Assembly (NCBI GenBank): GCA_036377595.1
Contig: DASUYB010000083.1
Coordinates: 1 to 64,000, forward strand
Length of the DNA: 64,000 bases
Direction: 5' to 3'
Origin: Longimicrobium sp.
GTDB taxonomy: Bacteria; Gemmatimonadota; Gemmatimonadetes; Longimicrobiales; Longimicrobiaceae
In this document: positions 1 to 64,000 of the stretch, one piece after another
How the letters are laid out: each line of letters starts with the position of its first letter
How positions within the stretch are numbered: the stretch's first letter is position 1
Notes under the pieces: generated by a model
The model's input: only the letters and a program-made list of their open reading frames with translations
The model's database searches: none
Told to the model about the DNA's origin: nothing
Translations under genes and position numbers: made by a program

Positions 1-123
1 GTGCACGACGTGAAGCAGCTGATCGCGAACGTCCGCACCTTCCTCAAGAACAGAAAGCGCCAGCCCGACTTGGTCCGGCGCTACTTCCTGGAATCCCACG
101 TCGCTTACGCCGCTGCAAACTAA
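1..123 (+). CDS. 3' end of a truncated gene, possibly an IS630-type transposase
   Basis: The window opens inside an open frame that encodes 40 residues and stops at TAA 121-123. The visible tail is basic, with a VRTFL stretch, an RKRQP turn and a final AYAAAN. That style resembles the last helices of IS630/DDE-type transposases, but no catalytic residue is in view. The start lies off the left edge, so neither length nor family can be checked. If the reading is right, an insertion sequence borders the window. It could equally be an unrelated host gene. Confidence 0.4.
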   Translation: MHDVKQLIANVRTFLKNRKRQPDLVRRYFLESHVAYAAAN

Positions 124-142
124 TTAGCGGGCGGAGTAATAC

Positions 143-304
143 GTGGCCACCGACCGCGAGCCGCCGTTCGAGGGCGGGTCCCAGCCCGTGAAGCAGGAGC
201 CGCCGTACGTTCCGCCCTCGCGCCCCAGCCCGCGCGCCGGGCTGCTGCTGGGGCTGATCGTGCTGTTCCTCGTGGCGGGGGTGATCTTCATCTTCGCGCG
301 CTGA
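143..304 (+). CDS. Small proline-rich single-pass membrane protein
   Basis: A 53-residue open frame starts with GTG at 143, preceded by a GGCGGAG ribosome binding site at 131-137. The first 30 residues are polar and proline-rich. Residues about 33-52 form one hydrophobic helix (GLLLGLIVLFLVAGVIFIF), and the protein ends two residues later, so it would be a tail-anchored or single-pass inner-membrane peptide. It lies 19 bases after the preceding stop and could be co-transcribed with that gene. I do not recognise the family. Clean start signals and a well-formed helix argue for a real gene. Confidence 0.55.
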   Translation: MATDREPPFEGGSQPVKQEPPYVPPSRPSPRAGLLLGLIVLFLVAGVIFIFAR

Positions 305-384
305 GGCCCAGGCATCGGCGCGCGAAATCGGCCACCAGCGATGCCCGGCGCGCGCACCGCCATCGCGTCGGACCCGAAGCATGT

Positions 385-433
385 AGTCCGCGAAGGCGGA
401 CTTCGTGTGGTTGTTGCTGCGGATTCATCCGCC
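385..433 (+). repeat. Dispersed AGTCC-hairpin repeat, copy 1
   Basis: This unit begins with the hairpin AGTCCGCGAAGGCGGACT, continues with a GTTGTTGC core and ends in a GGATTCATCC stem. Related copies lie at 51456-51501 (reverse), 51603-51650 and 62342-62387. The rest of the 305-588 spacer holds no recognisable gene. Confidence 0.6.
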
Positions 434-588
434 CCCTCCTCACCCTGGTGACGGAGATCCCATCCCCCGCCGCTCGTGATCTCCCTCCCCCGCTCCGCTC
501 CCTTGTAGCCACCGCTGCTCCGATCCCCAATCCGTTGTGTAGATCACCCGCAGTGGACGGTGGAGACGGCTTGTAAGGGGGGCGGGAG

Positions 589-2337
589 ATGGATAGTTTT
601 CACCCCATGCCCGCCGCGCCTCCCGCGACCCGCCGCTGGGTCTTTCCCACCCCGCCCGACGAAGCCCGCGTAGAGCGCCTCTCCCGCGAGCTGCGCCTGC
701 CGCCCGCGCTCTGCCGCCTGCTGGTGCAGCGCGGCTTCGGCGAGCCCGAGCTCGTGCGCGACTTCCTGCGCCCGCACGCCGGCCACATCCACCCGCCGCA
801 GGCGCTGGCCGGGATGGGCGAGGCCGTGGAGCGCATTGTCCGCGCGATCCGCGGCGGCGAGACCATTCTCGTGCACGGCGACTACGACGTCGACGGCATC
901 TGCGCGACGGCTCTCTTCGTCCGCGCGCTGGGGATGATGGGCGCGCACGCCCTCCCTTTCGTCCCCCACCGCCTGCAGGACGGCTACGACCTGAGCGACG
1001 CGGGGATCCGCGAGGCGCAGCGCATCGGCGCGCGGCTGATCCTGACGGGGGATTGCGGGATCGTGGCGCACGAGGCGGTGGAGCGGGCGTGCGCGCTGGG
1101 GATCGACGTGGTCGTCACCGACCACCACACCCCCGGCCCCACGCTCCCGCCCTGCGTGGCGGTGGTGAACCCGAACCGCGCCGACTGCCCCTATCCCGAC
1201 AAGGGGCTGGCCGGCGTGGGCGTGGCCTACAAGGTCTGCTGCGCGGTGGCGGACGCGATCGGCTTCCCGCAGGCGCGGCTGCACGCGTTCCTCGACCTGG
1301 TCGCCGTCGCGACGATCGCCGACCTGGCGCCGCTCACCGGCGAGAACCGCGCGCTGGTGCGCTGGGGGCTCAAGATCCTGCCGCAGACGCCCAACCCCGG
1401 CCTCCGCGCACTGCTGCGGACCACGGGGCTGATCGACCGCCCGGAGGTGACGGCGGCGCAGGTCGGCTACGTGCTGGCCCCGCGCATCAACGCCGTGGGC
1501 CGCATGGGCGAGGCGCTGCGCGGCGTCCGGCTGCTGCTGACCGACGACGAGCGCGAGGCCGAGGAGATCGCCGTCGAGCTGGAGAGCGAGAACCGCTGGC
1601 GCAAGACGGTCGACGGCGAGACGCTCAAGCAGGCGCTGGACGCGCTGGAGCACGTTTTCGACCCCGAGCGCGACTGGGGCGTCGTCCTCGCCGCCGAGGG
1701 GTGGCACCCGGGGGTGATCGGGATCGTGGCGTCCCGCGTCGTGGAGCACATCCACCGGCCGACGGTGTTGATCGCGCTGGCCGGGCGCGAGGACGGGAAG
1801 GGAAGTGCGCGCTCCATCCCCGGCTTCCACCTGTACGAGGCGATGCGCGCGTGCAGCCATCACCTGGCGCGCTTCGGCGGGCACCGGATGGCGGCCGGGT
1901 GCAGCATCCGACCGGAGCGCGTGGAGCCCTTCCGCGAGGAGTTCAACGCCTACGCGCACAGCGTGCTCGACCCCGAGAAGCTGGTCCCCGAGGTGCGCAT
2001 CGACCTGGAGGTGGAGCTGCGCCACGCCGACGAGCACCTCGCGCGGATGCTGCGCCACGCGGGCCCGTTCGGGATGGGGAACGCCACGCCGGTGTTCGCG
2101 GCGCGGCGCGTGGGGCTGGTCGGCTACCCCAGGGTGGTGGGGCAGAACCACCTGAAGCTCACCATCGGCGCGCACGGGCGGACGATGGACGCCATCGGCT
2201 TCGGGATGGGCGAGCGCAGCAAGGAGCCGCTCTTCGCCGGCGGGCCGCTGGACGTGGCCTTCCGCCTGGAAGAGCACATGTACAACGGCCGCGCCTCGCT
2301 CCAGGCCAAGATCGTCGACCTCCGCCCGGCGGAGTGA
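589..2337 (+). CDS. recJ: Single-stranded-DNA-specific exonuclease RecJ
   Basis: RecJ degrades single-stranded DNA 5' to 3' in recombination, mismatch and base-excision repair. The 582-residue product has the DHH phosphoesterase signature: DYDVDG at residues 98-103, a TGDCG block near 153 and DHH at 178-180, all expected to bind two metal ions. The DHHA1 and OB-like regions follow in the second half, which ends with the GMGN and PV(F) motifs typical of the family. Length fits ordinary bacterial RecJ. The start at ATG 589 follows an AAGGGGGG purine run; a second ATG at 607 is possible. It stands alone, followed by an unrelated nuclease pair. Confidence 0.95.
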   Translation: MDSFHPMPAAPPATRRWVFPTPPDEARVERLSRELRLPPALCRLLVQRGFGEPELVRDFLRPHAGHIHPPQALAGMGEAVERIVRAIRGGETILVHGDYDVDGICATALFVRALGMMGAHALPFVPHRLQDGYDLSDAGIREAQRIGARLILTGDCGIVAHEAVERACALGIDVVVTDHHTPGPTLPPCVAVVNPNRADCPYPDKGLAGVGVAYKVCCAVADAIGFPQARLHAFLDLVAVATIADLAPLTGENRALVRWGLKILPQTPNPGLRALLRTTGLIDRPEVTAAQVGYVLAPRINAVGRMGEALRGVRLLLTDDEREAEEIAVELESENRWRKTVDGETLKQALDALEHVFDPERDWGVVLAAEGWHPGVIGIVASRVVEHIHRPTVLIALAGREDGKGSARSIPGFHLYEAMRACSHHLARFGGHRMAAGCSIRPERVEPFREEFNAYAHSVLDPEKLVPEVRIDLEVELRHADEHLARMLRHAGPFGMGNATPVFAARRVGLVGYPRVVGQNHLKLTIGAHGRTMDAIGFGMGERSKEPLFAGGPLDVAFRLEEHMYNGRASLQAKIVDLRPAE

Positions 2338-2398
2338 ACGTTTCAGGTACTCACATGCACGCTTCCTCGAGATTCGGATCGGGTCGGACCACAATCGG

Positions 2399-2977
2399 GT
2401 GGGTGCGGAGATGGATGCCGGAATCGTCCACACGTCTGGAGATCTGGAACAGGTCGCGCGGAGGTGGGAACGCGCGGACCTGATCCGCGTCTGGCAGGAG
2501 ATCAAGTCGCAGGCCGACGTCGCGGCGCGGCCGCCCGGGAAGGCGTTCGAGTATCTGGTGGTCCGGGCGTTCGAGCTCGAAGGGCTTGCGGTGCGCTGGC
2601 CGTTCCAGGTGACGTATCCGCACAGGTTCGGGACGATGGAGCAGCTCGACGGCGTCGTCTATCTCGGCGAGCGTACGTTCCTGATCGAGAGCAAGAACCT
2701 GGCTGAGCCTGCGACCATCGAGGTCATCGCCAAGCTCCGCTTCCGTCTCGAAGCACGGCCTCCGGGAACGATGGGCGTGCTCTTCAGCGTCCAGAACTTT
2801 ACCTTTCCCACGGAGGTCTTCGCGCAGTTCGCGTCGCCGCTCAACGTCCTGCTCTGGAGCAGCAAAGACCTCGACCATGCGCTGACACATGGCACGATGG
2901 TCGCTGGTCTTCGACGGAAGCTCGAATACGCGACCGAACGCGGACTGCCACTCCTCGCGCTGGGTGAGTCGCGATGA
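2399..2977 (+). CDS. PD-(D/E)XK restriction-endonuclease-like protein
   Basis: The 192-residue product has a plausible restriction-type nuclease core. Leading helices end in a KAFEYLVV segment, then come an acidic residue in QLDGVVYL and a strand ending in LIESKN, the order expected for D...ExK active sites of the Mrr/DUF91-like superfamily. The substrate is unknown. The gene overlaps the next by ATGA at 2974-2977, so the two are almost certainly translated together. The start is either GTG 2399 or ATG 2411, and neither has a well-spaced ribosome site. Base composition is slightly less GC-rich than recJ. The pairing with a TOPRIM-like partner suggests a nucleic-acid or defence role, which is inference. 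Confidence 0.65.
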   Translation: MGAEMDAGIVHTSGDLEQVARRWERADLIRVWQEIKSQADVAARPPGKAFEYLVVRAFELEGLAVRWPFQVTYPHRFGTMEQLDGVVYLGERTFLIESKNLAEPATIEVIAKLRFRLEARPPGTMGVLFSVQNFTFPTEVFAQFASPLNVLLWSSKDLDHALTHGTMVAGLRRKLEYATERGLPLLALGESR

Positions 2978-3528
2978 TCACCATATTCGCTGAAAGCATA
3001 ACGGACCGGCGCCTCCTGGAACGCCTGCTGGCCGACCTGGGGCCGGGGTGTGCCTTCCGTGTCATCCATGCGGATGGTCGAGATGCGGCGAGGCCGCTTG
3101 CACGGACGCATCTGGCGATCGCCCACCAGCCGGTTGCGCTCGTGATGGATGCGGAGACGACCGACACCGCGCGTATCATGCAGCTACAGCGCGACCTCGA
3201 GGATTACTTCCTCTGGGTATCGCAGGGCGTTCCGTTCCGCGTTGTCCAGTTCATTCCCGAGGTCGAGGTGGTGTTCTTCCACCATCCCGAGGTTCTTCGC
3301 CGGTTTCTCGGTGATCGGCTGGACAAACACGCCGTCGTGGCGGGTCGGTTTGCACCGAGGGCGGTGCTCGAGGAGCTTCTTCAGGGCAGTAGTCTGACCG
3401 AGCTGATCGAGCGGCTGACGGAGGAGGACCTGGAGGAGTTGCGCAAGCACGAAACCGTCGCCGAGTTGAGGTCCTTCGTGGAAAGCAGCGACGTTCACTC
3501 CCTGGCCGTCTCGTCCCGTTCTGCCTAG
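2974..3528 (+). CDS. TOPRIM-like / DUF4435-like partner protein
   Basis: This 184-residue product opens with a short strand and helix, IFAESITDRRLLERLL, where the glutamate sits in the place of the catalytic Glu of TOPRIM domains. About 50 residues later comes VALVMDAETTD, resembling the DxD motif. A helical region rich in Glu and Leu follows (residues 125-165). This fits the TOPRIM fold seen in OLD nucleases and related proteins, although the second motif is not textbook. The start codon lies inside the stop of the preceding nuclease gene (ATGA), so they form one transcription and translation unit. I know of no exact family match. Confidence 0.55.
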   Translation: MITIFAESITDRRLLERLLADLGPGCAFRVIHADGRDAARPLARTHLAIAHQPVALVMDAETTDTARIMQLQRDLEDYFLWVSQGVPFRVVQFIPEVEVVFFHHPEVLRRFLGDRLDKHAVVAGRFAPRAVLEELLQGSSLTELIERLTEEDLEELRKHETVAELRSFVESSDVHSLAVSSRSA

Positions 3529-3558
3529 CGTCGGCGGTTGAGGTGTCCCAGCCATCAA

Positions 3559-3584
3559 GCCCCTCCTCCCTGTGGACGAGGGGC
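3559..3584 (+). terminator. Terminator-like hairpin after the nuclease/TOPRIM pair
   Basis: GCCCCTC at 3559-3565 pairs with GAGGGGC at 3578-3584, followed by AATTATTGT. The same 7-base stem occurs at 4095-4122 and 5837-5864. Confidence 0.6.
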
Positions 3585-3621
3585 GAATTATTGTCTGCCA
3601 TGAGGATCACGGAAGTATGAA

Positions 3622-4059
3622 ATGAAAGACAGACTCCGCCTGACGCTGTATCGCGACTCCGATTACACCGGCGAGCTGAGGGTCGAGGCGAGCGGCGGTG
3701 GGTTCGCCGGCGTCGGCAGCGCCTGGTTCGATTTCGTGCGACTGCGCGAGTTCGCGGAGGCGCTCGGCGCGTTCCCGCTTCCTGGCGATCCGGTGAAGCT
3801 GGAGGGTGGGTTCTGGGACGCGGGTGAGCTCTACCAGTGCCACGTCTCCATCTACGCCCGCCAGGTGGACCGCCGCGGCGCCGCGGCCATCCGTGTCGCG
3901 CTGGCCACGGAGATGTGGAAGGACGGCGATCCCGAGCGGCAGAATCGCGTCGCGCTGGAGATCCCGACGGACTACGCATCGCTGCAGCGCCTCTCGCGCG
4001 ACATGCAGCGCCTCGTCGCCGGCGAGGTGGACGAGGCGGTGCTCGAGACGTCGCCATAA
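3622..4059 (+). CDS. Hypothetical protein, 145 residues
   Basis: I do not recognise this protein. It is soluble and mixed alpha/beta. An N-terminal strand pair (LRLTLYRDSDYTGELRVEA) precedes a WFDFVRLREFAEALGAFPL helix, then a tryptophan- and tyrosine-containing strand pair, and the protein ends in a helix with an LQRLSRDMQRL pattern. There is no signal peptide or membrane segment. It sits between two terminator-like hairpins and looks monocistronic. Codon use matches the neighbours. The gene call rests on length, third-position GC bias and clean flanks. Small conserved proteins of this shape are often immunity or adaptor proteins, but nothing here shows that. Confidence 0.7.
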   Translation: MKDRLRLTLYRDSDYTGELRVEASGGGFAGVGSAWFDFVRLREFAEALGAFPLPGDPVKLEGGFWDAGELYQCHVSIYARQVDRRGAAAIRVALATEMWKDGDPERQNRVALEIPTDYASLQRLSRDMQRLVAGEVDEAVLETSP

Positions 4060-4094
4060 GTCTCAGGCAATCTCAAGAAGAGTGTGAGGATGAT

Positions 4095-4126
4095 GCCCCT
4101 CTCCCTGTCCCGGGCGAGGGGCTTTT
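4095..4126 (+). terminator. Rho-independent terminator
   Basis: The stem is GCCCCTC 4095-4101 with GAGGGGC 4116-4122, and a TTTT run follows at 4123-4126. It lies 35 bases after the preceding stop codon. Confidence 0.75.
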
Positions 4127-4180
4127 CGCTGGAGAGGATGCCGTCCGATCAGCACCGAACCCTCTCCTCGCGCTGAGGTC

Positions 4181-4225
4181 TCCCCCTCCCCCAGTCGGTT
4201 TTGGGGGAAGGGGCCGGGGGGAGAG
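4181..4225 (+). repeat. Dispersed CAGTCGGTTTTGGGGG hairpin, copy 1
   Basis: CCTCCCCCAGTCGG and TTTTGGGGGAAGG form a G/C-rich stem, with a purine-rich GGGGGGAGAGGG tail. Near-identical units lie at 6996-7027 and, reversed, at 45116-45138. The remaining spacer up to 4379 holds no gene I can support. Confidence 0.6.
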
Positions 4226-4379
4226 GGCCGGATGCCGCGGCACGGCCAGATCCCCGGCGTTTCGCACGCTCGTCGTCACCCTGACAATCGCTCGCCAGGA
4301 CGGGCGCCGGTCAGAACCGCGGATGCGCCGGGCGTTGGACGGGTGTGGTCTTGCACGTCACCCGAACGCCGGAGGCCCC

Positions 4380-5813
4380 ATGATCCACACCCTGTTCGCC
4401 GCCGCGCTCCTGGCGGGCGCGGACCCCGCCGCGATGCAGGACTCGGTGGTGTCCACCCCCGCGGAAACGCGGGAAGTCTCGCTCACCGTCTACAACCAGA
4501 GCTTCGCCGTGGTCCGCGAGCGGCGCGACGTGGCGCTGCGCGCGGGCGCCAATCGCCTGCGCTACGAAGGCGTGGCGCGCGAGATCGAGCCCGCCACCGT
4601 CCGTCTCCGCTCGCTCACCGCGCCCGGGACGATCTCCGTGCGCGAGCAGAACTACCAGTTCGACGTCGTCAACCCGAACGTGATCCTGGACCACGCCGTG
4701 GGCCGGCGGGTGCGGCTGGTGCGCGGCTGGGGCCCGGAGGCGCAGGTGCTGGAGGGCACGCTGCTGAGCGCGCCCTCGTCCGGCGGCTCCGTGCTGCGCA
4801 CCGACGACGGGCGGCTCCTCCTCAACCCCGGTGGCGAGTGGCAGGTCACCGAGCTGCCGCCCGGCCTCGCGCTGCGACCGTCGCTGCTGTGGATGCTGAG
4901 CTCGGCGCGCGGCGGCCCGCAGCGGCTGGAGGTGTCGTACATCTCCGGCGGGATGACGTGGGCCGCCGACTACGTGGCCGTGCTCGACGCGGCCGAGCAG
5001 CACGTGGACCTGAGCGGCTGGGTGACCCTCACCAACCAGAGCGGAACGGCCTACACCGACGCCGCGCTCCAGCTGCTCGCCGGCGACGTGCGGGTGGTGA
5101 CGCCGCGGGTGATGGGCCGGCAGGCGGGGGTTCAGCTTGGCCAACTCGTCGCCACCGCGGCCAACGACGAGGCGTTCCGCGAGCAGGGCTTCTTCGAGTA
5201 CCACCTGTACACGCTCGACGGGCGCACCACGCTGGCCAACAACGAGACCAAGCAGATCGGGCTGCTCGACGCGCGCGGCGCGGGCGTGCGGCGGCGGCTG
5301 GTGTTCGACTCGCGGCGCGCGTGGGGGTGGGACTGGCGCCCCGGCGCGTCCGCGCGCACCGACGAGGTGAAGGCCGCCATCATGCTGGAGATGCGCAACA
5401 GCGCGGAGAACGGGCTCGGCCGCCCGCTCCCCGCCGGCACACTGCGGCTGTACAAGGCCGACGACGCCGGCAGCCTGCAGTTCCTGGGCGAAGACCGCAT
5501 CGACCACACGCCGCGCGACGAGACGCTGCGCCTGTACGTCGGCGACGCCTTCGACGTGGTGGCCACGCGCAAGGTGGTGGCCGACGTGCCGGTCGGCACC
5601 CGCGCGCGCGACGTCACCATCTCCGTCAACGTCCGCAACCACAAGGACACGCCCGCCGACGTCACGGTGGTGGAGCACTTCTGGAGCAACTGGAGCGTCC
5701 TTTCCACCACGCACCCGGTGGAGAAGAAGGACGCCTCCACCGGCGAGATCCCCCTGCGCGTCCCCGCCAACTCCGAGGCCACGGTGACGGTGAAGGTGCA
5801 CGTGACGTGGTGA
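4380..5813 (+). CDS. Exported DUF4139-domain protein
   Basis: The product is 477 residues with an N-terminal signal peptide (hydrophobic residues 3-15, likely cleavage near ADPAAMQ). The body matches the DUF4140/DUF4139 style: an N-terminal SLTVYNQSFAVVRERR strand region, a central SYISGGMTWAADY block and a C-terminal beta-sandwich ending in NSEATVTVKVHVTW. The family is widespread in envelope-associated proteins and has no assigned reaction. ATG 4380 was chosen because a GGAGG ribosome site lies 6-10 bases upstream. The open frame continues far upstream but has no start signal there. A terminator-like hairpin follows at 5837, so the gene is probably a single unit. Confidence 0.85.
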   Translation: MIHTLFAAALLAGADPAAMQDSVVSTPAETREVSLTVYNQSFAVVRERRDVALRAGANRLRYEGVAREIEPATVRLRSLTAPGTISVREQNYQFDVVNPNVILDHAVGRRVRLVRGWGPEAQVLEGTLLSAPSSGGSVLRTDDGRLLLNPGGEWQVTELPPGLALRPSLLWMLSSARGGPQRLEVSYISGGMTWAADYVAVLDAAEQHVDLSGWVTLTNQSGTAYTDAALQLLAGDVRVVTPRVMGRQAGVQLGQLVATAANDEAFREQGFFEYHLYTLDGRTTLANNETKQIGLLDARGAGVRRRLVFDSRRAWGWDWRPGASARTDEVKAAIMLEMRNSAENGLGRPLPAGTLRLYKADDAGSLQFLGEDRIDHTPRDETLRLYVGDAFDVVATRKVVADVPVGTRARDVTISVNVRNHKDTPADVTVVEHFWSNWSVLSTTHPVEKKDASTGEIPLRVPANSEATVTVKVHVTW

Positions 5814-5836
5814 TGCGGATCGCGTGACGGACGACG

Positions 5837-5864
5837 GCCCCTCTCCCGGTTTCGGGCGAGGGGC
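5837..5864 (+). terminator. Terminator-like hairpin before rsmD
   Basis: GCCCCTC 5837-5843 pairs with GAGGGGC 5858-5864 across a CCCGGTTTCGGGC inner stem, followed by TTACTTTG. It is the third copy of this stem within 2.3 kb. Confidence 0.65.
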
Positions 5865-5912
5865 TTACTTTGTCGGCAGTCATCGACAACGGCGGCGCCG
5901 GATGGAGACGAG

Positions 5913-6440
5913 ATGCGGATCGTCGCGGGGACGTGGGGCGGGCGCATCATCCAGGCGCCGCCGGGGCGGGGGACGCGGCCGACGACCGACCGCGTGCGCG
6001 AGGCGTGGATGAGCACGGTGGCGCCCGAGCTTCCCGGCGCGCGCGTGCTCGACCTCTTTGCCGGCTCCGGCGCGCTGGGGCTGGAGGCGCTCTCCCGCGG
6101 CGCGTCGCACTGCACCTTCGTGGAGCAGGATGCGAAGGCGCTGGCCGCGCTCAGGGCCAACGTGAAGGCGCTGGATGCCGCCGACCGCGTGGACGTGTTC
6201 CGCACCGACGCCGTGAAGTACGCCGCCGCGCTCGCCCCCGGCGCCTTCGACGTGGCCTTCGCCGACCCGCCGTACGGGAAGGGGTTCGCGCGGGCGCTGG
6301 CGGAGGCGTTCGCGGTGGCGCCGTTCGCGTCGCTGCTCTGCATCGAGCACGGGAAGGACGACGTGCTCCCCGGCCTCCCCGGCGCGCGCAGCCGCCGCTA
6401 CGGAGACACCTGGATCACCTACCTCCCTGCCCCCGAATGA
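5913..6440 (+). CDS. rsmD: 16S rRNA (guanine-966-N2)-methyltransferase RsmD
   Basis: RsmD methylates G966 of 16S rRNA using S-adenosylmethionine. The 175-residue product shows the family opening RIVAGTWGG, the SAM-binding loop DLFAGSGALGLEAL at 47-60, an acidic FVEQD strand end near 69-73, and the catalytic DPPY motif at 118-121. It is close to the usual size of about 180-200 residues. The stop codon overlaps the coaD start by four bases (ATGA at 6437-6440). The rsmD-coaD pairing is common across bacteria, which strengthens both calls. Confidence 0.94.
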   Translation: MRIVAGTWGGRIIQAPPGRGTRPTTDRVREAWMSTVAPELPGARVLDLFAGSGALGLEALSRGASHCTFVEQDAKALAALRANVKALDAADRVDVFRTDAVKYAAALAPGAFDVAFADPPYGKGFARALAEAFAVAPFASLLCIEHGKDDVLPGLPGARSRRYGDTWITYLPAPE

Positions 6441-6952
6441 GCGACCGAATCGCGCTCGTCCCCGGCTCCTTCGACCCGATCACGCGGGGCCACGAAGACA
6501 TCGTCCGCCGCGCGCTGGCGTTCGCCGAACGTGCGATCGTGGCTGTCGCCCACAACCCGCAGTCGCAGAAGCAGGGGATGTTCACCGTCGACGAGCGCCT
6601 GGCGCTGATCCGCGACGTGTTCTCCGACGAGCCGCGGATCGAGGGCGCGGCGTTCCAGGGGCTGCTGGTCGATTTCGCGCGGGAGCGCGGCGCGACCCTC
6701 GTCGTGCGCGGCGTGCGCTCCGTGGCGGATTTCGAGTACGAGATGCAGATGGCGCTGATGAACCGCAGCCTCTTCCCCGCGCTCGACACCGTCTTCATGG
6801 CGCCGGACCCCGAGCACGCCTTCGTCTCCGCCACCCTCGTCCGCCAGATCGCCACGCTGGGTGGAGATGTGACCCCGTTCGTCTCCCCGGCCGTTCTCCA
6901 TCGCATCCGCGAGAAGCTTGGCGTGCCAACAAATCCAGGTGCCTGGACGTGA
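6437..6952 (+). CDS. coaD: Phosphopantetheine adenylyltransferase CoaD
   Basis: CoaD joins ATP and 4'-phosphopantetheine to make dephospho-CoA, the penultimate step of coenzyme A synthesis. The 171-residue product starts with the nucleotidyltransferase signature PGSFDP and carries the TRGH form of the HxGH motif at 16-19. RGVRSVADFEYE near 92-103 and the ISSTLVRQ-like SATLVRQIA segment are also family hallmarks. It is translationally coupled to rsmD through an ATGA overlap. Length is standard. A dispersed hairpin repeat begins about 45 bases downstream and may end the transcript. Confidence 0.95.
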   Translation: MSDRIALVPGSFDPITRGHEDIVRRALAFAERAIVAVAHNPQSQKQGMFTVDERLALIRDVFSDEPRIEGAAFQGLLVDFARERGATLVVRGVRSVADFEYEMQMALMNRSLFPALDTVFMAPDPEHAFVSATLVRQIATLGGDVTPFVSPAVLHRIREKLGVPTNPGAWT

Positions 6953-6995
6953 GCCGCGGACGCAATCGAAGCAGCCGCGAGCGCAGCGAGCCCAG

Positions 6996-7027
6996 GTCCC
7001 TCCCCCAGTCGGTTTTGGGGGAGGGAC
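6996..7027 (+). repeat. Dispersed CAGTCGGTTTTGGGGG hairpin, copy 2
   Basis: GTCCCTCCCCCAGTCGG pairs with the following TTTTGGGGGAGGGAC, a stem of about 12 base pairs. It lies between coaD and pta and could act as a terminator despite the short U-run position. A small GGCGCGAAGCGCC hairpin follows it. Confidence 0.6.
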
Positions 7028-7102
7028 AGGCGCGAAGCGCCAGGGAGAGGGCCCTCCACGGCCGCCGCGAACGGTGCCTACCTTGAGATCTGATCTGTCT
7101 TG

Positions 7103-8086
7103 ATGGATTTCCTCTCCACCATCCGTACTCGCGCGCGTGACCGCCTGCGCCGGCTCGTCTTCCCCGAGGGCCACGACGCGCGCACGCTCGAGGCGGTGAC
7201 GCGCATCGTCGCCGACGGGCTCGCCATCCCCCTCGTCATCGGCGGCGACCTGACGCGCGCGGATCTGGACGACCTGGGCGCCGTCGACGTCGAAGTAGTC
7301 GATCCCGCCACCGACCCGCGCCGCGCCGGGCTGGCCGCGCGCCTGCACGAGCGCCGCAGGGCGAAGGGGATGACGGAGGAAGAAGCCCTCCGCGCCGTGG
7401 CCGACCCGCTGCTGTACGGCGCGCTGATGGTGGGCGCGGGCCACGCCGACGGCTCCGTCGCCGGCGCGGCGAACACCACGGGCGACGTCATCCGCGCCGC
7501 CATCTACGGCGTCGGCCCGGCGCCGGGGATCCGCACCGTCTCCTCGTCCTTCTACATGGTCGTGCCGCCCTTCCGCTCGGACGACGCGGAGGTGCTCACC
7601 TTCACCGACGGCGCGGTGATCCCCGATCCCACCGCCGAGCAGCTGGCCGACATCGCGCTCGCCGCCGCCGAGGCGCGCCCGCGCGTGGTCGGCGACGCGC
7701 CGCGGGTGGCCTTCCTCAGCTACTCGACCGTGGGGAGCGCGCAGGGGCCGAGCATCGAGAAGGTGCGGGAGGCGCTCGCCATCTTCCGCGCGAAGTCCCC
7801 CGACATCCCCGCCGACGGCGAGCTGCAGGTGGATGCCGCGCTGATCGAATCCATCGGCTCGAAGAAGGCGCCCGGCTCGCCCGTGGCCGGCCGCGCCAAC
7901 ATCCTCGTCTTCCCCGACCTGGACGCGGGGAACATCGCCTACAAGCTGGTGCAGCGCCTGGCGCACGCCGAGGCCATCGGTCCCCTGCTCCAGGGCCTGG
8001 CGAAGCCGTGCAACGACCTCTCCCGCGGCGCCAGCGTCGACGACATCGTCAACACCGCCTGCCTGACGTCGCTGATGGCGGCTTGA
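7103..8086 (+). CDS. pta: Phosphate acetyltransferase
   Basis: Pta interconverts acetyl-CoA and acetyl phosphate, linking central metabolism to acetate. The 327-residue product is the short, single-domain form. It begins with RLVFPEGHDARTLEA, carries the central DPLLYGALMVGAGHADGSVAGA block typical of the phosphate acetyl/butyryl transferase family, and ends with the ANILVFPDLDAGNIAYKLVQRL signature. ATG 7103 was chosen over the adjacent TTG 7100. No acetate kinase gene is adjacent. The PTA_PTB family includes phosphotransbutyrylase, but the C-terminal signature favours Pta. Confidence 0.93.
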   Translation: MDFLSTIRTRARDRLRRLVFPEGHDARTLEAVTRIVADGLAIPLVIGGDLTRADLDDLGAVDVEVVDPATDPRRAGLAARLHERRRAKGMTEEEALRAVADPLLYGALMVGAGHADGSVAGAANTTGDVIRAAIYGVGPAPGIRTVSSSFYMVVPPFRSDDAEVLTFTDGAVIPDPTAEQLADIALAAAEARPRVVGDAPRVAFLSYSTVGSAQGPSIEKVREALAIFRAKSPDIPADGELQVDAALIESIGSKKAPGSPVAGRANILVFPDLDAGNIAYKLVQRLAHAEAIGPLLQGLAKPCNDLSRGASVDDIVNTACLTSLMAA

Positions 8087-8136
8087 TCCTGTCCGCCGCG
8101 GGCGCACGGGAGACGCGCCGATGCAAGCCGCACACA

Positions 8137-8165
8137 CCTCCGCGCCTCCGCGTCTCCGCGTGAGA
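8137..8165 (+). repeat. Single arm of the CTCACGCGGAG repeat
   Basis: The sequence CTCCGCGTCTCCGCGTGAGA matches the right arms of the paired repeats at 31749-31819 and 57951-58020. No matching left arm is seen here, so this is probably a decayed copy. The rest of the 8087-8346 spacer shows no gene. Confidence 0.55.
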
Positions 8166-8346
8166 ACCAGCGATGCCGAGGGGAGGGTGACGGAGCCGCG
8201 GCGGCGAGCGTCGTTTGCGTTGGCGGAGGCGCGCGCGTAGCTTCGGCGGTGAGCGCGGGACTGGGGTGGGGGATGGCGCGTTTGTTGCCCCGGCTGGCGC
8301 ACCGTTGCGGTCTGGACTTCAACCCGGCGAATGGACCAGAGGAGCC

Positions 8347-8679
8347 ATGAGCTTCCGAACGAGCAAGCAGAACGGTGTGGTGGTGGTGGACGTGGACGGG
8401 CAGCTCATCGTGGGCAACCGCCAGGAGCTGAAGCAGAAGGTGCTCGACGAGCTCGAGGGCGGCGAGCGCAAGTTCCTCATCGACTTCACCAACACCGGCT
8501 ACATCGACTCCTCCGGGCTGGGCGTGCTGGTCAGCCTGTCGAAGAAGATCCGGGAGCAGGGCGGCGAGCTGCGCCTGGCCAACCTCAACGAGGACCTGCG
8601 CACGCTCTTCGAGCTGACCAAGCTCGACACCCTCTTCAACATCGCGGACTCGCGCGACGCGGCGCTGTCCGCCTTCTGA
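8347..8679 (+). CDS. STAS-domain anti-sigma factor antagonist
   Basis: This 110-residue protein is a complete STAS domain of the SpoIIAA/RsbV type. Such proteins bind an anti-sigma kinase when unphosphorylated and so release a sigma factor or other target. The phosphorylation loop DSSGLG lies at residues 54-59, with Ser56 the expected phosphate acceptor by analogy with SpoIIAA. ATG 8347 is preceded by GGAG. The next two genes encode a matching kinase and a PP2C phosphatase, giving all parts of a partner switch. No cognate sigma factor is adjacent; the one at 63.6 kb is too distant to assign. Confidence 0.92.
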   Translation: MSFRTSKQNGVVVVDVDGQLIVGNRQELKQKVLDELEGGERKFLIDFTNTGYIDSSGLGVLVSLSKKIREQGGELRLANLNEDLRTLFELTKLDTLFNIADSRDAALSAF

Positions 8680-8718
8680 GCGGCGCCCGGGAAGATGCAT
8701 CCGTCCCGGGCACGTCCG

Positions 8719-8740
8719 GCGCCCCCCGCGCGGGGGGCGC
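8719..8740 (+). other. Perfect 22-base palindrome between the switch genes
   Basis: GCGCCCCCCGCGCGGGGGGCGC is self-complementary throughout. In RNA it would fold into a very stable stem between the STAS and kinase genes. It could terminate, attenuate or protect the transcript. No T-run follows, so partial attenuation is the likelier role. Confidence 0.5.
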
Positions 8741-8780
8741 ACCGCGGCCGGGCCACCCCGGCGGCACCCGCCTGACCCCC

Positions 8781-9239
8781 ATGGAGCACCACGACCGGGG
8801 CCGCGTCCGCGACGGCACCCAATTCGCGCTGGAGCTCCCCAGCGACCTCCGCCTGATCGACGGCGCCATCGGCTACCTGGCCAGCCGCCTGCGCGACTAC
8901 GGCTACGAGGGCTCGCGCCTGACGCTGAACTTCCGCGTGGGCGTGTCCGAGGCGCTGGCCAACGCCATGATCTACGGCAACGCCCGCGACCCCGCCAAGA
9001 AGGTGCGCGTGGAGGTCGATCTCCGCGCCGACCAGGTCACCGTGGTCGTGCGCGACCAGGGGAGCGGCTTCGACCCGCTGGCCGTGCCCGACCCCACCCT
9101 TCCCGAGAACCTCGAGGAGCCCGGCGGGCGCGGCATCTTCCTGATCCGCGAACTGATGGACGAGGTGGACTTCGCCGGGTGCGGGAACTGCGTGCGCCTG
9201 GTGCTGTACCGCCACGAACCGCTCCCCCGCGCATCCTGA
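8781..9239 (+). CDS. RsbW-like anti-sigma serine/threonine kinase
   Basis: The 152-residue product is a GHKL-family ATPase. The N box reads SEALANAMIYGN (56-67), with Glu57 and Asn61 expected to hold magnesium-ATP. The G1 box DQGSGFD lies at 92-98 and the G2 box GGRG at 115-118. In RsbW/SpoIIAB systems this domain both phosphorylates the STAS partner and sequesters a sigma factor. It lies 101 bases after the STAS gene and 11 before the phosphatase gene, which supports one regulatory unit. ATG 8781 gives the expected domain start. Confidence 0.9.
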   Translation: MEHHDRGRVRDGTQFALELPSDLRLIDGAIGYLASRLRDYGYEGSRLTLNFRVGVSEALANAMIYGNARDPAKKVRVEVDLRADQVTVVVRDQGSGFDPLAVPDPTLPENLEEPGGRGIFLIRELMDEVDFAGCGNCVRLVLYRHEPLPRAS

Positions 9240-9250
9240 AGCGCCCTCCG

Positions 9251-10810
9251 ATGCCCGCCGCCGCCACCGCCCCCGCGCTGGCCCGCCCCGCCCGCGAAGT
9301 GCTGGACGACCTCCGGCGCGCGTACGGAGACGGCGTGCGCGTGTGGGCGCGCGCCGGCGACGGCTGGCGCGTGGTGCTGGGATCGGAAGCGGACGGCCAG
9401 ACGGCGCCCTGCCCCTCCGCGGTGGACGTCCCCGGCACCGAGTACCAGCTGGAGCTCCCCGGCGTGGAGCCGCAGACCGTGGAGGGCGCGGCGCGCTTCC
9501 TGGGGAGCACGCTGTCGCGGATGCTGCGCCACGACGACGAGATCCGCTCCTTCAGCCGCGAGATCTCCGAGCGCTACGAGGAGATCAACCTCCTCTACTC
9601 CATCAGCGAGATCCTGGGCTCCATCATCTCGCTCGAGCAGGCGGCGGGGACGATCATCACCGAGGTGGCCAGCATCCTCGGCGCCAGCCGCGCCGCGCTC
9701 TGGGTGCACGATGCCGAGCGTGCGCAGCTGACCCTGGCGGCGGTGGAGGGCGGCGACGGCTTCAGCGGCCCCATCCCCGTCGACGACCGCTGCTCGGTCA
9801 CCGCCTCCGTCTTCCGCGAGGGCCGGCCGGTCATCCTGGCGCCGGGCGAGGTCTGGGCACGCGCCGACTGCGGCGGCACCGAGCAGCAGCCGCAGCAGGG
9901 CGCCTTCCTCTCCGTCCCCGTCAGCTACACCCCGCCCGAGGGCGAGTCGCGCACCGTGGGGGTGATCAACCTCACCGGCCGGCCGGGGGGGTTCAGCGCG
10001 GGCGACATGAAGCTGCTGGCCGCCATCGCCAGCCAGATCGGCGCGGCGGTCGAGAACAACCGGCTGATCGAGGAGTCGCTGCAGCAGGAGCGCATCGTTC
10101 GCGAGATGGAGCTGGCGCACGACCTCCAGCTCAAGCTTCTCCCCCCGCTGGAGCAGTTCGCCAACTACGCCGACGTGGCCGCGCGATGCGTTCCGGCGGA
10201 GAGCGTGGGCGGCGACTTCTACCACCTCTTCCGCCTCCCCGGCAACCGGCTGGGCGTGCTGATCGGCGACGTCAGCAGCCACGGCTTCGGCGCCGCGCTG
10301 ATCATGGCGCTGACCATGAGCGCCGTGGCCATCCACGCGTCGGAGGGCGATCCGCCGGCCGAGGTGCTGCGCCGCACCCACCTCGCCCTGATCGACGAGC
10401 TGGAGACGACGGAGATGTACCTGACGCTGTTCTACGGCGTCATCGATCCCGCCGAGGGGACGATCGCCTACGCCAACGCCGGGCACTCGCACGCCTGGCG
10501 CATCCCCGCGCAGGGCGATCCGCAGCGGCTGGCGGTGACCGACCCGCCCTTCGGGATCATCGACCGCTCGCAGTACGGGGAAGCGACGGCGCCCTGGGTG
10601 GGCGGGGAAGACCTCCTCTTCCTCTTCACCGACGGCCTCTCCGACGCGCTCGACCGCGGCGAGGTGGCGGGGGAGCACCTGCTGGTCGACGAGGTGGCGC
10701 GGCTGCGCGCCCGCCCCACGGACGAGATCGTGCGGCGGCTGTTCGCGCGCGTCGGCGAGGCGGGGAGCGTGCCGCCCGACGACCGCACCGCCGTGGTCCT
10801 GCGCTTCTAG
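9251..10810 (+). CDS. GAF-domain PP2C-type (SpoIIE/RsbU) phosphatase
   Basis: The 519-residue protein has three parts: an N-terminal region of about 110 residues with a coiled-coil-like EIRSFSREISERYEEINLLYS helix, a GAF sensor domain (about 115-275), and a SpoIIE/PP2C phosphatase domain (about 290-519). Metal-binding acidic residues are visible in SVGGDFY near residue 320, in LIGDVSSHG, and in the terminal PPDDRTAVV. Such proteins dephosphorylate the STAS antagonist in response to a signal sensed by GAF, closing the partner-switch loop with the two genes upstream. No membrane segment is present. It ends 7 bases before rsmA. Confidence 0.92.
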   Translation: MPAAATAPALARPAREVLDDLRRAYGDGVRVWARAGDGWRVVLGSEADGQTAPCPSAVDVPGTEYQLELPGVEPQTVEGAARFLGSTLSRMLRHDDEIRSFSREISERYEEINLLYSISEILGSIISLEQAAGTIITEVASILGASRAALWVHDAERAQLTLAAVEGGDGFSGPIPVDDRCSVTASVFREGRPVILAPGEVWARADCGGTEQQPQQGAFLSVPVSYTPPEGESRTVGVINLTGRPGGFSAGDMKLLAAIASQIGAAVENNRLIEESLQQERIVREMELAHDLQLKLLPPLEQFANYADVAARCVPAESVGGDFYHLFRLPGNRLGVLIGDVSSHGFGAALIMALTMSAVAIHASEGDPPAEVLRRTHLALIDELETTEMYLTLFYGVIDPAEGTIAYANAGHSHAWRIPAQGDPQRLAVTDPPFGIIDRSQYGEATAPWVGGEDLLFLFTDGLSDALDRGEVAGEHLLVDEVARLRARPTDEIVRRLFARVGEAGSVPPDDRTAVVLRF

Positions 10811-10817
10811 AGCCGCG

Positions 10818-11660
10818 GTGTCGCGCCGGCAGCTTCCCTATCCCGACGACCTCCCCCGCGCCAAGCGCTCGCTGGGGCAGAACTTCCTGATCGACCCCAA
10901 CATCCAGCGGAAGATCGTCGCCGCGCTCGACCCCTCTCCGGACGACGAGGTGCTGGAGATCGGCCCCGGCGTCGGTGCGCTCACCAGGCACCTCGCCGGG
11001 ACGGTGCGGCGGCTCGTCCTGGTGGAGCTCGACAACGATCTCGCGGCCCGGTTGCGCGAGGAGTTCGCGGGCGAGCCGTCGGTGGAGGTGATCAACGAGG
11101 ACGTGCTCGACGTCCCGCTGGAGCGCATCACCGCCGATCCCGCGCGGCTCAAGGTGATCGGCAACATCCCCTACAACATCACCACGCCCATCCTCTTCTC
11201 GCTGCTGGAGCGGCGGCCGAGGCCCGCGATGATCGTGCTGATGGTGCAGCGCGAGGTGGCCGACCGCATCCTGGAGAAGGCGGGGAGCAAGACGTACGGC
11301 GCGCTGGCCGTCGGCGTGCAGGCGGTGGCCGACGCCACGCGCGTGCTGAACGTCAGCCGCGACGCCTTCCGCCCCGTCCCCGACGTGATGTCGAGCGTGG
11401 TGAGGATCGTCCCCCACGACCCGCCGCGGCTGACGACGGACGACGAGGCGGCGCTGCGCGAGCTGACGCGCGCCGCCTTCCAGCAGCGCCGCAAGCAGTT
11501 CCAGCGCATCCTCCGCGACGCCTACCACCTCTCCGTCGACGAGGTCGAGGCGGTCGGCCGCGCCGCCGGCATGGACCTCGTCCAGCGCCCCGAGACCTTC
11601 TCCGCCGAGAAGTTCATCGACCTCGCCCGCGTGCTCCGGGCCAGGGTCGATACCGCCTGA
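10818..11660 (+). CDS. rsmA: 16S rRNA (adenine-1518/1519-N6)-dimethyltransferase RsmA (KsgA)
   Basis: RsmA dimethylates two adjacent adenines in the 3' terminal hairpin of 16S rRNA. The 280-residue product has LGQNFL near residue 19, the SAM-binding EIGPGVGALT at 47-56, the NEDVLD acidic strand, and the catalytic NIPYN motif at 116-120. The C-terminal helical region ends in ETFSAEKFIDLARVLRA, typical of the family. The start is GTG 10818, seven bases after the phosphatase stop, so it may be co-transcribed with the stress-switch genes. Confidence 0.95.
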   Translation: MSRRQLPYPDDLPRAKRSLGQNFLIDPNIQRKIVAALDPSPDDEVLEIGPGVGALTRHLAGTVRRLVLVELDNDLAARLREEFAGEPSVEVINEDVLDVPLERITADPARLKVIGNIPYNITTPILFSLLERRPRPAMIVLMVQREVADRILEKAGSKTYGALAVGVQAVADATRVLNVSRDAFRPVPDVMSSVVRIVPHDPPRLTTDDEAALRELTRAAFQQRRKQFQRILRDAYHLSVDEVEAVGRAAGMDLVQRPETFSAEKFIDLARVLRARVDTA

Positions 11661-11859
11661 GATCGCCTCTCCCGACAGCCGATCAACCTGTCGTCTCGTG
11701 TGCGCTTTTCTGCTGTCCAGAGTGCGCGTACATTCCCGTCTAAATCGTTAACCTTCGCGCTCCCGTTTGCTGACGTCGGCCGCCGCAAGCTTCGTCGCCG
11801 TGCAGCCAGATGTCGGGCGAGATATTCTCTTTACTGCATATGCAAGGGAGGGTATATTC

Positions 11860-12219
11860 ATGGCATGGGAAGTGGAGGTCACCGACGAGTTTCTCGAATG
11901 GTACATGGCCCTTCCGCTGAAGGAGGCCCAAGCCGTGTTCCGCGTGGTCGGCTACCTCGAGGAACGTGGTCCGCAACTGAGCTTCCCGTTCAGCTCCGAC
12001 GTGAGGGGCTCGCGCCACGGCAACATGCGCGAGCTGCGTGCGCAGAGTGGCGGCCATCCGCTGCGAATGTTGTACGCCTTCGATCCGCGCCGGACCGCGA
12101 TCATCCTGCTGGGTGGTGACAAGACAGGCGACGATGCGTGGTACGAGCGCAACGTTCCGCTCGCGGATCGCCTGTACGATGAGTACCTCGAGGAGCTGAG
12201 AAAGGAAGGATTGATCTGA
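11860..12219 (+). CDS. HigB/Gp49-type toxin (RelE superfamily)
   Basis: The 119-residue product resembles the phage-derived Gp49/HigB-like toxin family, ribosome-associated mRNA interferases. The pattern includes FLEWYMALP, a central LRGSRHGNMREL-like block (VRGSRHGNMREL here), RMLYAFDPRRTAIILLGGDKTG and a terminal helix. ATG 11860 is preceded by AAGGGAGGG at the right spacing. The stop codon overlaps the start of an XRE antitoxin gene by one base (TGATG). Toxin-first order is the rule for higBA. The upstream spacer is less GC-rich than the surroundings, as often seen for horizontally acquired toxin-antitoxin modules. Confidence 0.88.
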   Translation: MAWEVEVTDEFLEWYMALPLKEAQAVFRVVGYLEERGPQLSFPFSSDVRGSRHGNMRELRAQSGGHPLRMLYAFDPRRTAIILLGGDKTGDDAWYERNVPLADRLYDEYLEELRKEGLI

Positions 12220-12551
12220 TGGCGGGACATACTCCCTGGCGCCAAGTCCGCGCTGGAAGGTTCACTCCCGAGCAGATCGAGGAGCTCGATCGCCAGGTCG
12301 AGGCCGGCATCCTCGCGATGGAACTGCACGAGCTTCGCCGCGCGCGCGATATCAGCCAGGAGCAGCTGGCCGAGCGGCTCGGCACTCGCCAGCCGAACGT
12401 GTCGAAGCTTGAGCGGCGGAAGGACGTTCGGCTCAGTACGCTGCGCGCCGCGATCGAGGCGATGGGCGGAGAGCTGCGGATCATCGCCCACTTCCCGGAC
12501 GCGGACTACGAGATCGACCAGTTCGAGCGCGCGGCGGAGGCGGCGGACTGA
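12219..12551 (+). CDS. XRE-family antitoxin (HigA-like)
   Basis: The 110-residue product has a helix-turn-helix at about residues 40-85, with the classic ISQEQLAERLGTRQPNVSKLE pattern. Such antitoxins neutralise the partner toxin and repress their shared promoter. The C-terminal tail is acidic. Its start overlaps the toxin stop by one base, ensuring coupled translation. A large CTCACGCAGAG hairpin and a strong G/C hairpin follow. Confidence 0.9.
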   Translation: MAGHTPWRQVRAGRFTPEQIEELDRQVEAGILAMELHELRRARDISQEQLAERLGTRQPNVSKLERRKDVRLSTLRAAIEAMGGELRIIAHFPDADYEIDQFERAAEAAD

Positions 12552-12573
12552 GTCTACATCCCTTAAAGATTTA

Positions 12574-12644
12574 TCTCACGCAGAGTTAGCAGAGTCAGCA
12601 GTGGAACTGCTGTTTACTGCTGACTCTGCTGACTCTGCGTGAGA
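12574..12644 (+). repeat. CTCACGCAGAG inverted repeat, copy 1
   Basis: The left arm TCTCACGCAGAGTTAGCAG and right arm CTGACTCTGCGTGAGA pair over about 28 bases with a short loop. Copies lie at 20226, 22004, 25865, 39774 (truncated) and 52441. It lies between the antitoxin and the fbp terminator. Confidence 0.85.
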
Positions 12645-12676
12645 CTCTTCTGTTTTGCCGATCTGGTATGAAAGAA

Positions 12677-12709
12677 AAGCCCCGGCCGTCGCGAGGACGG
12701 CCGGGGCTT
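12677..12709 (-). terminator. Strong terminator hairpin for fbp
   Basis: AAGCCCCGGCCGTC 12677-12690 pairs perfectly with GACGGCCGGGGCTT 12696-12709 around a GCGAG loop. On the minus strand TTTTCTTTC follows, as expected for rho-independent termination of the fbp operon. It may also stop plus-strand transcripts. Confidence 0.85.
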
Positions 12710-12737
12710 CTCGTCGTTTGCTCAGTGATCGAACAAA

Positions 12738-13775
12738 TCAGACCGCGGCGAGCGCCGGCTCCTCCACGGCCGACTCGGCCAGGTAGCGGCTCGCGATGTC
12801 GACGTACTCCTTGGTGCCGATGTACAGCGGCGTGCGCTGGTGCAGCGACTCGGGGTCGATCTCCATGATCCGACGCTGCCCGTCCGTCGCCTTGCCGCCC
12901 GCGTGCTCGGCGATCATGGCCAGCGGCGCCGCCTCGTACAGCAGCCGCAGCTTCCCCTTGGGGTTCTTCGCGTCCGCCGGGTACATGAACAGCCCGCCGT
13001 ACAGCAGGTTGCGGTGGAAGTCGGCCACCAGCGAGCCGATGTAGCGCGAGGAGAACGGCTTGGGGTTGTCGCCCGCGTACCCCTTCAGCCAGTCCACCAG
13101 CTTCCGCTGCCCCTTGCCCCACTTCCCGTAGTTCCCCTCGTTCACGCTGTAGATGCGCTGCCCCTTCTCGGGGATGCACATGTGGGGGTGCGAGAGGAGG
13201 AACTCGCCGATCGACGGCTCCAGCGTGAACCCGTGCACGCCGTTCCCCGTGGTGTAGACCAGCATCGTCGACGAGCCGTAGACCACGTAGCCGGCCGCCA
13301 CCTGCTTGTATCCCGCCTGCAGGCAGTCGACCACGCACCCGCGCGGGTGGTCGCTGACCTTGCGGTGGATGGAGAAGATGGTGCCCACCGAGACGTTGGC
13401 GTCGATGTTCGACGAGCCGTCGAGCGGGTCGAAGAGCACGCAGTAGTTGCCGGTGGGGAACTTGTCGGGGATGGGGATGAAGTCCTCCACCTCCTCCGAC
13501 GCCATCCCGCACAGGTGGCCGGTGTGGTCGAGCGCCTTGAACAGCACCTCGTTGGCGTACTCGTCCAGCTTGCGCACCTCCTCGCCCTGCACGTTCACCT
13601 CGCCGGTGTAGCCCAGGATGTCGGCCAGGCCGGCGCGACGCACCTCCTTGCCGATCATCTTGGCCGCGAAGGCGATGTCGTAGAGGATGCTGCTGAACGC
13701 CCCCGTGGCCTCGGGAAACTGCCGCTCGGCCTCGATGATGTGGCGCTCGATGGTGATGATGCCCTTGCTGCTCAC
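12738..13775 (-). CDS. fbp: Class I fructose-1,6-bisphosphatase
   Basis: This enzyme removes the 1-phosphate of fructose-1,6-bisphosphate in gluconeogenesis. The 345-residue product carries the metal-binding ASEE near residues 92-95 and the signature FDPLDGSSNID (115-125), plus YVVYGSSTMLV and a terminal region with AGGKATDG. Length fits class I enzymes. The start is GTG 13775: its first four bases (GTGA) overlap the stop of the upstream gene, and a GAGGAA ribosome site lies just before it. The longer frame into the upstream gene has no family sequence. It is the last gene of a comEC-zincin-fbp unit. Confidence 0.95.
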   Translation of the reverse strand: MSSKGIITIERHIIEAERQFPEATGAFSSILYDIAFAAKMIGKEVRRAGLADILGYTGEVNVQGEEVRKLDEYANEVLFKALDHTGHLCGMASEEVEDFIPIPDKFPTGNYCVLFDPLDGSSNIDANVSVGTIFSIHRKVSDHPRGCVVDCLQAGYKQVAAGYVVYGSSTMLVYTTGNGVHGFTLEPSIGEFLLSHPHMCIPEKGQRIYSVNEGNYGKWGKGQRKLVDWLKGYAGDNPKPFSSRYIGSLVADFHRNLLYGGLFMYPADAKNPKGKLRLLYEAAPLAMIAEHAGGKATDGQRRIMEIDPESLHQRTPLYIGTKEYVDIASRYLAESAVEEPALAAV

Positions 13776-14164
13776 GAATTCCTCGCGGTTTTCGACAGTT
13801 CCTCGCGGAAGCGGCGCTCCCGCTCGTATGCCTCGATCTCGTACCGGTTGTTCCTGTATCCCCGCCGCATCCACTCCACCACGTACTTCGCCGCGAACAG
13901 CGGGTCCGCCCGCCACTGCTCCACGTGCACCAGCTCGTGCGCCAGCAGCCCCGCGTCGATCGGCGCGCGGGGATGCACCAGGATCGTGCTCCCCAGCGTC
14001 ACCGCGCTGGCCGGCCCCTGCATCCCCCCGGTGATCCCGCCGATGCCGGGGATCAGACCGTTGCGGCGCACCGTCACCCCCGGCGGCAGCGGCGCGCCGG
14101 GAAGCTCCTCCGCCGGCACCCGGGGCCCGATCAGCAGGTCGGCGATGCGCCCGAGGAGACTCAC
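13772..14164 (-). CDS. Zincin-like protein with HELVH motif (DUF4157-like)
   Basis: The 130-residue product has the zinc-protease motif HELVH at residues 76-80, followed by EQW, a pattern seen in short DUF4157-like or M48-like proteins. A hydrophobic GITGGM segment and an ILVHP strand precede it. A basic, tyrosine-rich C-terminal helix follows (residues 97-130). There is no clear signal peptide. Whether it cleaves peptides is unknown. Its GTG start overlaps the comEC stop (GTGA at 14161-14164), and its stop overlaps the fbp start in the same way, so the three are translationally coupled. Confidence 0.75.
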   Translation of the reverse strand: MSLLGRIADLLIGPRVPAEELPGAPLPPGVTVRRNGLIPGIGGITGGMQGPASAVTLGSTILVHPRAPIDAGLLAHELVHVEQWRADPLFAAKYVVEWMRRGYRNNRYEIEAYERERRFREELSKTARNS

Positions 14165-16527
14165 GGCTCCTCGCGGTGCCAGGCGCGGCCGCCGGGGTCC
14201 ACGTCGATCACCACCGTGCCGTCCTCGTCCGTCCGCGCCACCTCGATCCCCTCCGCGCGCAGCCTCGCGAGCGTCTCGGGCGCGGGGTGGCCGTATTTGT
14301 TGCGCCGCCCGCACGAGATCACCGCCAGCGCGGGATCGACCGTCTCCAGGAACTCCTCCGACGACGCCGTGCGGCTCCCGTGGTGCCCCGCCTTCAGCAC
14401 GGCGGAACGGAGATTCTGGCCGTAGCGGGCCACCAGCGCGTGCTCCACGAAGTCCGGCGCATCGCCCGTCAGCAGCATCGAAAAGGCGCCGTAACGAAGC
14501 CGGATCACGGCCGAAATGTCGTTCGCATCCGCAGGCGCGTCAAGAACGTCCGCTGCAGGCCACAGGAACGTCAGTTCCACGCCGTCGACGTGCAATGTGC
14601 GGTCCTGCCGCGCCGCAGTCCACTGCACGTGGGTCGATTCCGCGGCCGTCAGGGTGTGGAGATAGACGGGCGTCCCGAAGGCCAGCCCGGGCTCGATCAT
14701 CCGTCCGACATGCATCCCCCGCATCACCGCCGCGGCGCCGCCGATGTGGTCCACGTGGGGATGGGTCAGCACCATCGCCTCCAGTCTCCGCGCGCCGTGT
14801 CGCCTGAGATACGGGAGGACGCGCCGCGCGCCCGCGTCGAAGTCCTCGTCCCACGGCCCCGCGTCCACCAGGACCCACCGGTCCCCCGGCGTGTGCAGGG
14901 CGATGGCGTCTCCCTGGCCGATGTCGATGAAGGCCACCTCCAGCCCGCGCGCGGGGGCGGCGGCCAGCGGGAGGAGGAGGAACGCCGCGCCCGCGGCCAG
15001 CGGCGCCAGCGCCCAGCGCACCCGCCGCCGCATTCCCGCCGACCACTCCAGCGCGAGGAGGACGGCGATCGCGGCCGCGGCCCAGAGCCACCACTGCGGC
15101 CGGGCGACGGCGGCATGTCCGCCGGGGACCGCCGCGGCGGCGTCCACCACCTTCCCCAGCAGGCCCAGCGCGAGCGAGGCGCCGTCCGCCACCAGCCGGG
15201 CGAGGCCGGGCGCCAGTGGCTCCAGCGCACACGCGGCCCCGATCCCCACCAGCGCAAGCGAGGTCAGGGGGATGGCGGGGAGATTGGCGAGGATGGAGAC
15301 CGGCGCGACCTGGCCGAAGTGGTGCGCCACCACCGGCGCCGTCGCCACGAACGCGGCCACGCTGACGACCAGCGACTCGGCGAGCGGCCGCAGCACCTTC
15401 CCCTCGCGCAGGCGCAAAGGGACGCGGTCGAGCATCGCCCGCCGCAGCGCCATGATCCCCAGCACCCCCGCGAAGGAGAGCTGCACCCCCGCGTCCAGCG
15501 CGGCCATCGGGTCCAGCGCCAGGATCGCGAATCCCGCCGCGGCCACGATGGACCAGGGCGACGACGGCCGCTGCAGCACCAGCGTGAGCAGCGTGAGCGC
15601 GGTCATGATCCCCGAGCGCACGGCCGAAGGCGGCGCGCCGATCATCGCCAGGTAGAGCGTGACCAGGGCGATGGTGAGCCACACCGCGGCGTCGCGGCGC
15701 ACGCCGGCCACGCGCGCCAGCAGCATCAGCGCGGCGGCGACGAGGGCCACGTGCGTGCCGGAGATGGCCAGCAGGTGCACCAGCCCCGACGCGGCGAAGC
15801 GGTCCGCCACCGCGCGGTCCATCGTCTCCCGCCTCCCGAGGACCAGCGCGTCCGCGAGCGGCGCGTTGCGCGGGAAGAGCCGCCGGATCTGCCGCTCCGC
15901 GCGTCCCCGCAGCGCCAGCATCGGGTGGCGCGCCAGCTCCACCGGCGCGGTGACGGTGGCGGACTTCGACAGCATGTAGCCGCGGTACGCGGGCGAGACC
16001 GGCCATCTCCCGCGGTCGACGGGGGAGGGGAGGAGCCGCCACTCGCCGTCCACGCGCAGCTCCGTTCCCGCCGCGAGCGCGGGGGTGCCGCGCGGAAGGC
16101 GGACGCGCACCTCGACCGCGCATCGTCCAATCGTTCCGCGGGACGACGCTGCGCGTTCGATCCGCAGCGGGAGGAGGGGGATGCGCTCCGTCGTGTCGGG
16201 CGGCGGCGCGAAGTCCGCGGCGAGCGCACCGGCGAGGGACAACTTCGTCCCATCCGCCAGGATGGAGCGGCAGTCGCGCGCCGCGTCGCGCCGCGCCTGC
16301 GCGCCGTTTCCCGCGCCGGCCAGCGCGAGCGCGCCGAGGAGCGCCGCCTGTGTCGCGCGGCGCGACATCGCCGCGCCGAGGACGGGGCGGTGCAGGGCGG
16401 CTGCGCCGAGCGGGAGCACGGCCAGGAGCGCCGCGCCGGGCGGAACCGTCTCCACCCGCAGCCCGGCCAGGAGGCCCGCGAGGAAGGCCAGGGACGCCGC
16501 GACCAGCGGCGGGCGCAGCGCGCTCAT
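14161..16527 (-). CDS. comEC: DNA internalisation competence protein ComEC/Rec2
   Basis: ComEC forms the inner-membrane channel for single-stranded DNA during natural transformation. The 788-residue product has the three expected parts: N-terminal helices and an OB-like region (DUF4131, to about residue 215); the multi-spanning competence domain (about 220-500), with LVHLLAISGTHVALVAAAL as its family signature; and a C-terminal metallo-beta-lactamase-like domain with LTHPHVDHIGG near residue 590 and a later AGHHGSRTASSEE block. Length is typical of full ComEC. It leads the comEC-zincin-fbp unit. No other competence gene is visible. Confidence 0.95.
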   Translation of the reverse strand: MSALRPPLVAASLAFLAGLLAGLRVETVPPGAALLAVLPLGAAALHRPVLGAAMSRRATQAALLGALALAGAGNGAQARRDAARDCRSILADGTKLSLAGALAADFAPPPDTTERIPLLPLRIERAASSRGTIGRCAVEVRVRLPRGTPALAAGTELRVDGEWRLLPSPVDRGRWPVSPAYRGYMLSKSATVTAPVELARHPMLALRGRAERQIRRLFPRNAPLADALVLGRRETMDRAVADRFAASGLVHLLAISGTHVALVAAALMLLARVAGVRRDAAVWLTIALVTLYLAMIGAPPSAVRSGIMTALTLLTLVLQRPSSPWSIVAAAGFAILALDPMAALDAGVQLSFAGVLGIMALRRAMLDRVPLRLREGKVLRPLAESLVVSVAAFVATAPVVAHHFGQVAPVSILANLPAIPLTSLALVGIGAACALEPLAPGLARLVADGASLALGLLGKVVDAAAAVPGGHAAVARPQWWLWAAAAIAVLLALEWSAGMRRRVRWALAPLAAGAAFLLLPLAAAPARGLEVAFIDIGQGDAIALHTPGDRWVLVDAGPWDEDFDAGARRVLPYLRRHGARRLEAMVLTHPHVDHIGGAAAVMRGMHVGRMIEPGLAFGTPVYLHTLTAAESTHVQWTAARQDRTLHVDGVELTFLWPAADVLDAPADANDISAVIRLRYGAFSMLLTGDAPDFVEHALVARYGQNLRSAVLKAGHHGSRTASSEEFLETVDPALAVISCGRRNKYGHPAPETLARLRAEGIEVARTDEDGTVVIDVDPGGRAWHREEP

Positions 16528-16652
16528 CGAATCACAACCCCTTGGAGAGGAGGGAGATACGAATCAGCCGTGTGGCGCGCCGGTTGCATACCCAACGAAC
16601 TGGGACGGCCCGTCGGGGTCGGGCCGGCGGGGCGATGAACCGGAGGTGCGAG

Positions 16653-17045
16653 ATGCTGCTGCGCTTGAAGATCGGGATCGCCGTGGCGCTGACGGCGCTC
16701 GCGGCCGCCGCGTGCGACGGGGCCAGCGCCTTCACCGGCTCGGACGTGGGCCTCAACGGCGGCACCTCCGGCGGCACCGGAACGATCCAGGGGCTGGTGA
16801 CCGCCGACGGCACCGGCCGCGGCGGGATCTCCGTGATCCTGATCGGGCAGGATTCCACGGTGACGAACGGCTCCGGCGTCTACACCTTCTCGCCGGTCGC
16901 CTCGGGGACGTACCAGGTGTCGGTGCGCGTGCCGATCGGCTTCGCCCTGGCCGCGGGGCAGACCGCCACGCGCACGGTGACGGTGCCCAACGGCGGCACC
17001 GCGGGCGCCGCCTTCATCCTGCAGAGCACGACGACGGTGCCGTAG
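16653..17045 (+). CDS. Lipoprotein with a carboxypeptidase-regulatory-like domain
   Basis: The 130-residue product has a lipoprotein signal peptide ending in LAAAAC, so it should be lipid-anchored. After a glycine/threonine-rich linker, residues about 45-125 form one Ig-like CarboxypepD_reg/SdrB-type repeat (IQGLVTADGTGRGGISVILIG ... GVYTFSPVASGTYQVSV). Such domains are structural and have no known enzyme activity. ATG 16653 was chosen over ATG 16635 because GGAGG lies exactly six bases upstream. It is divergent from comEC and ends before a strong terminator. Confidence 0.85.
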   Translation: MLLRLKIGIAVALTALAAAACDGASAFTGSDVGLNGGTSGGTGTIQGLVTADGTGRGGISVILIGQDSTVTNGSGVYTFSPVASGTYQVSVRVPIGFALAAGQTATRTVTVPNGGTAGAAFILQSTTTVP

Positions 17046-17094
17046 CCGCGGAGAAACGCCGGGGCTCCAAGTGGACGGAGGGCGGGAACGATAA

Positions 17095-17132
17095 ACGGAG
17101 GGGACGGGGCGCGCAAGCCTCGTCCCCTCCGT
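17095..17132 (+). terminator. Terminator after the Ig-like lipoprotein gene
   Basis: ACGGAGGGGACG and CGTCCCCTCCGT pair around a GGGCGCGCAAGCCT region, with TCTGCTTCC downstream. It lies about 50 bases after the lipoprotein stop. Confidence 0.7.
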
Positions 17133-17167
17133 CTGCTTCCACCCGTGCCCTCGACTCGTCGACGGCC

Positions 17168-17198
17168 CGGCGGCGGGCCCCGGTCGGACCCGCCGCCG
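17168..17198 (-). terminator. Hairpin downstream of the 21-Cys peptide gene
   Basis: CGGCGGCGGG 17168-17177 pairs with CCCGCCGCCG 17189-17198. It lies 40 bases beyond the stop of the minus-strand peptide gene. No clear T-run follows. Confidence 0.5.
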
Positions 17199-17237
17199 TT
17201 CGGTTTCCGGCCGCTGGCGCGGCCGCCGTGGACGCGC

Positions 17238-17564
17238 TCAGTAGCAGGGGAGCGCCATCATGGCCGCGTCGCCGCCGGCCTCGCCCGCGGCGTAGAGGTA
17301 CGTCCCGCACAGGTCCGTGACGCAGTAGTCGCAGCTGCGGCCCTGGCAGGTCGGGTCGAAGCACGTGCCCCAGCAGCTTTCGGGGCAGGTGTAGCAGCTG
17401 GCCGGACAGGTGGCCTGGCAGGTGTTGCAGCAGGTGCAGCAGCACGGATCGCAGCAGCACACGCAGCACAGGTGGCCGCGGACCGTCCCCCGTCCGCCCG
17501 GCGCGTGGGTGATCTCGAAGGTGTCCACCGAGATCGCGTCGAGGTCGAGCTTCACCTTTTTCAT
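17238..17564 (-). CDS. Conserved-leader peptide 1, 21 cysteines
   Basis: A 108-residue product opens with the shared leader KKVKLDLDAISVDTFEI and ends its leader at GTVRGH. The remainder holds 21 cysteines, starting CCVCCCDPCCCTCC and continuing as repeated TC / SC pairs. Residues after 85 are Cys-poor and end in PCY. No signal peptide or membrane helix is present. A GGGAGGG ribosome site precedes ATG 17564. The leader resembles those I know from pinensin-type lanthipeptide precursors, but the core is unusually Cys-dense and no LanB/LanC or other modification gene is in the window. Metal binding is an alternative. It is paralogous to the genes at 17731, 26944, 27205 and 39967. Confidence 0.8.
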   Translation of the reverse strand: MKKVKLDLDAISVDTFEITHAPGGRGTVRGHLCCVCCCDPCCCTCCNTCQATCPASCYTCPESCWGTCFDPTCQGRSCDYCVTDLCGTYLYAAGEAGGDAAMMALPCY

Positions 17565-17690
17565 CGCGCCCTCCCTGGTCCAGAAGTGATCGTCCGGCGG
17601 CCGCGGGGCGGGGGTCCGCCCGAGTGCGGGGGAGCGGCTCGCCGGGTGCCGCAAAACAGGTCCGATTTCGTGCTCCATTCAGCGCGCGGG

Positions 17691-17716
17691 GCGGGCGGCG
17701 CACCGGTGCCGCCCGC
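17691..17716 (-). terminator. Strong hairpin between the two poly-Cys peptide genes
   Basis: GCGGGCGGC 17691-17699 pairs with GCCGCCCGC 17708-17716 around GCACCGGT. The stem extends outward as CGCGGG/CCCGCG after one mismatch. It lies just after the stop of peptide 2 and may separate or attenuate expression of peptide 1. Confidence 0.55.
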
Positions 17717-17730
17717 CCCCGCGAACGCGC

Positions 17731-18072
17731 TCAGTACACCGGGTACTCCTCGCAGATGATCTGGTAGTTCGAGGGGCAGTAATCGCAGGTGCGGTCGCAG
17801 CTGCCGTAGCAGCTGAAGTCGCACGACCACTGGCCGGGGCAGGTGCCGCAGCTCTCGCAGGTGCCGCACGCCGTGGCGCAGGTCTGGCAGGTGCCGCACC
17901 CCGTCAGGCAGGTGTCGCAGGTGCCGCCGCACGAGTTGCCGCCCGTGCAGCAGCAGGGGCAGCAGCAACAGCAGCACACGTGTCCCTTCACGGTGCCCCG
18001 CTCCCCCTCCGCGCGCGTGGTGGTGAAGGTGTCCACGCGGATCGCGTCCAGGTCCAGTCGCAGCTTCTTCAT
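17731..18072 (-). CDS. Conserved-leader peptide 2, 25 cysteines
   Basis: The 113-residue product begins KKLRLDLDAIRVDTFTTT and its leader ends at GTVKGH, followed at once by six consecutive cysteines, a proline and three more. In all 25 cysteines are spread to residue 106, mostly as CxxC and CxxxC units separated by Gly, Thr and Ser. The tail is EEYPVY. ATG 18072 has a GGAGG site six bases upstream. It lies 166 bases upstream of peptide 1, in the same orientation. The repeating T/S-x-C pattern would suit lanthionine rings, disulfides or a metal cluster. Which applies cannot be told from sequence. Confidence 0.8.
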   Translation of the reverse strand: MKKLRLDLDAIRVDTFTTTRAEGERGTVKGHVCCCCCCPCCCTGGNSCGGTCDTCLTGCGTCQTCATACGTCESCGTCPGQWSCDFSCYGSCDRTCDYCPSNYQIICEEYPVY

Positions 18073-18435
18073 CGCGGCCTCCGTTGGTGGGATCTTGGAC
18101 TCTCCTCGGAGGCGGGCGACTCACCCGTCCCCGTACGCTCCCGCAGCCGGTCCGTGCAATCGAGATTGGCGATGAATTACGTCCGGATCAGTGTCTCTTG
18201 AGCGCAAGGTAAGTGGCCTTGCGGCGCCATCAAGAGGCTTGAGGCGCGTTTTCTGGAGATCGCGAAAAGTCTCAAAAACCACCGGACGGCGCGGTGGGAT
18301 CCGTCCCGGACAAACGGCTGGAGCTGTGGGGAGAACGGCCCACGGAAATATTCCCGGGCTCCATCTGGATTGTCTTAAAGATGCTGATGCGATGCGAGGC
18401 GAGAGCCGCGTCCCGGATGGTGGGACCCTTGTCCG
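18073..18435 (-). other. Gene-free spacer upstream of the poly-Cys peptides
   Basis: This 363-base stretch has no credible gene. It contains CTCTTGA at 18195-18201 and a matching TCAAGAG about 30 bases later, flanking an AAGG/CCTT pair, which could fold into a stem. It should hold the minus-strand promoter for the peptide genes, but I see no convincing -35/-10 pair. Base composition is lower in GC than the genes on either side. Confidence 0.4.
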
Positions 18436-18768
18436 TCAGGAATCGACGGCGTCGCGCGGGTCGGGGCGGGGGACGAGGGGATCCGCGGGCGGCGGCGCGG
18501 ATGGCCGGTTCGGGGCGGCGGGCGCGGGCGCATCCAGGAGCCCGTGCGCGCGCAGCAGCTCGCGGGTGCGGCGGTCCTGCGGGAGGGACAGAAGCAGCAT
18601 CGCCGCCATCCCCAGCAGGAAGGCGGCGAAGAAGAAGATGGAAAGCGGGACGGCGTACAGCTGCACGAAGCCCAGGCTCACACTGACCCGCTCGAAGCGG
18701 TTGGCGAACGCGAAGAGGCCGGCCAGCACCCCGCCGGCGGCGATCGCCGGCCAGCCGGGCACCCTCAC
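18436..18768 (-). CDS. LapA-domain (DUF1049-like) membrane protein
   Basis: The 110-residue product has two hydrophobic helices (about 8-22 and 36-60) separated by NRFERVSVSLGFVQLYAVPL, which matches the layout of LapA/DUF1049 proteins associated with envelope lipopolysaccharide assembly. The C-terminal third is proline-rich and cytoplasmic. Its GTG start overlaps the miaB stop (GTGA at 18765-18768), so translation is coupled to miaB. The functional tie to tRNA modification is not evident; the overlap may simply reflect compact packing. Confidence 0.75.
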   Translation of the reverse strand: MRVPGWPAIAAGGVLAGLFAFANRFERVSVSLGFVQLYAVPLSIFFFAAFLLGMAAMLLLSLPQDRRTRELLRAHGLLDAPAPAAPNRPSAPPPADPLVPRPDPRDAVDS

Positions 18769-20132
18769 GCGGCCAGCTCCGCCGGCTCCGGCGCGGACAC
18801 CAGCTCGCCGGCGAAGGTGGCGCCGGTGGTGGACGTCAGCCGCACCTCGGCGAAGGTGCCGATCAGCGACGCGGGGCCGTCGAAGTTCACCACCTTGTTG
18901 CTCTCGGTGCGCCCCTGCACGCCGCCGCGCCGGCCCTCCTTCTCCACCAGCACCTCCTCCACGCGGCCCACCTCGGCCTGGTAGATCTCGGCCTGGATCT
19001 GCCGGTGCAGCTCGATCAGCCGCTCCAGCCGCGCCTGCCCCACCGCCTCGGGGACGAACTGGTCGCGCGGGAGGCGGGTGGCCGGCGTGCCGTCGCGCTC
19101 CGAGTAGCGGTACATGAACGCGTCGTCGTAGCGCACGGTGCGCATCAGCTCGAGCGTGGCCTGGTACTCCTCCTCCGTCTCGCCGGGGAAGGCCACGATC
19201 ACGTCGGTGGAGAGGGCGATGCCGGGCATGGCCTCGCGCACCCACTCGATCTTCTCCAGGTACTCGGCCACGGTGTAGCGCCGCAGCATCCGCTTGAGCG
19301 TGCGGTCGTGGCCCGACTGCACCGGGAGATGGAGCTGCTTGCAGACGGTGGGCTCCGCCGTCATCACCTCCACCAGCTCGCGGGTGAAGTCGTTGGGGTG
19401 CGGGCTGGTGAAGCGCACGCGGCGGATGCCGTCCACCCGCGCCACCTCGCGCAGCAGCCGGGGGAAGGTCCAGTCGCCGTGCTCGTAGCTGTTCACCGTC
19501 TGCCCCAGCAGGGTGACCTCGGGCACGCCCTCGGCGGCGAGCTGGCGCACCTCGGCCAGGATCGCCCGCGGGTCGCGGTTCTTCTCGTCGCCGCGCACGT
19601 AAGGGACGATGCAGTAGGTGCAGCGGTAGTTGCACCCGCGCTGGATCGGCACCCAGGCGGATACGGACGAGGTGCGGCGCGCCGACACCCCCTCGTAGTT
19701 CTCGAACGGGTCGAAGCCCAGCACCGTCAGCCCGCGCGCCCCGCCGCCGATCGTCGGCAGCGCGCGCGCCTGCTTCGCCGCTGAGGGTCGGAGCTCGGCG
19801 AGCTTACCCGGGAGCTGGCGGTAGGCGTCGGGACCCATCACCAGGTCCACGCCGCCGGCGCGGCCGAGGAGCGACTCGCCCATGCGCTGCGCCATGCACC
19901 CGGTGACGCCGACGACGGCGCCGCCGCGGCGGAACTGCTGCAGCTGCCCCACGCGGCCGATCACGCGCTGCTCGGCGTGGTCGCGGATGGCGCAGGTGTT
20001 CACCAGGATGACGTCGGCGTCGTCGGGGGTGTCGGTGGCCACGTACCCCTGCTCCGCCAGGATGCCGGCCATCAGCTCGCTGTCGCTGATGTTCATCTGG
20101 CATCCGTACGTCTCGATGTAGGCTTTCTTCAT
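18765..20132 (-). CDS. miaB: tRNA-2-methylthio-N6-dimethylallyladenosine synthase MiaB
   Basis: MiaB adds a methylthio group to i6A37 of tRNA by radical-SAM chemistry. The 455-residue product has the N-terminal UPF0004 domain with cluster cysteines C11, C47 and C79. The radical-SAM motif C167-x3-C171-x2-C174 (RGCNYRCTYC) follows, and then a C-terminal TRAM domain from about residue 385 to 445. ATG 20132 begins the KAYIETYGCQMN signature, so the longer upstream frame is not used. Relatives such as RimO and MtaB differ in these cysteine contexts; MiaB is the best fit. Confidence 0.95.
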   Translation of the reverse strand: MKKAYIETYGCQMNISDSELMAGILAEQGYVATDTPDDADVILVNTCAIRDHAEQRVIGRVGQLQQFRRGGAVVGVTGCMAQRMGESLLGRAGGVDLVMGPDAYRQLPGKLAELRPSAAKQARALPTIGGGARGLTVLGFDPFENYEGVSARRTSSVSAWVPIQRGCNYRCTYCIVPYVRGDEKNRDPRAILAEVRQLAAEGVPEVTLLGQTVNSYEHGDWTFPRLLREVARVDGIRRVRFTSPHPNDFTRELVEVMTAEPTVCKQLHLPVQSGHDRTLKRMLRRYTVAEYLEKIEWVREAMPGIALSTDVIVAFPGETEEEYQATLELMRTVRYDDAFMYRYSERDGTPATRLPRDQFVPEAVGQARLERLIELHRQIQAEIYQAEVGRVEEVLVEKEGRRGGVQGRTESNKVVNFDGPASLIGTFAEVRLTSTTGATFAGELVSAPEPAELAA

Positions 20133-20225
20133 GGGAGATTTCGAGTCCTGCAAACGCGGTCCGTCCGGAACCGCCTGCGTACACCGCACCGGCCGCGGGG
20201 TTCGCGATCAGGAATATACAAAGAG

Positions 20226-20299
20226 GTCTCACGCAGAGTCAGCAGAGTCGGCGGAAGAACTGCAGTTCCTCTGCTGACCCTGCTGACTCTGCGTGAGAC
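20226..20299 (+). repeat. CTCACGCAGAG inverted repeat, copy 2
   Basis: GTCTCACGCAGAGTCAGCAG pairs with CTGCTGACTCTGCGTGAGAC. The loop contains the palindrome GAACTGCAGTTC, also present in the copy at 25865. It lies between miaB and the small gene after glyA. Confidence 0.88.
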
Positions 20300-20341
20300 A
20301 AAATGAGAGCAAGACACCCAGCGGAATTCCGGGGATCGCGA

Positions 20342-20620
20342 TCACATCCCGCGCGGCGGGTCGTCCTTCTCCCCGCGCTCGAGATCCTTCATGCGCAGCC
20401 GCAGGAGGTCGTCGAGCGAGTGGTCGGGGACGTGGTAGATCTCCGCGAGGAAGCGGCGTGTCTCGGCCTCGTTGGCGTAGAGCTGGCGCAGCATCGCCGC
20501 CAGGCGCTCCAGCGGCAGCCCCAGGCGGCCGGCGGCGCCGGCGAGGCGCTCGTACGCCTCGCGGCGCGCCTGGCGCTCTTCGTTGGTCTCGCCCTCGAAC
20601 CAGGGCTCGCGCACGGGCAT
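20342..20620 (-). CDS. Small helical hypothetical protein after glyA
   Basis: The 92-residue product is charged, predicted all-helical and without cysteine or a membrane segment. The central part (EERQARREAYERLAGAAGRL) could form an amphipathic coiled coil. It starts at ATG 20620 behind an AGGAGAAAGG ribosome site, only 11 bases after the glyA stop, so it is almost certainly co-transcribed with glyA. I do not recognise the family. Strong translation signals support a real gene. Confidence 0.75.
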   Translation of the reverse strand: MPVREPWFEGETNEERQARREAYERLAGAAGRLGLPLERLAAMLRQLYANEAETRRFLAEIYHVPDHSLDDLLRLRMKDLERGEKDDPPRGM

Positions 20621-20631
20621 CGCCTTTCTCC

Positions 20632-21882
20632 TCAGGCGCGCGCCCACTCGCCGTAGAGCGGGAAGCGCGCGCACATCTCCCGCACCTCGCCGCGCACCTC
20701 GGCGGCGACCTGCTCGTCGTCGGGCTTCGCGATCACCCGCTCGATCAGCGCGGCGATGGCGCGCATCTCCGTCTCGCCCAGCCCGCGCGTGGTGAGCGCG
20801 GGGGTGCCGATGCGGATCCCCGAGGTCACGAACGGGCTCTCGGTCTCGCCGGGCACCGTGTTCTTGTTGACGGTGATCCCCGCGCGGTCGAGCGCCTTCT
20901 CCGCCACCTTCCCCGTCACCCCCTTGTTGCGCAGGTCGACGAGCATCAGGTGGTTGTCGGTGCCGCCGGAGACGAGGTCGAAGCCGCGCTCCATCAACCC
21001 TTCCGCCAGCGCCTTCGCGTTCGCGATCACCCGCCCGGAGTAGTCCTTGAAGTCGGGCCGCAGCGCCTCGCCGAACGCCACCGCCTTGGCGGCGATCACG
21101 TGCATCAGCGGCCCGCCCTGGATCCCGGGGAACACCTGCTTGTCCACCGCCTTGCCGTGCTCCTCGCGCGCCATCACCAGCCCGCCGCGCGGCCCGCGCA
21201 GCGTCTTGTGCGTGGTGGAGGTGACGATGTCGGCGTGGGGCACGGGCGATGGATGGTGCCCGGTGGCCACCAGCCCGGCGAAGTGCGCCATGTCGACGAT
21301 CAGCTTCGCCCCGCTCTCTCGCGCGATCTCGGCGAACACCTCGAAGTCGATGATGCGGGGATAGGCGCTGGCGCCGGCGATGATCGCCTTCGGCTTCACC
21401 TGCACCGCCTGGTCGCGCAGCGCGCCGTAGTCGATGCGGTGGTCGTCCGGCCGGACGCCGTAGGCCACCACGTTGAAGAGGCGCCCGGAGAAGTTCACGG
21501 GCGAGCCGTGAGTGAGGTGCCCGCCCTCGGACAGGTTCATCCCCAGGATGGTGTCGCCCGGCTCCAGCAGCGCGAAGTAGGCGGCCATGTTGGCCTGCGC
21601 GCCGGAGTGCGGCTGCACGTTGCAGTGGTCGGCGCCGAAGAGCTCGAGCAGCCGCTGCTGCGCCAGCCGCTCCACCTCGTCCACCACCTCGCACCCGCCG
21701 TAGTAGCGCTTTCCCGGGAGCCCCTCGGCGTACTTGTTGGTCAGCACCGAGCCCATGGCTTCGATCACCGCGCGCGAGGCGAAGTTCTCGCTGGCGATCA
21801 TCTCCAGCTGGCTTTCCTGGCGGTCGGCCTCGGCCACCAGCAGCCGGTGGATCTCGGGGTCGGCGGACTTCAGCGATTGCAT
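20632..21882 (-). CDS. glyA: Serine hydroxymethyltransferase
   Basis: GlyA uses pyridoxal phosphate to convert serine and tetrahydrofolate to glycine and 5,10-methylene-tetrahydrofolate, the main one-carbon source. The 416-residue product starts with the [12 protein letters not shown] region, has [14 protein letters not shown] near residue 30, [13 protein letters not shown] near 92, and the PLP-lysine motif [14 protein letters not shown] near 225. Length is canonical. ATG 21882 begins the conserved N-terminus. A small helical gene follows in the same unit. Confidence 0.97.
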
Positions 21883-22003
21883 CGGGCGGCTCTCGGAAGC
21901 TCTCGGGTCGTCGGTCGGCGAGCCGGGAAACTACCCGCGCCCGCGGGCGGTGTCGAGAGCGGACCACGTGTCTCGTCGCCGCTCGATCAATCCTGAACAG
22001 CAG

Positions 22004-22081
22004 GTCTCACGCAGAGTCAGCAGGGTCAGCGGAGAACTGCAGCTCGTTCTCACTGCTGACCCTGCTGACTCTGCGTGAGAT
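22004..22081 (+). repeat. CTCACGCAGAG inverted repeat, copy 3
   Basis: The arms GTCTCACGCAGAGTCAGCAG and CTGCTGACTCTGCGTGAGA have a second sub-repeat (GGGTCAGC / GCTGACCC) inside. It lies between the glyA promoter region and the end of the esterase-like gene. Confidence 0.88.
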
Positions 22082-22102
22082 CAAGTCTTTCCCTGTATCA
22101 GA

Positions 22103-23482
22103 TCAGATGTAATCCGGCGGGGCGGTGGTGTCGATGAAGAGGATGCCATGGTACTGGTCGCCGATCACCTGCAGGAGCGGGGTGACGCCCCAGTCCTTCG
22201 AGATGGTCACCCGGCGGATCCACTCCGTGCCGCTGCCGGCGCCGGCCTGCGAGAGGTCGACGAAGAAGTGCTTCAGCCGCACGGGATAGAAGGTGGCCTC
22301 CAGGCTGTTCGGCGACGGCGCGCTCACCTGGTAGACGCGGCGCGCGTTGTCGGCCGCGGTGCCGCGGTACATGAACAATCCCACCGTGTACAGCTCGCTC
22401 GCGTGCCGCTGCGCCACCCAGGTGCCCATCGTGGCGATGCCGGTGGACGGGTCGCCGTTCTCGTAGCTGTGGCCGCGGTCGGCCTGGATGTGGTAGTTGT
22501 GCGCCCAGACGATGACCTTCTTCCCCGGATGGATCGACGTGAGCAGCGCGTCCAGGTTGTCGGCCATCCCGGGATCGCGGTAGCTGGTGAGCTCCTCGCT
22601 GGTCTGCGCGCGCAGGTGGCGCAGGTAGCGGGCGCGCGAGAAGGCCAGCTGCCGCGCCACGCGCGCGGGCTGCGGGTCGGCGGCGAAGGCGGCGGAGAGC
22701 GCCTGCGCGTGCGCGTCGAACCACGCGGTCAGCGAGTCGTACGTCGCCACGGCCTGCAGCCCCGCGTCGGACTGGGCGAAGGTGGTGCGGCCGGCGACGA
22801 ACATCGCGTCGAGCTGGCGGATGCGCGCGGCGTAGTCCGGATCCAGCCTGCCGATCACCGACTCGAGGAACGCGGGCGCGCCGGCGTTCTCGCTGACCGT
22901 CGACGCCTGGATGTCGAAGCCGGCGAGGGTCAGCGGGTGCGCGGTGGACTGCGTCTCCTTGATGTACTGGAAGAGGGGGAGCACCTCCGCCGTGTGCCAG
23001 ACGCCGAAGATGCAGTGCCGCATCAGGTTGGTCGCGGTGAGCGTCGCCACCTGCCGGTTCGCCGACCAGCAGTCGTACAGCCCGCTCTCGAAGGCGATGA
23101 CGTCGTAGCCCAGCTCCTCGTGCAGGTAGCGGATCAGGCGCACCTTGGCCTGGTCGAACTCGCGCACGCCGTGGCCGCTCTCGCCCAGCTGCACGATGCG
23201 CTTGCCCTGCAGCAGCGGCTCCAGGAAGCGCAGGTCGTCGAAGCGGGTGGAGGTGAGCGAGCGGATCGGCTCGCGGTGCGACTTCACCCACGACACCCAC
23301 GCCGCGTCCGACGGCGCCGCGGAGGGATCGGTCGGCGTGGCCAGCTCGGCGTCGGAGAGGAGGCGGTCGGCGCCGGTGCCCGATCCCCTGGCGAGCGGGT
23401 CGGTGGGCGCGTCGTGGCACGCGGCCGCGAGCGCGGCGATGAGGACCAGCGGGAGCCGGCGGAGGGTCGGTGCGGCGCGCAT
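22103..23482 (-). CDS. Erythromycin-esterase-family lipoprotein
   Basis: The 459-residue product has a lipoprotein signal (LIAALAAAC). The mature part matches the erythromycin esterase / succinoglycan biosynthesis family: LGESGHGVREFDQAK (about residue 95), VIAFESGLYDCW (about 125) and IVWAHNYHIQ (about 320). These contain the conserved Glu and His residues proposed to hydrolyse an ester. True Ere enzymes open macrolide lactones, but most family members are of unknown substrate, so resistance should not be assumed. Export to the envelope and the isolated setting suggest a scavenging or detoxifying hydrolase. Confidence 0.88.
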   Translation of the reverse strand: MRAAPTLRRLPLVLIAALAAACHDAPTDPLARGSGTGADRLLSDAELATPTDPSAAPSDAAWVSWVKSHREPIRSLTSTRFDDLRFLEPLLQGKRIVQLGESGHGVREFDQAKVRLIRYLHEELGYDVIAFESGLYDCWSANRQVATLTATNLMRHCIFGVWHTAEVLPLFQYIKETQSTAHPLTLAGFDIQASTVSENAGAPAFLESVIGRLDPDYAARIRQLDAMFVAGRTTFAQSDAGLQAVATYDSLTAWFDAHAQALSAAFAADPQPARVARQLAFSRARYLRHLRAQTSEELTSYRDPGMADNLDALLTSIHPGKKVIVWAHNYHIQADRGHSYENGDPSTGIATMGTWVAQRHASELYTVGLFMYRGTAADNARRVYQVSAPSPNSLEATFYPVRLKHFFVDLSQAGAGSGTEWIRRVTISKDWGVTPLLQVIGDQYHGILFIDTTAPPDYI

Positions 23483-23766
23483 GAAGGGGGCCTCCGGGGA
23501 AGCGGGATCTGCGGCGGGTGCTCAACCTTGCCGGGGATTCCGCGGCTGGCGCAACCCGTCCGCGGCCGCCCGCGACAAACTGGTGACGGGCGAATGGCTT
23601 CGCGGCTGGGCAGCGAGTCGACCCGCACCATGAACCGCTCGTCATCTCATATCGAATTCATATCGTGAGATACGGAGATTGGGATTGGACGTATCTGCAT
23701 CTCCGTGCTAAGGTCCTGGCATTACCTTGGTCGATCCACCTTCCGCTGGTCGATGGAGCCCACCCG

Positions 23767-25851
23767 ATGAGCATCTTCCGCAGCAATCTCCGCATCTTCC
23801 TCGGCTGCTTGGCCCTGGCCGGGTGCGCGGCCGCGGCCGTCCCGTCCGGTACCGAGCCCGCTCCGCCCGCGGCCGGCTCGGCGAGCGCGGCGGGGAGGGG
23901 GATCGATCCCGCGAACATGGATCCTTCGTGCAAGCCGTGCGAGGAGTTCTACCGCTATGCGAACGGCGGGTGGCTGGCGCGCAACCCCATCCCCGCGGAC
24001 CGCTCGTCGTGGAGCAGCTACAACGAGGTGGGCGACCGCACGACGGCCACGCTGCACGCGATCCTGGAGGAGGCGACGGCGCGCGCCCGCTCCGCGCCCG
24101 CGTCGCTGGAGGGGAAGCTGGGCGCCTTCTACGCGTCGTGCATGGATTCCGCTCGCGCGGAGGCGGACGGGGTGTCGCCGGTCGCGGGCGAGCTGGCGCG
24201 GCTGGCGGCGCTGCGGGACCGCGCCGCGCTGCCGGCGGAGCTCGCGCGGCTGAGCCGGGAGATGGGCGGCGGCGTCCCCTTCCAGCTCTTCCCCAGCCCC
24301 GACGACCGCGACGCCACGCGCACCATCGGCGTGGTGTGGCAGGGCGGGCTCAGCCTTTCCAGCCCCGAAGACTACACGCGTGGCGACTCCGCCTCGCGCG
24401 CGCTGCGCGACGACTACCGGCGCCACGTCGCGCGGATGCTGGTGCTGGCCGGCTCGTCCGAACCCGCGGCGGAGGCGGATGCCGCGCGGGTGCTGGAGAT
24501 GGAGACGGCGCTCGCGCGGTCGTCGATGACGCGCGTGCAGATGCGCGATCCCGACGCCATCTACCACAAGCTGACGCTGGCCGAGCTGGCCGCGCTGACG
24601 CCGCACCTGGACTGGCCGGCGTATCTCCGTGCGCTCGGCGCCCCCGCCGCCACGGAGCTGAACGTGTCGCAGCCGGAGTTCATGCGCACGGTCGACCGGC
24701 TGCTGGCCGAGGCGCCGATGGAGCAGTGGTCGGCGTTCCTGCGCTGGCACGTGCTGAACGACGCGGCGGGCGTCCTCAGCACGCCGCTGGCGGACGCGAG
24801 CTTCCGCTTCTACTCGCGCTTCTCGGGCGCCACGCAGCGGCAGGCGCGCTGGCGGCGGTGCGTGAACATCGCCAGCGGGGCGCTGGGGCCGGCGCTGGGG
24901 CGGCTGTACGGCGAGCGGGTGTTCACGCCGGCGGCGCGGGCGCGGGCGGAGGAGATGATCGCAAACCTCAAGGCCGTGCTGCGCGACCGCATCGCCGGGC
25001 TGGCGTGGATGAGCCCCGCCACCCGCGCCGAGGCGCTGCGCAAGGCCGACGCGCTGCGGGCCCGCCTCGGGTACCCGGACACCATCCCCGACTACGCGCC
25101 GCTGCGGCTGGCGGGCGGCGGATCGTTCGTCGACCACCTCCGCGCGGTGGCGGCGTTCGACAACGCGCGCGAGTGGGCGAAGATCGGGAAGCCGACGGAC
25201 GCCTCGCAGTGGGGCACGGTGCCGCAGCGCGTGAGCGGCGTGTATGACGCCAGCCGCAACATGCTCACCTATCCCGCGGCCAAGTTCCAGCCGCCGTTCT
25301 TCGACCCCGAGGCCGACGACGCGGTGAACTACGGCGCGCTGGGGAGCACCATCGGCCACGAGATCTCGCACGGGTTCGACGACGAGGGTCGGCAGTACGA
25401 CGCAGGGGGGAACCGCCGCGACTGGTGGACGGCGGACGACGCGGCGCGGTTCAGGGCGCGCGCGGACCGGATGGTGGCGCAGTACGACGGCTACGTGGCC
25501 GTCGACACGGTGCACGTGAACGGGCGGCTGACGCTGGGCGAGAACATCGCCGACCTGGGCGGGGTGACGCTGTCGTACTACGCGCTGCAGCGGGCGTTGC
25601 GGGGGAAGCCGCGCACGCCGATCGACGGGCTGACACCGGAGCAGCGCTTCTTCATCTCCTGGGCGCAGAACTGGCGCGAGAACGCCCGCGACGCGCAGCT
25701 GCGCACCGCCGCGCGCACGGATCCGCACGCGCCCATGCGCTGGCGCGTGGTCGGGCCGCTCTCGAACCTCCCCGAGTTCGCACGCGCGTTCGGCTGCAGG
25801 CCCGGCGACCCCATGGTGCGCCCCGACAGCGTCCGCGTGGAGATCTGGTAA
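23767..25851 (+). CDS. M13-family zinc metallopeptidase, lipoprotein
   Basis: The 694-residue product belongs to the neprilysin/PepO (M13) family. A lipoprotein signal ends in LALAGC. The N-terminal M13 domain starts with CKPCEEFYRYANGGWL. The catalytic HEISH lies at 531-535 and the third zinc ligand region ENIADLGG near 592. The end, GCRPGDPMVRP, is typical of family members. It should act at the outer face of a membrane on short peptides. ATG 23767 was preferred because it begins the signal peptide; the upstream 34 codons are not family-like. Confidence 0.93.
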   Translation: MSIFRSNLRIFLGCLALAGCAAAAVPSGTEPAPPAAGSASAAGRGIDPANMDPSCKPCEEFYRYANGGWLARNPIPADRSSWSSYNEVGDRTTATLHAILEEATARARSAPASLEGKLGAFYASCMDSARAEADGVSPVAGELARLAALRDRAALPAELARLSREMGGGVPFQLFPSPDDRDATRTIGVVWQGGLSLSSPEDYTRGDSASRALRDDYRRHVARMLVLAGSSEPAAEADAARVLEMETALARSSMTRVQMRDPDAIYHKLTLAELAALTPHLDWPAYLRALGAPAATELNVSQPEFMRTVDRLLAEAPMEQWSAFLRWHVLNDAAGVLSTPLADASFRFYSRFSGATQRQARWRRCVNIASGALGPALGRLYGERVFTPAARARAEEMIANLKAVLRDRIAGLAWMSPATRAEALRKADALRARLGYPDTIPDYAPLRLAGGGSFVDHLRAVAAFDNAREWAKIGKPTDASQWGTVPQRVSGVYDASRNMLTYPAAKFQPPFFDPEADDAVNYGALGSTIGHEISHGFDDEGRQYDAGGNRRDWWTADDAARFRARADRMVAQYDGYVAVDTVHVNGRLTLGENIADLGGVTLSYYALQRALRGKPRTPIDGLTPEQRFFISWAQNWRENARDAQLRTAARTDPHAPMRWRVVGPLSNLPEFARAFGCRPGDPMVRPDSVRVEIW

Positions 25852-25864
25852 TCTGAACAGACAG

Positions 25865-25937
25865 GTCTCACGCAGAGTCAGCAGGGTAAGCAGTTGAACT
25901 GCAGTTCTCTGCTGACTCTACTAACTCTGCGTGAGAC
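25865..25937 (+). repeat. CTCACGCAGAG inverted repeat, copy 4, overlapping the LysR 3' end
   Basis: The left arm is GTCTCACGCAGAGTCAGCAG and the right arm is TAACTCTGCGTGAGAC, with GAACTGCAGTTC in the loop. The last six codons and stop of the minus-strand LysR gene fall inside the right arm. Confidence 0.88.
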
Positions 25938-26841
25938 TTTCTGTCTGGATTTTCGAGACATCGCGGAGGACGGCGGCGAAGCGCCCGGCGGCGGGCGGGA
26001 GGTCGCCGGCGCGGTGGCAGAGCGCGACGACCGTGGTGCGGTCCGCCGGCGCGGAGAGCGCGGCGTAGGCCACGCCGCCCCAGCGCAGGCGCCGGAACGA
26101 CGCGGGCGCCAGCGTCACCCCCAGCCCCGCCTCCACCAGGCCGACGATGGTGAGCCACTCGTGCGCCTCCTGCACGATGGCCGGCGCGAACCCCGCCTCG
26201 CGGCAGAGCGCGGTCACACGGTCGTGCAGCCCCGGCGCCACCGCGCGGTGGAAGTGCACGAACGGCTCGGCCGCGAGCGCCGCCAGCGGGATCTCGTCGC
26301 GCCCGGCCAGCGGGTGCCCGGGCCAGAGCACGGCCACCAGCTCCTCGTGCAGCAGCACCTCGCACGCGATCTCCTCCTCCGGCGGCGGCTCGCGCGCCAC
26401 GCCGACGTCGATCACCCCGTCGCGCAGGGCGGCGGGCTGCGCGGCCGAGGGGAGCTCGCGCAGGCGCAGCTCCACGTCGGGCGTGCCGTGGCGGAATGCG
26501 CGGATGGCGCCCGCCAGCAGCGTGGGGAGCGTCGACGCCGCGAATCCCACGCTCAGCACGCCCGCCTCGCCCCGCGCGGCACGGCGCGTCTCTTCCGCGC
26601 CGCGCTCCGCCTGCGCGATCAGGCGGCGCGCGTGGGCCAGCAGCACGCGCCCCGCCTCGGTCAGCTGCACGCGCGGGCGGCGGACCAGGAGCGGCGCGCC
26701 CACCATCGCCTCGAGCCGCTGGATCTGCTGCGTCAGCGGCGGCTGCTGGATCCCCAGCCGCTCCGCCGCGCGGCCGAAGTGCAGCTCCTCCGCCACGGCC
26801 ACGAAGTAGCGCAGGTGGCGGAGCTCCGGCGTCCGCGTCAT
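25921..26841 (-). CDS. LysR-family transcriptional regulator
   Basis: The 306-residue product has an N-terminal winged helix-turn-helix (about 5-65, with AAERLGIQQPPLTQQIQRLE), followed by a periplasmic-binding-like effector domain (about 92-295). The recognition helix is close to that of BenM/CatM-type regulators of aromatic catabolism, but no such pathway is adjacent. ATG 26841 is favoured over GTG 26871. The last residues (SLTQS) and stop codon are encoded by an arm of a dispersed inverted repeat, so the natural C-terminus may have been replaced. Neighbours are an M13 peptidase and peptide genes, so the target is unknown. Confidence 0.9.
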   Translation of the reverse strand: MTRTPELRHLRYFVAVAEELHFGRAAERLGIQQPPLTQQIQRLEAMVGAPLLVRRPRVQLTEAGRVLLAHARRLIAQAERGAEETRRAARGEAGVLSVGFAASTLPTLLAGAIRAFRHGTPDVELRLRELPSAAQPAALRDGVIDVGVAREPPPEEEIACEVLLHEELVAVLWPGHPLAGRDEIPLAALAAEPFVHFHRAVAPGLHDRVTALCREAGFAPAIVQEAHEWLTIVGLVEAGLGVTLAPASFRRLRWGGVAYAALSAPADRTTVVALCHRAGDLPPAAGRFAAVLRDVSKIQTESLTQS

Positions 26842-26874
26842 TTCGGCTTCGGGAGATGGGATTCGATGCACGAA

Positions 26875-26906
26875 CGGCCCGGCGTGGAGAGGTCCGCGCC
26901 GGGCCG
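26875..26906 (-). terminator. Hairpin downstream of peptide 3
   Basis: CGGCCCGGCG 26875-26884 pairs with CGCCGGGCCG 26897-26906. It sits about 40 bases beyond the stop of the minus-strand peptide gene at 26944. Confidence 0.6.
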
Positions 26907-26943
26907 CTGCGTCATCGGGGAGGGACGGCCTCGCGCCGCGGGC

Positions 26944-27120
26944 TTACACGCAGCCGATCACGGTGCAGCCGCGCGCGCTCGGGCAGCGGTCGATCTCCGA
27001 GCCGCACCCGTTGAACGTCGGCCGCACGTGGGCCAGGACGGTGCCCTGGGCCTTCTCGGCGGCGGCGGTCTCGAACGACTCGACGGACAGCGTCTCGAGG
27101 TCGAGCTGGATCTTGCGCAT
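26944..27120 (-). CDS. Conserved-leader peptide 3, 4 cysteines
   Basis: A 58-residue open frame encodes the leader RKIQLDLETLSVESFETA, ending at QGTVLAHV, then a 27-residue core with four cysteines (GCGSEIDRC ... RGCTVIGC) and a terminal Val. It lies too close to the size limit for routine gene calling, but three features support it: the leader matches four other genes in the window, ATG 27120 follows a GGAG site, and a near twin lies 84 bases upstream. The core is compatible with a lanthipeptide or disulfide-linked peptide. No processing protease or modifying enzyme is adjacent. Confidence 0.78.
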   Translation of the reverse strand: MRKIQLDLETLSVESFETAAAEKAQGTVLAHVRPTFNGCGSEIDRCPSARGCTVIGCV

Positions 27121-27204
27121 GGCGGCGTCTCCGGAGTGGGAGTGGTGGAGTGAGATGCGGATCGAAGCGCGATCCGCCGGGCCTGTCCTCGACGATCTGC
27201 CGGC

Positions 27205-27384
27205 TCAGCAGGTCTGCGTCGGGGCGCAGAAGCCGGTGGCGCACCCGTCGATGGGGGTCTGGCAGCCGTCGTTGGTGCCGCGGGTGGGCTCGTTGGCCAG
27301 CACGGTGCCCTGGCCGCGCTCGGCGGGGGCGGTCTCGAACGACGCCACCGTCAGGCTGTCGAGCTCGAGCTTGATCTTGCGCAT
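27205..27384 (-). CDS. Conserved-leader peptide 4, 4 cysteines
   Basis: The 59-residue product opens RKIKLELDSLTVASFETA, reaches QGTVLAN, and has a 28-residue core rich in Thr, Gly and Asn with four cysteines, ending in APTQTC. A GAGGAG ribosome site lies eight bases before ATG 27384. It is adjacent to peptide 3 in the same orientation; their leaders are nearly identical while the cores differ, the pattern expected of ribosomally made, modified peptides under diversifying selection. Thr and Cys spacing would allow thioether rings, but that is inference. Confidence 0.8.
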   Translation of the reverse strand: MRKIKLELDSLTVASFETAPAERGQGTVLANEPTRGTNDGCQTPIDGCATGFCAPTQTC

Positions 27385-27489
27385 CCGGATACTCCTCGGG
27401 TCACGGGATGTGGGTGCCGTGGCCCCGCTGCGGTGCGCACGGCAGTCTCGTGCGGCTGGCAGCGCCTGCACGAAGGGGACCACCCGCGA

Positions 27490-30400
27490 TCACCGCGTAT
27501 GGATTCTGGCGCGAACCGCCGTGCCGTCCGGGGCGGGAAGGTCGATCTCGCGCACCTTGCGCCACGGCTGGCGCAGGTAGCCCTTGATCGCCATCGACTC
27601 GGTCATCACCCGTTCGTCGCGCGGGAGGGCGCGCAGCACCTCGTCGCTCATCAGCACCACCAGCTTGGCCCGCGGGCGGGTGATGGAGACGTTGAAGCGG
27701 TTCGGGTCGAGGAGGAATTCCGCCTCGCGCTCGGCATACTCGCGGTCGGCGACGGCGTAGGAGACGACCACCATCTCCCGCTCGTTCCCCTGCATCCGCT
27801 CCACCGTGTCCACCACGGGGAGCTCGCCGTACGCCCACCCCATCGTGGCCAGCTCGTGCAGGATGGCGCTGTTCTGCGCGCGGTGCGGCGAGAGGATGGC
27901 CAGCGCCTGCTGGCGGAACGCATCCGGCTCGTACGCGCCACCGGTGGCCGGATCGCGCAGCCCCGCGCGTGCCAGCGTGGCGATGCGCGCCGCCAGCCGC
28001 GCCTCGAACGGGTTGCGCGCGGTGCCGCGGAAGTCCGCGTAGGTGACCAGGACGACGGAGTCCTCGGGAGCGAAGACGAGGTCCCAGAGCAGCGCGTCCG
28101 CCGGGTCGGAGAGGTCGACGCCCTCGGGCGAGACGAGGACGCGCCGCTCGGGGACCATCGACACCAGGCCGGGATAGAAGGTGCGGCGCGGATAGCCCAC
28201 CAGCGCGCGGTTCATCCGCCGGCTCTCGCGCAGCGCCAGCCGCCCGAAGCGCCCGGCGAAGTGGGCGAACGCCGAGCCGAACAGCGTCTCCCCGTCGTCG
28301 TAGCTGCCGCGGACCACGGGCGCGAGCTGGCGGTCGTCGCCGCACAGGATCACGCGGCCGCCGCGGCGGATGGACGAGAGCGCGATCAGCGAGTCGGCCA
28401 CCTTCATCTGGCTCGCCTCGTCGATCACCACCACGTCGAACATGGGGGTGATGGGGACGTCTTCCGCGACCTCATCTTCTCCCGGCTCCAGGGAAGCGGC
28501 GCGCATTCGCTTCCACAGCGACCAGACGGTGGAGCCGACGACGACGGGGAGGCCGGTGGCGTCCGACTCCTCCAGGATCCCCGCCAGCCGCTCGTCGCTG
28601 GCCAGCTCCACGCCGGCGTCCTTCGCCTCGCGGTCGGCCTCGCTTCCCCGCCCCTCCAGCTTCACCAGCCGCAGGGGAGATGCGATCCCCGCCGCCTCCA
28701 GCTCGCGCGCGACGCGGACGAGCACGTTGGCGATCGCCCGGTGCGTGGCGGCGGTGACGAGGATGCGCAGCGGCTTGCCGGCGGCCCTCGCGGACGCGGC
28801 GAGGCCCAGCAGCGTCCACGCGAGCAGGTACGTCTTCCCCGTTCCCGGCGGGCCCCAGATCACCGTCAGCGCGCGCTCGAAGGCGGCGCGCCACGCCTCC
28901 GCCTGCTCCGCGTTCAGCACGGGGCGCGGGACGCGCGCGACCGTCTCCGCCCAGCCAGCGTCCGCGTCCAGCGGGGAGATGAGCCAGTCGGGTGAGATGG
29001 TCCCATCCAGCAGCCCGCGGACGAAGCGCGCCTCGCCGCGGCCGTCGGCCAGGTGGCGCAGGGTGGCCACGACGCGACGGGTGTTGAAGTCGGCCTCGGC
29101 GCGGTCCAGCACGCAGCGCCGGTCGAACTTCAGCAGCCCTTCCGCCTGCAGCCGCGCGAATCCGTAGTCGGAGACGAGCGTCACCCGCGGCCGCTCGTGC
29201 GCGAGATCGTACGCGGCCAGCTCCACCATCAGCTTGCGGCGCAGCCACGGCTTGCGGTCCGTCTCCGCCAGCATCTCGCCGTTGTCGTTGGTCAGGACGA
29301 GGGCGAACTCGCCGGGGCGGAACTTCGCTTCGCGGCACTCGGGATCGAACTCGAACACCCACTCGCGGTCGGAGATGCGCTCCACCGGCTCCAGCCCGGT
29401 GATGCACTCGAAGCGCTTCGCCCGGTCGCGCGAGGGGAGCGTGTGCAGCGTGCGGATGGCCAGCGCCTCGGCCGCCGCCTCCAGCTCGGTGAAGATGCGC
29501 AGCGTCTCCAGCACGGGATCGCGGATCGGCTCGGCGGAGACGACGGGCGCGGGGCCGCCGCCCTCCATCCTGAGCCGCGGCGCGCGCGCGCGCGACGCCT
29601 GCTCGCGCACGCCGCGGACGACGGAGTCCACCGCGTCGAGCTTCGACATCACCGTGCGCTCGATCTCCGCCCGCACCTCGTCCGCCGTCTCCTCCCCCCG
29701 CTCGTTGCGGTGCGGGCGGCCGCGCCAGGCGTTGTGGATGCGCTCGAAGGCCACCTGCGAGCTGAGCGGCCAGCCGTAGTCCGCGCGCGGATGCCAGGCG
29801 TGCGCGCGCTCCGCCGGCCGCAGCGCGGCGGAGACGGCGGCCAGGTCGAGCGCGTAAGGTACGGGGAGCGCGAACAGCTCCGAGACGGCGTCGACCACCA
29901 CCGTCCCCGGCGCGGCGGAGGCGGCGCGCAGCCCGGCGGACGCACCCGCGGCGGCGGGGAAGACGAACCCCGCGAGCGCGGCGATCCCCGGCTGCGCGTC
30001 GGGGTCGGAGAGGTGGCGATGGAGCACGCCGCGCAGCAGCTCCAGCTCCTGGCGGTCGTAGACGAACACGTGCAGCGGCTTCTCGCCGCGCGCGCCGTTG
30101 GGGCCGCCCGCGCGCAGCATCGCCATGGCCGCGTCGCGGAGGCGGGCGAGGAAGTCGCGCAGCATCTCCCGCTCGCCGCGCGTGCTCCCCTCGCGCGAGA
30201 GGATGACGTGCGCCTGCGGCCTGGCGCCGGAGCGCTCCGCGCGGAAGCCGAGCGCGAACACCGTCCCGCTCGCCGGATCGTACTCCGCGGAGAGGACCAC
30301 GCGCACGCGCTCGCCGTCGCCCAGCAGGTGCGTCTGCTTCTCCTGCTCCACCAGCTTGCGGTAGGAGAGCGCCTGCGCCCGCTTCTTCAGCGCGCTCTCG

Positions 30401-31332
30401 CCGTTTTCCAGCGCATACGAGCCGGTGTACGTATCGGATTTGATCCCCTGGAGATTGAGCTGCTTGACGGTGCGGATGCCGCGACCGTGCAGCACCTGGC
30501 GGGCGACCGGGGTGATGCCGGGGACGCGCGACAGGTCGTCGCCCGCGTCGGCCTCGGCGCGGCAATGCTGGAAGAAGGGGCATCCCGCGCAGACGGGGGA
30601 CAGGTGCCACGCCGCGTCCTTCGGCTCCATGGCGGCGATGCGCGGCAGGTCCTCGCGGAGGAAGCGCTCCACGTGGTGGCGATAGGCGGCCAGCGCGAAG
30701 CGCCGCGGCCCCCGCGCGCCGCGGTTCCACACCCATCCCCAGCGCGTGTCCACGCGCGCGTCCAGGCCGGTGGCGCGGACGATCTCCTCCAGCAGGATCG
30801 TGTAGAACGCCACCTGCGCGAAGTGGTGCACCGCGCGCTCGCGGCTCCACTTCACGTCGATCACCCCCAGGCGCAGCCGCCCGTCGGGCCAGCGCCCGAT
30901 GCGCACCAGGTCCGGCTGCCCGGGCGCGAAGTCCAGCGCCAGCGCCGGGTCGATGCCGAAGCGCGCCGCGAACGCCTCGGGGTCGGGGATCTCCAGCTTG
31001 GGCTGCACGAGGAACTGCACCGGGCCGGGATCGCACAGGATCTCCAGCACCTCGCCGAACTCCAGCGCCCGTGCGTCGCCGCGCGGCGTGAAGCCGCCCA
31101 CGCGCAGCGCGTCCGCGCCGAAGCGGCGGACGAGCGCGGACACCTTGCGCCGCTCGAACGCCTTCCCGGCGGACGCGAGCAGCCCCATCCCCGGGCGGGG
31201 ATGGCGCGGCGGCACGTCGGCCGCGGGCGCAATCTCCCAGCGCAGCTTCCGCTCGCAGCGAAAGCGGAAATGCTGCGCGAGCTGCGATCCCGTGAGGCGC
31301 AGGGGCGTTGTGCCGGTGCCGCTATGGATCAA
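27490..31332 (-). CDS. TM0106-family Fe-S nuclease fused to an SF1 helicase (Dna2-like)
   Basis: This 1280-residue protein joins two machines. The N-terminal part is a RecB/Cas4-like nuclease: Cys26, then PDLVRIG and GVIDVKWS active-site strands and QVAFY near residue 170, and a Cys cluster CAGCPFFQHC near 247-256, together a likely 4Fe-4S site. A short HhH-like stretch (VPGITPVARQVLHGRGIRTVKQL, about 270) follows, typical of TM0106 proteins. The C-terminal third is an SF1B helicase with GPPGTGKT near 827, DEASQ near 970, GDDRQLAP and a final RFNVSITRPRAKLVV. It should process DNA ends or structures. TTG 31332 is the likely start; an earlier frame is closed. Confidence 0.88.
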   Translation of the reverse strand: MIHSGTGTTPLRLTGSQLAQHFRFRCERKLRWEIAPAADVPPRHPRPGMGLLASAGKAFERRKVSALVRRFGADALRVGGFTPRGDARALEFGEVLEILCDPGPVQFLVQPKLEIPDPEAFAARFGIDPALALDFAPGQPDLVRIGRWPDGRLRLGVIDVKWSRERAVHHFAQVAFYTILLEEIVRATGLDARVDTRWGWVWNRGARGPRRFALAAYRHHVERFLREDLPRIAAMEPKDAAWHLSPVCAGCPFFQHCRAEADAGDDLSRVPGITPVARQVLHGRGIRTVKQLNLQGIKSDTYTGSYALENGESALKKRAQALSYRKLVEQEKQTHLLGDGERVRVVLSAEYDPASGTVFALGFRAERSGARPQAHVILSREGSTRGEREMLRDFLARLRDAAMAMLRAGGPNGARGEKPLHVFVYDRQELELLRGVLHRHLSDPDAQPGIAALAGFVFPAAAGASAGLRAASAAPGTVVVDAVSELFALPVPYALDLAAVSAALRPAERAHAWHPRADYGWPLSSQVAFERIHNAWRGRPHRNERGEETADEVRAEIERTVMSKLDAVDSVVRGVREQASRARAPRLRMEGGGPAPVVSAEPIRDPVLETLRIFTELEAAAEALAIRTLHTLPSRDRAKRFECITGLEPVERISDREWVFEFDPECREAKFRPGEFALVLTNDNGEMLAETDRKPWLRRKLMVELAAYDLAHERPRVTLVSDYGFARLQAEGLLKFDRRCVLDRAEADFNTRRVVATLRHLADGRGEARFVRGLLDGTISPDWLISPLDADAGWAETVARVPRPVLNAEQAEAWRAAFERALTVIWGPPGTGKTYLLAWTLLGLAASARAAGKPLRILVTAATHRAIANVLVRVARELEAAGIASPLRLVKLEGRGSEADREAKDAGVELASDERLAGILEESDATGLPVVVGSTVWSLWKRMRAASLEPGEDEVAEDVPITPMFDVVVIDEASQMKVADSLIALSSIRRGGRVILCGDDRQLAPVVRGSYDDGETLFGSAFAHFAGRFGRLALRESRRMNRALVGYPRRTFYPGLVSMVPERRVLVSPEGVDLSDPADALLWDLVFAPEDSVVLVTYADFRGTARNPFEARLAARIATLARAGLRDPATGGAYEPDAFRQQALAILSPHRAQNSAILHELATMGWAYGELPVVDTVERMQGNEREMVVVSYAVADREYAEREAEFLLDPNRFNVSITRPRAKLVVLMSDEVLRALPRDERVMTESMAIKGYLRQPWRKVREIDLPAPDGTAVRARIHTR

Positions 31333-31379
31333 AGTTCAGGCGGTTGAGAGATACGGCTCACACGACGCGGAGGACCACC

Positions 31380-31658
31380 ATGGCCATCACCATCTTCTAC
31401 CAGGAGTACAGCCCGCGCGCGCAGGAGGAGTTTCGGGAGTGGATGACTGCGCATCCCGATGCTTTCTACCTGAATCAGCGCGGCCCACGGGATTACATGA
31501 TCCACAAAGGGAGCTGTCCCCATCTCTTCCACGAAACGCAGCTGCGCCTCACGGCGAGCAAGAAAGTCTGCGCGCCTGACGCATCGGAGCTGCGGGGATT
31601 CGCGAAGGAGGAAGGTGCCACGATCAACCCTTGCAGCACCTGCGGAGCTCACGCTTGA
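31380..31658 (+). CDS. Small conserved cysteine protein
   Basis: The 92-residue product has a KGSCPHL motif, a KVCAPD motif and a terminal CSTC, separated by helices. I recall small bacterial proteins with the same order (gly-arg strand, CPH, KVC, ELRxxA helix, CxxC), but no function is assigned. The four cysteines and one histidine could bind zinc. ATG 31380 follows GGAGGACC. It is divergent from the nuclease-helicase gene, with only 48 bases between starts, so the two promoters must overlap. Confidence 0.75.
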   Translation: MAITIFYQEYSPRAQEEFREWMTAHPDAFYLNQRGPRDYMIHKGSCPHLFHETQLRLTASKKVCAPDASELRGFAKEEGATINPCSTCGAHA

Positions 31659-31748
31659 GCCAACGCCAAGCCGCGTTCGGGTGTACGGTACGTTAGCCAT
31701 GTACACCGTTGACGGGCAAGGGTTTGCGCATCTCCGGCGATCCTTGTT

Positions 31749-31819
31749 CTCACGCGGAGCCGCGGAGACGCGGAGAACCCTGGGGCCGGCTCCTCCGCGC
31801 CTCCGCGGCTCCGCGTGAG
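31749..31819 (+). repeat. CTCACGCGGAG inverted repeat, variant copy 1
   Basis: CTCACGCGGAGCCGCGGAG pairs with CTCCGCGGCTCCGCGTGAG. It shares the CTCACGC ends with the CTCACGCAGAG family but has a CGG-based stem. A sister copy lies at 57951-58020 and a half copy at 8137-8165. Confidence 0.8.
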
Positions 31820-31930
31820 GCCCTTCGGTTTTCCCGGAGGATGGAGGAAGGGGAGCGGCGGGGACGGGTGTCGAGTATCTACAGGCGGAGACGTGACATC
31901 GGCGGGCACGTTCCGCTTGCGTGCACGCGT

Positions 31931-31970
31931 GCGAATCGGTATCATTCTCCATCGGTTGAAACCGATTCTC
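31931..31970 (+). promoter_or_regulatory. Candidate iron-responsive operator before the feo genes
   Basis: GCGAATCGGTATCATTCTCC is followed at once by the palindrome ATCGGTTGAAACCGAT (31951-31966). Read on the other strand, the second element starts GAGAATCGGTTTCA, so both share GAATCGGT(A/T)TCA in opposite orientation. The pair ends 33 bases before the first feoA start. It does not match a textbook Fur or DtxR box exactly. Confidence 0.55.
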
Positions 31971-32002
31971 ATCTTCACCGCCGATCCTCGACGCCCGGAC
32001 CG

Positions 32003-32284
32003 ATGCTGAAGCGCATCTTCACCCGCAAGAAGGCACCCGCCGCGCCCGAGCGCTGCGCCGGGTGCCCGCTGGCTGCCTGCGCGAGCGGGTGCCAGGCCGC
32101 GGTGCTGCGGATGGAGTGCGAGGACCACGAGGCGCACCGCCTCCGCGGGATGGGGCTGTTCGAGGGCACCTGCGTGCGCGTGCTGGACTCGCGCAACGGG
32201 ATGCTGCTGGAGGTGAAGGGCGCCCGGCTGGCGCTGGGCCGCAAGCTGGCCGACGCCATCCACGTTCTCCCCCTCGGGGCCTGA
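32003..32284 (+). CDS. FeoA-domain protein with an N-terminal Cys cluster
   Basis: The 93-residue product has a C-terminal FeoA (SH3-like) domain (about 35-92, with LRGMGLFEGTCVRVLDSRNGMLLEVKGARLALGR). Before it lies a 20-residue segment with C18-x2-C21-x4-C26-x3-C30, not part of ordinary FeoA. Four cysteines at this spacing could bind an Fe-S cluster or zinc, suggesting that this FeoA senses iron or redox state. It leads a compact operon: five bases to the second feoA, which directly abuts feoB. ATG 32003 has no strong ribosome site. Confidence 0.85.
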   Translation: MLKRIFTRKKAPAAPERCAGCPLAACASGCQAAVLRMECEDHEAHRLRGMGLFEGTCVRVLDSRNGMLLEVKGARLALGRKLADAIHVLPLGA

Positions 32285-32288
32285 CGCC

Positions 32289-32513
32289 TTGGAGCGGCCC
32301 CTGTCGGAGCTGGATCCGGGCGAGCGGGGGAAGGTGACGGAGATCGCCGGCGACGCCGACGCCGTGCGCCGGCTGATGGACCTGGGACTGATCCGCGGGA
32401 CGACGGTGGAGATGATTCGCCGCGCGCCGCTGGGAGACCCGATGGAAGTGCGCGTCCGCGGCTTCATGCTGACCCTGCGCCGCGCCGAGGCGGAGCACAT
32501 CACGGTGGAGTAG
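32289..32513 (+). CDS. feoA: FeoA ferrous iron transport accessory protein
   Basis: The 74-residue product is a stand-alone FeoA: DPGERGKVTEIAG, RRLMDLGLIRGTTVEMIRRAP, GDPMEVRVRGFMLTLRR and a terminal strand. FeoA binds or regulates the FeoB transporter at the inner membrane. The start is TTG 32289, four bases after the preceding stop; no ATG exists before the domain. The stop codon is followed immediately by the feoB ATG. Two consecutive FeoA genes before feoB is a recognised arrangement. Confidence 0.88.
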   Translation: MERPLSELDPGERGKVTEIAGDADAVRRLMDLGLIRGTTVEMIRRAPLGDPMEVRVRGFMLTLRRAEAEHITVE

Positions 32514-34694
32514 ATGGACCTGATCGAGGCCGGCACGCCGCCGGCCACTCGCGCACCCTCGCCCGCCACTGCGCGCGGCGGGGGTTTGCTGCATGTGGCC
32601 CTGGTCGGCAACCCCAACACCGGCAAGAGCACGCTCTTCAACGCGCTGACCGGCATGCGGCAGCGCGTGGGCAACTATTCCGGGGTGACCGTGGAGCGCG
32701 TCGAGGGCCGGTACCGCGACGCCGACGGCCGCCCCGTGGCCGTGCTGGACCTTCCCGGCACCTACTCGCTCTCCGCCAACTCCCCCGACGAGGAGATCGC
32801 GCTCGCCGTCCTCCAGGGGCGCGCCGAGGGCGTCATCCTCCCCGACGTGGTGGTGGTCGTCGCCGACGCGCAGAACCTGGAGCGCAACCTCTTCCTGGCC
32901 AGCCAGGTGCTGGAGCTGGGCCTCCCCACCGTCGTCGCGCTCAACCAGGTCGACGCCGCGCTGGCCGCGGGCGTCCGCATCGACCCCGTGGAGCTCACGC
33001 TGGAGCTGGGCGCCCCCGTCGTCGCCACTGTCGCGACGAAGGGGGAGGGGATCGAGCTGCTGAAGCAGGCGGTGTCGCAGGCGACGGATCTCCCCCTCCA
33101 CGAGCGGCGCTTCGAGCTGCCGGCGGAGGCGGCGAGCGCGCTGCGGCCGCTGGAGGAATGCCTCGTCGCCGGCGGGTTGAACCCGTCGGCGGCGGGGATG
33201 GAGGCGCTGCGGCTCCTCGCGGTCACCACCATCGGTCCGCACCTGGCGCACGTCGCCGGGCTGGCGGAGGCGGTCGGGCGCGCGCGCGCGGAGGCCGAGG
33301 CCGCGGGGCTCTCCCCGCGCTCGCTGGAGGCGGAGGCGCGCTACGGCTGGATCGCCGGCGTGGTCGAGCGGACGACGACGCGCACGGCGACGGGGAAGAA
33401 GTCGCTCACCGACCGCGTGGATACCGTCGTGCTCCACCGCGTGTGGGGGCCGGTGATCTTCGTGCTGCTGATGGCGCTGGTCTTCCAGTCCATCTTCTCC
33501 TGGGCCGAGCCGCTGATCGGCCTGGTCGAGGGGCTGTTCAACGGCCTGGGCGGCACGGTCGGCGCGCTCCTGCCGGAGGGCGACCTGCGCTCGCTCGTGG
33601 TCGACGGCGTGATCGCGGGGGTGGGCTCGGTGCTCGTCTTCCTCCCGCAGATCACCATCCTCTTCCTCTTCATCGGCATCCTGGAAGACAGCGGGTACAT
33701 GGCCCGCGCGGCCTTCATCATGGACCGCTTCATGAGGAGCGTGGGGCTGCACGGGCGCTCCTTCATCCCCCTCCTTTCCGGCTACGCCTGCGCGGTGCCG
33801 GGGGTGATGTCGACGCGCACGATCGAGAATCCCAAGGACCGCTTGGCGACGATCCTGGTGCTGCCGCTGATGAGCTGCTCGGCGCGCATCCCCGTCTACA
33901 CGCTGCTGATCGGCGCCTTCATCCCGCCCGTCGCCGTCGCGGGGATCTTCAACCTGCGCGGCGTGATGCTGCTGGCGATGTACCTGCTGGGCACGCTGAC
34001 CGCGCTGGGGATGGCGGCGGTGTTCAAGAAGACGCTGCTGAAGGGGCGCGCGCGGCCGCTGATCATGGAGCTGCCGCCCTACCGCCTCCCCCGCCCGCGC
34101 TCGCTGGCGATGTCGGTCGGCCACCGCGCGTCGATGTTCGTGCGCCGCGCGGGGACGGTGATCCTGGCGCTCTCGATCGTGCTCTGGGCCCTGGCGACCT
34201 ATCCCAAGTCGCACCCGCAGGCGGGGCTGGGCGAGGCGGCGGCGCAGGAGCAGCAGCTGGCCAGCAGTGCGCTGGGGCGGATCGGCAAGGTGATCGAGCC
34301 CGCCGTGCGGCCGCTGGGGTACGACTGGAAGATCGGGGTGGGGATCGTGAGCAGCTTCGCGGCGCGCGAGGTGTTCGTCTCCACCATGGGCACCATCTAC
34401 GGCGTCGGCTCGTCGAGCGACGAGACCAGCGGCGCGCTGCGCGAGAAGCTGCAGCGCGAGCGCGACCCGCGCACCGGCAGGCTCGCCTACACGCCGCTGA
34501 TCGCCACCGGGCTGATGGTGTTCTACGTCTTCGCGCTGATGTGCATGAGCACCATCGCCGTCGTCGTCCGCGAGACGGGCGGCGGGAAGACGGGGATGAA
34601 GTGGGCCGCGTTCCAGTTCGCGTACATGCTGGCGCTGGCGTACACGGCCGCCTTCATCGTCTACCGCGGCGGCCTGCTGCTGGGCCTGGGGTGA
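32514..34694 (+). CDS. feoB: Ferrous iron transporter FeoB
   Basis: FeoB carries Fe(II) across the inner membrane. The 726-residue product has an N-terminal G-protein domain with GNPNTGKS at 32-39, a DLPGTYSL switch region near 83, and NQVD as the guanine-recognition motif. A helical linker follows. The membrane domain begins near residue 310 with VWGPVIFVLLM and includes the Gate motifs with cysteines (GYACAVPGVM and PLMSCSARIPVY) proposed to line the iron path. It completes a feoA-feoA-feoB unit, and a small Cys-tailed membrane protein follows 127 bases later. Confidence 0.97.
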   Translation: MDLIEAGTPPATRAPSPATARGGGLLHVALVGNPNTGKSTLFNALTGMRQRVGNYSGVTVERVEGRYRDADGRPVAVLDLPGTYSLSANSPDEEIALAVLQGRAEGVILPDVVVVVADAQNLERNLFLASQVLELGLPTVVALNQVDAALAAGVRIDPVELTLELGAPVVATVATKGEGIELLKQAVSQATDLPLHERRFELPAEAASALRPLEECLVAGGLNPSAAGMEALRLLAVTTIGPHLAHVAGLAEAVGRARAEAEAAGLSPRSLEAEARYGWIAGVVERTTTRTATGKKSLTDRVDTVVLHRVWGPVIFVLLMALVFQSIFSWAEPLIGLVEGLFNGLGGTVGALLPEGDLRSLVVDGVIAGVGSVLVFLPQITILFLFIGILEDSGYMARAAFIMDRFMRSVGLHGRSFIPLLSGYACAVPGVMSTRTIENPKDRLATILVLPLMSCSARIPVYTLLIGAFIPPVAVAGIFNLRGVMLLAMYLLGTLTALGMAAVFKKTLLKGRARPLIMELPPYRLPRPRSLAMSVGHRASMFVRRAGTVILALSIVLWALATYPKSHPQAGLGEAAAQEQQLASSALGRIGKVIEPAVRPLGYDWKIGVGIVSSFAAREVFVSTMGTIYGVGSSSDETSGALREKLQRERDPRTGRLAYTPLIATGLMVFYVFALMCMSTIAVVVRETGGGKTGMKWAAFQFAYMLALAYTAAFIVYRGGLLLGLG

Positions 34695-34720
34695 TTGACC
34701 GTTGGACGATCCCAGGAAGA

Positions 34721-34787
34721 CGTCATCCTGAGGCCGCCGCATCGAACCAGCGACTGGGCCGAACTCGAGCGGCCGAAGGATCTATCG
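34721..34787 (-). repeat. GATCCTTCGG...CCTCAGGATGACG repeat, copy 1
   Basis: On the minus strand this reads CGATAGATCCTTCGG, about 40 variable bases, then CCTCAGGATGACG. Copies lie at 45279-45346 and 46854-46918. The ends are conserved while the middle differs. Confidence 0.7.
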
Positions 34788-34821
34788 CCGGCCATGGTAC
34801 ACAGCCGGCGCAAATGAGGTG

Positions 34822-34980
34822 ATGATGGATTCCCAACTCCTGCAGACGCTGATCGCCGGCGCGATCGTCCTCGCCGCCGCGTTCTTCATCGGCCGCCGCG
34901 CCTGGCGCACCGTCTCCGCCGCCCGAACGCCCAAGGGAGGTGACAGCGGGTGTGGTGGGGACTGCGGGTGCGGGCATTGA
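34822..34980 (+). CDS. FeoB-associated Cys-rich membrane protein
   Basis: This 52-residue product (ATG 34822, or 51 from ATG 34825) has a single N-terminal membrane helix (LLQTLIAGAIVLAAAFFIG), a basic stretch and a glycine-cysteine tail, SGCGGDCGCGH. That layout matches the FeoB-associated Cys-rich membrane protein family, thought to assist iron transfer at FeoB. A GAGGTG site precedes the start. It lies downstream of feoB in the same orientation. A dispersed repeat sits between them, so it may be transcribed separately. Confidence 0.82.
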   Translation: MMDSQLLQTLIAGAIVLAAAFFIGRRAWRTVSAARTPKGGDSGCGGDCGCGH

Positions 34981-35206
34981 CGCGGATCGGCAATCCGGGG
35001 CGGGCCGGTATCGGGGACGGGCGGGTAAACCCGCGGCTGGAACATTGGGAAGCCCGCTGCGCGGGCTGAACTCCGGAATCGCACCATCGTGCAGTTCTCC
35101 CCTCTCCTGCGAAGCGGGGGAGGGGCCGGGGGAGGGGGCCAGCCGGGGCCGCGCAAACGCTCGCCGATCGCACCAGGATCGACCCGCCTCCATCGATCGC
35201 ACAACA
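34981..35206 (+). other. Spacer with a G-rich hairpin, no gene
   Basis: No gene is visible between the small Cys-tailed protein and the next terminator. The stretch contains CTCCCCTCTCCTGCGAAGCG followed by GGGGGAGGGGCCGGGGGAGG (about 35096-35140), a fold-back similar in style to the CAGTCGGTTTTGGGGG repeats but with a different loop. Confidence 0.4.
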
Positions 35207-35245
35207 CGAAGAGGGCCGGCATCGCGACGATGCCGGCCCTCTTCG
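35207..35245 (-). terminator. Perfect 18-bp terminator hairpin
   Basis: CGAAGAGGGCCGGCATCG 35207-35224 and CGATGCCGGCCCTCTTCG 35228-35245 pair without mismatch around CGA. It lies 40 bases beyond the stop of the minus-strand binding-protein gene and may end transcripts from both sides. Confidence 0.85.
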
Positions 35246-35285
35246 TATCTCCGTCTCGGCGACGGTGATCGGTCTTGTGCCGAAC

Positions 35286-36422
35286 CTACCGCGCGGTGAC
35301 GAGCTGGCCGTTGCGGACCACGCCGACGGCCACCTCCTTCCCCACCACGTCGCCGTTGCGGTCGAACTTGATGGTGCCCGAGACGCCCGCGAACTCGGGG
35401 TGGCTGCTCCCGATCCCCGCCACGTAGTCGCGGAGCTCCTGCCGCCCCGCGCCCGAGTGCTCGATGGCGTCCTTCAGCAGGTAGATCACGTCGTAGGTCA
35501 TCGCCCCGCGGTGGTCCGGCATCTCGCGGTAGCGCTGGCGGTAGGCGTTCACGAACTGCTGCGCCTTGTCCGCCGGCCGGTCGGGAAGGAAGGCCGAGCT
35601 CACGAACACGCCCTCCGCCACCGGCCCCCCGTCCTTCACCCCCGTCAGCCCGTCGGACCCCAGGATCGGCCCGGTGAAGCCCAGCCGCCGCGCCGCCGCG
35701 ATGATCTTCAGCCCCTCGGGCGCCTGCCCGCCGATCACCAGCGCGTCGGCGCCGCGCTGCAGCGCGCGCTGGAGGTACGGGTCCAGCGCGCCCGGCGACT
35801 CGTACACCGCGGGGAGATAGGGATCGCGCGACACCACCGCGCCGCCGTCGCGCCCGAACGCGTCGGCGAAGGTGGTCATCACCCCCTGCCCGTAGTCGTC
35901 GTTGGCGTACAGCACCGCCGCCTTGCGCCGCCCCAGCCGCACCGCCCACCGCGCCAGCGCCGGGCTGAACTCCAGGTCGGTGGGGCAGATGCGGAAGGTC
36001 CAGTCGCCCGCGTTGGTCAGCTGCGGGCTGCTCGACGCGGGGGAGATCTGCAGCACGGGCGACCCGCCCACGCTGTCGTTGTTCACCGCGTTGTAGATGC
36101 TGGCCGCCTTCAGGCTGGCCGCCGAGTTGACGTGGCCGACGACGGCCACGACCGCTGCGTTCTCGCGCAGCGCGCGGGCCACCTCGATGGCCTTCGCGGG
36201 ATCGGCGTCGTCGTCGCCGAACTCCAGGCGCACCTGCCGGCCGTCGATGCCGCCCTGGCGGTTGATCTCGTCGGCGGCCATCTGCGCGGCCAGCTTCATC
36301 GAGCGGCCGTTGGGCTTGTTCAGCGGCCCGGCGATGCCGATCACCACCTCGCCGCCGCCCTTGCCGCACCCCGCGAGCAGCAGGGCGGCGAGGGGGATAA
36401 GAACCGATTTCCGCATGTTCAT
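35286..36422 (-). CDS. Branched-chain-amino-acid-type ABC substrate-binding lipoprotein
   Basis: The 378-residue product has a lipoprotein signal ending LLLAGC. The mature domain is a type I periplasmic binding fold (LivK/Leu-Ile-Val-binding family): VVIGIAGPLNKPNGRSMKLAAQMAADEIN, a VAVVGHVNS strand, ISPASSSPQLT and the hinge region YANDDYGQGV. No permease or ATPase genes are adjacent, so it may serve a distant transporter or act as a sensor. The start is ATG 36422 or ATG 36416; neither has a clear ribosome site. It is transcribed toward a perfect terminator. Confidence 0.9.
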   Translation of the reverse strand: MNMRKSVLIPLAALLLAGCGKGGGEVVIGIAGPLNKPNGRSMKLAAQMAADEINRQGGIDGRQVRLEFGDDDADPAKAIEVARALRENAAVVAVVGHVNSAASLKAASIYNAVNNDSVGGSPVLQISPASSSPQLTNAGDWTFRICPTDLEFSPALARWAVRLGRRKAAVLYANDDYGQGVMTTFADAFGRDGGAVVSRDPYLPAVYESPGALDPYLQRALQRGADALVIGGQAPEGLKIIAAARRLGFTGPILGSDGLTGVKDGGPVAEGVFVSSAFLPDRPADKAQQFVNAYRQRYREMPDHRGAMTYDVIYLLKDAIEHSGAGRQELRDYVAGIGSSHPEFAGVSGTIKFDRNGDVVGKEVAVGVVRNGQLVTAR

Positions 36423-36523
36423 GGAGTGCGAATCAGGCCGGCGGCGACGGGAAAGGCGCGCCGGTCGTGGTGGGTCAGTGACGTGAAACTGTCGGGAATC
36501 CTGTGATCTCGATCCGGCCGGGG

Positions 36524-36919
36524 CTACGAGTCGCCGCCGATCTCCATCCTCACCTCGCCCAGCCAGGCGGGCGGCGGGAGGCGCGCGGTGCGGTAGGCGT
36601 CTTCCAGGCTGCGCACCAGCCCCTCGAGCATCGCGCGGTGGCGCGTGGGCGAAAGGTCCTGCACCAGCACGCGCAGCACCGCCAGCGCGCTGTCGCCCGT
36701 CACCCCGCGCTGCAGCCGGCCGGGGCCGTGCAGCACGTACCAGCGCTCCACCCGGCGCCGCGGGCCGCTCAGCGGCTGGCCGCCCTCCAGGAACTTCAGC
36801 AGCCCCGTCGGGCTCATCCCCACCTGTCGCGAAACGTGCCGGAGCGACGCGTCGGCGAGCGCGTCGCGCAGCGCCTGCCGGAGAACTGCGACAGAGGTGG
36901 CCGCGCTGTTCGACACCAT
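36524..36919 (-). CDS. Small helix-turn-helix regulator
   Basis: The 131-residue product has a helix-turn-helix at about residues 22-48 (ADASLRHVSRQVGMSPTGLLKFLEGG), followed by a helical C-terminal half that may bind a partner or dimerise. It fits no family I can name precisely. It is divergent from a TPR gene, and the 170-base gap between them holds a palindrome and a tandem GTCCACTT repeat. The -35 box of the divergent promoter overlaps this gene's start codon, so bound regulator could control both directions. Confidence 0.7.
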   Translation of the reverse strand: MVSNSAATSVAVLRQALRDALADASLRHVSRQVGMSPTGLLKFLEGGQPLSGPRRRVERWYVLHGPGRLQRGVTGDSALAVLRVLVQDLSPTRHRAMLEGLVRSLEDAYRTARLPPPAWLGEVRMEIGGDS

Positions 36920-36947
36920 TGACGCGGGGCTGGTGGAGAGCTATACT
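36919..36947 (+). promoter_or_regulatory. Near-consensus promoter for the TPR gene
   Basis: TTGACG (36919-36924) and TATACT (36942-36947) are separated by 17 bases, the ideal spacing for a housekeeping-type sigma factor. The TPR gene starts at 37090, leaving a leader of about 135 bases. Confidence 0.75.
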
Positions 36948-36974
36948 GTAGCTCTGTCCACTTTGTCCACTTGT
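36937..36974 (+). promoter_or_regulatory. Operator candidate: palindrome plus tandem GTCCACTT
   Basis: AGAGCTA (36937-36943) and TAGCTCT (36949-36955) form a perfect palindrome around TACTG that covers the -10 box. Directly after it, GTCCACTT occurs twice in tandem. A protein bound here would block the plus-strand promoter. Confidence 0.65.
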
Positions 36975-37089
36975 TGTGGGGGCTCGATAACAGCTTAGGA
37001 CACCCAACCGGTGCGCGTCAAGAGGAGCGCCCGGAGCCCCACCACACGGTCAATGCGCGGGCCCGCCGCGCCGTGAGACGGAGGAGAAA

Positions 37090-38721
37090 ATGGAAGCAGC
37101 CCTCGAACGCAAAGCAGCCCCCCGGGCGCGTGCCTCGCGCCGTAACGCTTCCCGCCGCTGGTGCGTGCCCCCCGCGCTGCAGCACGAGCCCGACGAGCTG
37201 CTCGAGGCGGTGCAGGTGCTGGCCGAGATCCCCACGCCGGTGGGGGTGATCCTCTGGCAGTCGGTGCGCGACGTGACGCTGTGGTCGGAGATTCCCGACG
37301 AGAACCGCGAGGAGCTGTTCACGCACGACGCGGCGCACCGGCGGCTGAGCGACCTGCTGTCGGCGGGCGCCGAGCCGGCGCTGGAGGTGTCGCTGACCAC
37401 GCTGGCCGCGCTGGTGGGCGCGCCCGGCGCCGCCAGCCCCGAGATCGTCTCCCTGGTCTGCATCCAGATCTCGCGCTGGGCCGAGGGGCGGGGGCTGTGG
37501 GGGACGGCCATGGCGTACGCGCAGGCCGCGGCGCTGGCCACGCCGCTCGATTCCAATCCCGCCCTGTTCGCGGGAAGCCTGGCGCTGCGCTGGCGGCGGA
37601 GCGCGCGCGCGGAAACGTGGCTGCGGCGGGCCATCGGGCTGGCGCGGCGCGGGCGCGAGTGGGGGGTGTACGCGGCCGCGTACGTGGAGATGGGGGCGCT
37701 GTACGCGCGCCGCGCCCAGCCGGCGCAGGCGCACCGCTTCTACGTGCAGGGGCTGCGCGCGGCGCGCCGGCACGGGCTGGTGCTGACCCGCGGCGCCGCG
37801 CTGCACGGGATGCTGCGGCTGGCGATGGAGACGGGCGCGCTGGAGGAGGGCGAGCGCTACGCGCGCGCCGCCATCCGCGCGTTCGGGCGCGGCAACCCGC
37901 GGCTCCCCGAGCTGGTGCACGATGTGGCCTACCTCTGGGTGCGGCGCGAGAACTACGTGCGCGCCATCCCTATGCTGCAGCGGCTCCTTCCCGCGCGCGT
38001 GGAGCCGGTGGAGCGCGCACTCACGCTGGCCCTCCTGGCCCGCGCCGCCGCCGGCGACGGCAACCAGCGGCTGTACCAGGAGGCGTGGCTCGACGCGTGG
38101 GCCATCATCAACCGCCGCTTCGGCGAGGAGGAGAAGCACGGCCGGGCGCTGCTGGAGCTGGCGCGCGCCTCGGCGCTCTTCCGCGACTGGGCGCACGTGG
38201 AGCAGGCGGTGCGGCTGGCCACCACGCTGGCCACGCCCGAGCCGGCGGTGGCCTCGCAGGTGGCCGAGCTCGCCACCTCGCTCCGCCGGCGCCGGCGGCG
38301 GGGCGGGCTCGCCGAGGCGCGGCTCGAGGAGCCCGTGCGCCGCGGACCCGCGCCGCGGGTGCGCCTCGACGCGGACGACGACGACGACGTGAGCGCCGAG
38401 ATCGAGCAGCTCCTGCAGGCCGAGGGCTTCGTCGCGCCCGCTGCCACGCAGACGACGGAGGAATCGGCGATCAGGGGAGACGGCGGATCTCCGCGTCCCG
38501 GGGCGGAGAACGAAGCCGGCGCGGCCGCCGGGGCGGAAGGGGATGCGGTCGTGGAGATGCGCGATTCCGTCCTCGCAGCGGACGGGGAAGCGTCACACGG
38601 GGAGATGCCGGGCGGCGAGACTGGAGCGGAAGCGGACGGCGATCCGTCGGCCGGGAGTGATGGCGATGGCGGAGACGACGAAGGCGGGCGGCCACCGGAG
38701 CCGCCCGCCACGCCCGGGTAG
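37090..38721 (+). CDS. Tetratricopeptide-repeat protein with an acidic tail
   Basis: The 543-residue product has a basic N-terminus (to residue 24) and a helical body with TPR-like pairs (about 120-400, for example RAETWLRRAIGLARRGREWGVYAAAYVEMGALYARRA). A basic linker (RRRRRRGG near 398) and an acidic, glycine-rich, disordered tail of about 125 residues follow, starting with LDADDDDDVSAEIEQLL. No signal peptide or membrane segment is seen. TPR scaffolds mediate protein contacts, and the partner is unknown. GGAGGAG precedes ATG 37090. It is divergent from a small HTH gene and driven by a near-consensus promoter. Confidence 0.82.
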   Translation: MEAALERKAAPRARASRRNASRRWCVPPALQHEPDELLEAVQVLAEIPTPVGVILWQSVRDVTLWSEIPDENREELFTHDAAHRRLSDLLSAGAEPALEVSLTTLAALVGAPGAASPEIVSLVCIQISRWAEGRGLWGTAMAYAQAAALATPLDSNPALFAGSLALRWRRSARAETWLRRAIGLARRGREWGVYAAAYVEMGALYARRAQPAQAHRFYVQGLRAARRHGLVLTRGAALHGMLRLAMETGALEEGERYARAAIRAFGRGNPRLPELVHDVAYLWVRRENYVRAIPMLQRLLPARVEPVERALTLALLARAAAGDGNQRLYQEAWLDAWAIINRRFGEEEKHGRALLELARASALFRDWAHVEQAVRLATTLATPEPAVASQVAELATSLRRRRRRGGLAEARLEEPVRRGPAPRVRLDADDDDDVSAEIEQLLQAEGFVAPAATQTTEESAIRGDGGSPRPGAENEAGAAAGAEGDAVVEMRDSVLAADGEASHGEMPGGETGAEADGDPSAGSDGDGGDDEGGRPPEPPATPG

Positions 38722-38743
38722 ATCCGCAGGCCGCCGCAGTCCG

Positions 38744-39319
38744 TCAGTCCGGGTCGTCGCATCCCTTCCGCAGCTGGTTCTTCGTGCGCTTCCACGCACC
38801 CGCGGCATCCTTGCGGTACGTCAGCCGCTGCACCCGCCGGCAGATTCCCGTGGGCCAGCTGCGCCGGTCGGTGGCGTAGCTGGTGACGGTCACGGCGATC
38901 TCCTCGTTGTCGGCCTTCACCAGGTTCAGGTGCAGCATCACCCCGTAGGCGCGGATCCAGCGGCCGCCGCTGAAGCCCGCCACCGCCTCGGGCGTGGCCG
39001 CGACCGTGCCGGTGTCCTGCAGCATGATCACGTCCTGCGGCTTCGAGATCTTCTGCGCCTGCGGCAGGCCGATGCGCGCCATCACCGTGTCGCGGTTCAG
39101 CTTCTGCTCCGCCAGCTGCCACGCGCCGCCGGCGAACGAGTTGGCGTCGATCCACAGCGGCCCCTGCGGCCGCGCGCCGCCGGAGTTCTGGCGCGCGTCC
39201 GCGTCGGCGAAGCGCACCACGTCGGGGAGGAGGGCGAAGTAGTCCTGCACGGTGTACTGGCGCCCCGAGCAGGCGGCCAGCGCCAGCAGGACCAGGGCGA
39301 ACGGTCGGACGCGCTTCAT
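38744..39319 (-). CDS. Hypothetical lipoprotein
   Basis: The 191-residue product has a short lipoprotein signal ending LLALAAC. The mature part contains no motif I recognise. It has a YTVQDYFALLPDVVRFADADARQ opening, a GFSGGRWIRAYGVMLHLNLVKADN strand region and a basic C-terminus with two cysteines (GICRRV and KGCDD) that may form a disulfide. ATG 39319 was chosen because GGAGACG lies just upstream and the signal peptide starts there. It converges on the TPR gene with only 22 bases between stops. Confidence 0.78.
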   Translation of the reverse strand: MKRVRPFALVLLALAACSGRQYTVQDYFALLPDVVRFADADARQNSGGARPQGPLWIDANSFAGGAWQLAEQKLNRDTVMARIGLPQAQKISKPQDVIMLQDTGTVAATPEAVAGFSGGRWIRAYGVMLHLNLVKADNEEIAVTVTSYATDRRSWPTGICRRVQRLTYRKDAAGAWKRTKNQLRKGCDDPD

Positions 39320-39480
39320 CACGTCTCCGGGCGTGGCACGGTGGATGAGGTTCGATTCAGCAGATACCACCTCGCGGCGGCGGACGCAACCGCTCGCCCT
39401 CCCGCCGGGCGCGCGCGGGCGATACAATCCCCCGCCCGCGAGGTGGATGGCTGACGGCGACGCAGAGAGGCGAACGCGCG

Positions 39481-39753
39481 ATGAAGTTCTGGAGACTGGC
39501 TCCGCGGCACGATACGCTCTGGTGGTGCGTGGAGGGGAAGGACCCGTGGTCGCCGCACCGCGAGCGCGCGTTCGGCTTCGTGGTGCGCGCCGACGACGCC
39601 GAGGCGGCGCGCTGGCTGGCGCACCAGGCAGGCGGGCGTGAGAACGAGACCATCGACGGCGTGGCCCCCTGGCTCGACGCCAACTACAGCACTTGCGAGG
39701 AGCTCCGCGCCGACGGCAGCGCCGAGGTGCTGCTGGTCAACTTCCGGCATTGA
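39481..39753 (+). CDS. Small hypothetical protein
   Basis: The 90-residue product is soluble, tryptophan-rich (WWCVEGKDPWSPH) and has a helix reading DDAEAARWLAHQAGG, ending in a strand LLVNFRH. It resembles small proteins that are often encoded near regulatory or toxin loci, but I cannot name a family. A GAGAGG site precedes ATG 39481. An inverted repeat follows its stop. Confidence 0.68.
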   Translation: MKFWRLAPRHDTLWWCVEGKDPWSPHRERAFGFVVRADDAEAARWLAHQAGGRENETIDGVAPWLDANYSTCEELRADGSAEVLLVNFRH

Positions 39754-39773
39754 GCCGAACATCGAAAAGCTTT

Positions 39774-39834
39774 GTCTCACGCAGAGTTAGCAGAGTCAGC
39801 AGAGGGTGCAGCTGCGGTTCTCTGCTGACTCTGC
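39774..39834 (+). repeat. CTCACGCAGAG inverted repeat, truncated copy 5
   Basis: The left arm GTCTCACGCAGAGTTAGCAG is complete. The right arm stops after CTGCTGACTCTGC and lacks the terminal GTGAGAC, being followed by GGCCG. It lies upstream of peptide gene 5. Confidence 0.82.
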
Positions 39835-39966
39835 GGCCGTTGAGCCATCTGTAATCTCCTTATCGGACATGTAATCTTAAAACTATTGCGTCCTAGGCGG
39901 AGCTTGCGCACCTTTCAGGTCCCCGCAGCGGGTCGCTGCGTTTCCAAGCCCACACAAGGAGTGAAG

Positions 39967-40200
39967 ATGCGCAAGCTGAAGCTGGACGTCGACGCGCTGA
40001 AGGTGGAGGAGTTCGCCACCGAAGGCCCCGAGGTGGCCGCGCAGGGGACCGTGCGCGGGAACGACCAGTCGTATACGTACTGCTTCTGCCCGCACACCTG
40101 GGAGGACCTGGGGTGTGAGTCCGTCTCGGAAGACGACCAGTGCGTCTGCGAGATCCACAGCTATCTCAACGAGTTCACCTGCTACCCCGGCTGCATCTGA
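39967..40200 (+). CDS. Conserved-leader peptide 5, 7 cysteines
   Basis: The 77-residue product begins RKLKLDVDALKVEEFATE and reaches QGTVRGN, then has an acidic, aromatic core with seven cysteines: YCFCPH, LGC, QCVC, TCYPGC. An AAGGAG ribosome site lies seven bases before ATG 39967. It is on the opposite strand and 12.6 kb from peptides 3 and 4, so the family is dispersed rather than one tandem array. The core is unrelated to the other four apart from being Cys-bearing. Confidence 0.8.
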   Translation: MRKLKLDVDALKVEEFATEGPEVAAQGTVRGNDQSYTYCFCPHTWEDLGCESVSEDDQCVCEIHSYLNEFTCYPGCI

Positions 40201-40375
40201 CGCGCCGGGTGTGGACGATCTCCGCTCTCCCGAACGCGTCGCCGGGGGCCCGTTCTGACGAGCATCTCCATCTCCTGAAACTCTCCTGCTGCTCCTTCCG
40301 TACGGTTGGACGCGGAGGCGGTGAGGACACCCGCCCGCCCGGGCGAATTCCTCGTCCGTCAAGAGACTTCGATCG

Positions 40376-40621
40376 ATGGCCCACTGGGGCCGGGAGATAG
40401 AGATGCTGGAGCAGATCCACGCCGACGCCGAAGACCAGCGCAAGACGCGCGTGATCATCGCCACCGGGATGGTGATCTTCGGGATGTACACGCTGGCGGC
40501 CGCCGCGCTGGGCGGCTGGAGCGCGATGGCCACGGTGGGGGTGATGGTCGGCAGCGCCGGCGCCGCCCTGCTGTCGACGGTGCGCACCCGCGCGACGTAC
40601 GCGATCAAGCGCTTCGCGTAA
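40376..40621 (+). CDS. Small two-helix membrane protein
   Basis: The 81-residue product has a charged N-terminal helix (EMLEQIHADAEDQRKTR) and two membrane helices (about 26-45 and 50-67), ending in a basic tail. ATG 40403 has a better ribosome site (GGGAG, seven bases away) than ATG 40376, giving a 72-residue alternative. I do not recognise the family. It follows peptide 5 by 175 bases and could serve it, but that is only proximity. Confidence 0.65.
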   Translation: MAHWGREIEMLEQIHADAEDQRKTRVIIATGMVIFGMYTLAAAALGGWSAMATVGVMVGSAGAALLSTVRTRATYAIKRFA

Positions 40622-40624
40622 GAG

Positions 40625-40696
40625 CAGTGCCCAGTGCAAAGTGCCCAGTGCCCAGTAGTGAGTTACTGGGCACTGGGCACTTGGTACTGGGCACTT
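40625..40696 (+). repeat. CAGTGCCCAGT long hairpin
   Basis: AAGTGCCCAGTGCCCAGTA (40639-40657) pairs perfectly over 19 bases with 40664-40682 around GTGAGT. Extra half-units AGTGCCCAGTG and ACTGGGCACTT flank it. It lies between convergent genes and could terminate both. Confidence 0.8.
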
Positions 40697-40704
40697 TCAG
40701 TTGA

Positions 40705-41760
40705 TCACACCCACGTCCGCTGGAGCGCGCCGACGCGGCCGATGCGGTCCTCGGCCAGGCGGTCCGCCGCCTTGTGCGTGGGCAGCCCCTCGGCCTCGCT
40801 CAGCTCGAACAGGCGCAGCAGCGTGCCGTAGATCTCGCCCGCCTTGCGCATCGAGCGCTCGGCCGTCCACCCGTTCAGCTCGCCGCAGACGTTGATCAGC
40901 CCGCCGGCGTTGATCACGTAGTCGGGCGCGTACAGGATGCCGCGGCGGTGCAGCTCGTCGCCGTGGCACTCGCGGGCGAGGACGTTGTTGGCCGCGCCGG
41001 CCACGATCTGTACCTTCAGCACCTTCAGCGTCTCGTCGTTGATGGTCGCCCCGAGCGCGCTGGGGGCGTAGACGTCGGCCTCCACCGCGTAGATCTCGTC
41101 GGGGCCGACCGCCGTGGCGCCGAAGTCGTGCACCACCTTCTGCACGCGCTCGGCGTCGATGTCGGTGACCACCAGGCGCGCGCCCTCGCCGGCCAGGTTC
41201 TGGCAGAGGTAGTAGCCCACGTGGCCGACGCCCTGCACGGTCACGGTGCGCCCCGCCAGGTCGTCGCTGCCGAAGCGGTGCTTCGCCGCCGCCTTGATCC
41301 CGCGGTACACGCCGTACGCCGTCACCGGCGAGGGGTCGCCCGAGCTGCCGGCGCGGCCGGTGACGTGCTCGGTCTCCATCGCCACGTATTCCATGTCGTC
41401 CACTGAGGTGCCCACGTCCTCGGCGGTGATGTAGCGCCCCTTGAGCGTTTCCACGAAGCGGCCGTGCGCGCGGAAGATCTCCTCGCGGCGCACCGTGCGG
41501 TTGTCGCCGATGATCACGCTCTTGCCGCCGCCCAGGTTCAGCCCGGCCACGGCCGCCTTGTACGTCATCCCCCGCGACAGGCGCAGCGCGTCGATCACCG
41601 CCTCGCGGTCGCTGCCGTACTGCCAGAAGCGCGTGCCGCCCAGCGCCGGCCCCAGCACGGTGTTGTGGATGGCGATGATCCCGCGGTAGCCGCACGAAGG
41701 CTCGTTGCAGAGCACCACCTGCTCGTGGCCGTGCTCGTTGATCAGCTCGAAGAGTTCCAT
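40705..41760 (-). CDS. Leucine dehydrogenase (Glu/Leu/Phe/Val family)
   Basis: This enzyme deaminates branched-chain amino acids to 2-oxo acids with NAD. The 351-residue product has the catalytic-lysine region [13 protein letters not shown] near residue 74-86, an [10 protein letters not shown] block, and the Rossmann motif GVGHVGYYL near 180. The length and these motifs fit leucine dehydrogenase better than glutamate dehydrogenase, which is larger. It lies beside acyl-CoA and hydroxyacyl-CoA dehydrogenase genes, consistent with branched-chain amino acid breakdown. Phenylalanine dehydrogenase is an alternative. Confidence 0.9.
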
Positions 41761-41849
41761 TCCGGTCCCGTTCGTCTCGATTGCGATGTGTCGCCGGTCA
41801 TGGCCGGCGGTCTTGCTGGAGGCCCTTCGATCCCGCTCGGCGGCCCGCC

Positions 41850-42986
41850 CTACCGGTACAGCGCGCGGGCGATCACCGTCCGCTGGATCTCGCTCGTCCC
41901 CTCGTAGATCTCCGTCACCTTCGCGTCGCGGAAGAGGCGCTCCACGGGATATTCCTTCATGTAGCCGTATCCCCCGAACACCTGCACCGCCTCGGTGGTC
42001 ACGTACATGGCCGCCTCACTGGCGAAGAGCTTGGCCATGCTGGCCATCTGCACCGCGTTCTCGCCCGTGTCCTTGGCCTCCGCCGCGCGGTGAAGGAGGG
42101 CGCGGGCGGCGGAGACGCGCGTGGCCATGTTCGCCAGCTTGAACTGCATCCCCTGGAAGTCGCGGATCGCCCTGCCGAACTGCCGGCGCTCGTCCGCGTA
42201 CGCCACCGCGTGCTCGAGCGCCGCCTGCGCAATTCCCACCGCCAGCGCGGCGATCCCCAGCCGGCCGCCGTTCAGCCCCTGCAGCGCGTAGGTGAAGCCC
42301 AGCCCCGGATCGCCCAGCAGCTGGTCGTCGGGAACGAACATCTCCTGGAAGGCCACGCCCACCGTCTCCGACGCGCGCTGGCCCATCTTGTCTTCCTTCT
42401 TTCCGACGATGTAGCCCTGCGTATCGGTGGGGACGATGAAGGCGCCGATCCCCTTGGTCCCGCGGCGGTCCTCGGGCGTGTCGGTGCGCACCATGGTGAC
42501 GACCACGTCGCCGAAGCTGCCGTTGGTGACCCACGCCTTGGCGCCGTTCAGCACCCATCCCCCGTCGGCCCTGCGCGCCTGCGCGGCGAGCGAGGCGGCG
42601 TCGGAGCCGGAGTCGGGCTCGGAGAGCGAGAAGGCGCCCAGCAGCTCGCCACGCGCCATCGGCTTGAGCCAGCGCTCCTTCTGCGCCTCGGTCCCGTGCG
42701 CCAGGATCATCTGCGTGGGGAGCGAGTTGTGGACGCTCATCGCCACCGCCACGCTGGCGTCGCCGCGCGCGATCTCCTCGAGCGCGACCAGGTACGCCAT
42801 GGTGTCGAGCCCCAGCCCGTCGTGCTCCTCGGGAAGGAGCATCCCCAGGAAGCCCAGCTCGCCCAACTTGGCGACGACGTCGCGCGGGAGCTTCCCTTCA
42901 CGGTCCCACTCCTCGGCGTGCGGGCGGAGCTCGTTGTCGGCGAACTCGCGCGCGAGCTCCTGGATCTGCTGCTGTTCGGGTGTCAT
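41850..42986 (-). CDS. Acyl-CoA dehydrogenase
   Basis: The 378-residue product matches short- and branched-chain FAD-dependent acyl-CoA dehydrogenases. It has an N-terminal helical domain, [15 protein letters not shown] near 122, [11 protein letters not shown] near 150, and a C-terminal domain ending with [22 protein letters not shown] and [10 protein letters not shown], whose Glu is the expected base. It introduces the first double bond in beta-oxidation and passes electrons to ETF. ATG 42986 was chosen, with GTG 42989 directly before it. Chain-length preference cannot be read off. Confidence 0.94.
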
Positions 42987-43025
42987 CACGTCACAGTGCG
43001 TAAGTGCGTGAGTGCGGAGGTGCGT

Positions 43026-43343
43026 TCACGCGTCGTCCCATTCGCCGCCCACGTTGGCCAGCACCTCGCAGTCGCAGTGGCCGCCGTACTCGGCCAGCCA
43101 GGGGAGCACCCGCGCCTCGTCCATCCCCCGCGACCGCAGGAACGCGCGCGTGTGGCGGAGCGTCTGGTCGCAGCCGCCCTCCAGCGCTTCGTCGAGCGCG
43201 TCGAACAGGCCACGCAGGTCGCCGTGCGAGACCGGCATCGCCGCCTCGCGCGCGGCGCGCTCCCCCTGTTTCCACGCGCGCAGCCTGGCCCTGCGCTCCG
43301 GGGCCTTCCGCGATATCTGGCCGTCCCCAGGTGATTTGCTCAA
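43026..43343 (-). CDS. DUF2695 protein
   Basis: The 105-residue product contains the DUF2695 pattern: LFDALDEALEGGCDQTLRHTRAFL, a central WLAEYGGHCDCEVLANV and an acidic end. The cysteines in GCD and HCDCEV are conserved in this family of unknown function. An N-terminal basic helix (RARLRAWKQGERAARE) belongs to the family too, favouring TTG 43343 over the internal ATG 43238. It lies between the acyl-CoA dehydrogenase and a duplicated hypothetical gene. Confidence 0.8.
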   Translation of the reverse strand: MSKSPGDGQISRKAPERRARLRAWKQGERAAREAAMPVSHGDLRGLFDALDEALEGGCDQTLRHTRAFLRSRGMDEARVLPWLAEYGGHCDCEVLANVGGEWDDA

Positions 43344-43395
43344 CCACTGGACAAAATCGGCGTGGACGACGGGCGAGGCCGTTCGTCCGCGCGTC

Positions 43396-44157
43396 TCAAT
43401 CGTCCCGCCCGCCCGGCCGCGCCTGGCGGAAGAGGGCGAGGATGGAGTCCTCCGCGCCGCCCTCCAGGTGCTTGCGCGCCGAGGCGAAGGGCCAGACGGC
43501 GGTGTCGTCCGGCAGCCGCACCACCCACGCGTCGCCGGTGTGGCGCCACTCGCCCGCGTACTCGGCGACGAGCGACTCGCCCAGCGCCGCGCCGACCAGC
43601 GCCGTGTACTGGTCGAGCAGGTCCGCCTCGACGGGCCGGGTGTTGTTCACGAACTCGTCGACGAACGCCACCAGCGCCTCGCCGTACTCCGCCGGTCCCC
43701 CGTTCGCCGCGACGACTTCGCGCAGCCGCTCCGCCGTCTCCCGCAGCGGTTCGACCGGATCCTCGTCGCGAATCTTCCCGCTGTCCCCAGTCCCCTGTTC
43801 CCTGTCCCCCAGCGATCGGAAGAGGTCGAGCACGGAGATCCCGCCGCCGTCACGAAGCTGCGCCTCGGTGACCCGGAAGGGGTGCACGCGCCCGCGCTCG
43901 CCCAGCTCCACCGCCCACTCGCCGTCGGCGTCGCTCCACGCGCCGCCATGGACGGCGATCAGCGCCTCGCCGAGGAACGAGCCCACCAGCGCGCTCTGCA
44001 CGCGCAGCTGCTCGGGCGACTCGACGGGGCGCACGGCCTGGACGTACTGCTCGGCCCACTCCACGCCGGCTTCGTCCAGCTCCAGCTCGCGGCCGGCGTC
44101 CTTCGCCAGCTTCACGAAGAGCTCGGCGGCCTGGTGCAGGAGGGCGGGGTCGCTCAC
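43396..44157 (-). CDS. Hypothetical protein with an internal duplication
   Basis: The 253-residue product contains two copies of one domain. [19 protein letters not shown] ... VLDLFRSL (about 55-116) is repeated as [19 protein letters not shown] ... ILALFRQA (about 183-246). Similar domains occur in small DUF-type proteins of unknown role. The linker (about 117-128, [12 protein letters not shown]) is encoded by a CCCTGTCCCC-type repeat resembling intergenic ones, suggesting repeat insertion. The GTG start overlaps, as GTGA at 44154-44157, the stop of the upstream hydroxyacyl-CoA dehydrogenase gene, so the pair is coupled. Confidence 0.75.
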
Positions 44158-45014
44158 GGCTGGGCATACGAGTAGAAGCCCTCGCCCGTCTTGCGGCCCA
44201 GACGGCCGCTGGCCACGTACTTCCGCAGCAGCGGGCAGGGGCGGTACTTGTCGTCGCCCAGCCCCTCGTGGAGCACGTTCATGATGGCCAGGCAGGTGTC
44301 CAGCCCGATCAGGTCCGCCAGCGCCAGCGGACCCATCGGGTGGTTCATCCCCAGCTTCATCACGGTGTCGATGGCCTCGCGGGTGGCGACGCCCTCCATC
44401 AGGCAGAACACCGCCTCGTTGATCATCGGCATCAGGATGCGGTTCGACACGAAGCCGGGATAGTCCTGCGCCTCGGCCACCGTCTTCCCCAGCTTCTCCG
44501 ACATCTCCACCACCGCGCGCGTGGTCTCGTCCGACGTGGCCAGGCCGCGGATGATCTCCACCAGCTTCATCACCGGCACGGGATTCATGAAGTGCATCCC
44601 GATGACCTGTTCGGGGCGCTTGGTGCGCGCGGCGATCTCGGTGATGGAGATGGAGGAGGTGTTGGTGGCCAGGATGGCGTGCACGGGGGCGGCCGCGTCG
44701 ATCTGCTCGAAGATGCGGAACTTGAGCTCGACGTTCTCCGTCGCCGCCTCGACCACGAGGTCCGCGTCGGCCACGGCGGAGAGGTCGCCAGCGGCGGAGA
44801 TGCGGGCGAGCGCGGCGTCGCGGTCGGCCTCGGTGAGCGCGCCCTTCTTGATCTGCCGGTCCATGTTCCCGGCGATGGTCGCGCGCGCGGCGTCGAGCGC
44901 CTCGGCGCGCACGTCGATCATGGTGACGTCGTAGCCGTTCTGCGCGAACACGTGGACGATCCCGTTCCCCATCGTCCCCGCGCCGATCACCGCCACCTTG
45001 CGAATATCCGCCAT
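44154..45014 (-). CDS. 3-hydroxybutyryl-CoA dehydrogenase
   Basis: The 286-residue product is a short-form 3-hydroxyacyl-CoA dehydrogenase. The NAD-binding motif GAGTMGNGI lies near residue 10, the catalytic His lies in [15 protein letters not shown] near 140, and the C-terminal domain carries [13 protein letters not shown] and [15 protein letters not shown]. It oxidises 3-hydroxyacyl-CoA in fatty or branched-chain acid breakdown, or works in reverse in C4 synthesis. ATG 45014 begins the conserved domain, so the longer upstream frame is discarded. It is the first gene of a coupled pair. Confidence 0.94.
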
Positions 45015-45278
45015 CGGTCGATTCCCGATCTGCTGGTTAAGTTTGTCCGTCCAACGAACATCAGAGCTGCCGCCGCCCCGCGTGCCCGCTCCCCGCGCTT
45101 CGCGCGATCCTCCTCCCAGAACCGACTGGGGGGAGGGTGATAGGGACGCGATCACCCCCGTATGTCATTCCGAGCGGAGCCGCTGCGCCGGTCCTCGCGT
45201 CTGTGCGGATGCCGGGCGGCTCCCGAGGAATCTGTGGTCCGCGTCCGAGCGAATGCCTGACTGGCGCTCGAATGCAGG
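45015..45278 (-). other. Gene-free repeat region upstream of the hydroxyacyl-CoA dehydrogenase
   Basis: No gene is supported in 45015-45440. The region holds a reversed CAGTCGGTT-type unit (CCCAGAACCGACTGGGGGGA, 45116-45135), a TCATTCCGAGCGGAGC stretch (45169-45184), and the repeat at 45279-45346. It looks like a landing site for several repeat families. Confidence 0.55.
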
Positions 45279-45346
45279 CTATAGATCCTTCGGGCGCACT
45301 GACTTCCGTCACTCCGACGGTTCGGCGCAGCGCCCTCAGGATGACG
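45279..45346 (+). repeat. GATCCTTCGG...CCTCAGGATGACG repeat, copy 2
   Basis: CTATAGATCCTTCGG and CCTCAGGATGACG bound a 40-base variable middle. It matches the copies at 34721 and 46854. Confidence 0.75.
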
Positions 45347-45440
45347 TCCTTTGCTTCTTCGCCGGCCCGTACTAACCGATGCGTGGTCGTTTCGCGCGGA
45401 CGCCTCGACATCGGCGCGAGGCTTCAATCCCCCAGCAGCC

Positions 45441-45812
45441 TCAAAGCGCCAGGAGGAGCACGAAGTAGATGGCGATGAGGCTCGCGCCGGCGGCCATCGT
45501 CCACAGGCCGGGGTTCATCGCACCGCGCGCCCGCGACCCGTCGCGCGCCTGGCGCTCGCGTTCGACGGCGATGGTGGCCGAGCGGTGCTCCAGCACGTCG
45601 CGCAGCCCCACGAAGCGCGCTCCCATCGCGCCGCTGGCGCCGAACAGCAGCGCCATCACCCCCGCGCAGAACACGGTCAGCAGCCAGATGCGTGGCCGGT
45701 CCACCGCGGGGTCCAGCCCGAGCGCACGGAACGGGAACAGCAGCGGCGTCGCCGCGGCGAAGACCACGGCCGCGAGCACGGCGCTCCCCCAGAAGCGCAG
45801 CGGCCGGCTCAC
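45441..45812 (-). CDS. Small multi-helix membrane protein
   Basis: The 123-residue product has three membrane helices (about 8-27, 42-60 and 103-122) and a basic loop (VERERQARDGSRARG). It has no recognisable family motif. The GTG start overlaps the stop of the CPBP protease gene (GTGA at 45809-45812), so it is the second gene of a coupled pair and may be a partner of the protease. No cysteine or catalytic pattern is seen. Confidence 0.7.
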   Translation of the reverse strand: MSRPLRFWGSAVLAAVVFAAATPLLFPFRALGLDPAVDRPRIWLLTVFCAGVMALLFGASGAMGARFVGLRDVLEHRSATIAVERERQARDGSRARGAMNPGLWTMAAGASLIAIYFVLLLAL

Positions 45813-46801
45813 AGGCGCTCTCCCACGCGGTCGTCCACCAGCGGCCGCAGCGCGCGCATCTTCGCCGACTCGCCGATCCACGGCGCGCGGAGCAGGAACA
45901 CCGCGATTGCGGCGATCACCACCGTCGCCGCGATCCCCGCCTCAGGCCCGAAGTCGCCACCGGTGAGCCAGCGCGGGCCGATGGAGACGGCGCTGTACAG
46001 CGGCGTGTCGCGCATCAGCCCGCTCACCGGGAAGTCGAGCAGCGCCGACATGGTCCAGTTCCACCCCAGGTGCAGCGCGGTGCAGAACCAGAGCGAGCGC
46101 GTACGCAGATATGCGGCGCCCAGCATCACCCCGGCGAGGAAGATGTTGCCCAGCGCGAGCGCGTCGACACCCGGGTTGCGCGCATGTGCCAGCGCGAACA
46201 GTGCCGCGGACAGGAGCAGCGCGGGCCGGGCGCCGATCCCCTGCACCAGCGCCTGGAACAGGTAGCCGCGGAACAGCGCCTCTTCGGCCGCCGCGGCCAC
46301 CGCGAAGAACAGGAGTGCCTGCCCCAGAGCGGCGACATATTCGGTCGCATTCCCTCCGTCGGCAACCCATCGCGCGCTTCCCGCCACGGCAAGCACACCG
46401 CTGGCGAGCGCGATCCCGCCGCCGCCGAGCAGGAAGCCGACGCCGAGGTCGCGCGGGATGGCCCGGTCGGCCGCGAACCCCAGCGCGCCGATGCGGCGCC
46501 GGTCCACGAGCGCGAGCATCAGCCACCCCGCGCCGGCCGCCGCGGCGAGCTCCACCGCCACCTGCGCGCCGAAGCCGGGGCGCACGCCGGCCAGCATCAC
46601 CCCCGCGCCGATGGCGGTGAGCAGGAAGAACGTGGCGCCCAGCCACATCGCGATCCGCCACCCCGCGCGCACGCCGTACGGGCCGTAGAAGATGCGCTCC
46701 AGCAGCGAGGGCTCGGGCGGCGCCGGCGTCTCGGGGAAGCCGCCGCCGGTGTGCTCGGGTGGGTGCAGGACGGGTGATTCGATGCTCAAGCCGCTCATCA
46801 T
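45809..46801 (-). CDS. CPBP-family intramembrane glutamic protease
   Basis: The 330-residue product has about eight membrane helices and the CPBP (Abi/Rce1) motifs: [16 protein letters not shown] near residue 168 with the catalytic glutamate pair, [10 protein letters not shown] near 205, and TALHLGWNW near 245. Such proteases cleave within membranes. Bacterial members act in peptide maturation, immunity to bacteriocins or anchoring. A role in processing the window's peptides is conceivable, but the nearest peptide gene is 5.6 kb away. ATG 46801 or the adjacent ATG 46798 is the start. Confidence 0.88.
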
Positions 46802-46853
46802 GCTGCGCCGGACGAGATTCGGCGTCTAGCGGCGAAGTCTCGTGCACGGCTGG

Positions 46854-46918
46854 CTATAGATCCTTCGGCCTGCCGCCGTCGTCCGCGACGCTGGTCACGG
46901 CCGGCCTCAGGATGACGG
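46854..46918 (+). repeat. GATCCTTCGG...CCTCAGGATGACG repeat, copy 3
   Basis: CTATAGATCCTTCGG, a 36-base middle, then CCTCAGGATGACGG. It lies upstream of the CPBP gene, in the opposite orientation to it. Confidence 0.75.
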
Positions 46919-46962
46919 CGGGGCGGACTCCCCGCGACGTACCAACATCCCCCAAAAACGCG

Positions 46963-46995
46963 GCGCCGCCCGGTCCTTTGGGGACCGGGCGGCGC
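46963..46995 (-). terminator. Terminator after the thiolase gene
   Basis: GCGCCGCCCGGTCC (46963-46976) pairs with GGACCGGGCGGCGC (46982-46995). On the minus strand GTTTTTGG follows. It lies 12 bases beyond the thiolase stop. Confidence 0.85.
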
Positions 46996-47006
46996 GGTTC
47001 GTCGGC

Positions 47007-48236
47007 TCAGACGCGCTCGACCGAGAGCGCGACGGCGTCGCCGCCGCCCAGGCAGAGCGTGGCCAGGCCGGTCTCGGCGTCGCGGTCCTTCATTGCGTGC
47101 AGGAGCGTGGTCAGCACGCGCGCGCCCGACGCGCCGATGGGATGGCCCAGCGCCACCGCGCCGCCGTTCACGTTCACGCGGTCCCAGTCCCACCCAAGCC
47201 CCGCGCCATCGGCCAGCGCCTGCACGGCGAACGCCTCGTTGGCCTCGATTAGGTCGTAGTCGCCGATCTCCGTCCCCGCCTTGGCCATCAGGTTGCGCAC
47301 CGCCTGGATCGGCGCGAAGAACAGCTCCTTCGGCTCCACCGCGCCCGTCGAGTACGCCGTCACCCGGGCGAGGATCTGGAGATCGTGGTCGCGCGCGTAC
47401 TGCTCACTGACCACGACGACGGCGGAGGCGCCGTCGTTCAGCGCGCTGGCGTTGCCGGCGGTCACCGTCAGCTGGTCGGCGGTCATCTCCTTCGGCGCGT
47501 CCTTGGCGAACGCGGGGCGCAGCTTGCCGAGTCCCTCGAGCGTGGTGTCCTCGCGCGGGTTCTCGTCCGTGTCCACCGTCACCGTCCCCTTGCGGCCGGC
47601 GATCTCCACCGGGACGATCTCGTCCCTGAACTTGCCGGCCTTGATCGCCTCCACCGCCTTGCGGTGCGAGGCCACGGCGAACTGGTCCTGCATCTCGCGG
47701 GTGACGCCGGCCTTCTTCGCCGTGTACTCGGCGTGCCCGCCCATGTGCACGTCACAGAACGCGCACCACAGGCCATCGCGGATCAGCCCGTCCACCAGCT
47801 CCTGGTCACCGAACTTCACGCCGCCGCGCATCCCGTAGATGTAGTACGGCGCGCTCGACATGCTCTCCTGCCCGCCGGCCACCACTACCTGGTTGTCGCC
47901 CGCGCGGATCGACTGCGCCGCCAGCATCACCGCCTTGAGCCCGCTGCCGCACACCTTGTTGATGGTGAGCGCCGAAACGGTCACCGGCAGCCCGGCCTTG
48001 ACCGCCGCCTGGCGCGCGGGCGCCTGCCCCACGCCGCCCTGCACGACGTTGCCCATGATCACCTCGGCCACGTCCTCCACCGCGATCCCCGAGCGGGCGA
48101 CCGCCTCGCGGATGGCCACGGCGCCCAGGTCCGGCGCGGTCAGCGACGACAGGCCGCCCAGGAAGCGGCCGATGGGGGTGCGCACCGCGCTGACGATCAC
48201 GGGCGTGGTGCGGGGGTCACGGGCTATGTCGATCAT
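47007..48236 (-). CDS. Acetyl-CoA acetyltransferase (thiolase)
   Basis: The 409-residue product has all thiolase signatures: VCGSGLKAV near residue 95 with the active-site Cys, [19 protein letters not shown] near 350 with the catalytic His, and [10 protein letters not shown] at the end with the second Cys. It joins two acetyl-CoA or cleaves 3-ketoacyl-CoA. Together with the acyl-CoA and hydroxyacyl-CoA dehydrogenase genes upstream on the same strand, it could complete beta-oxidation, though no enoyl-CoA hydratase is visible. ATG 48236 follows GGAAGGCGGAG. Confidence 0.95.
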
Positions 48237-48286
48237 CTCCGCCTTCCGGTTGATTGAGATCTCGGGTCCTGCGCGTATTTGCCGCC

Positions 48287-49186
48287 TCAGGCGGCCTCTT
48301 CCAGTCTCGTGTTCCTGCCGTCCGCCACCGCGTATCCCCACGGGGTGAACGGGTCGTGCGTGGAGACGAGCAGCCACCGCTCGTCCGTCGCCCGCTTCAG
48401 CAGCGCGCGCTTGCTCTCCAGCGTCACCAGCGGCTCCACGTCGTATCCCATGATCCACGGCAGCGGAAGATGCGCCATCGTGGGAACGACGTCCGCCAGG
48501 AAGCACCCCACCTCGCCGTCCGACGAAACCAGGACGGACTGGTGGTGCGGGCAGTGGCCGGGCGTCCGGTACACCGAAATGCCCGGAACGATCTCCACGT
48601 CGCCTTCCACCAGCTTCAGCCGCCCCGCCTCCATCACGGGATCGAAGTTGTGCGGGAGATAGCTCGCCGAGGTGCGCTCGTTCACGCGGTGCGCCCACTC
48701 CCACTCGCCGCGCTGCACGTGGTAGGCCGCGTTGGGAAAGGAGAGCCGCACCTGTCCTTCGCGATCGCGATACGTGTTGCCGCCCGCGTGGTCGAAGTGG
48801 AGATGGGTGTCGACGACGATGGAGACATCGTCCGCCGAGAACCCCGCCGCGGCGATCGCCTGGTGCAGCCGATCGGGGAAGCGGGGATCGGAGGACGCGT
48901 TCTCGACGCCATAGATGTCGAGGAACTTCTCGTTCTCCTTGTTCCCCAGCCCCGTCTCGATCAGCACCAGCGCGTCCGGCGTCTCGACGAGGAGACAACG
49001 GAGGGCGAGGGGGATGCGGTTGCGCGCGTCGGCGGGGATGCGCTTTTCCCACAACGGCTTGGGGACCACGCCGAACATGGCGCCGCCATCCAGGCGCTGC
49101 AGCCCCGCCTCGAGCGCGTGGATGCGCATCCGCCCGAGCGTGCGGGTGCGCACCAGGGTGTCCGTCGCCAGCACCGTCTCCGTCAC
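48287..49186 (-). CDS. Metallo-beta-lactamase-fold hydrolase
   Basis: The 299-residue product has the MBL motif THLHFDHAGG near residue 120, a later TPGHCPHHQSV (near 205) and a DVVPTMAHLPLPWIMGYD segment, as in the quorum-quenching-lactonase and related clades. The substrate is unknown. GTG 49186 is preceded by GGAGGCGG and overlaps the exonuclease stop (GTGA at 49183-49186). It is the last gene of an arginine deiminase / exonuclease / hydrolase unit; their common purpose is not evident. Confidence 0.88.
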   Translation of the reverse strand: MTETVLATDTLVRTRTLGRMRIHALEAGLQRLDGGAMFGVVPKPLWEKRIPADARNRIPLALRCLLVETPDALVLIETGLGNKENEKFLDIYGVENASSDPRFPDRLHQAIAAAGFSADDVSIVVDTHLHFDHAGGNTYRDREGQVRLSFPNAAYHVQRGEWEWAHRVNERTSASYLPHNFDPVMEAGRLKLVEGDVEIVPGISVYRTPGHCPHHQSVLVSSDGEVGCFLADVVPTMAHLPLPWIMGYDVEPLVTLESKRALLKRATDERWLLVSTHDPFTPWGYAVADGRNTRLEEAA

Positions 49187-50085
49187 GCCGCCTCCATCGA
49201 CTTCGGGCTCTTCGTCCGCTTCTTCCGCCGCGCGCGGCGCCGCAGGAACGTCTGCAGCGAATCCCAGTCGCCCGCGCCCTGCTCCTCGGCCATCTCCAGC
49301 AGGCGGACCAGGATGCGCGCCGTGGCGACCGCGTCGTCGAGCGCGCGGTGGCGGCTCTCGATCTCCACCCCGAAGTAGAGCGCCAGCGCGTCGAGCCCGC
49401 GCGACGGCAGCTCGGGGAGGAGCTTCCGCGCCAGGCGCACGGTGCAGAGCTGGCGCCCGGCGGGGGTGGTGCCGTTGGCCGACTGCATCTCGTGCGTTAG
49501 GAAGCGCCAGTCGAAGGCCGCGTTGTGGGCCACGAAGACGCGCCCGCCGATGGTTTCCGCCACCTGCGGGGCCACCTCGTGGAAGTACGGCGCCTCCACC
49601 ACCATCTCCTGCGAGATCCCCGTGAGCGCGGTGATCATGCGGGGGATGGCGCGTGCCGGGTTCACCAGCGTCGCGTACGTGTCGGTGATCTTCCCTTTCG
49701 AGACGCAGACCGCGGCCAGCTCCGTCACCCGGTGGCCGCGGAACGGCGATCCGCCCGTGGTCTCCAGGTCGACCACGCACCACTCCTCTTCCCACAGGCT
49801 CCGGCCGGGCTCCGCTGGCGCCACGTCGGGCGCGGGGACGGTGGGGCGGGGGAGGGGCGCGGAGAGCGACCACACGCCCTCGCCGGAGACGGCGAAGCGC
49901 GGGTCCGTGCCCAGCAGCGCGAACACCGCGGCCGCCGCGGCGCCCGCGCCGTGGGTGATCCCCAGCACCTTCGCGGCCACCTCGCAGGTGGGCCGCGGCG
50001 TCTCCAGCAGCTCCAGCGCGCGGCGGACGAGAATGCCGTCCGGCTGGAAGCGGACCCCGTCCAGGGCAAGGGCCAGCTGGCTCAC
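49183..50085 (-). CDS. DnaQ-like 3'-5' exonuclease with an N-terminal helical domain
   Basis: The 300-residue product has a DEDDh exonuclease domain in its C-terminal two thirds: VVDLETTG (near 110, metal-binding Asp and Glu), HNAAFDWRFL (near 190) and HRALDDAVAT (near 250). The first 100 residues form a winged-helix-like domain (CEVAAKVLGITHGAGAAAAAVF). It may proofread or trim DNA ends, and is not a full polymerase subunit. The end is highly basic (RRRARRKKRTK). The GTG start overlaps the arginine deiminase stop (GTGA at 50082-50085). Confidence 0.88.
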   Translation of the reverse strand: MSQLALALDGVRFQPDGILVRRALELLETPRPTCEVAAKVLGITHGAGAAAAAVFALLGTDPRFAVSGEGVWSLSAPLPRPTVPAPDVAPAEPGRSLWEEEWCVVDLETTGGSPFRGHRVTELAAVCVSKGKITDTYATLVNPARAIPRMITALTGISQEMVVEAPYFHEVAPQVAETIGGRVFVAHNAAFDWRFLTHEMQSANGTTPAGRQLCTVRLARKLLPELPSRGLDALALYFGVEIESRHRALDDAVATARILVRLLEMAEEQGAGDWDSLQTFLRRRARRKKRTKSPKSMEAA

Positions 50086-51338
50086 CAGATGTCGTCGCGG
50101 CAGACGGGAAGGGTCATGCAGCGGCCGCCGCCGCCGCCCCGCACCAACTCGGCGCCCTCGAACGCGATCACCGCGCGGTCGCCGTCCTCGATCTCCACCT
50201 CTCCCGTGAGGAACTCGATCGCGTCGATCAGCCGGTAGCCGGCGGATTCCATCTCCCGCATCGTTCCCTCGTTGCGCGTGTAGCCCAGCACCACGCCCGG
50301 CCGCACCGCCACGAAGTTGCACCCGCTGGACCACTGCTCGCGCTCCTGCCGGGTCGGATGCCGGCCGCCGCACCAGATCGGCTCCAGCGGCAGCTCCACC
50401 TTCCGCAGCGCGGTGAACACGTCGTCGTACGCCTTCACCCCCTTCGCGTCGGGCTTGTAGTAGAGCACGGGGAGGCGCGAGGGGCTGAAGAAGTAGGGGG
50501 GATACACCACGCAGTGCTCGCGGTCCACCATGGTCATGATCATGTCCAGGTGGATCGCCGGGCTCTCGGCGGGAAGGACGACCACGAGGACGTGCTCGAT
50601 CCCCGCCGTCCCTCTCAGGCCATCGACGAGCCCCTCGATGGCGGCGGGAGAGGAGCGCTCGGAGAGGCCCACCATCGCCAGGTCGGGGCGCAGGATCAGG
50701 ACGTCGCCGCCCTCGATGGTGTAGTCGCTGCGGTGCTCGTCGGTGCCGTCGTAGATGAAGCCGCCGTTCCGGAGCAGCGGGTGGTAGAGGAAGAGCGCCT
50801 TCATCAGCAGCTCCTCGGTCCACCGCACCGCGTAGCGCATGGCGCCGATGATCACCGCGTCGTTCACCACCATGGCGGCGTCGCGGGTGAAGAACAGGTT
50901 CGGCAGCGGCGGCAGCTCCCAGCTGACCTTGTGCAGGAGCTGCGAGATCGGCCCCATCGGCGCCTCGACGCCCTCGACGAAGCGGCGGATCAGCTCCTCG
51001 CCCGGGATCTCGGCCAGCTCGCCCACCAGCGGCTCTGAAGACGCCACCTCCATCACCCGGTTGACCAGGAAGCGGCGCACCTCCGGCTCGTCGACGATGT
51101 CGGCCAGCAGCTCGCGCACGTCCAGCACCTCGGCGAAGCGCGAGAGGATGGCGCGGAAGCGCTGGTGCTCGCGCCGCGCCAGGTCCAGGTCGATGATGTC
51201 GTCGTAGAGGAACTGCTCGCGGTTGGACGGAGTCACCGCGAGCAGCTCGGCCCCCGGGGTGTGGCAGATCACCGTGCGGAGCGGCCCGATCTCCGAGGTG
51301 ACGCGCACCGTCTGGGGTGTGGGCGATGAGGTCGGCAT
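50082..51338 (-). CDS. arcA: Arginine deiminase
   Basis: ArcA hydrolyses arginine to citrulline and ammonia. The 418-residue product has FTRD near residue 155, EGGDVLILRPD near 212, HLDMIMTMVD near 262 with the catalytic His, and the terminal GGGRCMTLPVCRD with the nucleophilic Cys. Length is canonical. No arcB, arcC or transporter is nearby, so the usual energy-yielding arginine pathway is not encoded here; citrulline or ammonia production may serve another purpose. It leads a unit with an exonuclease and an MBL hydrolase. Confidence 0.94.
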   Translation of the reverse strand: MPTSSPTPQTVRVTSEIGPLRTVICHTPGAELLAVTPSNREQFLYDDIIDLDLARREHQRFRAILSRFAEVLDVRELLADIVDEPEVRRFLVNRVMEVASSEPLVGELAEIPGEELIRRFVEGVEAPMGPISQLLHKVSWELPPLPNLFFTRDAAMVVNDAVIIGAMRYAVRWTEELLMKALFLYHPLLRNGGFIYDGTDEHRSDYTIEGGDVLILRPDLAMVGLSERSSPAAIEGLVDGLRGTAGIEHVLVVVLPAESPAIHLDMIMTMVDREHCVVYPPYFFSPSRLPVLYYKPDAKGVKAYDDVFTALRKVELPLEPIWCGGRHPTRQEREQWSSGCNFVAVRPGVVLGYTRNEGTMREMESAGYRLIDAIEFLTGEVEIEDGDRAVIAFEGAELVRGGGGGRCMTLPVCRDDIW

Positions 51339-51455
51339 AGATGGAAAAATCTAGCCGCGCGCCGGAGGGGCGGCAACACGGATTCCGCCGACCCGGCCGT
51401 CCATGGAGAGAGAGTTTCGCGGCCGATGCCGGACTCCGGACCCGCCCTGATTCCC

Positions 51456-51501
51456 GGCGAATGAATTCGCGGCAACAAGGGCACAAAGTCCCTGCGGGAC
51501 T
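51456..51501 (-). repeat. AGTCCCGCAGGGACT repeat, copy 2
   Basis: On the minus strand this reads AGTCCCGCAGGGACTTTGTG, then CCTTGTTGCCGCGAATTCAT and CGCC. It is nearly identical to the copy at 62342-62387. The 331-base gap 51339-51669 contains only this and the next copy. Confidence 0.75.
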
Positions 51502-51602
51502 GCGGCCGCGGCATCGAGCTGCCGGGGAAGCGCTTGTCCGGCGCCGATCGGCAGGATGAGCCTCCGCCTGAACGCCGGCATCCCGCGCCGGCCTTGCCCC
51601 AC

Positions 51603-51650
51603 AGTCCGCGAAGCGGACTTTGTGCTGTTGTCGCCGTGGCTTCAGCCGCC
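51603..51650 (+). repeat. AGTCCGCGAAGCGGACT repeat, copy 3
   Basis: The hairpin AGTCCGCGAAGCGGACT is followed by a TGTTGTCGCCG core and CAGCCGCC. It points opposite to the neighbouring copy at 51456. Confidence 0.7.
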
Positions 51651-51669
51651 CGGACCGATGCTCGGAAGC

Positions 51670-52299
51670 CTACCCCGCCTTCCCGTTCGCCAGCGCGAAG
51701 GACAACCCCTCGAGCTCCAGCGTGACGTCGACGTTGCGCAGGGTGACGCCGCGGGGGACGCGCAGCCGCACGGGGGCGAAGTTCAGCAGCGCCTTCACGC
51801 CGGCGGCGACCACGCGGTCGACCACGCCCTGCGCCGCCTCGGCGGGAACGGCCACGATGGCGATCTCCACGCGGCGCTCGCGCAGGGTGGCGTCCAGCTC
51901 CTCGTCGGGCTGCACGGTCAGGCCGCCCCAGCTCTGGCCGATCTTGGCCGGGTCGGCGTCGAACACCGCGCTGATGTGGAAGCCGCGCGCCTCGAAGTCG
52001 CGGAAGCTGCTGAGGGCGGATCCCAGCCGTCCGGCGCCGATCACCGCCACGTTCCAGGGGCGCGTGAGCCCCAGGATCTGCCGGATCTCGCGCAGCAGCT
52101 CGGGCACGGAGTAGCCCATCCCGCGCTTGCCGAACGACCCGAAGAGCGACAGGTCCTTGCGCACCTGCGCCGAGGTGGTGCCGCCGCGCCGGGCCAGCTC
52201 GCCGCTGGAGATGGTCTCCGCCCCCGCGGCCTGGGCCTCCTGGAGAAAGCGCAGGTACAGCGAAAGCCGGCGCACCGCCGACTCGGAGATCTTCTTCAT
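51670..52299 (-). CDS. rex: Redox-sensing transcriptional repressor Rex
   Basis: Rex senses the NADH/NAD ratio and represses genes for fermentation and respiration when NADH is low. The 209-residue product has an N-terminal winged helix (about 1-75: RRLSLYLRFLQEA, RKDLSLFGSFGKRGMGY) and a Rossmann domain with GAGRLGSAL near 91. The C-terminal helix that swaps between subunits (DVTLELEGLSFAL) is present. A consensus Rex site lies 60 bases upstream of its start, so it should repress itself. ATG 52299 begins the conserved domain. Confidence 0.95.
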   Translation of the reverse strand: MKKISESAVRRLSLYLRFLQEAQAAGAETISSGELARRGGTTSAQVRKDLSLFGSFGKRGMGYSVPELLREIRQILGLTRPWNVAVIGAGRLGSALSSFRDFEARGFHISAVFDADPAKIGQSWGGLTVQPDEELDATLRERRVEIAIVAVPAEAAQGVVDRVVAAGVKALLNFAPVRLRVPRGVTLRNVDVTLELEGLSFALANGKAG

Positions 52300-52359
52300 G
52301 CCATGAACCACGCTGCGACTCGCGCGCCGCCGCGCGAACAACGCCGGCCGCGAGAAGGC

Positions 52360-52377
52360 TTGTGAAATCATTCACAA
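52360..52377 (+). promoter_or_regulatory. Rex operator
   Basis: TTGTGAAATCATTCACAA is a perfect match to the Rex consensus TTGTGAANNNNTTCACAA. It is 60 bases upstream of the minus-strand rex start, in position to cover its promoter. Confidence 0.9.
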
Positions 52378-52440
52378 GATAGGGCGGAGATCCGGGAACG
52401 TCAACGCACAGAATCCGATCCTGGTCTGATCGAGAAAAAG

Positions 52441-52513
52441 AAAGCCTCACGCAGGGTTAGCAGAAAGCAGTGATTGAAGCTGCTTTAACCTGCTAACCCT
52501 GCGTGAGGCTTTT
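52441..52513 (+). repeat. CTCACGCAGGG inverted repeat, short variant
   Basis: AAAGCCTCACGCAGGGTTAG pairs with TAACCCTGCGTGAGGCTTTT, and an inner stem AAAGCAG/CTGCTTT lies in the loop. A-rich and T-rich flanks make it a plausible bidirectional terminator between rex and the TPR membrane gene. Confidence 0.82.
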
Positions 52514-52546
52514 CTTTGACTGGACTCGGCGCGGGATCGGAGTGCC

Positions 52547-53317
52547 TCAGCCCGCCACGGTCTCGCCCGCCAGCTCCTTGCGCGCGATCTCGATCCACGG
52601 CTTCTGCGCCTTGCGGTAGTGGCCGGGTGAGACGCGCGCGTGGCGGACGATGGCGTCGAACAGCGCGTGCGCCTCGGAGGTGCGGCCGAGCTGCTTCAGC
52701 ACCAGCGCGTACCGGCAGCGCGCCTCCTCGCCCACCACCGGGCGGGTGAGCAGCGCCTCGTACTCGCGCGCCGCCGCGTCCAGCTCGCCCGCGTCCTCGT
52801 AGATGCGCGCGCTCAGCAGCAGGTGGTCGGTGGTCGGCGCAGGCACGTTGGCGCGCAGCTGCTCGTACGTCTCGCGCGCCTCGTCCAGGCGCCCCACCGC
52901 GTGGTAGGCGGCCGCCAGCTCGTACAGCAGCGGCGGATCGTCGGCATACATCCCCACCAGCGACTGGCGGTACACGGCGATGGCGTCGTCGGCGCGGCCC
53001 ACGCGCAGGTAGCCGCGCGCCAGCTCCATCCGGTTCACGTGGCTGTTGCTGAGCGCCACCTGGTCTTCCAGCCGCTGGATCTCGGCCGCGGGGTTGATGC
53101 GCTCCTTCACCCTGCGCGCGGTGGAGCCAATCGTATCCCGCGCGCGCATCTCCGGCAGGTACTCCACGAACAGGTAGATCAGGCTGCCGACGAAGGGGAA
53201 GAAGACGATCAGGAAGAGCCACGCCGGCTTCCCGTTGCGGATGCAGTGCACCGCGAAGAACACCTGCACCGCCACGATCAGCAGGGAGGGCAGATAGAAG
53301 AGGGACGGGAAGAACAT
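52547..53317 (-). CDS. Membrane protein with PLDc_N-like anchor and TPR repeats
   Basis: The 256-residue product starts with two membrane helices (about 5-24 and 31-52; the segment AWLFLIVFFPFVGSLIYLF resembles the PLDc_N anchor domain). The rest is cytoplasmic and helical with TPR pairs, such as ELARGYLRVGRADDAIAVYRQSL and ARIYEDAGELDAAAREYEALL. A few phage-shock or assembly proteins share this layout. The role is unknown. The gene is flanked by an inverted repeat and an unremarkable spacer. Confidence 0.82.
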   Translation of the reverse strand: MFFPSLFYLPSLLIVAVQVFFAVHCIRNGKPAWLFLIVFFPFVGSLIYLFVEYLPEMRARDTIGSTARRVKERINPAAEIQRLEDQVALSNSHVNRMELARGYLRVGRADDAIAVYRQSLVGMYADDPPLLYELAAAYHAVGRLDEARETYEQLRANVPAPTTDHLLLSARIYEDAGELDAAAREYEALLTRPVVGEEARCRYALVLKQLGRTSEAHALFDAIVRHARVSPGHYRKAQKPWIEIARKELAGETVAG

Positions 53318-53466
53318 GGGTCGGCCCCGGCGGGCGTGGGACGTGGAGCGGAGACGTGGGGGATGCGAACAAGATCGGACCGAACGGAGCGCCGCGCAAC
53401 TGCGCCGGCGCCTTCGTCCTGTCCGTCGTGGGGATGGTGGGATGGAGATTGCCGCGGATCCGCCGC

Positions 53467-54096
53467 TCAGTAGCAGATGCCGGAGATTGCGCGGACGTGC
53501 GCGTTGCGCTCCAGCGCGTGCAGCATGAAATCGGCGACGTCCGCGCGCGACACCTTCGGGAACCAGCGCCCCTTCGCGGCGTCCGGTCCGGTACGGTACT
53601 TCGCCGTCAGGCGCCCGTCCGTCAGCCGCCCCGGGCGCACGATGGTCCAGTCCAGCTTCGAGTCGCGGACCTGTTCCTCCGCCGTTTCCTTGTCCGCGAA
53701 GATGTGCTTCAGCAGGGTCCGCAGCAGGATCCAGTTGTAGAGCGGCCCGAGCTGCCCCTTGCTGTCGCCGACGCCGAGCGACGAGACGAAGAGGAGCCGC
53801 CGCACCTTCCGCTCCTCCATCGCCGCCAGCAGGTTGCGCGTGCCGTCGGAGAGGACGGTGTTCGGCTTGGTGTTGTTCACCCCCAGGGCCGAGAGCGCCG
53901 CGTCCTGCCCCGCCACCGCTTCGGCGACGGCCGGCGCGTCCAGCACGTCGCCCTGCACCACCTCCAGGCGGTGGTGGATCACCTTCAGCTTGTCGGGGCT
54001 GCGCACAAACGCGCGCACGGTGTGGCCGTGGCCGAGCGCCTGTTTCACCAGCTCGCGCCCGGTGCCGCCGGTCGCGCCGAACACCACCACGTTCAT
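53467..54096 (-). CDS. NAD(P)-binding SDR-type protein (NmrA/BVR-B-like)
   Basis: The 209-residue product has the nucleotide-binding loop GATGGTGRELV near residue 7, VVQGDVLD near 47, FVSSLGVGD near 102 and WTIVRPGRL near 155, as in atypical short-chain reductases of the biliverdin reductase B / NmrA group. These often lack the catalytic Tyr and act as sensors or reductases of flavins. A GGAGG ribosome site precedes ATG 54096. The gene is divergent from the glycosylase gene. Confidence 0.88.
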   Translation of the reverse strand: MNVVVFGATGGTGRELVKQALGHGHTVRAFVRSPDKLKVIHHRLEVVQGDVLDAPAVAEAVAGQDAALSALGVNNTKPNTVLSDGTRNLLAAMEERKVRRLLFVSSLGVGDSKGQLGPLYNWILLRTLLKHIFADKETAEEQVRDSKLDWTIVRPGRLTDGRLTAKYRTGPDAAKGRWFPKVSRADVADFMLHALERNAHVRAISGICY

Positions 54097-54257
54097 CCCC
54101 CGCCTCCTCCCCTCCCGGTGATCGCTGGGCCGCGCACCTCCGCGAAGGATGTGCCGCGCGGACGAATCACGTCGTCCTCCGTTGACTCCGTTCCCTCCGT
54201 GTGATTCTATCAGACGATCGCAGTCTCTCACGCTCTCATCGGAGAAACCACCCCGCC

Positions 54258-55142
54258 ATGCCCGAGCTGCCGGACGTCGCCGTCTACATCGAAGCGCTGG
54301 AGAAGCGGATCGCCGGTGAGACGCTGCTCGGCATCCGGCTGGCAAGCCCGTTCGTGCTGCGCACCGTGGAGCCGAGGCCGGCGGAGATGACCGGGCGGCG
54401 CGTCGTCGCTCTCCACCGCGTGGGGAAGCGGATCGCCATCGAGCTCGAGGGCGAGCGCTTCATCGTCATTCACCTGATGGTCACGGGTCGGTTCCGCTGG
54501 CTGGCGAAGGGCGCCAAAGTGCCCGGGAAGATCGGCCTCGCCGCGTTCGATTTCACGAATGGCGCGCTCGCGCTCACCGAGGCGGGGTCGAAGCGCCGCG
54601 CCTCCATCCACCTGCTCGCCGGGGCCGAAGCGCTGCGCGCGATGGATCCTGGCGGAATCGACGTGATGGCGGCGTCGACGGAGGAGTTCGCGGCCGCGCT
54701 GCGGAGCGGGCGGCACACGCTCAAGCGCTCGCTCACCGACCCGCACGTGTTCAGCGGGATCGGCAACGCGTACTCGGACGAGATCCTGCACCGCGCGCGG
54801 CTTTCGCCCGTGCAGCTGACCACGAACCTGTCGGACGACGAGGCGGCGCGCCTCCATGCCGCGGTTCGCGACACGCTGGCGGAGTGGACCGAGCGCCTGC
54901 GTCGCGAGACCGGCGACGGGTTCCCGGAGAAGGTGACGGCGTTCCACCCGGCGATGGCCGTGCACGGGAAGTACGGCCGGCCGTGCCCCGTCTGCGGCGC
55001 GCCGGTGCAGCGCATCCGCTACGCCGAGAACGAGACCAACTACTGCGCCCGCTGCCAGACCGGCGGCCGCCTCCTGGCCGACCGCTCGCTCTCGCGCCTG
55101 CTCAAGGGCGACTGGCCCCGCAGCATCGACGAGTTGGAGTGA
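54258..55142 (+). CDS. Formamidopyrimidine-DNA glycosylase family protein
   Basis: This base-excision-repair enzyme removes oxidised bases. The 294-residue product begins PELPDV, so Pro2 and Glu3 can form the active site after Met removal. It has HLMVTGRFR, the helix-two-turn-helix region with [12 protein letters not shown], and a C4 zinc finger ([24 protein letters not shown]) near residue 250. Fpg and endonuclease VIII share this fold; the NxYxDE-like [10 protein letters not shown] favours Fpg. ATG 54258 is the clear start. Confidence 0.9.
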
Positions 55143-55195
55143 GCGGTTCCCGCCGCTCGGATCGAGGGGGACGGGCTTCGGAAACCATTCATATT

Positions 55196-55248
55196 GTCCT
55201 GACTGTGTAATAGTGCAGGCGCCGCTTGCACTATTGCACAATCAGGAC
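55196..55248 (+). repeat. TGTGCAATAGTGCA palindromic repeat, copy 1
   Basis: GTCCTGACTGTGTAATAGTG and CACTATTGCACAATCAGGAC flank a CAGGCGCCGCTTG turn. The minus-strand DUF1016 gene ends inside it. Related units lie at 55974-56013 and 56451-56493. Confidence 0.75.
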
Positions 55249-56297
55249 GACGCGTCGTGGGCGCTGGCCGGCCGCATCACGGATTCGACCTCGGCGGCGA
55301 GCTCGGCCGCGGTCGGCAGGACGCCGCGGAACGGTGCGGGGAGCGGGCCTTGCAGCCGGTACGTCGCCACGCCGATCGGGCGCGTGATGTCGCGAAGCGA
55401 GTACTCCACCACCACGTCGTTGCGGTCGGTGCAGAGGATGATGCCGATGCTCGGCTGGTCGGCAGCTCCACGCAGCTGATCGTCGAGCGCGGCCAGGTAG
55501 AAGTTCATCTTGCCGACGCTCTCCGGAACGAAGCGTCCGACCTTGAGCTCGATGGCCACGTAGCAGTGCAGCCGGATGTGGTAGAACAGGAGGTCCAGGA
55601 AGAACTCCTGTCCGCCCACCTCCAGCCGGTGCTGCCGGCCCACGAACGCGAAGCCCACCCCCAGCTCCAGCAGGAAGTTGAGGATGCGTTCGGTGAGCGC
55701 CCGCTCGATCTCCTGCTCGCGCACCTCTCCCTCGAGCGTGAGGAACTCGAACGAGTAGGGGCTCTTCAGCAGCGCGGAGGCGAGGTCCGAGTCCGGCGGG
55801 GGCAGCGTACGGTCGAAGTTGTGGATCGCGCGCCCCTGCCGATGCACCAGGCCGCTGCCGACCTGGTGCAGCAGCACGTTCCGCGACCAGCCGTTCTGGA
55901 TGCACTGGCGTGCGTACCAGAGCCGCTCGGCGGGTGACGGGACCTTCTCCAGAAGGGTCACGTTGTGGTACCAGGACAATTGTGCAAGCACCTCCTGCAC
56001 AATTACACAGTCCGGCCACTCTTCCGCGAACCTCTTCATGTACTTGAGGTTGCGCGGCGAGAATCCCTGCTGGCCGGGGAACGCGGCGCGCAGGTCGGCG
56101 GCCAGGCGATCGATCACCCTCGTGCCCCACCCCTCACGATCCTGGCGCTCCACCAGGTCGCGGCCGATCTCCCAGTACAGCAGCACTAGCTCGCGGTTTA
56201 CGGACACCGCCGCGCGCAACTGCGCCGAGCGGATGCGCTCCTTCAGCGCGTGCAGGAACTCGTGGTAGACGTCGGGCACGGGAACGAGCGTGGCCAT
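55242..56297 (-). CDS. DUF1016 / PDDEXK nuclease-domain protein (YhcG-like)
   Basis: The 351-residue product has the two DUF1016 parts: an N-terminal helical domain (to about 160, with LLYWEIGRDLVERQ and LKYMKRFAEEWP) and a C-terminal PD-(D/E)XK nuclease-like domain (FVGRQHRLEVGGQEFFLDLLFYHIRLHCYVAIELKVG, where Asp and ExK lie on the core strands). Members have been linked to DNA processing and defence, without a firm function. ATG 56297 fits the family start; an earlier GTG/TTG is possible. A palindrome-like segment lies inside its coding region and copies flank it on both sides. Confidence 0.9.
   Translation of the reverse strand: MATLVPVPDVYHEFLHALKERIRSAQLRAAVSVNRELVLLYWEIGRDLVERQDREGWGTRVIDRLAADLRAAFPGQQGFSPRNLKYMKRFAEEWPDCVIVQEVLAQLSWYHNVTLLEKVPSPAERLWYARQCIQNGWSRNVLLHQVGSGLVHRQGRAIHNFDRTLPPPDSDLASALLKSPYSFEFLTLEGEVREQEIERALTERILNFLLELGVGFAFVGRQHRLEVGGQEFFLDLLFYHIRLHCYVAIELKVGRFVPESVGKMNFYLAALDDQLRGAADQPSIGIILCTDRNDVVVEYSLRDITRPIGVATYRLQGPLPAPFRGVLPTAAELAAEVESVMRPASAHDASS
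55974..56013 (-). repeat. TGTGCAATAGTGCA-like palindrome within DUF1016 coding sequence
   Basis: On the plus strand, GGACAATTGTGCAAGCACCT and CTGCACAATTACACAGTCC pair imperfectly. It encodes the VIVQEVLAQLS stretch of the DUF1016 protein and closely resembles the flanking intergenic copies. Confidence 0.6.
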
Positions 56298-56408
56298 GGA
56301 CGCATCCGAGTTGAACGTGTGGAGCAATTCTTTAGGGACCTAAGATGCTATCTCATGTGCTGCTTAGTGTCAAGTTCTCCGTTTTGGACGGCTCGTGAAG
56401 CAGCAACG

Positions 56409-56433
56409 CCTCCGGTCCGCCGGGGACCGGAGG
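56409..56433 (-). terminator. Hairpin downstream of the saccharopine-dehydrogenase-like gene
   Basis: CCTCCGGTCC (56409-56418) pairs with GGACCGGAGG (56424-56433). It lies 76 bases beyond the stop of the minus-strand gene. No strong T-run is visible. Confidence 0.55.
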
Positions 56434-56450
56434 CGATCTGTCGTGCTGAA

Positions 56451-56493
56451 TGTGCAATTGTGCAAGCGCCGCTTGCACTAAGCTACACCCCTG
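56451..56493 (-). repeat. TGTGCAATTGTGCA palindromic repeat, copy 3
   Basis: TGTGCAATTGTGCAAGCGCC and GCTTGCACTAAGCTACAC form an imperfect hairpin. It resembles the reverse complement of the copy at 55196. Confidence 0.6.
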
Positions 56494-56508
56494 ACGCTTT
56501 AGTCGCGA

Positions 56509-57678
56509 CTAGCTGTTTGTCGCGGCGGCGCCGGTGAGGCGGGTTTCGCGGATGTCGATGCCGCGCTGGCGCAGCGCCTCGATGTACGGCTCGGGCGGGA
56601 CGCCCTCGTCCGGCGTCCACACGCCGGGCTCCACGTCGCCCGCGGCCTGCAGCGCGCCGGTGATCGCGAGCGAGTAGCCGGTGGTGCGCATCATGGCCGT
56701 GATCCCCGTCTCGGGATCGAAGCGGTCGAGCAGGTCCCAGCGCAGGAGCAGGTCGTCGCCGTCCTTCTCGCCCTCCACCTCCACGCGGAGCGCGACCAGG
56801 TCCGGGCTGCGGCGGGGGTCCTTCGTCAGCTTCTTCCCGGCGACGGCGATGAACAGGTCGCGCGGGACCACGCGCTGGCCCTTGACGTCGACCGGGTCGA
56901 GGCCGAGCAGCCCGAGCTCGCGGACGGCCTCCATGATCTTCGCGTGGCCAGGGTAGCGCAGCGTCTTGTACTCCATCGTGGGCACGTCGCCCTCGTAGCG
57001 CTGTGCCATCGTCGACAGCCCGCCCGCGGTGTGGAACGCCTCGAGCATGCCCACGCCGGGGAAGTCGATCTCCTCGATCTCCGAGAGGGCCGTGACCTGC
57101 ATGGGCTGGCCGTCGCGCAGGACCCAGGAGAGCGTAGTGTAGTAGTCGAGCACGCCTTCCATGCTGTACACGATCTGGTAGTTCAGCGGCGGCTCGGGGC
57201 TCTGCGGCAGCCCGCCTACCTTGATGCGCACGGCGCGCACCGTGTCCATCCGCCCGATCCCGTACTGCGCCAGGATGTTCACCATCCCCGGCGCCAGGCC
57301 GCTGTCGGGCACCGCGCTCACGCCGCGCTCGCGGGCGCGCTCGTGCTGCCCCTTCTGCTGCAGCACGATCTCGGTGTTGCCGCCCAGGTCGCTGTAGTGC
57401 GCTCCGCAGTCGATCGCGGCGACCAGCATCCCCAGGTTGAAGTGGTAGGGGAAGGCGTTCATCACTGCGGCGGCGCCCTCCATCACGTCGCGCACGGCGC
57501 CGCGGTCGTTGGCGTCCAGCCGCACGGCGGTCAGCCGGCTGCCCAGGTACGGCTTCAGGAACTCGGGAAGCGCGTCCACCCGCTGGTCGGCGATCACCAC
57601 GTCGTGGTCGGTGTGCCTGAGCAGGTCGTACGCGCACGCGCTCCCCTGCTGACCCGCTCCGAGCACCAGCATCCGCAT
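56509..57678 (-). CDS. Saccharopine-dehydrogenase-like oxidoreductase
   Basis: The 389-residue product has an N-terminal Rossmann domain with LGAGQQGSACAYDLL near residue 5 and a saccharopine dehydrogenase C-terminal domain (ALSEIEEIDFPGVGMLEAFHTAGG). Family members reduce or cleave saccharopine, or act as lysine 6-dehydrogenases; the conserved pattern VPDSGLAPGMVNIL fits the latter type. No lysine genes are adjacent. AAGGAG lies eight bases before ATG 57678. A repeat-rich spacer follows upstream. Confidence 0.88.
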   Translation of the reverse strand: MRMLVLGAGQQGSACAYDLLRHTDHDVVIADQRVDALPEFLKPYLGSRLTAVRLDANDRGAVRDVMEGAAAVMNAFPYHFNLGMLVAAIDCGAHYSDLGGNTEIVLQQKGQHERARERGVSAVPDSGLAPGMVNILAQYGIGRMDTVRAVRIKVGGLPQSPEPPLNYQIVYSMEGVLDYYTTLSWVLRDGQPMQVTALSEIEEIDFPGVGMLEAFHTAGGLSTMAQRYEGDVPTMEYKTLRYPGHAKIMEAVRELGLLGLDPVDVKGQRVVPRDLFIAVAGKKLTKDPRRSPDLVALRVEVEGEKDGDDLLLRWDLLDRFDPETGITAMMRTTGYSLAITGALQAAGDVEPGVWTPDEGVPPEPYIEALRQRGIDIRETRLTGAAATNS

Positions 57679-57950
57679 GATGCAGCTCCTTGATTGGCAA
57701 AAAGATCGAAGGTCCCGGACGCGGGGCGGCGCCGGGACTTGGGCACGCAGGCGCGGCACCCGGCCGCGCGCGAGAGGCGCGGATTATAGCGGACGCGGCA
57801 GGCCGACGCAAAGCGGGCGCCACCCTCCCGCGCAGGAACACGGCTTCGCGGGAGATGGTAGATCGGCGCGGGGATCAGCGAGCCTGCGACGGGGAGAGGT
57901 GGATGATGCGGAGATGGAGATGCGCCCGTATCACCCCCTGAACAGACGAA
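57679..57950 (-). other. Spacer upstream of the saccharopine-dehydrogenase-like gene
   Basis: No gene is supported between 57679 and 58034. The stretch is GC-rich and should contain the promoter of the minus-strand oxidoreductase gene. I see no convincing boxes. It ends in the inverted repeat at 57951. Confidence 0.4.
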
Positions 57951-58020
57951 TCTCACGCGGAGCCGCGGAGCCGCGGAGGAACGTCTGCACTCCTCCGCGG
58001 CTCCGCGTCTCCGCGTGAGA
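57951..58020 (+). repeat. CTCACGCGGAG inverted repeat, variant copy 2
   Basis: TCTCACGCGGAGCCGCGGAG pairs with CGCGGCTCCGCGTCTCCGCG and a terminal TGAGA. It lies 14 bases beyond the stop of the HAD gene, so it could terminate it. Confidence 0.82.
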
Positions 58021-58034
58021 AAGCTTTGAGCGCC

Positions 58035-58703
58035 TTACTCGCCGGGGGAGACGAGGTCGAGCACGTCTTCCTGGCGATGCAGCAGCACGTCGGGCCGCTC
58101 GGCCAGCAGCGCCTCGCGCGGGAAGGGGCCCCAGAGGGCGGCGGCCGTGCGGGTTCCCGCGGCGCGGCCGGACGCCATGTCGTGCGGGCTGTCGCCAACG
58201 AACAGCGCCTCGTCCGCGGACACGCCCAGGCGCTCGAGCGCGACGAGGACGGGGTCCGGGTGCGGCTTGGGGTTGCCGACGTCCTCGGGGGTGATGATGA
58301 CGTCGAAGTGGTCGGTGATGCCGCAGAGCCCCATCCCCCGCAGCGTGCTGCGGCGATGCTTGCTGGTGACGATGGCAAGGGCGACGCCGCGCCGCGCCAG
58401 CTCCGCCACCGTCTCTGCCGCGCCGGGGAAGGGGCGCAGCAGCTCGTCGTGGATCTGGTCCTGGAACGCGCGGTAGGTGTGGAGCATCGCCTCGGCCTCG
58501 CCGTCGTGGCGGGCGAAGCGGGCGATCTGCGTCTCCAGCGGCGTTCCGAAGCCGGCCAGCCACTCCTCGTCGGGCGGGCACTGGCCGAGGTGCGTGGACA
58601 TCGTGTGGCGGTAGCAGCGCATGATCAGGTCGGTGCTGTCCGCCAGCGTCCCGTCGAAGTCGTAGAGCACGGCGCGCACGCCGTTCTTCGTCGCAATCAC
58701 CAT
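58035..58703 (-). CDS. HAD-family phosphatase (phosphoglycolate phosphatase-like)
   Basis: The 222-residue product has the HAD motifs: DFDGTLADS near residue 14 with the nucleophile Asp, a TSKH motif II near 110, GNPKPHPDPVL motif III near 135-145 and GDSPHDMASGRAAG motif IV near 167. The cap domain is helical. Substrates of such enzymes include phosphoglycolate and pyrophosphate, and cannot be set from sequence. ATG 58703 was preferred over the longer frame because the family starts near the first Asp motif. Confidence 0.88.
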   Translation of the reverse strand: MVIATKNGVRAVLYDFDGTLADSTDLIMRCYRHTMSTHLGQCPPDEEWLAGFGTPLETQIARFARHDGEAEAMLHTYRAFQDQIHDELLRPFPGAAETVAELARRGVALAIVTSKHRRSTLRGMGLCGITDHFDVIITPEDVGNPKPHPDPVLVALERLGVSADEALFVGDSPHDMASGRAAGTRTAAALWGPFPREALLAERPDVLLHRQEDVLDLVSPGE

Positions 58704-58785
58704 CGATCCCCATCTGAAAACGATGAAGCGCCCGCGCGGCAGCTCGCCGTCGGCGCTTCGCATCTCCCAACAATACGCCGGAGAT

Positions 58786-59412
58786 CTACGAGCCGTTCCC
58801 GTCCCTTGTCCCCTGCTGTTCTCCGCTGTGCCAGCGGCGGCCGACGGCGTGCTCGATCTCCAGGTGGTCCAGCACGCGCGCCACCACGAAGTCGACCAGG
58901 TCGTCGATGCTGCGCGGGCGGTGGTAGAAGCCGGGCGCGGCGGGCATCACGGTGGCGCCGGCACGCGTCAGCCGCGTCATGTTCTCCAGGTGCACCAGCG
59001 AGAGCGGCGTCTCGCGGGGGACGAGGATGAGCGGGCGGCGCTCCTTCAACGCCACGTCCGCGGCGCGCTCGACCAGGTTGCGCGAGGTGCCGGCGGCGAT
59101 GGAGGCAAGGGTGCCCATGCTGCACGGGCAGATCACCATCCCGCGCGACGGCGCGGAGCCGGAGGCCGGCGTGGCACCGCGGTCCAGCGCGTCGTACAAC
59201 TCCACGCGGCTCCAGTCGCCCGTGGCGGCGCGCAGCGCGTCGAGTCCGTCGATCCCCGTCTCTTCGGCCAGCAGCCGCCAGCCGTAGCTGGAGACGATCA
59301 GCCGCAGCGGCGTGCCCGTCTCGTTGAACGCGCGCAGCAGCCGCACCGCGTACGGCGCGCCCGACGCCCCCGTGATCCCGAAGGTGACCGGCGCGCCGGG
59401 CGTGCTCCTCAC
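58786..59412 (-). CDS. ubiX: UbiX-type flavin prenyltransferase
   Basis: UbiX prenylates FMN to make the cofactor of UbiD decarboxylases. The 208-residue product has GITGASGAPYAVRLL near residue 13, a central ICPCSMGTLASIAAG near 107 and LVPRETPLSLVHLENM near 140, all family signatures. GTG 59412 overlaps the ubiA-type stop (GTGA at 59409-59412). The C-terminal tail (GEQQGTRDGNGS) is Gly-Arg-rich and encoded by a sequence resembling a dispersed CCCTGTCCCC repeat. It should serve the UbiD-type gene two places upstream. Confidence 0.93.
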   Translation of the reverse strand: MRSTPGAPVTFGITGASGAPYAVRLLRAFNETGTPLRLIVSSYGWRLLAEETGIDGLDALRAATGDWSRVELYDALDRGATPASGSAPSRGMVICPCSMGTLASIAAGTSRNLVERAADVALKERRPLILVPRETPLSLVHLENMTRLTRAGATVMPAAPGFYHRPRSIDDLVDFVVARVLDHLEIEHAVGRRWHSGEQQGTRDGNGS

Positions 59413-60326
59413 CGGAACACCCTCTCCGCCAGGACGATCAGGAAGAACACCACCGAGATAGCGCCGTTCACGTTGAAGAACGCCGCGTCGATGCGCGAGA
59501 AGTCGTCCTTGCGCACCAGGCTCTGCTCGTAGGCGAGCATCACCGCGATCACTGCCACGCCGAAGAAGTAGAGCAGCCCCAGGTCCGCGTCCAGAAACCC
59601 CAGCGCGGCGAAGCAGGCGGCGCTGAGGAGATGGAGGACGCGCGACACCGCCAGCGCGCCGCCCGCGCCCAGCGCGGCGGGGACGGAGTGCAGCCCCTCG
59701 CGGCGGTCGAACTCGATGTCCTGCAGCGAGTAGAGGATGTCGAACCCCGCCACCCAGCAGAGCACCGCCCCCGCCAGCGCGAGCAGCATCGCCGGCGGCT
59801 GGCTCCAGCGCCCGGCGACAGCCAGGTACGCGCCCACGGGGGCGATGGCCAGCGCGAACCCGAGCACCAGGTGCGCCCAGCGGGTGAAGCGCTTGGTGTA
59901 CGAGTAGAAGAACACCCACCCCAGCGCGAACGGCGAGAGGATCAGGCAGATGCGGTTCAGCAGCGCCGCGCAGAGGATGAACACCACGCTGGCGATGACT
60001 ACGGAGATGGTGGCCTGCGACACGGTGAGCTTCCCCGCGGGGATCTCGCGCATTTGCGTCCGCGGGTTCCGCGCGTCGATCGCGCGGTCGGCGATGCGGT
60101 TGAAGCCCATGGCCGCGAAGCGCGCGGCGGTGAACGCCGTCAGGATCAGCAGCACGTCCACGACGGTGATCGCCGCGTGGTAGCTGGCCAGCGTGGCGCC
60201 CACCAGCGCGAACGGCATGGCGAACAGCGTGTGCGGCAGCTTGACCAGGTTGCTGTAGTCCACCAGCCGCCCGGTGCCGCGGATGTGCTGGCCTTCCAGC
60301 CGCTCCAGCTTTGCGTCGCTCGACAT
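59409..60326 (-). CDS. UbiA-family prenyltransferase (MqnP-like)
   Basis: The 305-residue product is a multi-spanning aromatic prenyltransferase. The two Asp-rich motifs are NRIADRAIDARNPRT (near 80) and SLQDIEFDRREGLHS (near 200), expected to bind prenyl diphosphate through magnesium. It joins a polyprenyl chain to an aromatic acid. Next to ubiX- and ubiD-type genes and a menG/ubiE gene, and in a group that makes menaquinone, a futalosine-pathway prenyltransferase (MqnP) is the likely identity; ubiquinone synthesis is less likely. ATG 60326 follows GAGGTGG. Confidence 0.9.
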   Translation of the reverse strand: MSSDAKLERLEGQHIRGTGRLVDYSNLVKLPHTLFAMPFALVGATLASYHAAITVVDVLLILTAFTAARFAAMGFNRIADRAIDARNPRTQMREIPAGKLTVSQATISVVIASVVFILCAALLNRICLILSPFALGWVFFYSYTKRFTRWAHLVLGFALAIAPVGAYLAVAGRWSQPPAMLLALAGAVLCWVAGFDILYSLQDIEFDRREGLHSVPAALGAGGALAVSRVLHLLSAACFAALGFLDADLGLLYFFGVAVIAVMLAYEQSLVRKDDFSRIDAAFFNVNGAISVVFFLIVLAERVFR

Positions 60327-60333
60327 CTCCACC

Positions 60334-60651
60334 TCAGTTCACCGGCACCGCACCTGGTGCCTGGATGTGCCTGCATCCGCCGTAAACTTTCACGTCGATC
60401 GCACCGCGTGAAGTCGTGCAGCGAAAGCTGATCTGCTCGTACTTGCCATCGACCTTCTTCAGCACGCGGACGCGGAGTGGTCGCGGTTTCCGCGGGCGAT
60501 CGGGATCGAGTCCCCACCGCGCCGCGGAGAACGCACACACTCCGGCGAATACCTGCTCCGACGTCGTTCCAGGCGGCGGGAACAGGCGGACGCCGTCGCG
60601 CTCCCACGTGCGCCAGTCGGTCGGGTCCGGAGCCGGCTTGTCGTTCATCAT
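60334..60651 (-). CDS. Small hypothetical protein between ubiA and ubiD genes
   Basis: The 105-residue product has no recognised domain. It contains a WRTWERDGVRLFPPPG stretch, two cysteines (GVCAFSAARW, FRCTT) and a basic strand region RVLKKVDGKYEQISFRC. Its ATG 60651 shares one base with the ubiD-type stop (TGATG), and its stop is seven bases before the ubiA-type start, so it is an integral part of the quinone operon. It may be an accessory protein specific to this lineage. Confidence 0.72.
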   Translation of the reverse strand: MMNDKPAPDPTDWRTWERDGVRLFPPPGTTSEQVFAGVCAFSAARWGLDPDRPRKPRPLRVRVLKKVDGKYEQISFRCTTSRGAIDVKVYGGCRHIQAPGAVPVN

Positions 60652-62138
60652 CACTCCAGCGGTTCGATGCCCAACCTGTCCCACAGCTTGTCGACGCTCG
60701 CCTTCACGTCCTCCGACATCTCGATCAGGTCGGGCCAGGGGCGGGTGAAGCCTTCCTCGGGCCACTTGCGTGTGCCGTCGATCCCCATCTTGCTGCCGAA
60801 CGCGGGGAGCTGCGACGAGTGGTCCAGGTCGTCCACCGGGCCGCGGGTGAAGCGCACGTCGCGCTCGGGGTCAATGTTCCCCAGCGTATACCACCATGCC
60901 TCGAAGGGGTTCTGCACGTCGATCCCCTCGTCCACCACCACGATCACCTTGGCCAGCGACATCAGCCCCATCCCCCACAGGCCGTTCATCACCTTCCACG
61001 CCTGCCCCGGGTACTCCTTGCGGATGGAGACGAAGACCAGGTTGTGGAAGACACCCTCCGGCGGCATGTGGTAGTCCACGATCTCTGGGATCGTGAGCTT
61101 CGCCAGGGGGAGGAAGATGCGCTCCGTGGCGCCGCCCAGGTACACATCCTCCACCGGCGGCCGGCCAACGAGGGTGGCGGGATAGACGGGATCCTCCCGC
61201 ATCGTCACCGTGGTGACGTGGAAGACGGGGTACGGGTCCTCGAGCGTGTAGAAGCCCGTGTGGTCGCCGAACGGGCCCTCGATGGCCAGCTCCTCGTCGG
61301 TGTCGACATAGCCCTCCAGCACGATCTCCGCCTCGGCGGGGATGGTGAGGTCCGCGGTGATGGCCTTCGCGGTGTAGACCGGCTCGCGGCGCAGGAAGCC
61401 GCCGAACAGGTACTCGTCGATCCCCGGCGGCAGCGGCGCGCTCGGCGTGTACATGGTCGCCGGATCGCCGCCGATGGCGACGACGACAGGCATCTTCCCC
61501 CCGCGCTTCTTCTTCCACGCGCGGTAGTGCGCGGCGCCGCCCTTGTGCCGCTGCCAGTGCATCCCCGTGGAATCGGGCCCGAACACCTGCATGCGGTACA
61601 TGCCGATGTTCTGCACACCCGTGTCGGGGTCCGCGGTGACTACCATCGGCAGGGTGATGAAGGGGCCGCCGTCCTTCGGCCACGTCTTCAGCACGGGGAG
61701 CCGCGTGAGGTCGAACTCGCCCTCGCGCAGGATCACCTCCTGGCAGGGCGGGCGCCCCTTGTACGGACGCGGCGGCACCTTGGCCAGCTCGGCCAGCTTC
61801 GGCAGCAGCTGCACCTTCCCCCACAGCCCCTTGGGGATCTCGGGCTTGATCAGCTCGGCGATGCGCGTCGCGTGCTCCTCGACGTCCTTCACCCCCAGCG
61901 CCTCGGCGATGCGCCGCCAGCTGCCGAAGACGTTGATGGCCACGGGGATGTCGCTCTCCGTGCCGTCCATCAGGATGGGGCGCTCGAAGAGCAGCGCGGG
62001 GCCGCCGCCGGGAAGCTTCATGGTGCGGTCCGCGATCTCCGCCATCTCCAGGTCCACGGAGACGGGGTGCCGCACGCGCACCAGCTGTCCGGTGCGGTCG
62101 AGGTGGCGGAGGAACTCGCGGAGGTTCTGGAAGGCCAT
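60651..62138 (-). CDS. ubiD: UbiD-family decarboxylase (MqnL-like)
   Basis: The 495-residue product decarboxylates aromatic acids using prenylated FMN supplied by UbiX. It has the N-terminal FLRHLDRTGQLVRV, a central GMHWQRHKGGAAHY and IAIGGDP-like region (VVAIGGDPAT), and the catalytic EGPFGDHTGFYT near 275, where Glu and Arg act. Length matches the family. In the futalosine pathway the equivalent enzyme (MqnL) removes the carboxyl group after prenylation. It lies at the head of a ubiD-hypothetical-ubiA-ubiX unit. Confidence 0.94.
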   Translation of the reverse strand: MAFQNLREFLRHLDRTGQLVRVRHPVSVDLEMAEIADRTMKLPGGGPALLFERPILMDGTESDIPVAINVFGSWRRIAEALGVKDVEEHATRIAELIKPEIPKGLWGKVQLLPKLAELAKVPPRPYKGRPPCQEVILREGEFDLTRLPVLKTWPKDGGPFITLPMVVTADPDTGVQNIGMYRMQVFGPDSTGMHWQRHKGGAAHYRAWKKKRGGKMPVVVAIGGDPATMYTPSAPLPPGIDEYLFGGFLRREPVYTAKAITADLTIPAEAEIVLEGYVDTDEELAIEGPFGDHTGFYTLEDPYPVFHVTTVTMREDPVYPATLVGRPPVEDVYLGGATERIFLPLAKLTIPEIVDYHMPPEGVFHNLVFVSIRKEYPGQAWKVMNGLWGMGLMSLAKVIVVVDEGIDVQNPFEAWWYTLGNIDPERDVRFTRGPVDDLDHSSQLPAFGSKMGIDGTRKWPEEGFTRPWPDLIEMSEDVKASVDKLWDRLGIEPLE

Positions 62139-62235
62139 CTATCTGCTGGTCTGGAACGAATCTCTGACGCCGGGCCGACCATCGATCGCTGCGCAGCCTC
62201 CGGTCCGCCCTCACCCGGCTCGCTTAGGCTCGCCC

Positions 62236-62259
62236 CCCTCTCCCGATAACGGGAGAGGG
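62236..62259 (+). other. CCCTCTCCCG hairpin
   Basis: CCCTCTCCCG (62236-62245) and CGGGAGAGGG (62250-62259) pair perfectly around ATAA. It lies in the spacer upstream of the ubiD gene and is related in composition to the other CCCTCTCCC repeats. No other gene is visible in the 62139-62420 spacer. Confidence 0.5.
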
Positions 62260-62341
62260 TTGAGACACACGTCTACATCTGCACGAGTTACCTACATCCG
62301 CCCGCGTCGAGCTCTGCGCCTCACGCGGATGCCGATGCCCC

Positions 62342-62387
62342 AGTCCCGCAGGGACTTTGTGCCGTTGTTGCCGCGAATTCATTCGCC
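62342..62387 (+). repeat. AGTCCCGCAGGGACT repeat, copy 4
   Basis: AGTCCCGCAGGGACTTTGTG, CGTTGTTGCCGCGAATTCAT and CGCC. It is almost identical, in reverse, to the copy at 51456-51501. Confidence 0.75.
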
Positions 62388-62420
62388 CGGCAAGCCCCGG
62401 GCGGGTGGAAACTCTCCGGC

Positions 62421-62696
62421 CTACCTCGCCACCACCGTCTGGGCGACGATCATCAGCAGGCCGTAGGAGAGGTACATCACCCCGCCGATGAGCAGCGCGC
62501 GCTTGGCGATCTTCATCTGGTAGAGGCCCACGGGGTCGAAGAACCCCTCGGGCTTCCACAGCGCGCCGGGGTTGATCGGCACGCCTTCGAGCTTGTGGCG
62601 CGTCCACGCCAGCACCTGCAGCGCCGCCGACGCCACGCAGCAGGCGATGAACGAGAAGAAAAGGAGCGTGCCGAACGTCGCCAGGAAGCGGGTCAC
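62421..62696 (-). CDS. Small two-helix membrane protein after the methyltransferase gene
   Basis: The 91-residue product has two membrane helices (about 3-25 and 67-88) and a charged middle (TRHKLEGVPINPGALWKPEG). Its GTG start overlaps the methyltransferase stop (GTGA at 62693-62696), so they are translated together. It may help the quinone methyltransferase at the membrane, but no family assignment is possible. Confidence 0.72.
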   Translation of the reverse strand: MTRFLATFGTLLFFSFIACCVASAALQVLAWTRHKLEGVPINPGALWKPEGFFDPVGLYQMKIAKRALLIGGVMYLSYGLLMIVAQTVVAR

Positions 62697-63430
62697 GCGC
62701 GCACTCCCCAGTGCAGGGCCGCGATCCCGCCCGACAGCGTCTTCCACCCCACCTCGCGGAAGCTGGCGCGCTCCAGCTTCGCGGCCAGCTCCTTCGGCTC
62801 GGGGAACTCGCGCACGCTCTCGGGAAGGTAGGTGTACGCGGTGTTGTGCTTCGACACCAGGCGGCCGACCAGCGGCAGCACCTTCAGGAAATAGCCGAGA
62901 TACAGGGCCCGGAACGGCTGCCACTGCGGCGTGGTGAACTCCAGGATCACCAGCCGCGCGCCGGGCTTGAGCACCCGTGCCATCTCCGCGAGCCCCGCGT
63001 CGAGATCCGCCAGGTTGCGCACGCCGAACCCGACCGTCGCGCCGTCGAACGCGGCGTCGCCGAAGGGGAGGGTGAGCGCGTCGGCGCAGGCGGGCTCGAT
63101 CGCAAGCTTTTCCAGCTTCGGCGCGCCCCGCTCCAGCATGGCGAAGGTGAAGTCGCTCCCCACCACGCGCCCGCGGAAGCCGTCGCGGCGGGCGAGCTCC
63201 ACGGCCAGGTCCAGCGTTCCCGCGCAGTTGTCCAGGTACGTCCCCGCGGGCGCGCGCTCCCACCCCAGCCGGTCGACGGCGCGGCGGCGCCACGCGCGGT
63301 CGACGTTGGCGGAAAGGAGGTGGTTCAGCAGGTCGTAGCGCGGCGCGATGGAGGAGAACATCCGCCGCACCGCGGCCGCCTTCTCCTCGCGCGCCGGCAG
63401 CACCGCGGATCGCGCGGCTGGGGTCGGCAT
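62693..63430 (-). CDS. ubiE: UbiE/MenG quinone C-methyltransferase
   Basis: This SAM-dependent enzyme makes the last step of menaquinone synthesis. The 245-residue product has the family opening VRRMFSSIAPRYDLLNHLLS, the SAM loop DNCAGTLDLAVEL (replacing the usual DVATGTGD) near 67, a TLPFGDAAFDGATVGFGVRNL post-I region and the C-terminal PESVREFPEPKELA motif. It is the only methyltransferase beside the ubiD/ubiA/ubiX set. ATG 63430 begins the protein. The next gene, a sigma factor, is divergent. Confidence 0.94.
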   Translation of the reverse strand: MPTPAARSAVLPAREEKAAAVRRMFSSIAPRYDLLNHLLSANVDRAWRRRAVDRLGWERAPAGTYLDNCAGTLDLAVELARRDGFRGRVVGSDFTFAMLERGAPKLEKLAIEPACADALTLPFGDAAFDGATVGFGVRNLADLDAGLAEMARVLKPGARLVILEFTTPQWQPFRALYLGYFLKVLPLVGRLVSKHNTAYTYLPESVREFPEPKELAAKLERASFREVGWKTLSGGIAALHWGVRA

Positions 63431-63587
63431 GTCGTAAATCCGTCTCTCCCTGTAGAATAGAGGCCGGGAAAGCTATCCCCCGCCCCCCTCGCGAGCAAGG
63501 CTGCGGCGCCCGGCTGAAACTCTCCGCGCGCCGACGCCGTAGGGTGCGCCCGAGGGTTGGGAACCTTGCCTCACTGGCATCAAGAGA

Positions 63588-64000
63588 TTGAACGCGACGT
63601 CGCTTACGGATCACGATCTCGTCGTCCGCGCCCAGAAGGGAAGCGAGAAGGCGTATCGCGAGCTGCTCGGCCGCTATCAGCGCCCGGTGTTCTCCCTTAT
63701 CTACCGCATGGTCCGCGACCGCGAACAGGCCGAGGACCTTGCGCAGGAGACCTTCGTGCGCGTGTTCAACAACATCGACCGCTACGACCCGGCCTACAAG
63801 TTCTCCAGCTGGATCTTCAAGATCGCCACGAACCTGACGATCGACTACATCCGGCGGAAGGAAGTGCCCACGGTCTCCCTCGACGGCTCGCGGTATGCGA
63901 CCAGCGCCGAGGACATCGAGGCCAGCACCATCACCGTGGAGAGCGACGAGGAGAACCCCGAGGAGCTGCTGGAGGCGCGCGAGTTGGGCGCCGAGATCGA
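63588..64000 (+). CDS. ECF-type RNA polymerase sigma factor, 5' part
   Basis: The gene runs off the right edge, with 137 codons visible. It shows sigma region 2: DHDLVVRAQKGSEKAYRELLGRY, then FSLIYRMVRDREQAEDLAQETFVRVF and FKIATNLTIDYIRRK, the pattern of SigE/SigW-type extracytoplasmic-function factors. An acidic linker (EDIEASTITVESDEENPEEL) leads to the unseen region 4. The likely start is TTG 63588 with a weak ribosome site; a stop lies in frame at 63540, and no ATG occurs between. Confidence 0.88.
   Translation, partial: MNATSLTDHDLVVRAQKGSEKAYRELLGRYQRPVFSLIYRMVRDREQAEDLAQETFVRVFNNIDRYDPAYKFSSWIFKIATNLTIDYIRRKEVPTVSLDGSRYATSAEDIEASTITVESDEENPEELLEARELGAEI

Follow-up and report, generated by a model that had tools for sequence, protein, structure and literature searches.

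Within the 64,000 nucleotides of Longimicrobium sp. DNA analysed here (the window), two adjacent reading frames specify peptides of very high cysteine content. This locus raises the question of whether the frames are genuine genes and, if so, whether their products are to be regarded as RiPP precursors, to which their leaders point, or as metal-binding peptides, to which their cysteines point.

Two adjacent precursor genes

Both frames, with all their features, lie on the reverse strand (-), and they correspond to what an earlier note on this DNA had described. The first (17238–17564; peptide 1) encodes 108 aa, with 21 cysteines and 11 Ser/Thr in the core, which contains the stretch CCVCCCDPCCC; the second (17731–18072; peptide 2) encodes 113 aa, with 25 cysteines and 16 Ser/Thr in the core, which contains a run of six cysteines. 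Each product is composed of a leader, a poly-cysteine head and a tail made of xx[ST]C repeats.

The two leaders were left out of the leader HMM that was used to score them. The leader of peptide 1 (17472–17564, MKKVKLDLDAISVDTF...GTVRGH) reached 49.6 bits (E 1.6e-12) and the 31-aa, pinensin-type leader of peptide 2 (17980–18072, MKKLRLDLDAIRVDTF...GTVKGH) reached 55.4 bits (E 2.5e-14), whereas shuffled leaders gave at most 5.4 bits. Shine-Dalgarno-like sequences precede the ATG codons, GGGAGGG at approximately 17568–17576 for peptide 1 (AGGGAGGGCGCG-ATG) and GGAGG at approximately 18076–18083 for peptide 2 (ACGGAGGCCGCG-ATG); a Shine-Dalgarno site was present at 134 of 145 starts of the precursor family described below, versus 21 of 145 control windows. 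The reading frame of peptide 1 stays open upstream as far as 17678, and its start was placed at 17564 on account of the leader and the Shine-Dalgarno site. The GC content at codon positions 1, 2 and 3 was 0.51, 0.61 and 0.95 for peptide 1, and 0.44, 0.65 and 0.96 for peptide 2. Given the Shine-Dalgarno sites, the GC content of about 95% at third positions and leader scores far above those of shuffled leaders, both genes are almost certainly real.

A sigma-70 scan found no promoter for either gene, and peptide 1 had no match in the plasmid collection when searched by tblastn. No LanB/LanC or other modification gene, and no protease or transport gene, was seen near peptides 1 and 2; both are orphans in the window.

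The precursor family and candidate enzymes elsewhere in the genome

With peptide 1 as query, 125 matches were obtained in its own 7.2-Mb genome, and a leader profile identified 186 distinct precursors in 1.59 Mb of that genome, taken mainly around known matches. Since 16 further stretches yielded one precursor, itself near a known match, and reversed DNA yielded none, the genome probably holds about 190 precursors of this leader family in total, scattered over its length. The tandem pair of the earlier note consists indeed of adjacent genes, but it does not stand isolated from this dispersed family. The leaders follow the consensus MRKLRLDLDALAVESFATAAAEGARGTVRA (pattern MKKLxLDLDxLxVxSFxT...GTVx[AG][HN]) and usually end in GTVx[AG][HNR]. 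Three further precursors with the same leader type were located in the window, at 26944–27120 (-), 27205–27384 (-) and 39967–40200 (+), with ordinary cores ranging from 4 to 7 cysteines over the three; the last resembles the precursor at G000:C103:118054-118272.

Among the 147 members of this genome that are devoid of a CCC run, the number of core cysteines tracks that of core Ser+Thr (r=0.86). Similarly, [ST]C dipeptides number 415 in the family cores, versus 198±12 in shuffled cores. Both observations are as expected for lanthionine stoichiometry. Some cores also show patterns of their own: a subfamily whose cores begin with EQCTCxTxCTCPGCxTC (L056, 11132–11422 (-); also L092, L098, L100 and L105) is conserved across four congeneric genomes, and the precursor at L060, 7668–8021 (-), carries near-exact tandem repeats of TQCGGVETCGAGCDKVSAGPV.

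Members scoring over the cut-off of NF038180, the NCBIfam model of the pinensin leader, came from 7 of the 21 family genomes, while the 14 control genomes yielded none. Taken alone, the leaders of peptides 1 and 2 fall below this threshold; the members that exceed it belong to the same leader family as these two peptides, in this genome and in the genus. The leader family is already known at the level of an NCBI model. The kinship with RiPP-like peptides that had been proposed from the leader was borne out and could be refined to pinensin-type class I lanthipeptide precursors.

Candidate modification enzymes are encoded on contig C103, namely a LanB (PF04738), a separate LanB-C protein of 343 aa (PF14028) and a LanC (PF05147). 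The LanB-C protein matches TIGR03891, a thiopeptide-type model, and the LanC most resembles the LanM cyclase domain; 10 family precursors lie directly downstream of this LanC locus. The motifs WCHG, CHG and AHG, which we take from NisC to be the zinc ligands and the catalytic His, are invariant in 8 LanC orthologues. On contig C98, a second locus combines a LanB and a LanC with an ABC transporter, an S8 protease and several precursors, among them one with SNCSDC repeats. Its LanB was recognised by the genome search with PF04738 and gave no Pfam match when scanned as one long ORF. The C98 lanthipeptide locus also contains a transglycosylase (PF00912) gene (L041, 12982–15579 (+)), and the core of one of its precursors (L041, 15824–16096 (+)) is made of repeats such as CSNCSDCSNCSDC, with 17 cysteines and 19 Ser/Thr. 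Two other candidates were set aside: the LanC-like sequence on C145 is part of a kinase-like (LanKC-type) frame, and the LanB on C1 adjoins an NRPS gene.

Precursors were also found beside LanC in genomes G003, G009, G014 and G015. Furthermore, an orthologous LanC (E<1e-200) is present in 8 of the 21 family genomes. The same 8 genomes, and no others, have 15 or more precursor candidates; the 13 genomes that have no such orthologue contain at most 7 candidates each. The probability of this match (8/8 versus 0/13) arising by chance is 1 in 203,490, a figure weakened by the relatedness of the genomes.

Through its many members over the NF038180 cut-off, this family shares its leader type with the pinensin family of Chitinophaga (NF038180; Mohr et al. 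2015, cited in PMC7268733). In pinensin, the LanB parts are on separate polypeptides (PMC7268733), and in precursor family I 17, pinensin included, LanC resembles LanM cyclase domains (PMC7268733, Walker et al.); the divided LanB and LanM-like LanC of C103 are as reported for this group (PMC7268733). Unlike the pinensin family, the present one probably numbers about 190 precursors in a genome, most of them dispersed, its cores reach 25 cysteines, and peptides 1 and 2 possess a poly-cysteine head nearly free of Ser/Thr. With the prochlorosins and the SyncA-SyncM system (class II) it shares many precursors, conserved leaders, variable cores and few enzymes, but here class I enzymes take the place of LanM, the leader is of the pinensin type, the repertoire is larger and the cysteines per core are far more numerous. 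The largest repertoire that we found reported, the 79 SyncA substrates of SyncM, is smaller than the estimate of about 190 for this genome. In the open-access literature searched, no description of the expansion of this precursor family or of a lanthipeptide with a poly-cysteine head was found.

The poly-cysteine head and the cysteine surplus

In peptide 1, the head (LCCVCCCDPCCCTCC, approximately 17427–17468, motif match at 17427–17459) contains 10 cysteines and one Thr; in peptide 2, the head (VCCCCCCPCCC, approximately 17945–17976, motif match at 17945–17967) contains 9 cysteines and neither Ser nor Thr. In the tails, 11 cysteines are accompanied by 10 Ser/Thr in peptide 1 and 16 by 16 in peptide 2, a ratio of about 1:1 that provides ring-forming capacity. 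The earlier suggestion that the peptides could be of a new kind goes too far: the tail follows the usual family pattern, and the novelty is confined to the thiol head. Because the head is nearly free of Ser/Thr, at least 10 cysteines in peptide 1 and at least 9 in peptide 2 are beyond the lanthionine capacity; these minima are independent of the head/tail boundary, which was set by eye. A portion of each peptide probably persists in the form of free thiols, of disulfides or of a metal site.

The surplus of cysteine over Ser+Thr is 10 in peptide 1 and 9 in peptide 2. In these two peptides and in the homologue from genome G001 described below, it ranges from 9 to 11 (z 8.7–9.7) and is equal in size to the N-terminal head. 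Peptides 1 and 2 are the members with the largest surplus, and no other of the 186 precursors has a surplus of 3 or more. Cysteine makes up 27–30% of their cores, and the earlier statement that they are far denser in cysteine than ordinary lanthipeptides is supported statistically by this surplus (z about 9). Given the core composition, runs of three cysteines are expected (P 0.72), and six in a row are just slightly improbable (P about 0.03). The significant features are the surplus over Ser/Thr and the conserved head, not the run of six itself.

Absence from relatives or frameshifts had been named as signs of spurious frames. An intact poly-cysteine homologue, free of frameshifts, was found in one of the 9 other genomes of the genus (G001), where CPYCCCCPCCCTCCNTCCATC follows the same leader type, with 24 cysteines and 13 Ser/Thr, in a neighbourhood unrelated to that of peptides 1 and 2. 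When a degenerate DNA pattern of the conserved head motif, CCCxPCCCTCCNTC, was searched over the 395 genomes of the phylum sample, three matches were obtained, two in this genome and one in G001, and all three sit in leader-bearing frames. Between peptide 1 and the G001 head segment, the codon differences are synonymous except for one inserted Asp codon. Within these genomes, the poly-cysteine head is restricted to the genus.

Predicted maturation and alternative explanations

We consider it likely that peptides 1 and 2 are tandem orphan precursors of a trans-acting class I lanthipeptide system of the pinensin type, in which the thiol head is left unclosed. In the predicted pathway, the shared leader would bring each peptide to the C103 LanB, and possibly also to the C98 enzymes. 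The LanB dehydratase, consisting of a glutamylation part and the separate LanB-C protein of the elimination type, would act with the LanM-like LanC cyclase, all of them encoded elsewhere: Ser/Thr residues in the xx[ST]C tail would be dehydrated and then closed by tail cysteines, giving many (methyl)lanthionine rings. The leader would subsequently be cut off near GTVx[AG][HN], and the head cysteines would be left as free thiols, pair in disulfides or coordinate a thiophilic metal. The acceptance of such a poly-cysteine substrate by the C103 LanB/LanC is putative. Against this reading count the absence of modification, protease and transport genes beside peptides 1 and 2, the scores of both leaders below the NF038180 threshold, and the fact that a single head homologue is known, in a different neighbourhood.

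As to the head itself, we favour, speculatively, a soft-metal or redox-active thiol head carried on a rigid thioether tail. A lanthipeptide-metallothionein hybrid, in which thioether rings rigidify the tail and the spared head of 9–10 cysteines builds a metal-thiolate cluster, is conceivable though somewhat doubtful. Metal binding by the predicted thiol head is plausible; no metal-related gene was seen in the neighbourhoods of peptides 1 and 2 or of the G001 homologue.

The likeness to metallothioneins, already pointed out in the earlier note, lies in the cysteine density and cysteine runs of the head, and it might be supposed that both products are unmodified metal-storage peptides, whose cysteines all bind Zn, Cu or Cd and whose lanthipeptide leader was merely kept after duplication. 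The cysteine fraction of the cores, the surplus, the runs and the absence of a modification gene next to the two genes agree with this idea, but the tail retains the 1:1 ratio of Cys to Ser/Thr and the xx[ST]C repeats of the family, for which metal binding alone has no need, and the leader is fully conserved in both peptides. Searches of Pfam, NCBIfam and PDB sequences gave no match to a metallothionein family up to E 10. With a RiPP leader, a lanthipeptide-type tail and no detectable sequence relation, the peptides resemble metallothioneins in composition only and could at most work like them. Simple metal storage therefore seems improbable to us. It is also quite improbable that the head has no function of its own and arose by neutral slippage at TGC triplet repeats, in an expendable copy of the precursor. 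Such an origin would suit the prevalence of TGC codons in the runs, the tandem paralogues, the presence of the head in only one other genome and the modest P value of the six-cysteine run; it is difficult to reconcile with Pro, Thr and Asn interrupting the head at the same places in a second species, with synonymous TGT and CCC/CCG/ACC/ACG variants, and with intact, leader-bearing frames around every motif match.

Cysteine runs also occur in thiopeptide-type cores, and a RiPP chemistry other than lanthionine formation could act on the head cysteines, either azole/thiopeptide-like (YcaO) or of the MNIO (DUF692) type. The match of the LanB-C protein to TIGR03891 and the one MNIO gene of the genome would be in line with this. 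However, YcaO azole chemistry on the head is unlikely, because no YcaO gene (PF02624) was found in this 96%-complete genome, and the single MNIO gene, on C89, is not beside precursors of the leader family and adjoins a small CxxC peptide that has another leader and is apparently its own substrate. Taken as a whole, a non-lanthipeptide modification of this sort is very improbable. The small peptide next to the MNIO gene (MADTIERYPTLEPTDPKDPTYCPACLSG..., L144, about 2400–2570 (-)) may mark a separate MNIO RiPP locus.

If peptides 1 and 2 are indeed lanthipeptide precursors modified in trans, the enzymes would handle cores of 21 to 25 cysteines and leave 9 to 10 of them unlinked, which would put the choice of thiols by LanC to the test. 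The mature peptides would represent a natural design in which thioether rings are combined with a site for metal or redox chemistry. Moreover, about 190 precursors would depend on perhaps one or two LanB/LanC sets, more than the 79 substrates of SyncM, and the family would be to class I what the prochlorosins are to class II, in a phylum that has been little studied.
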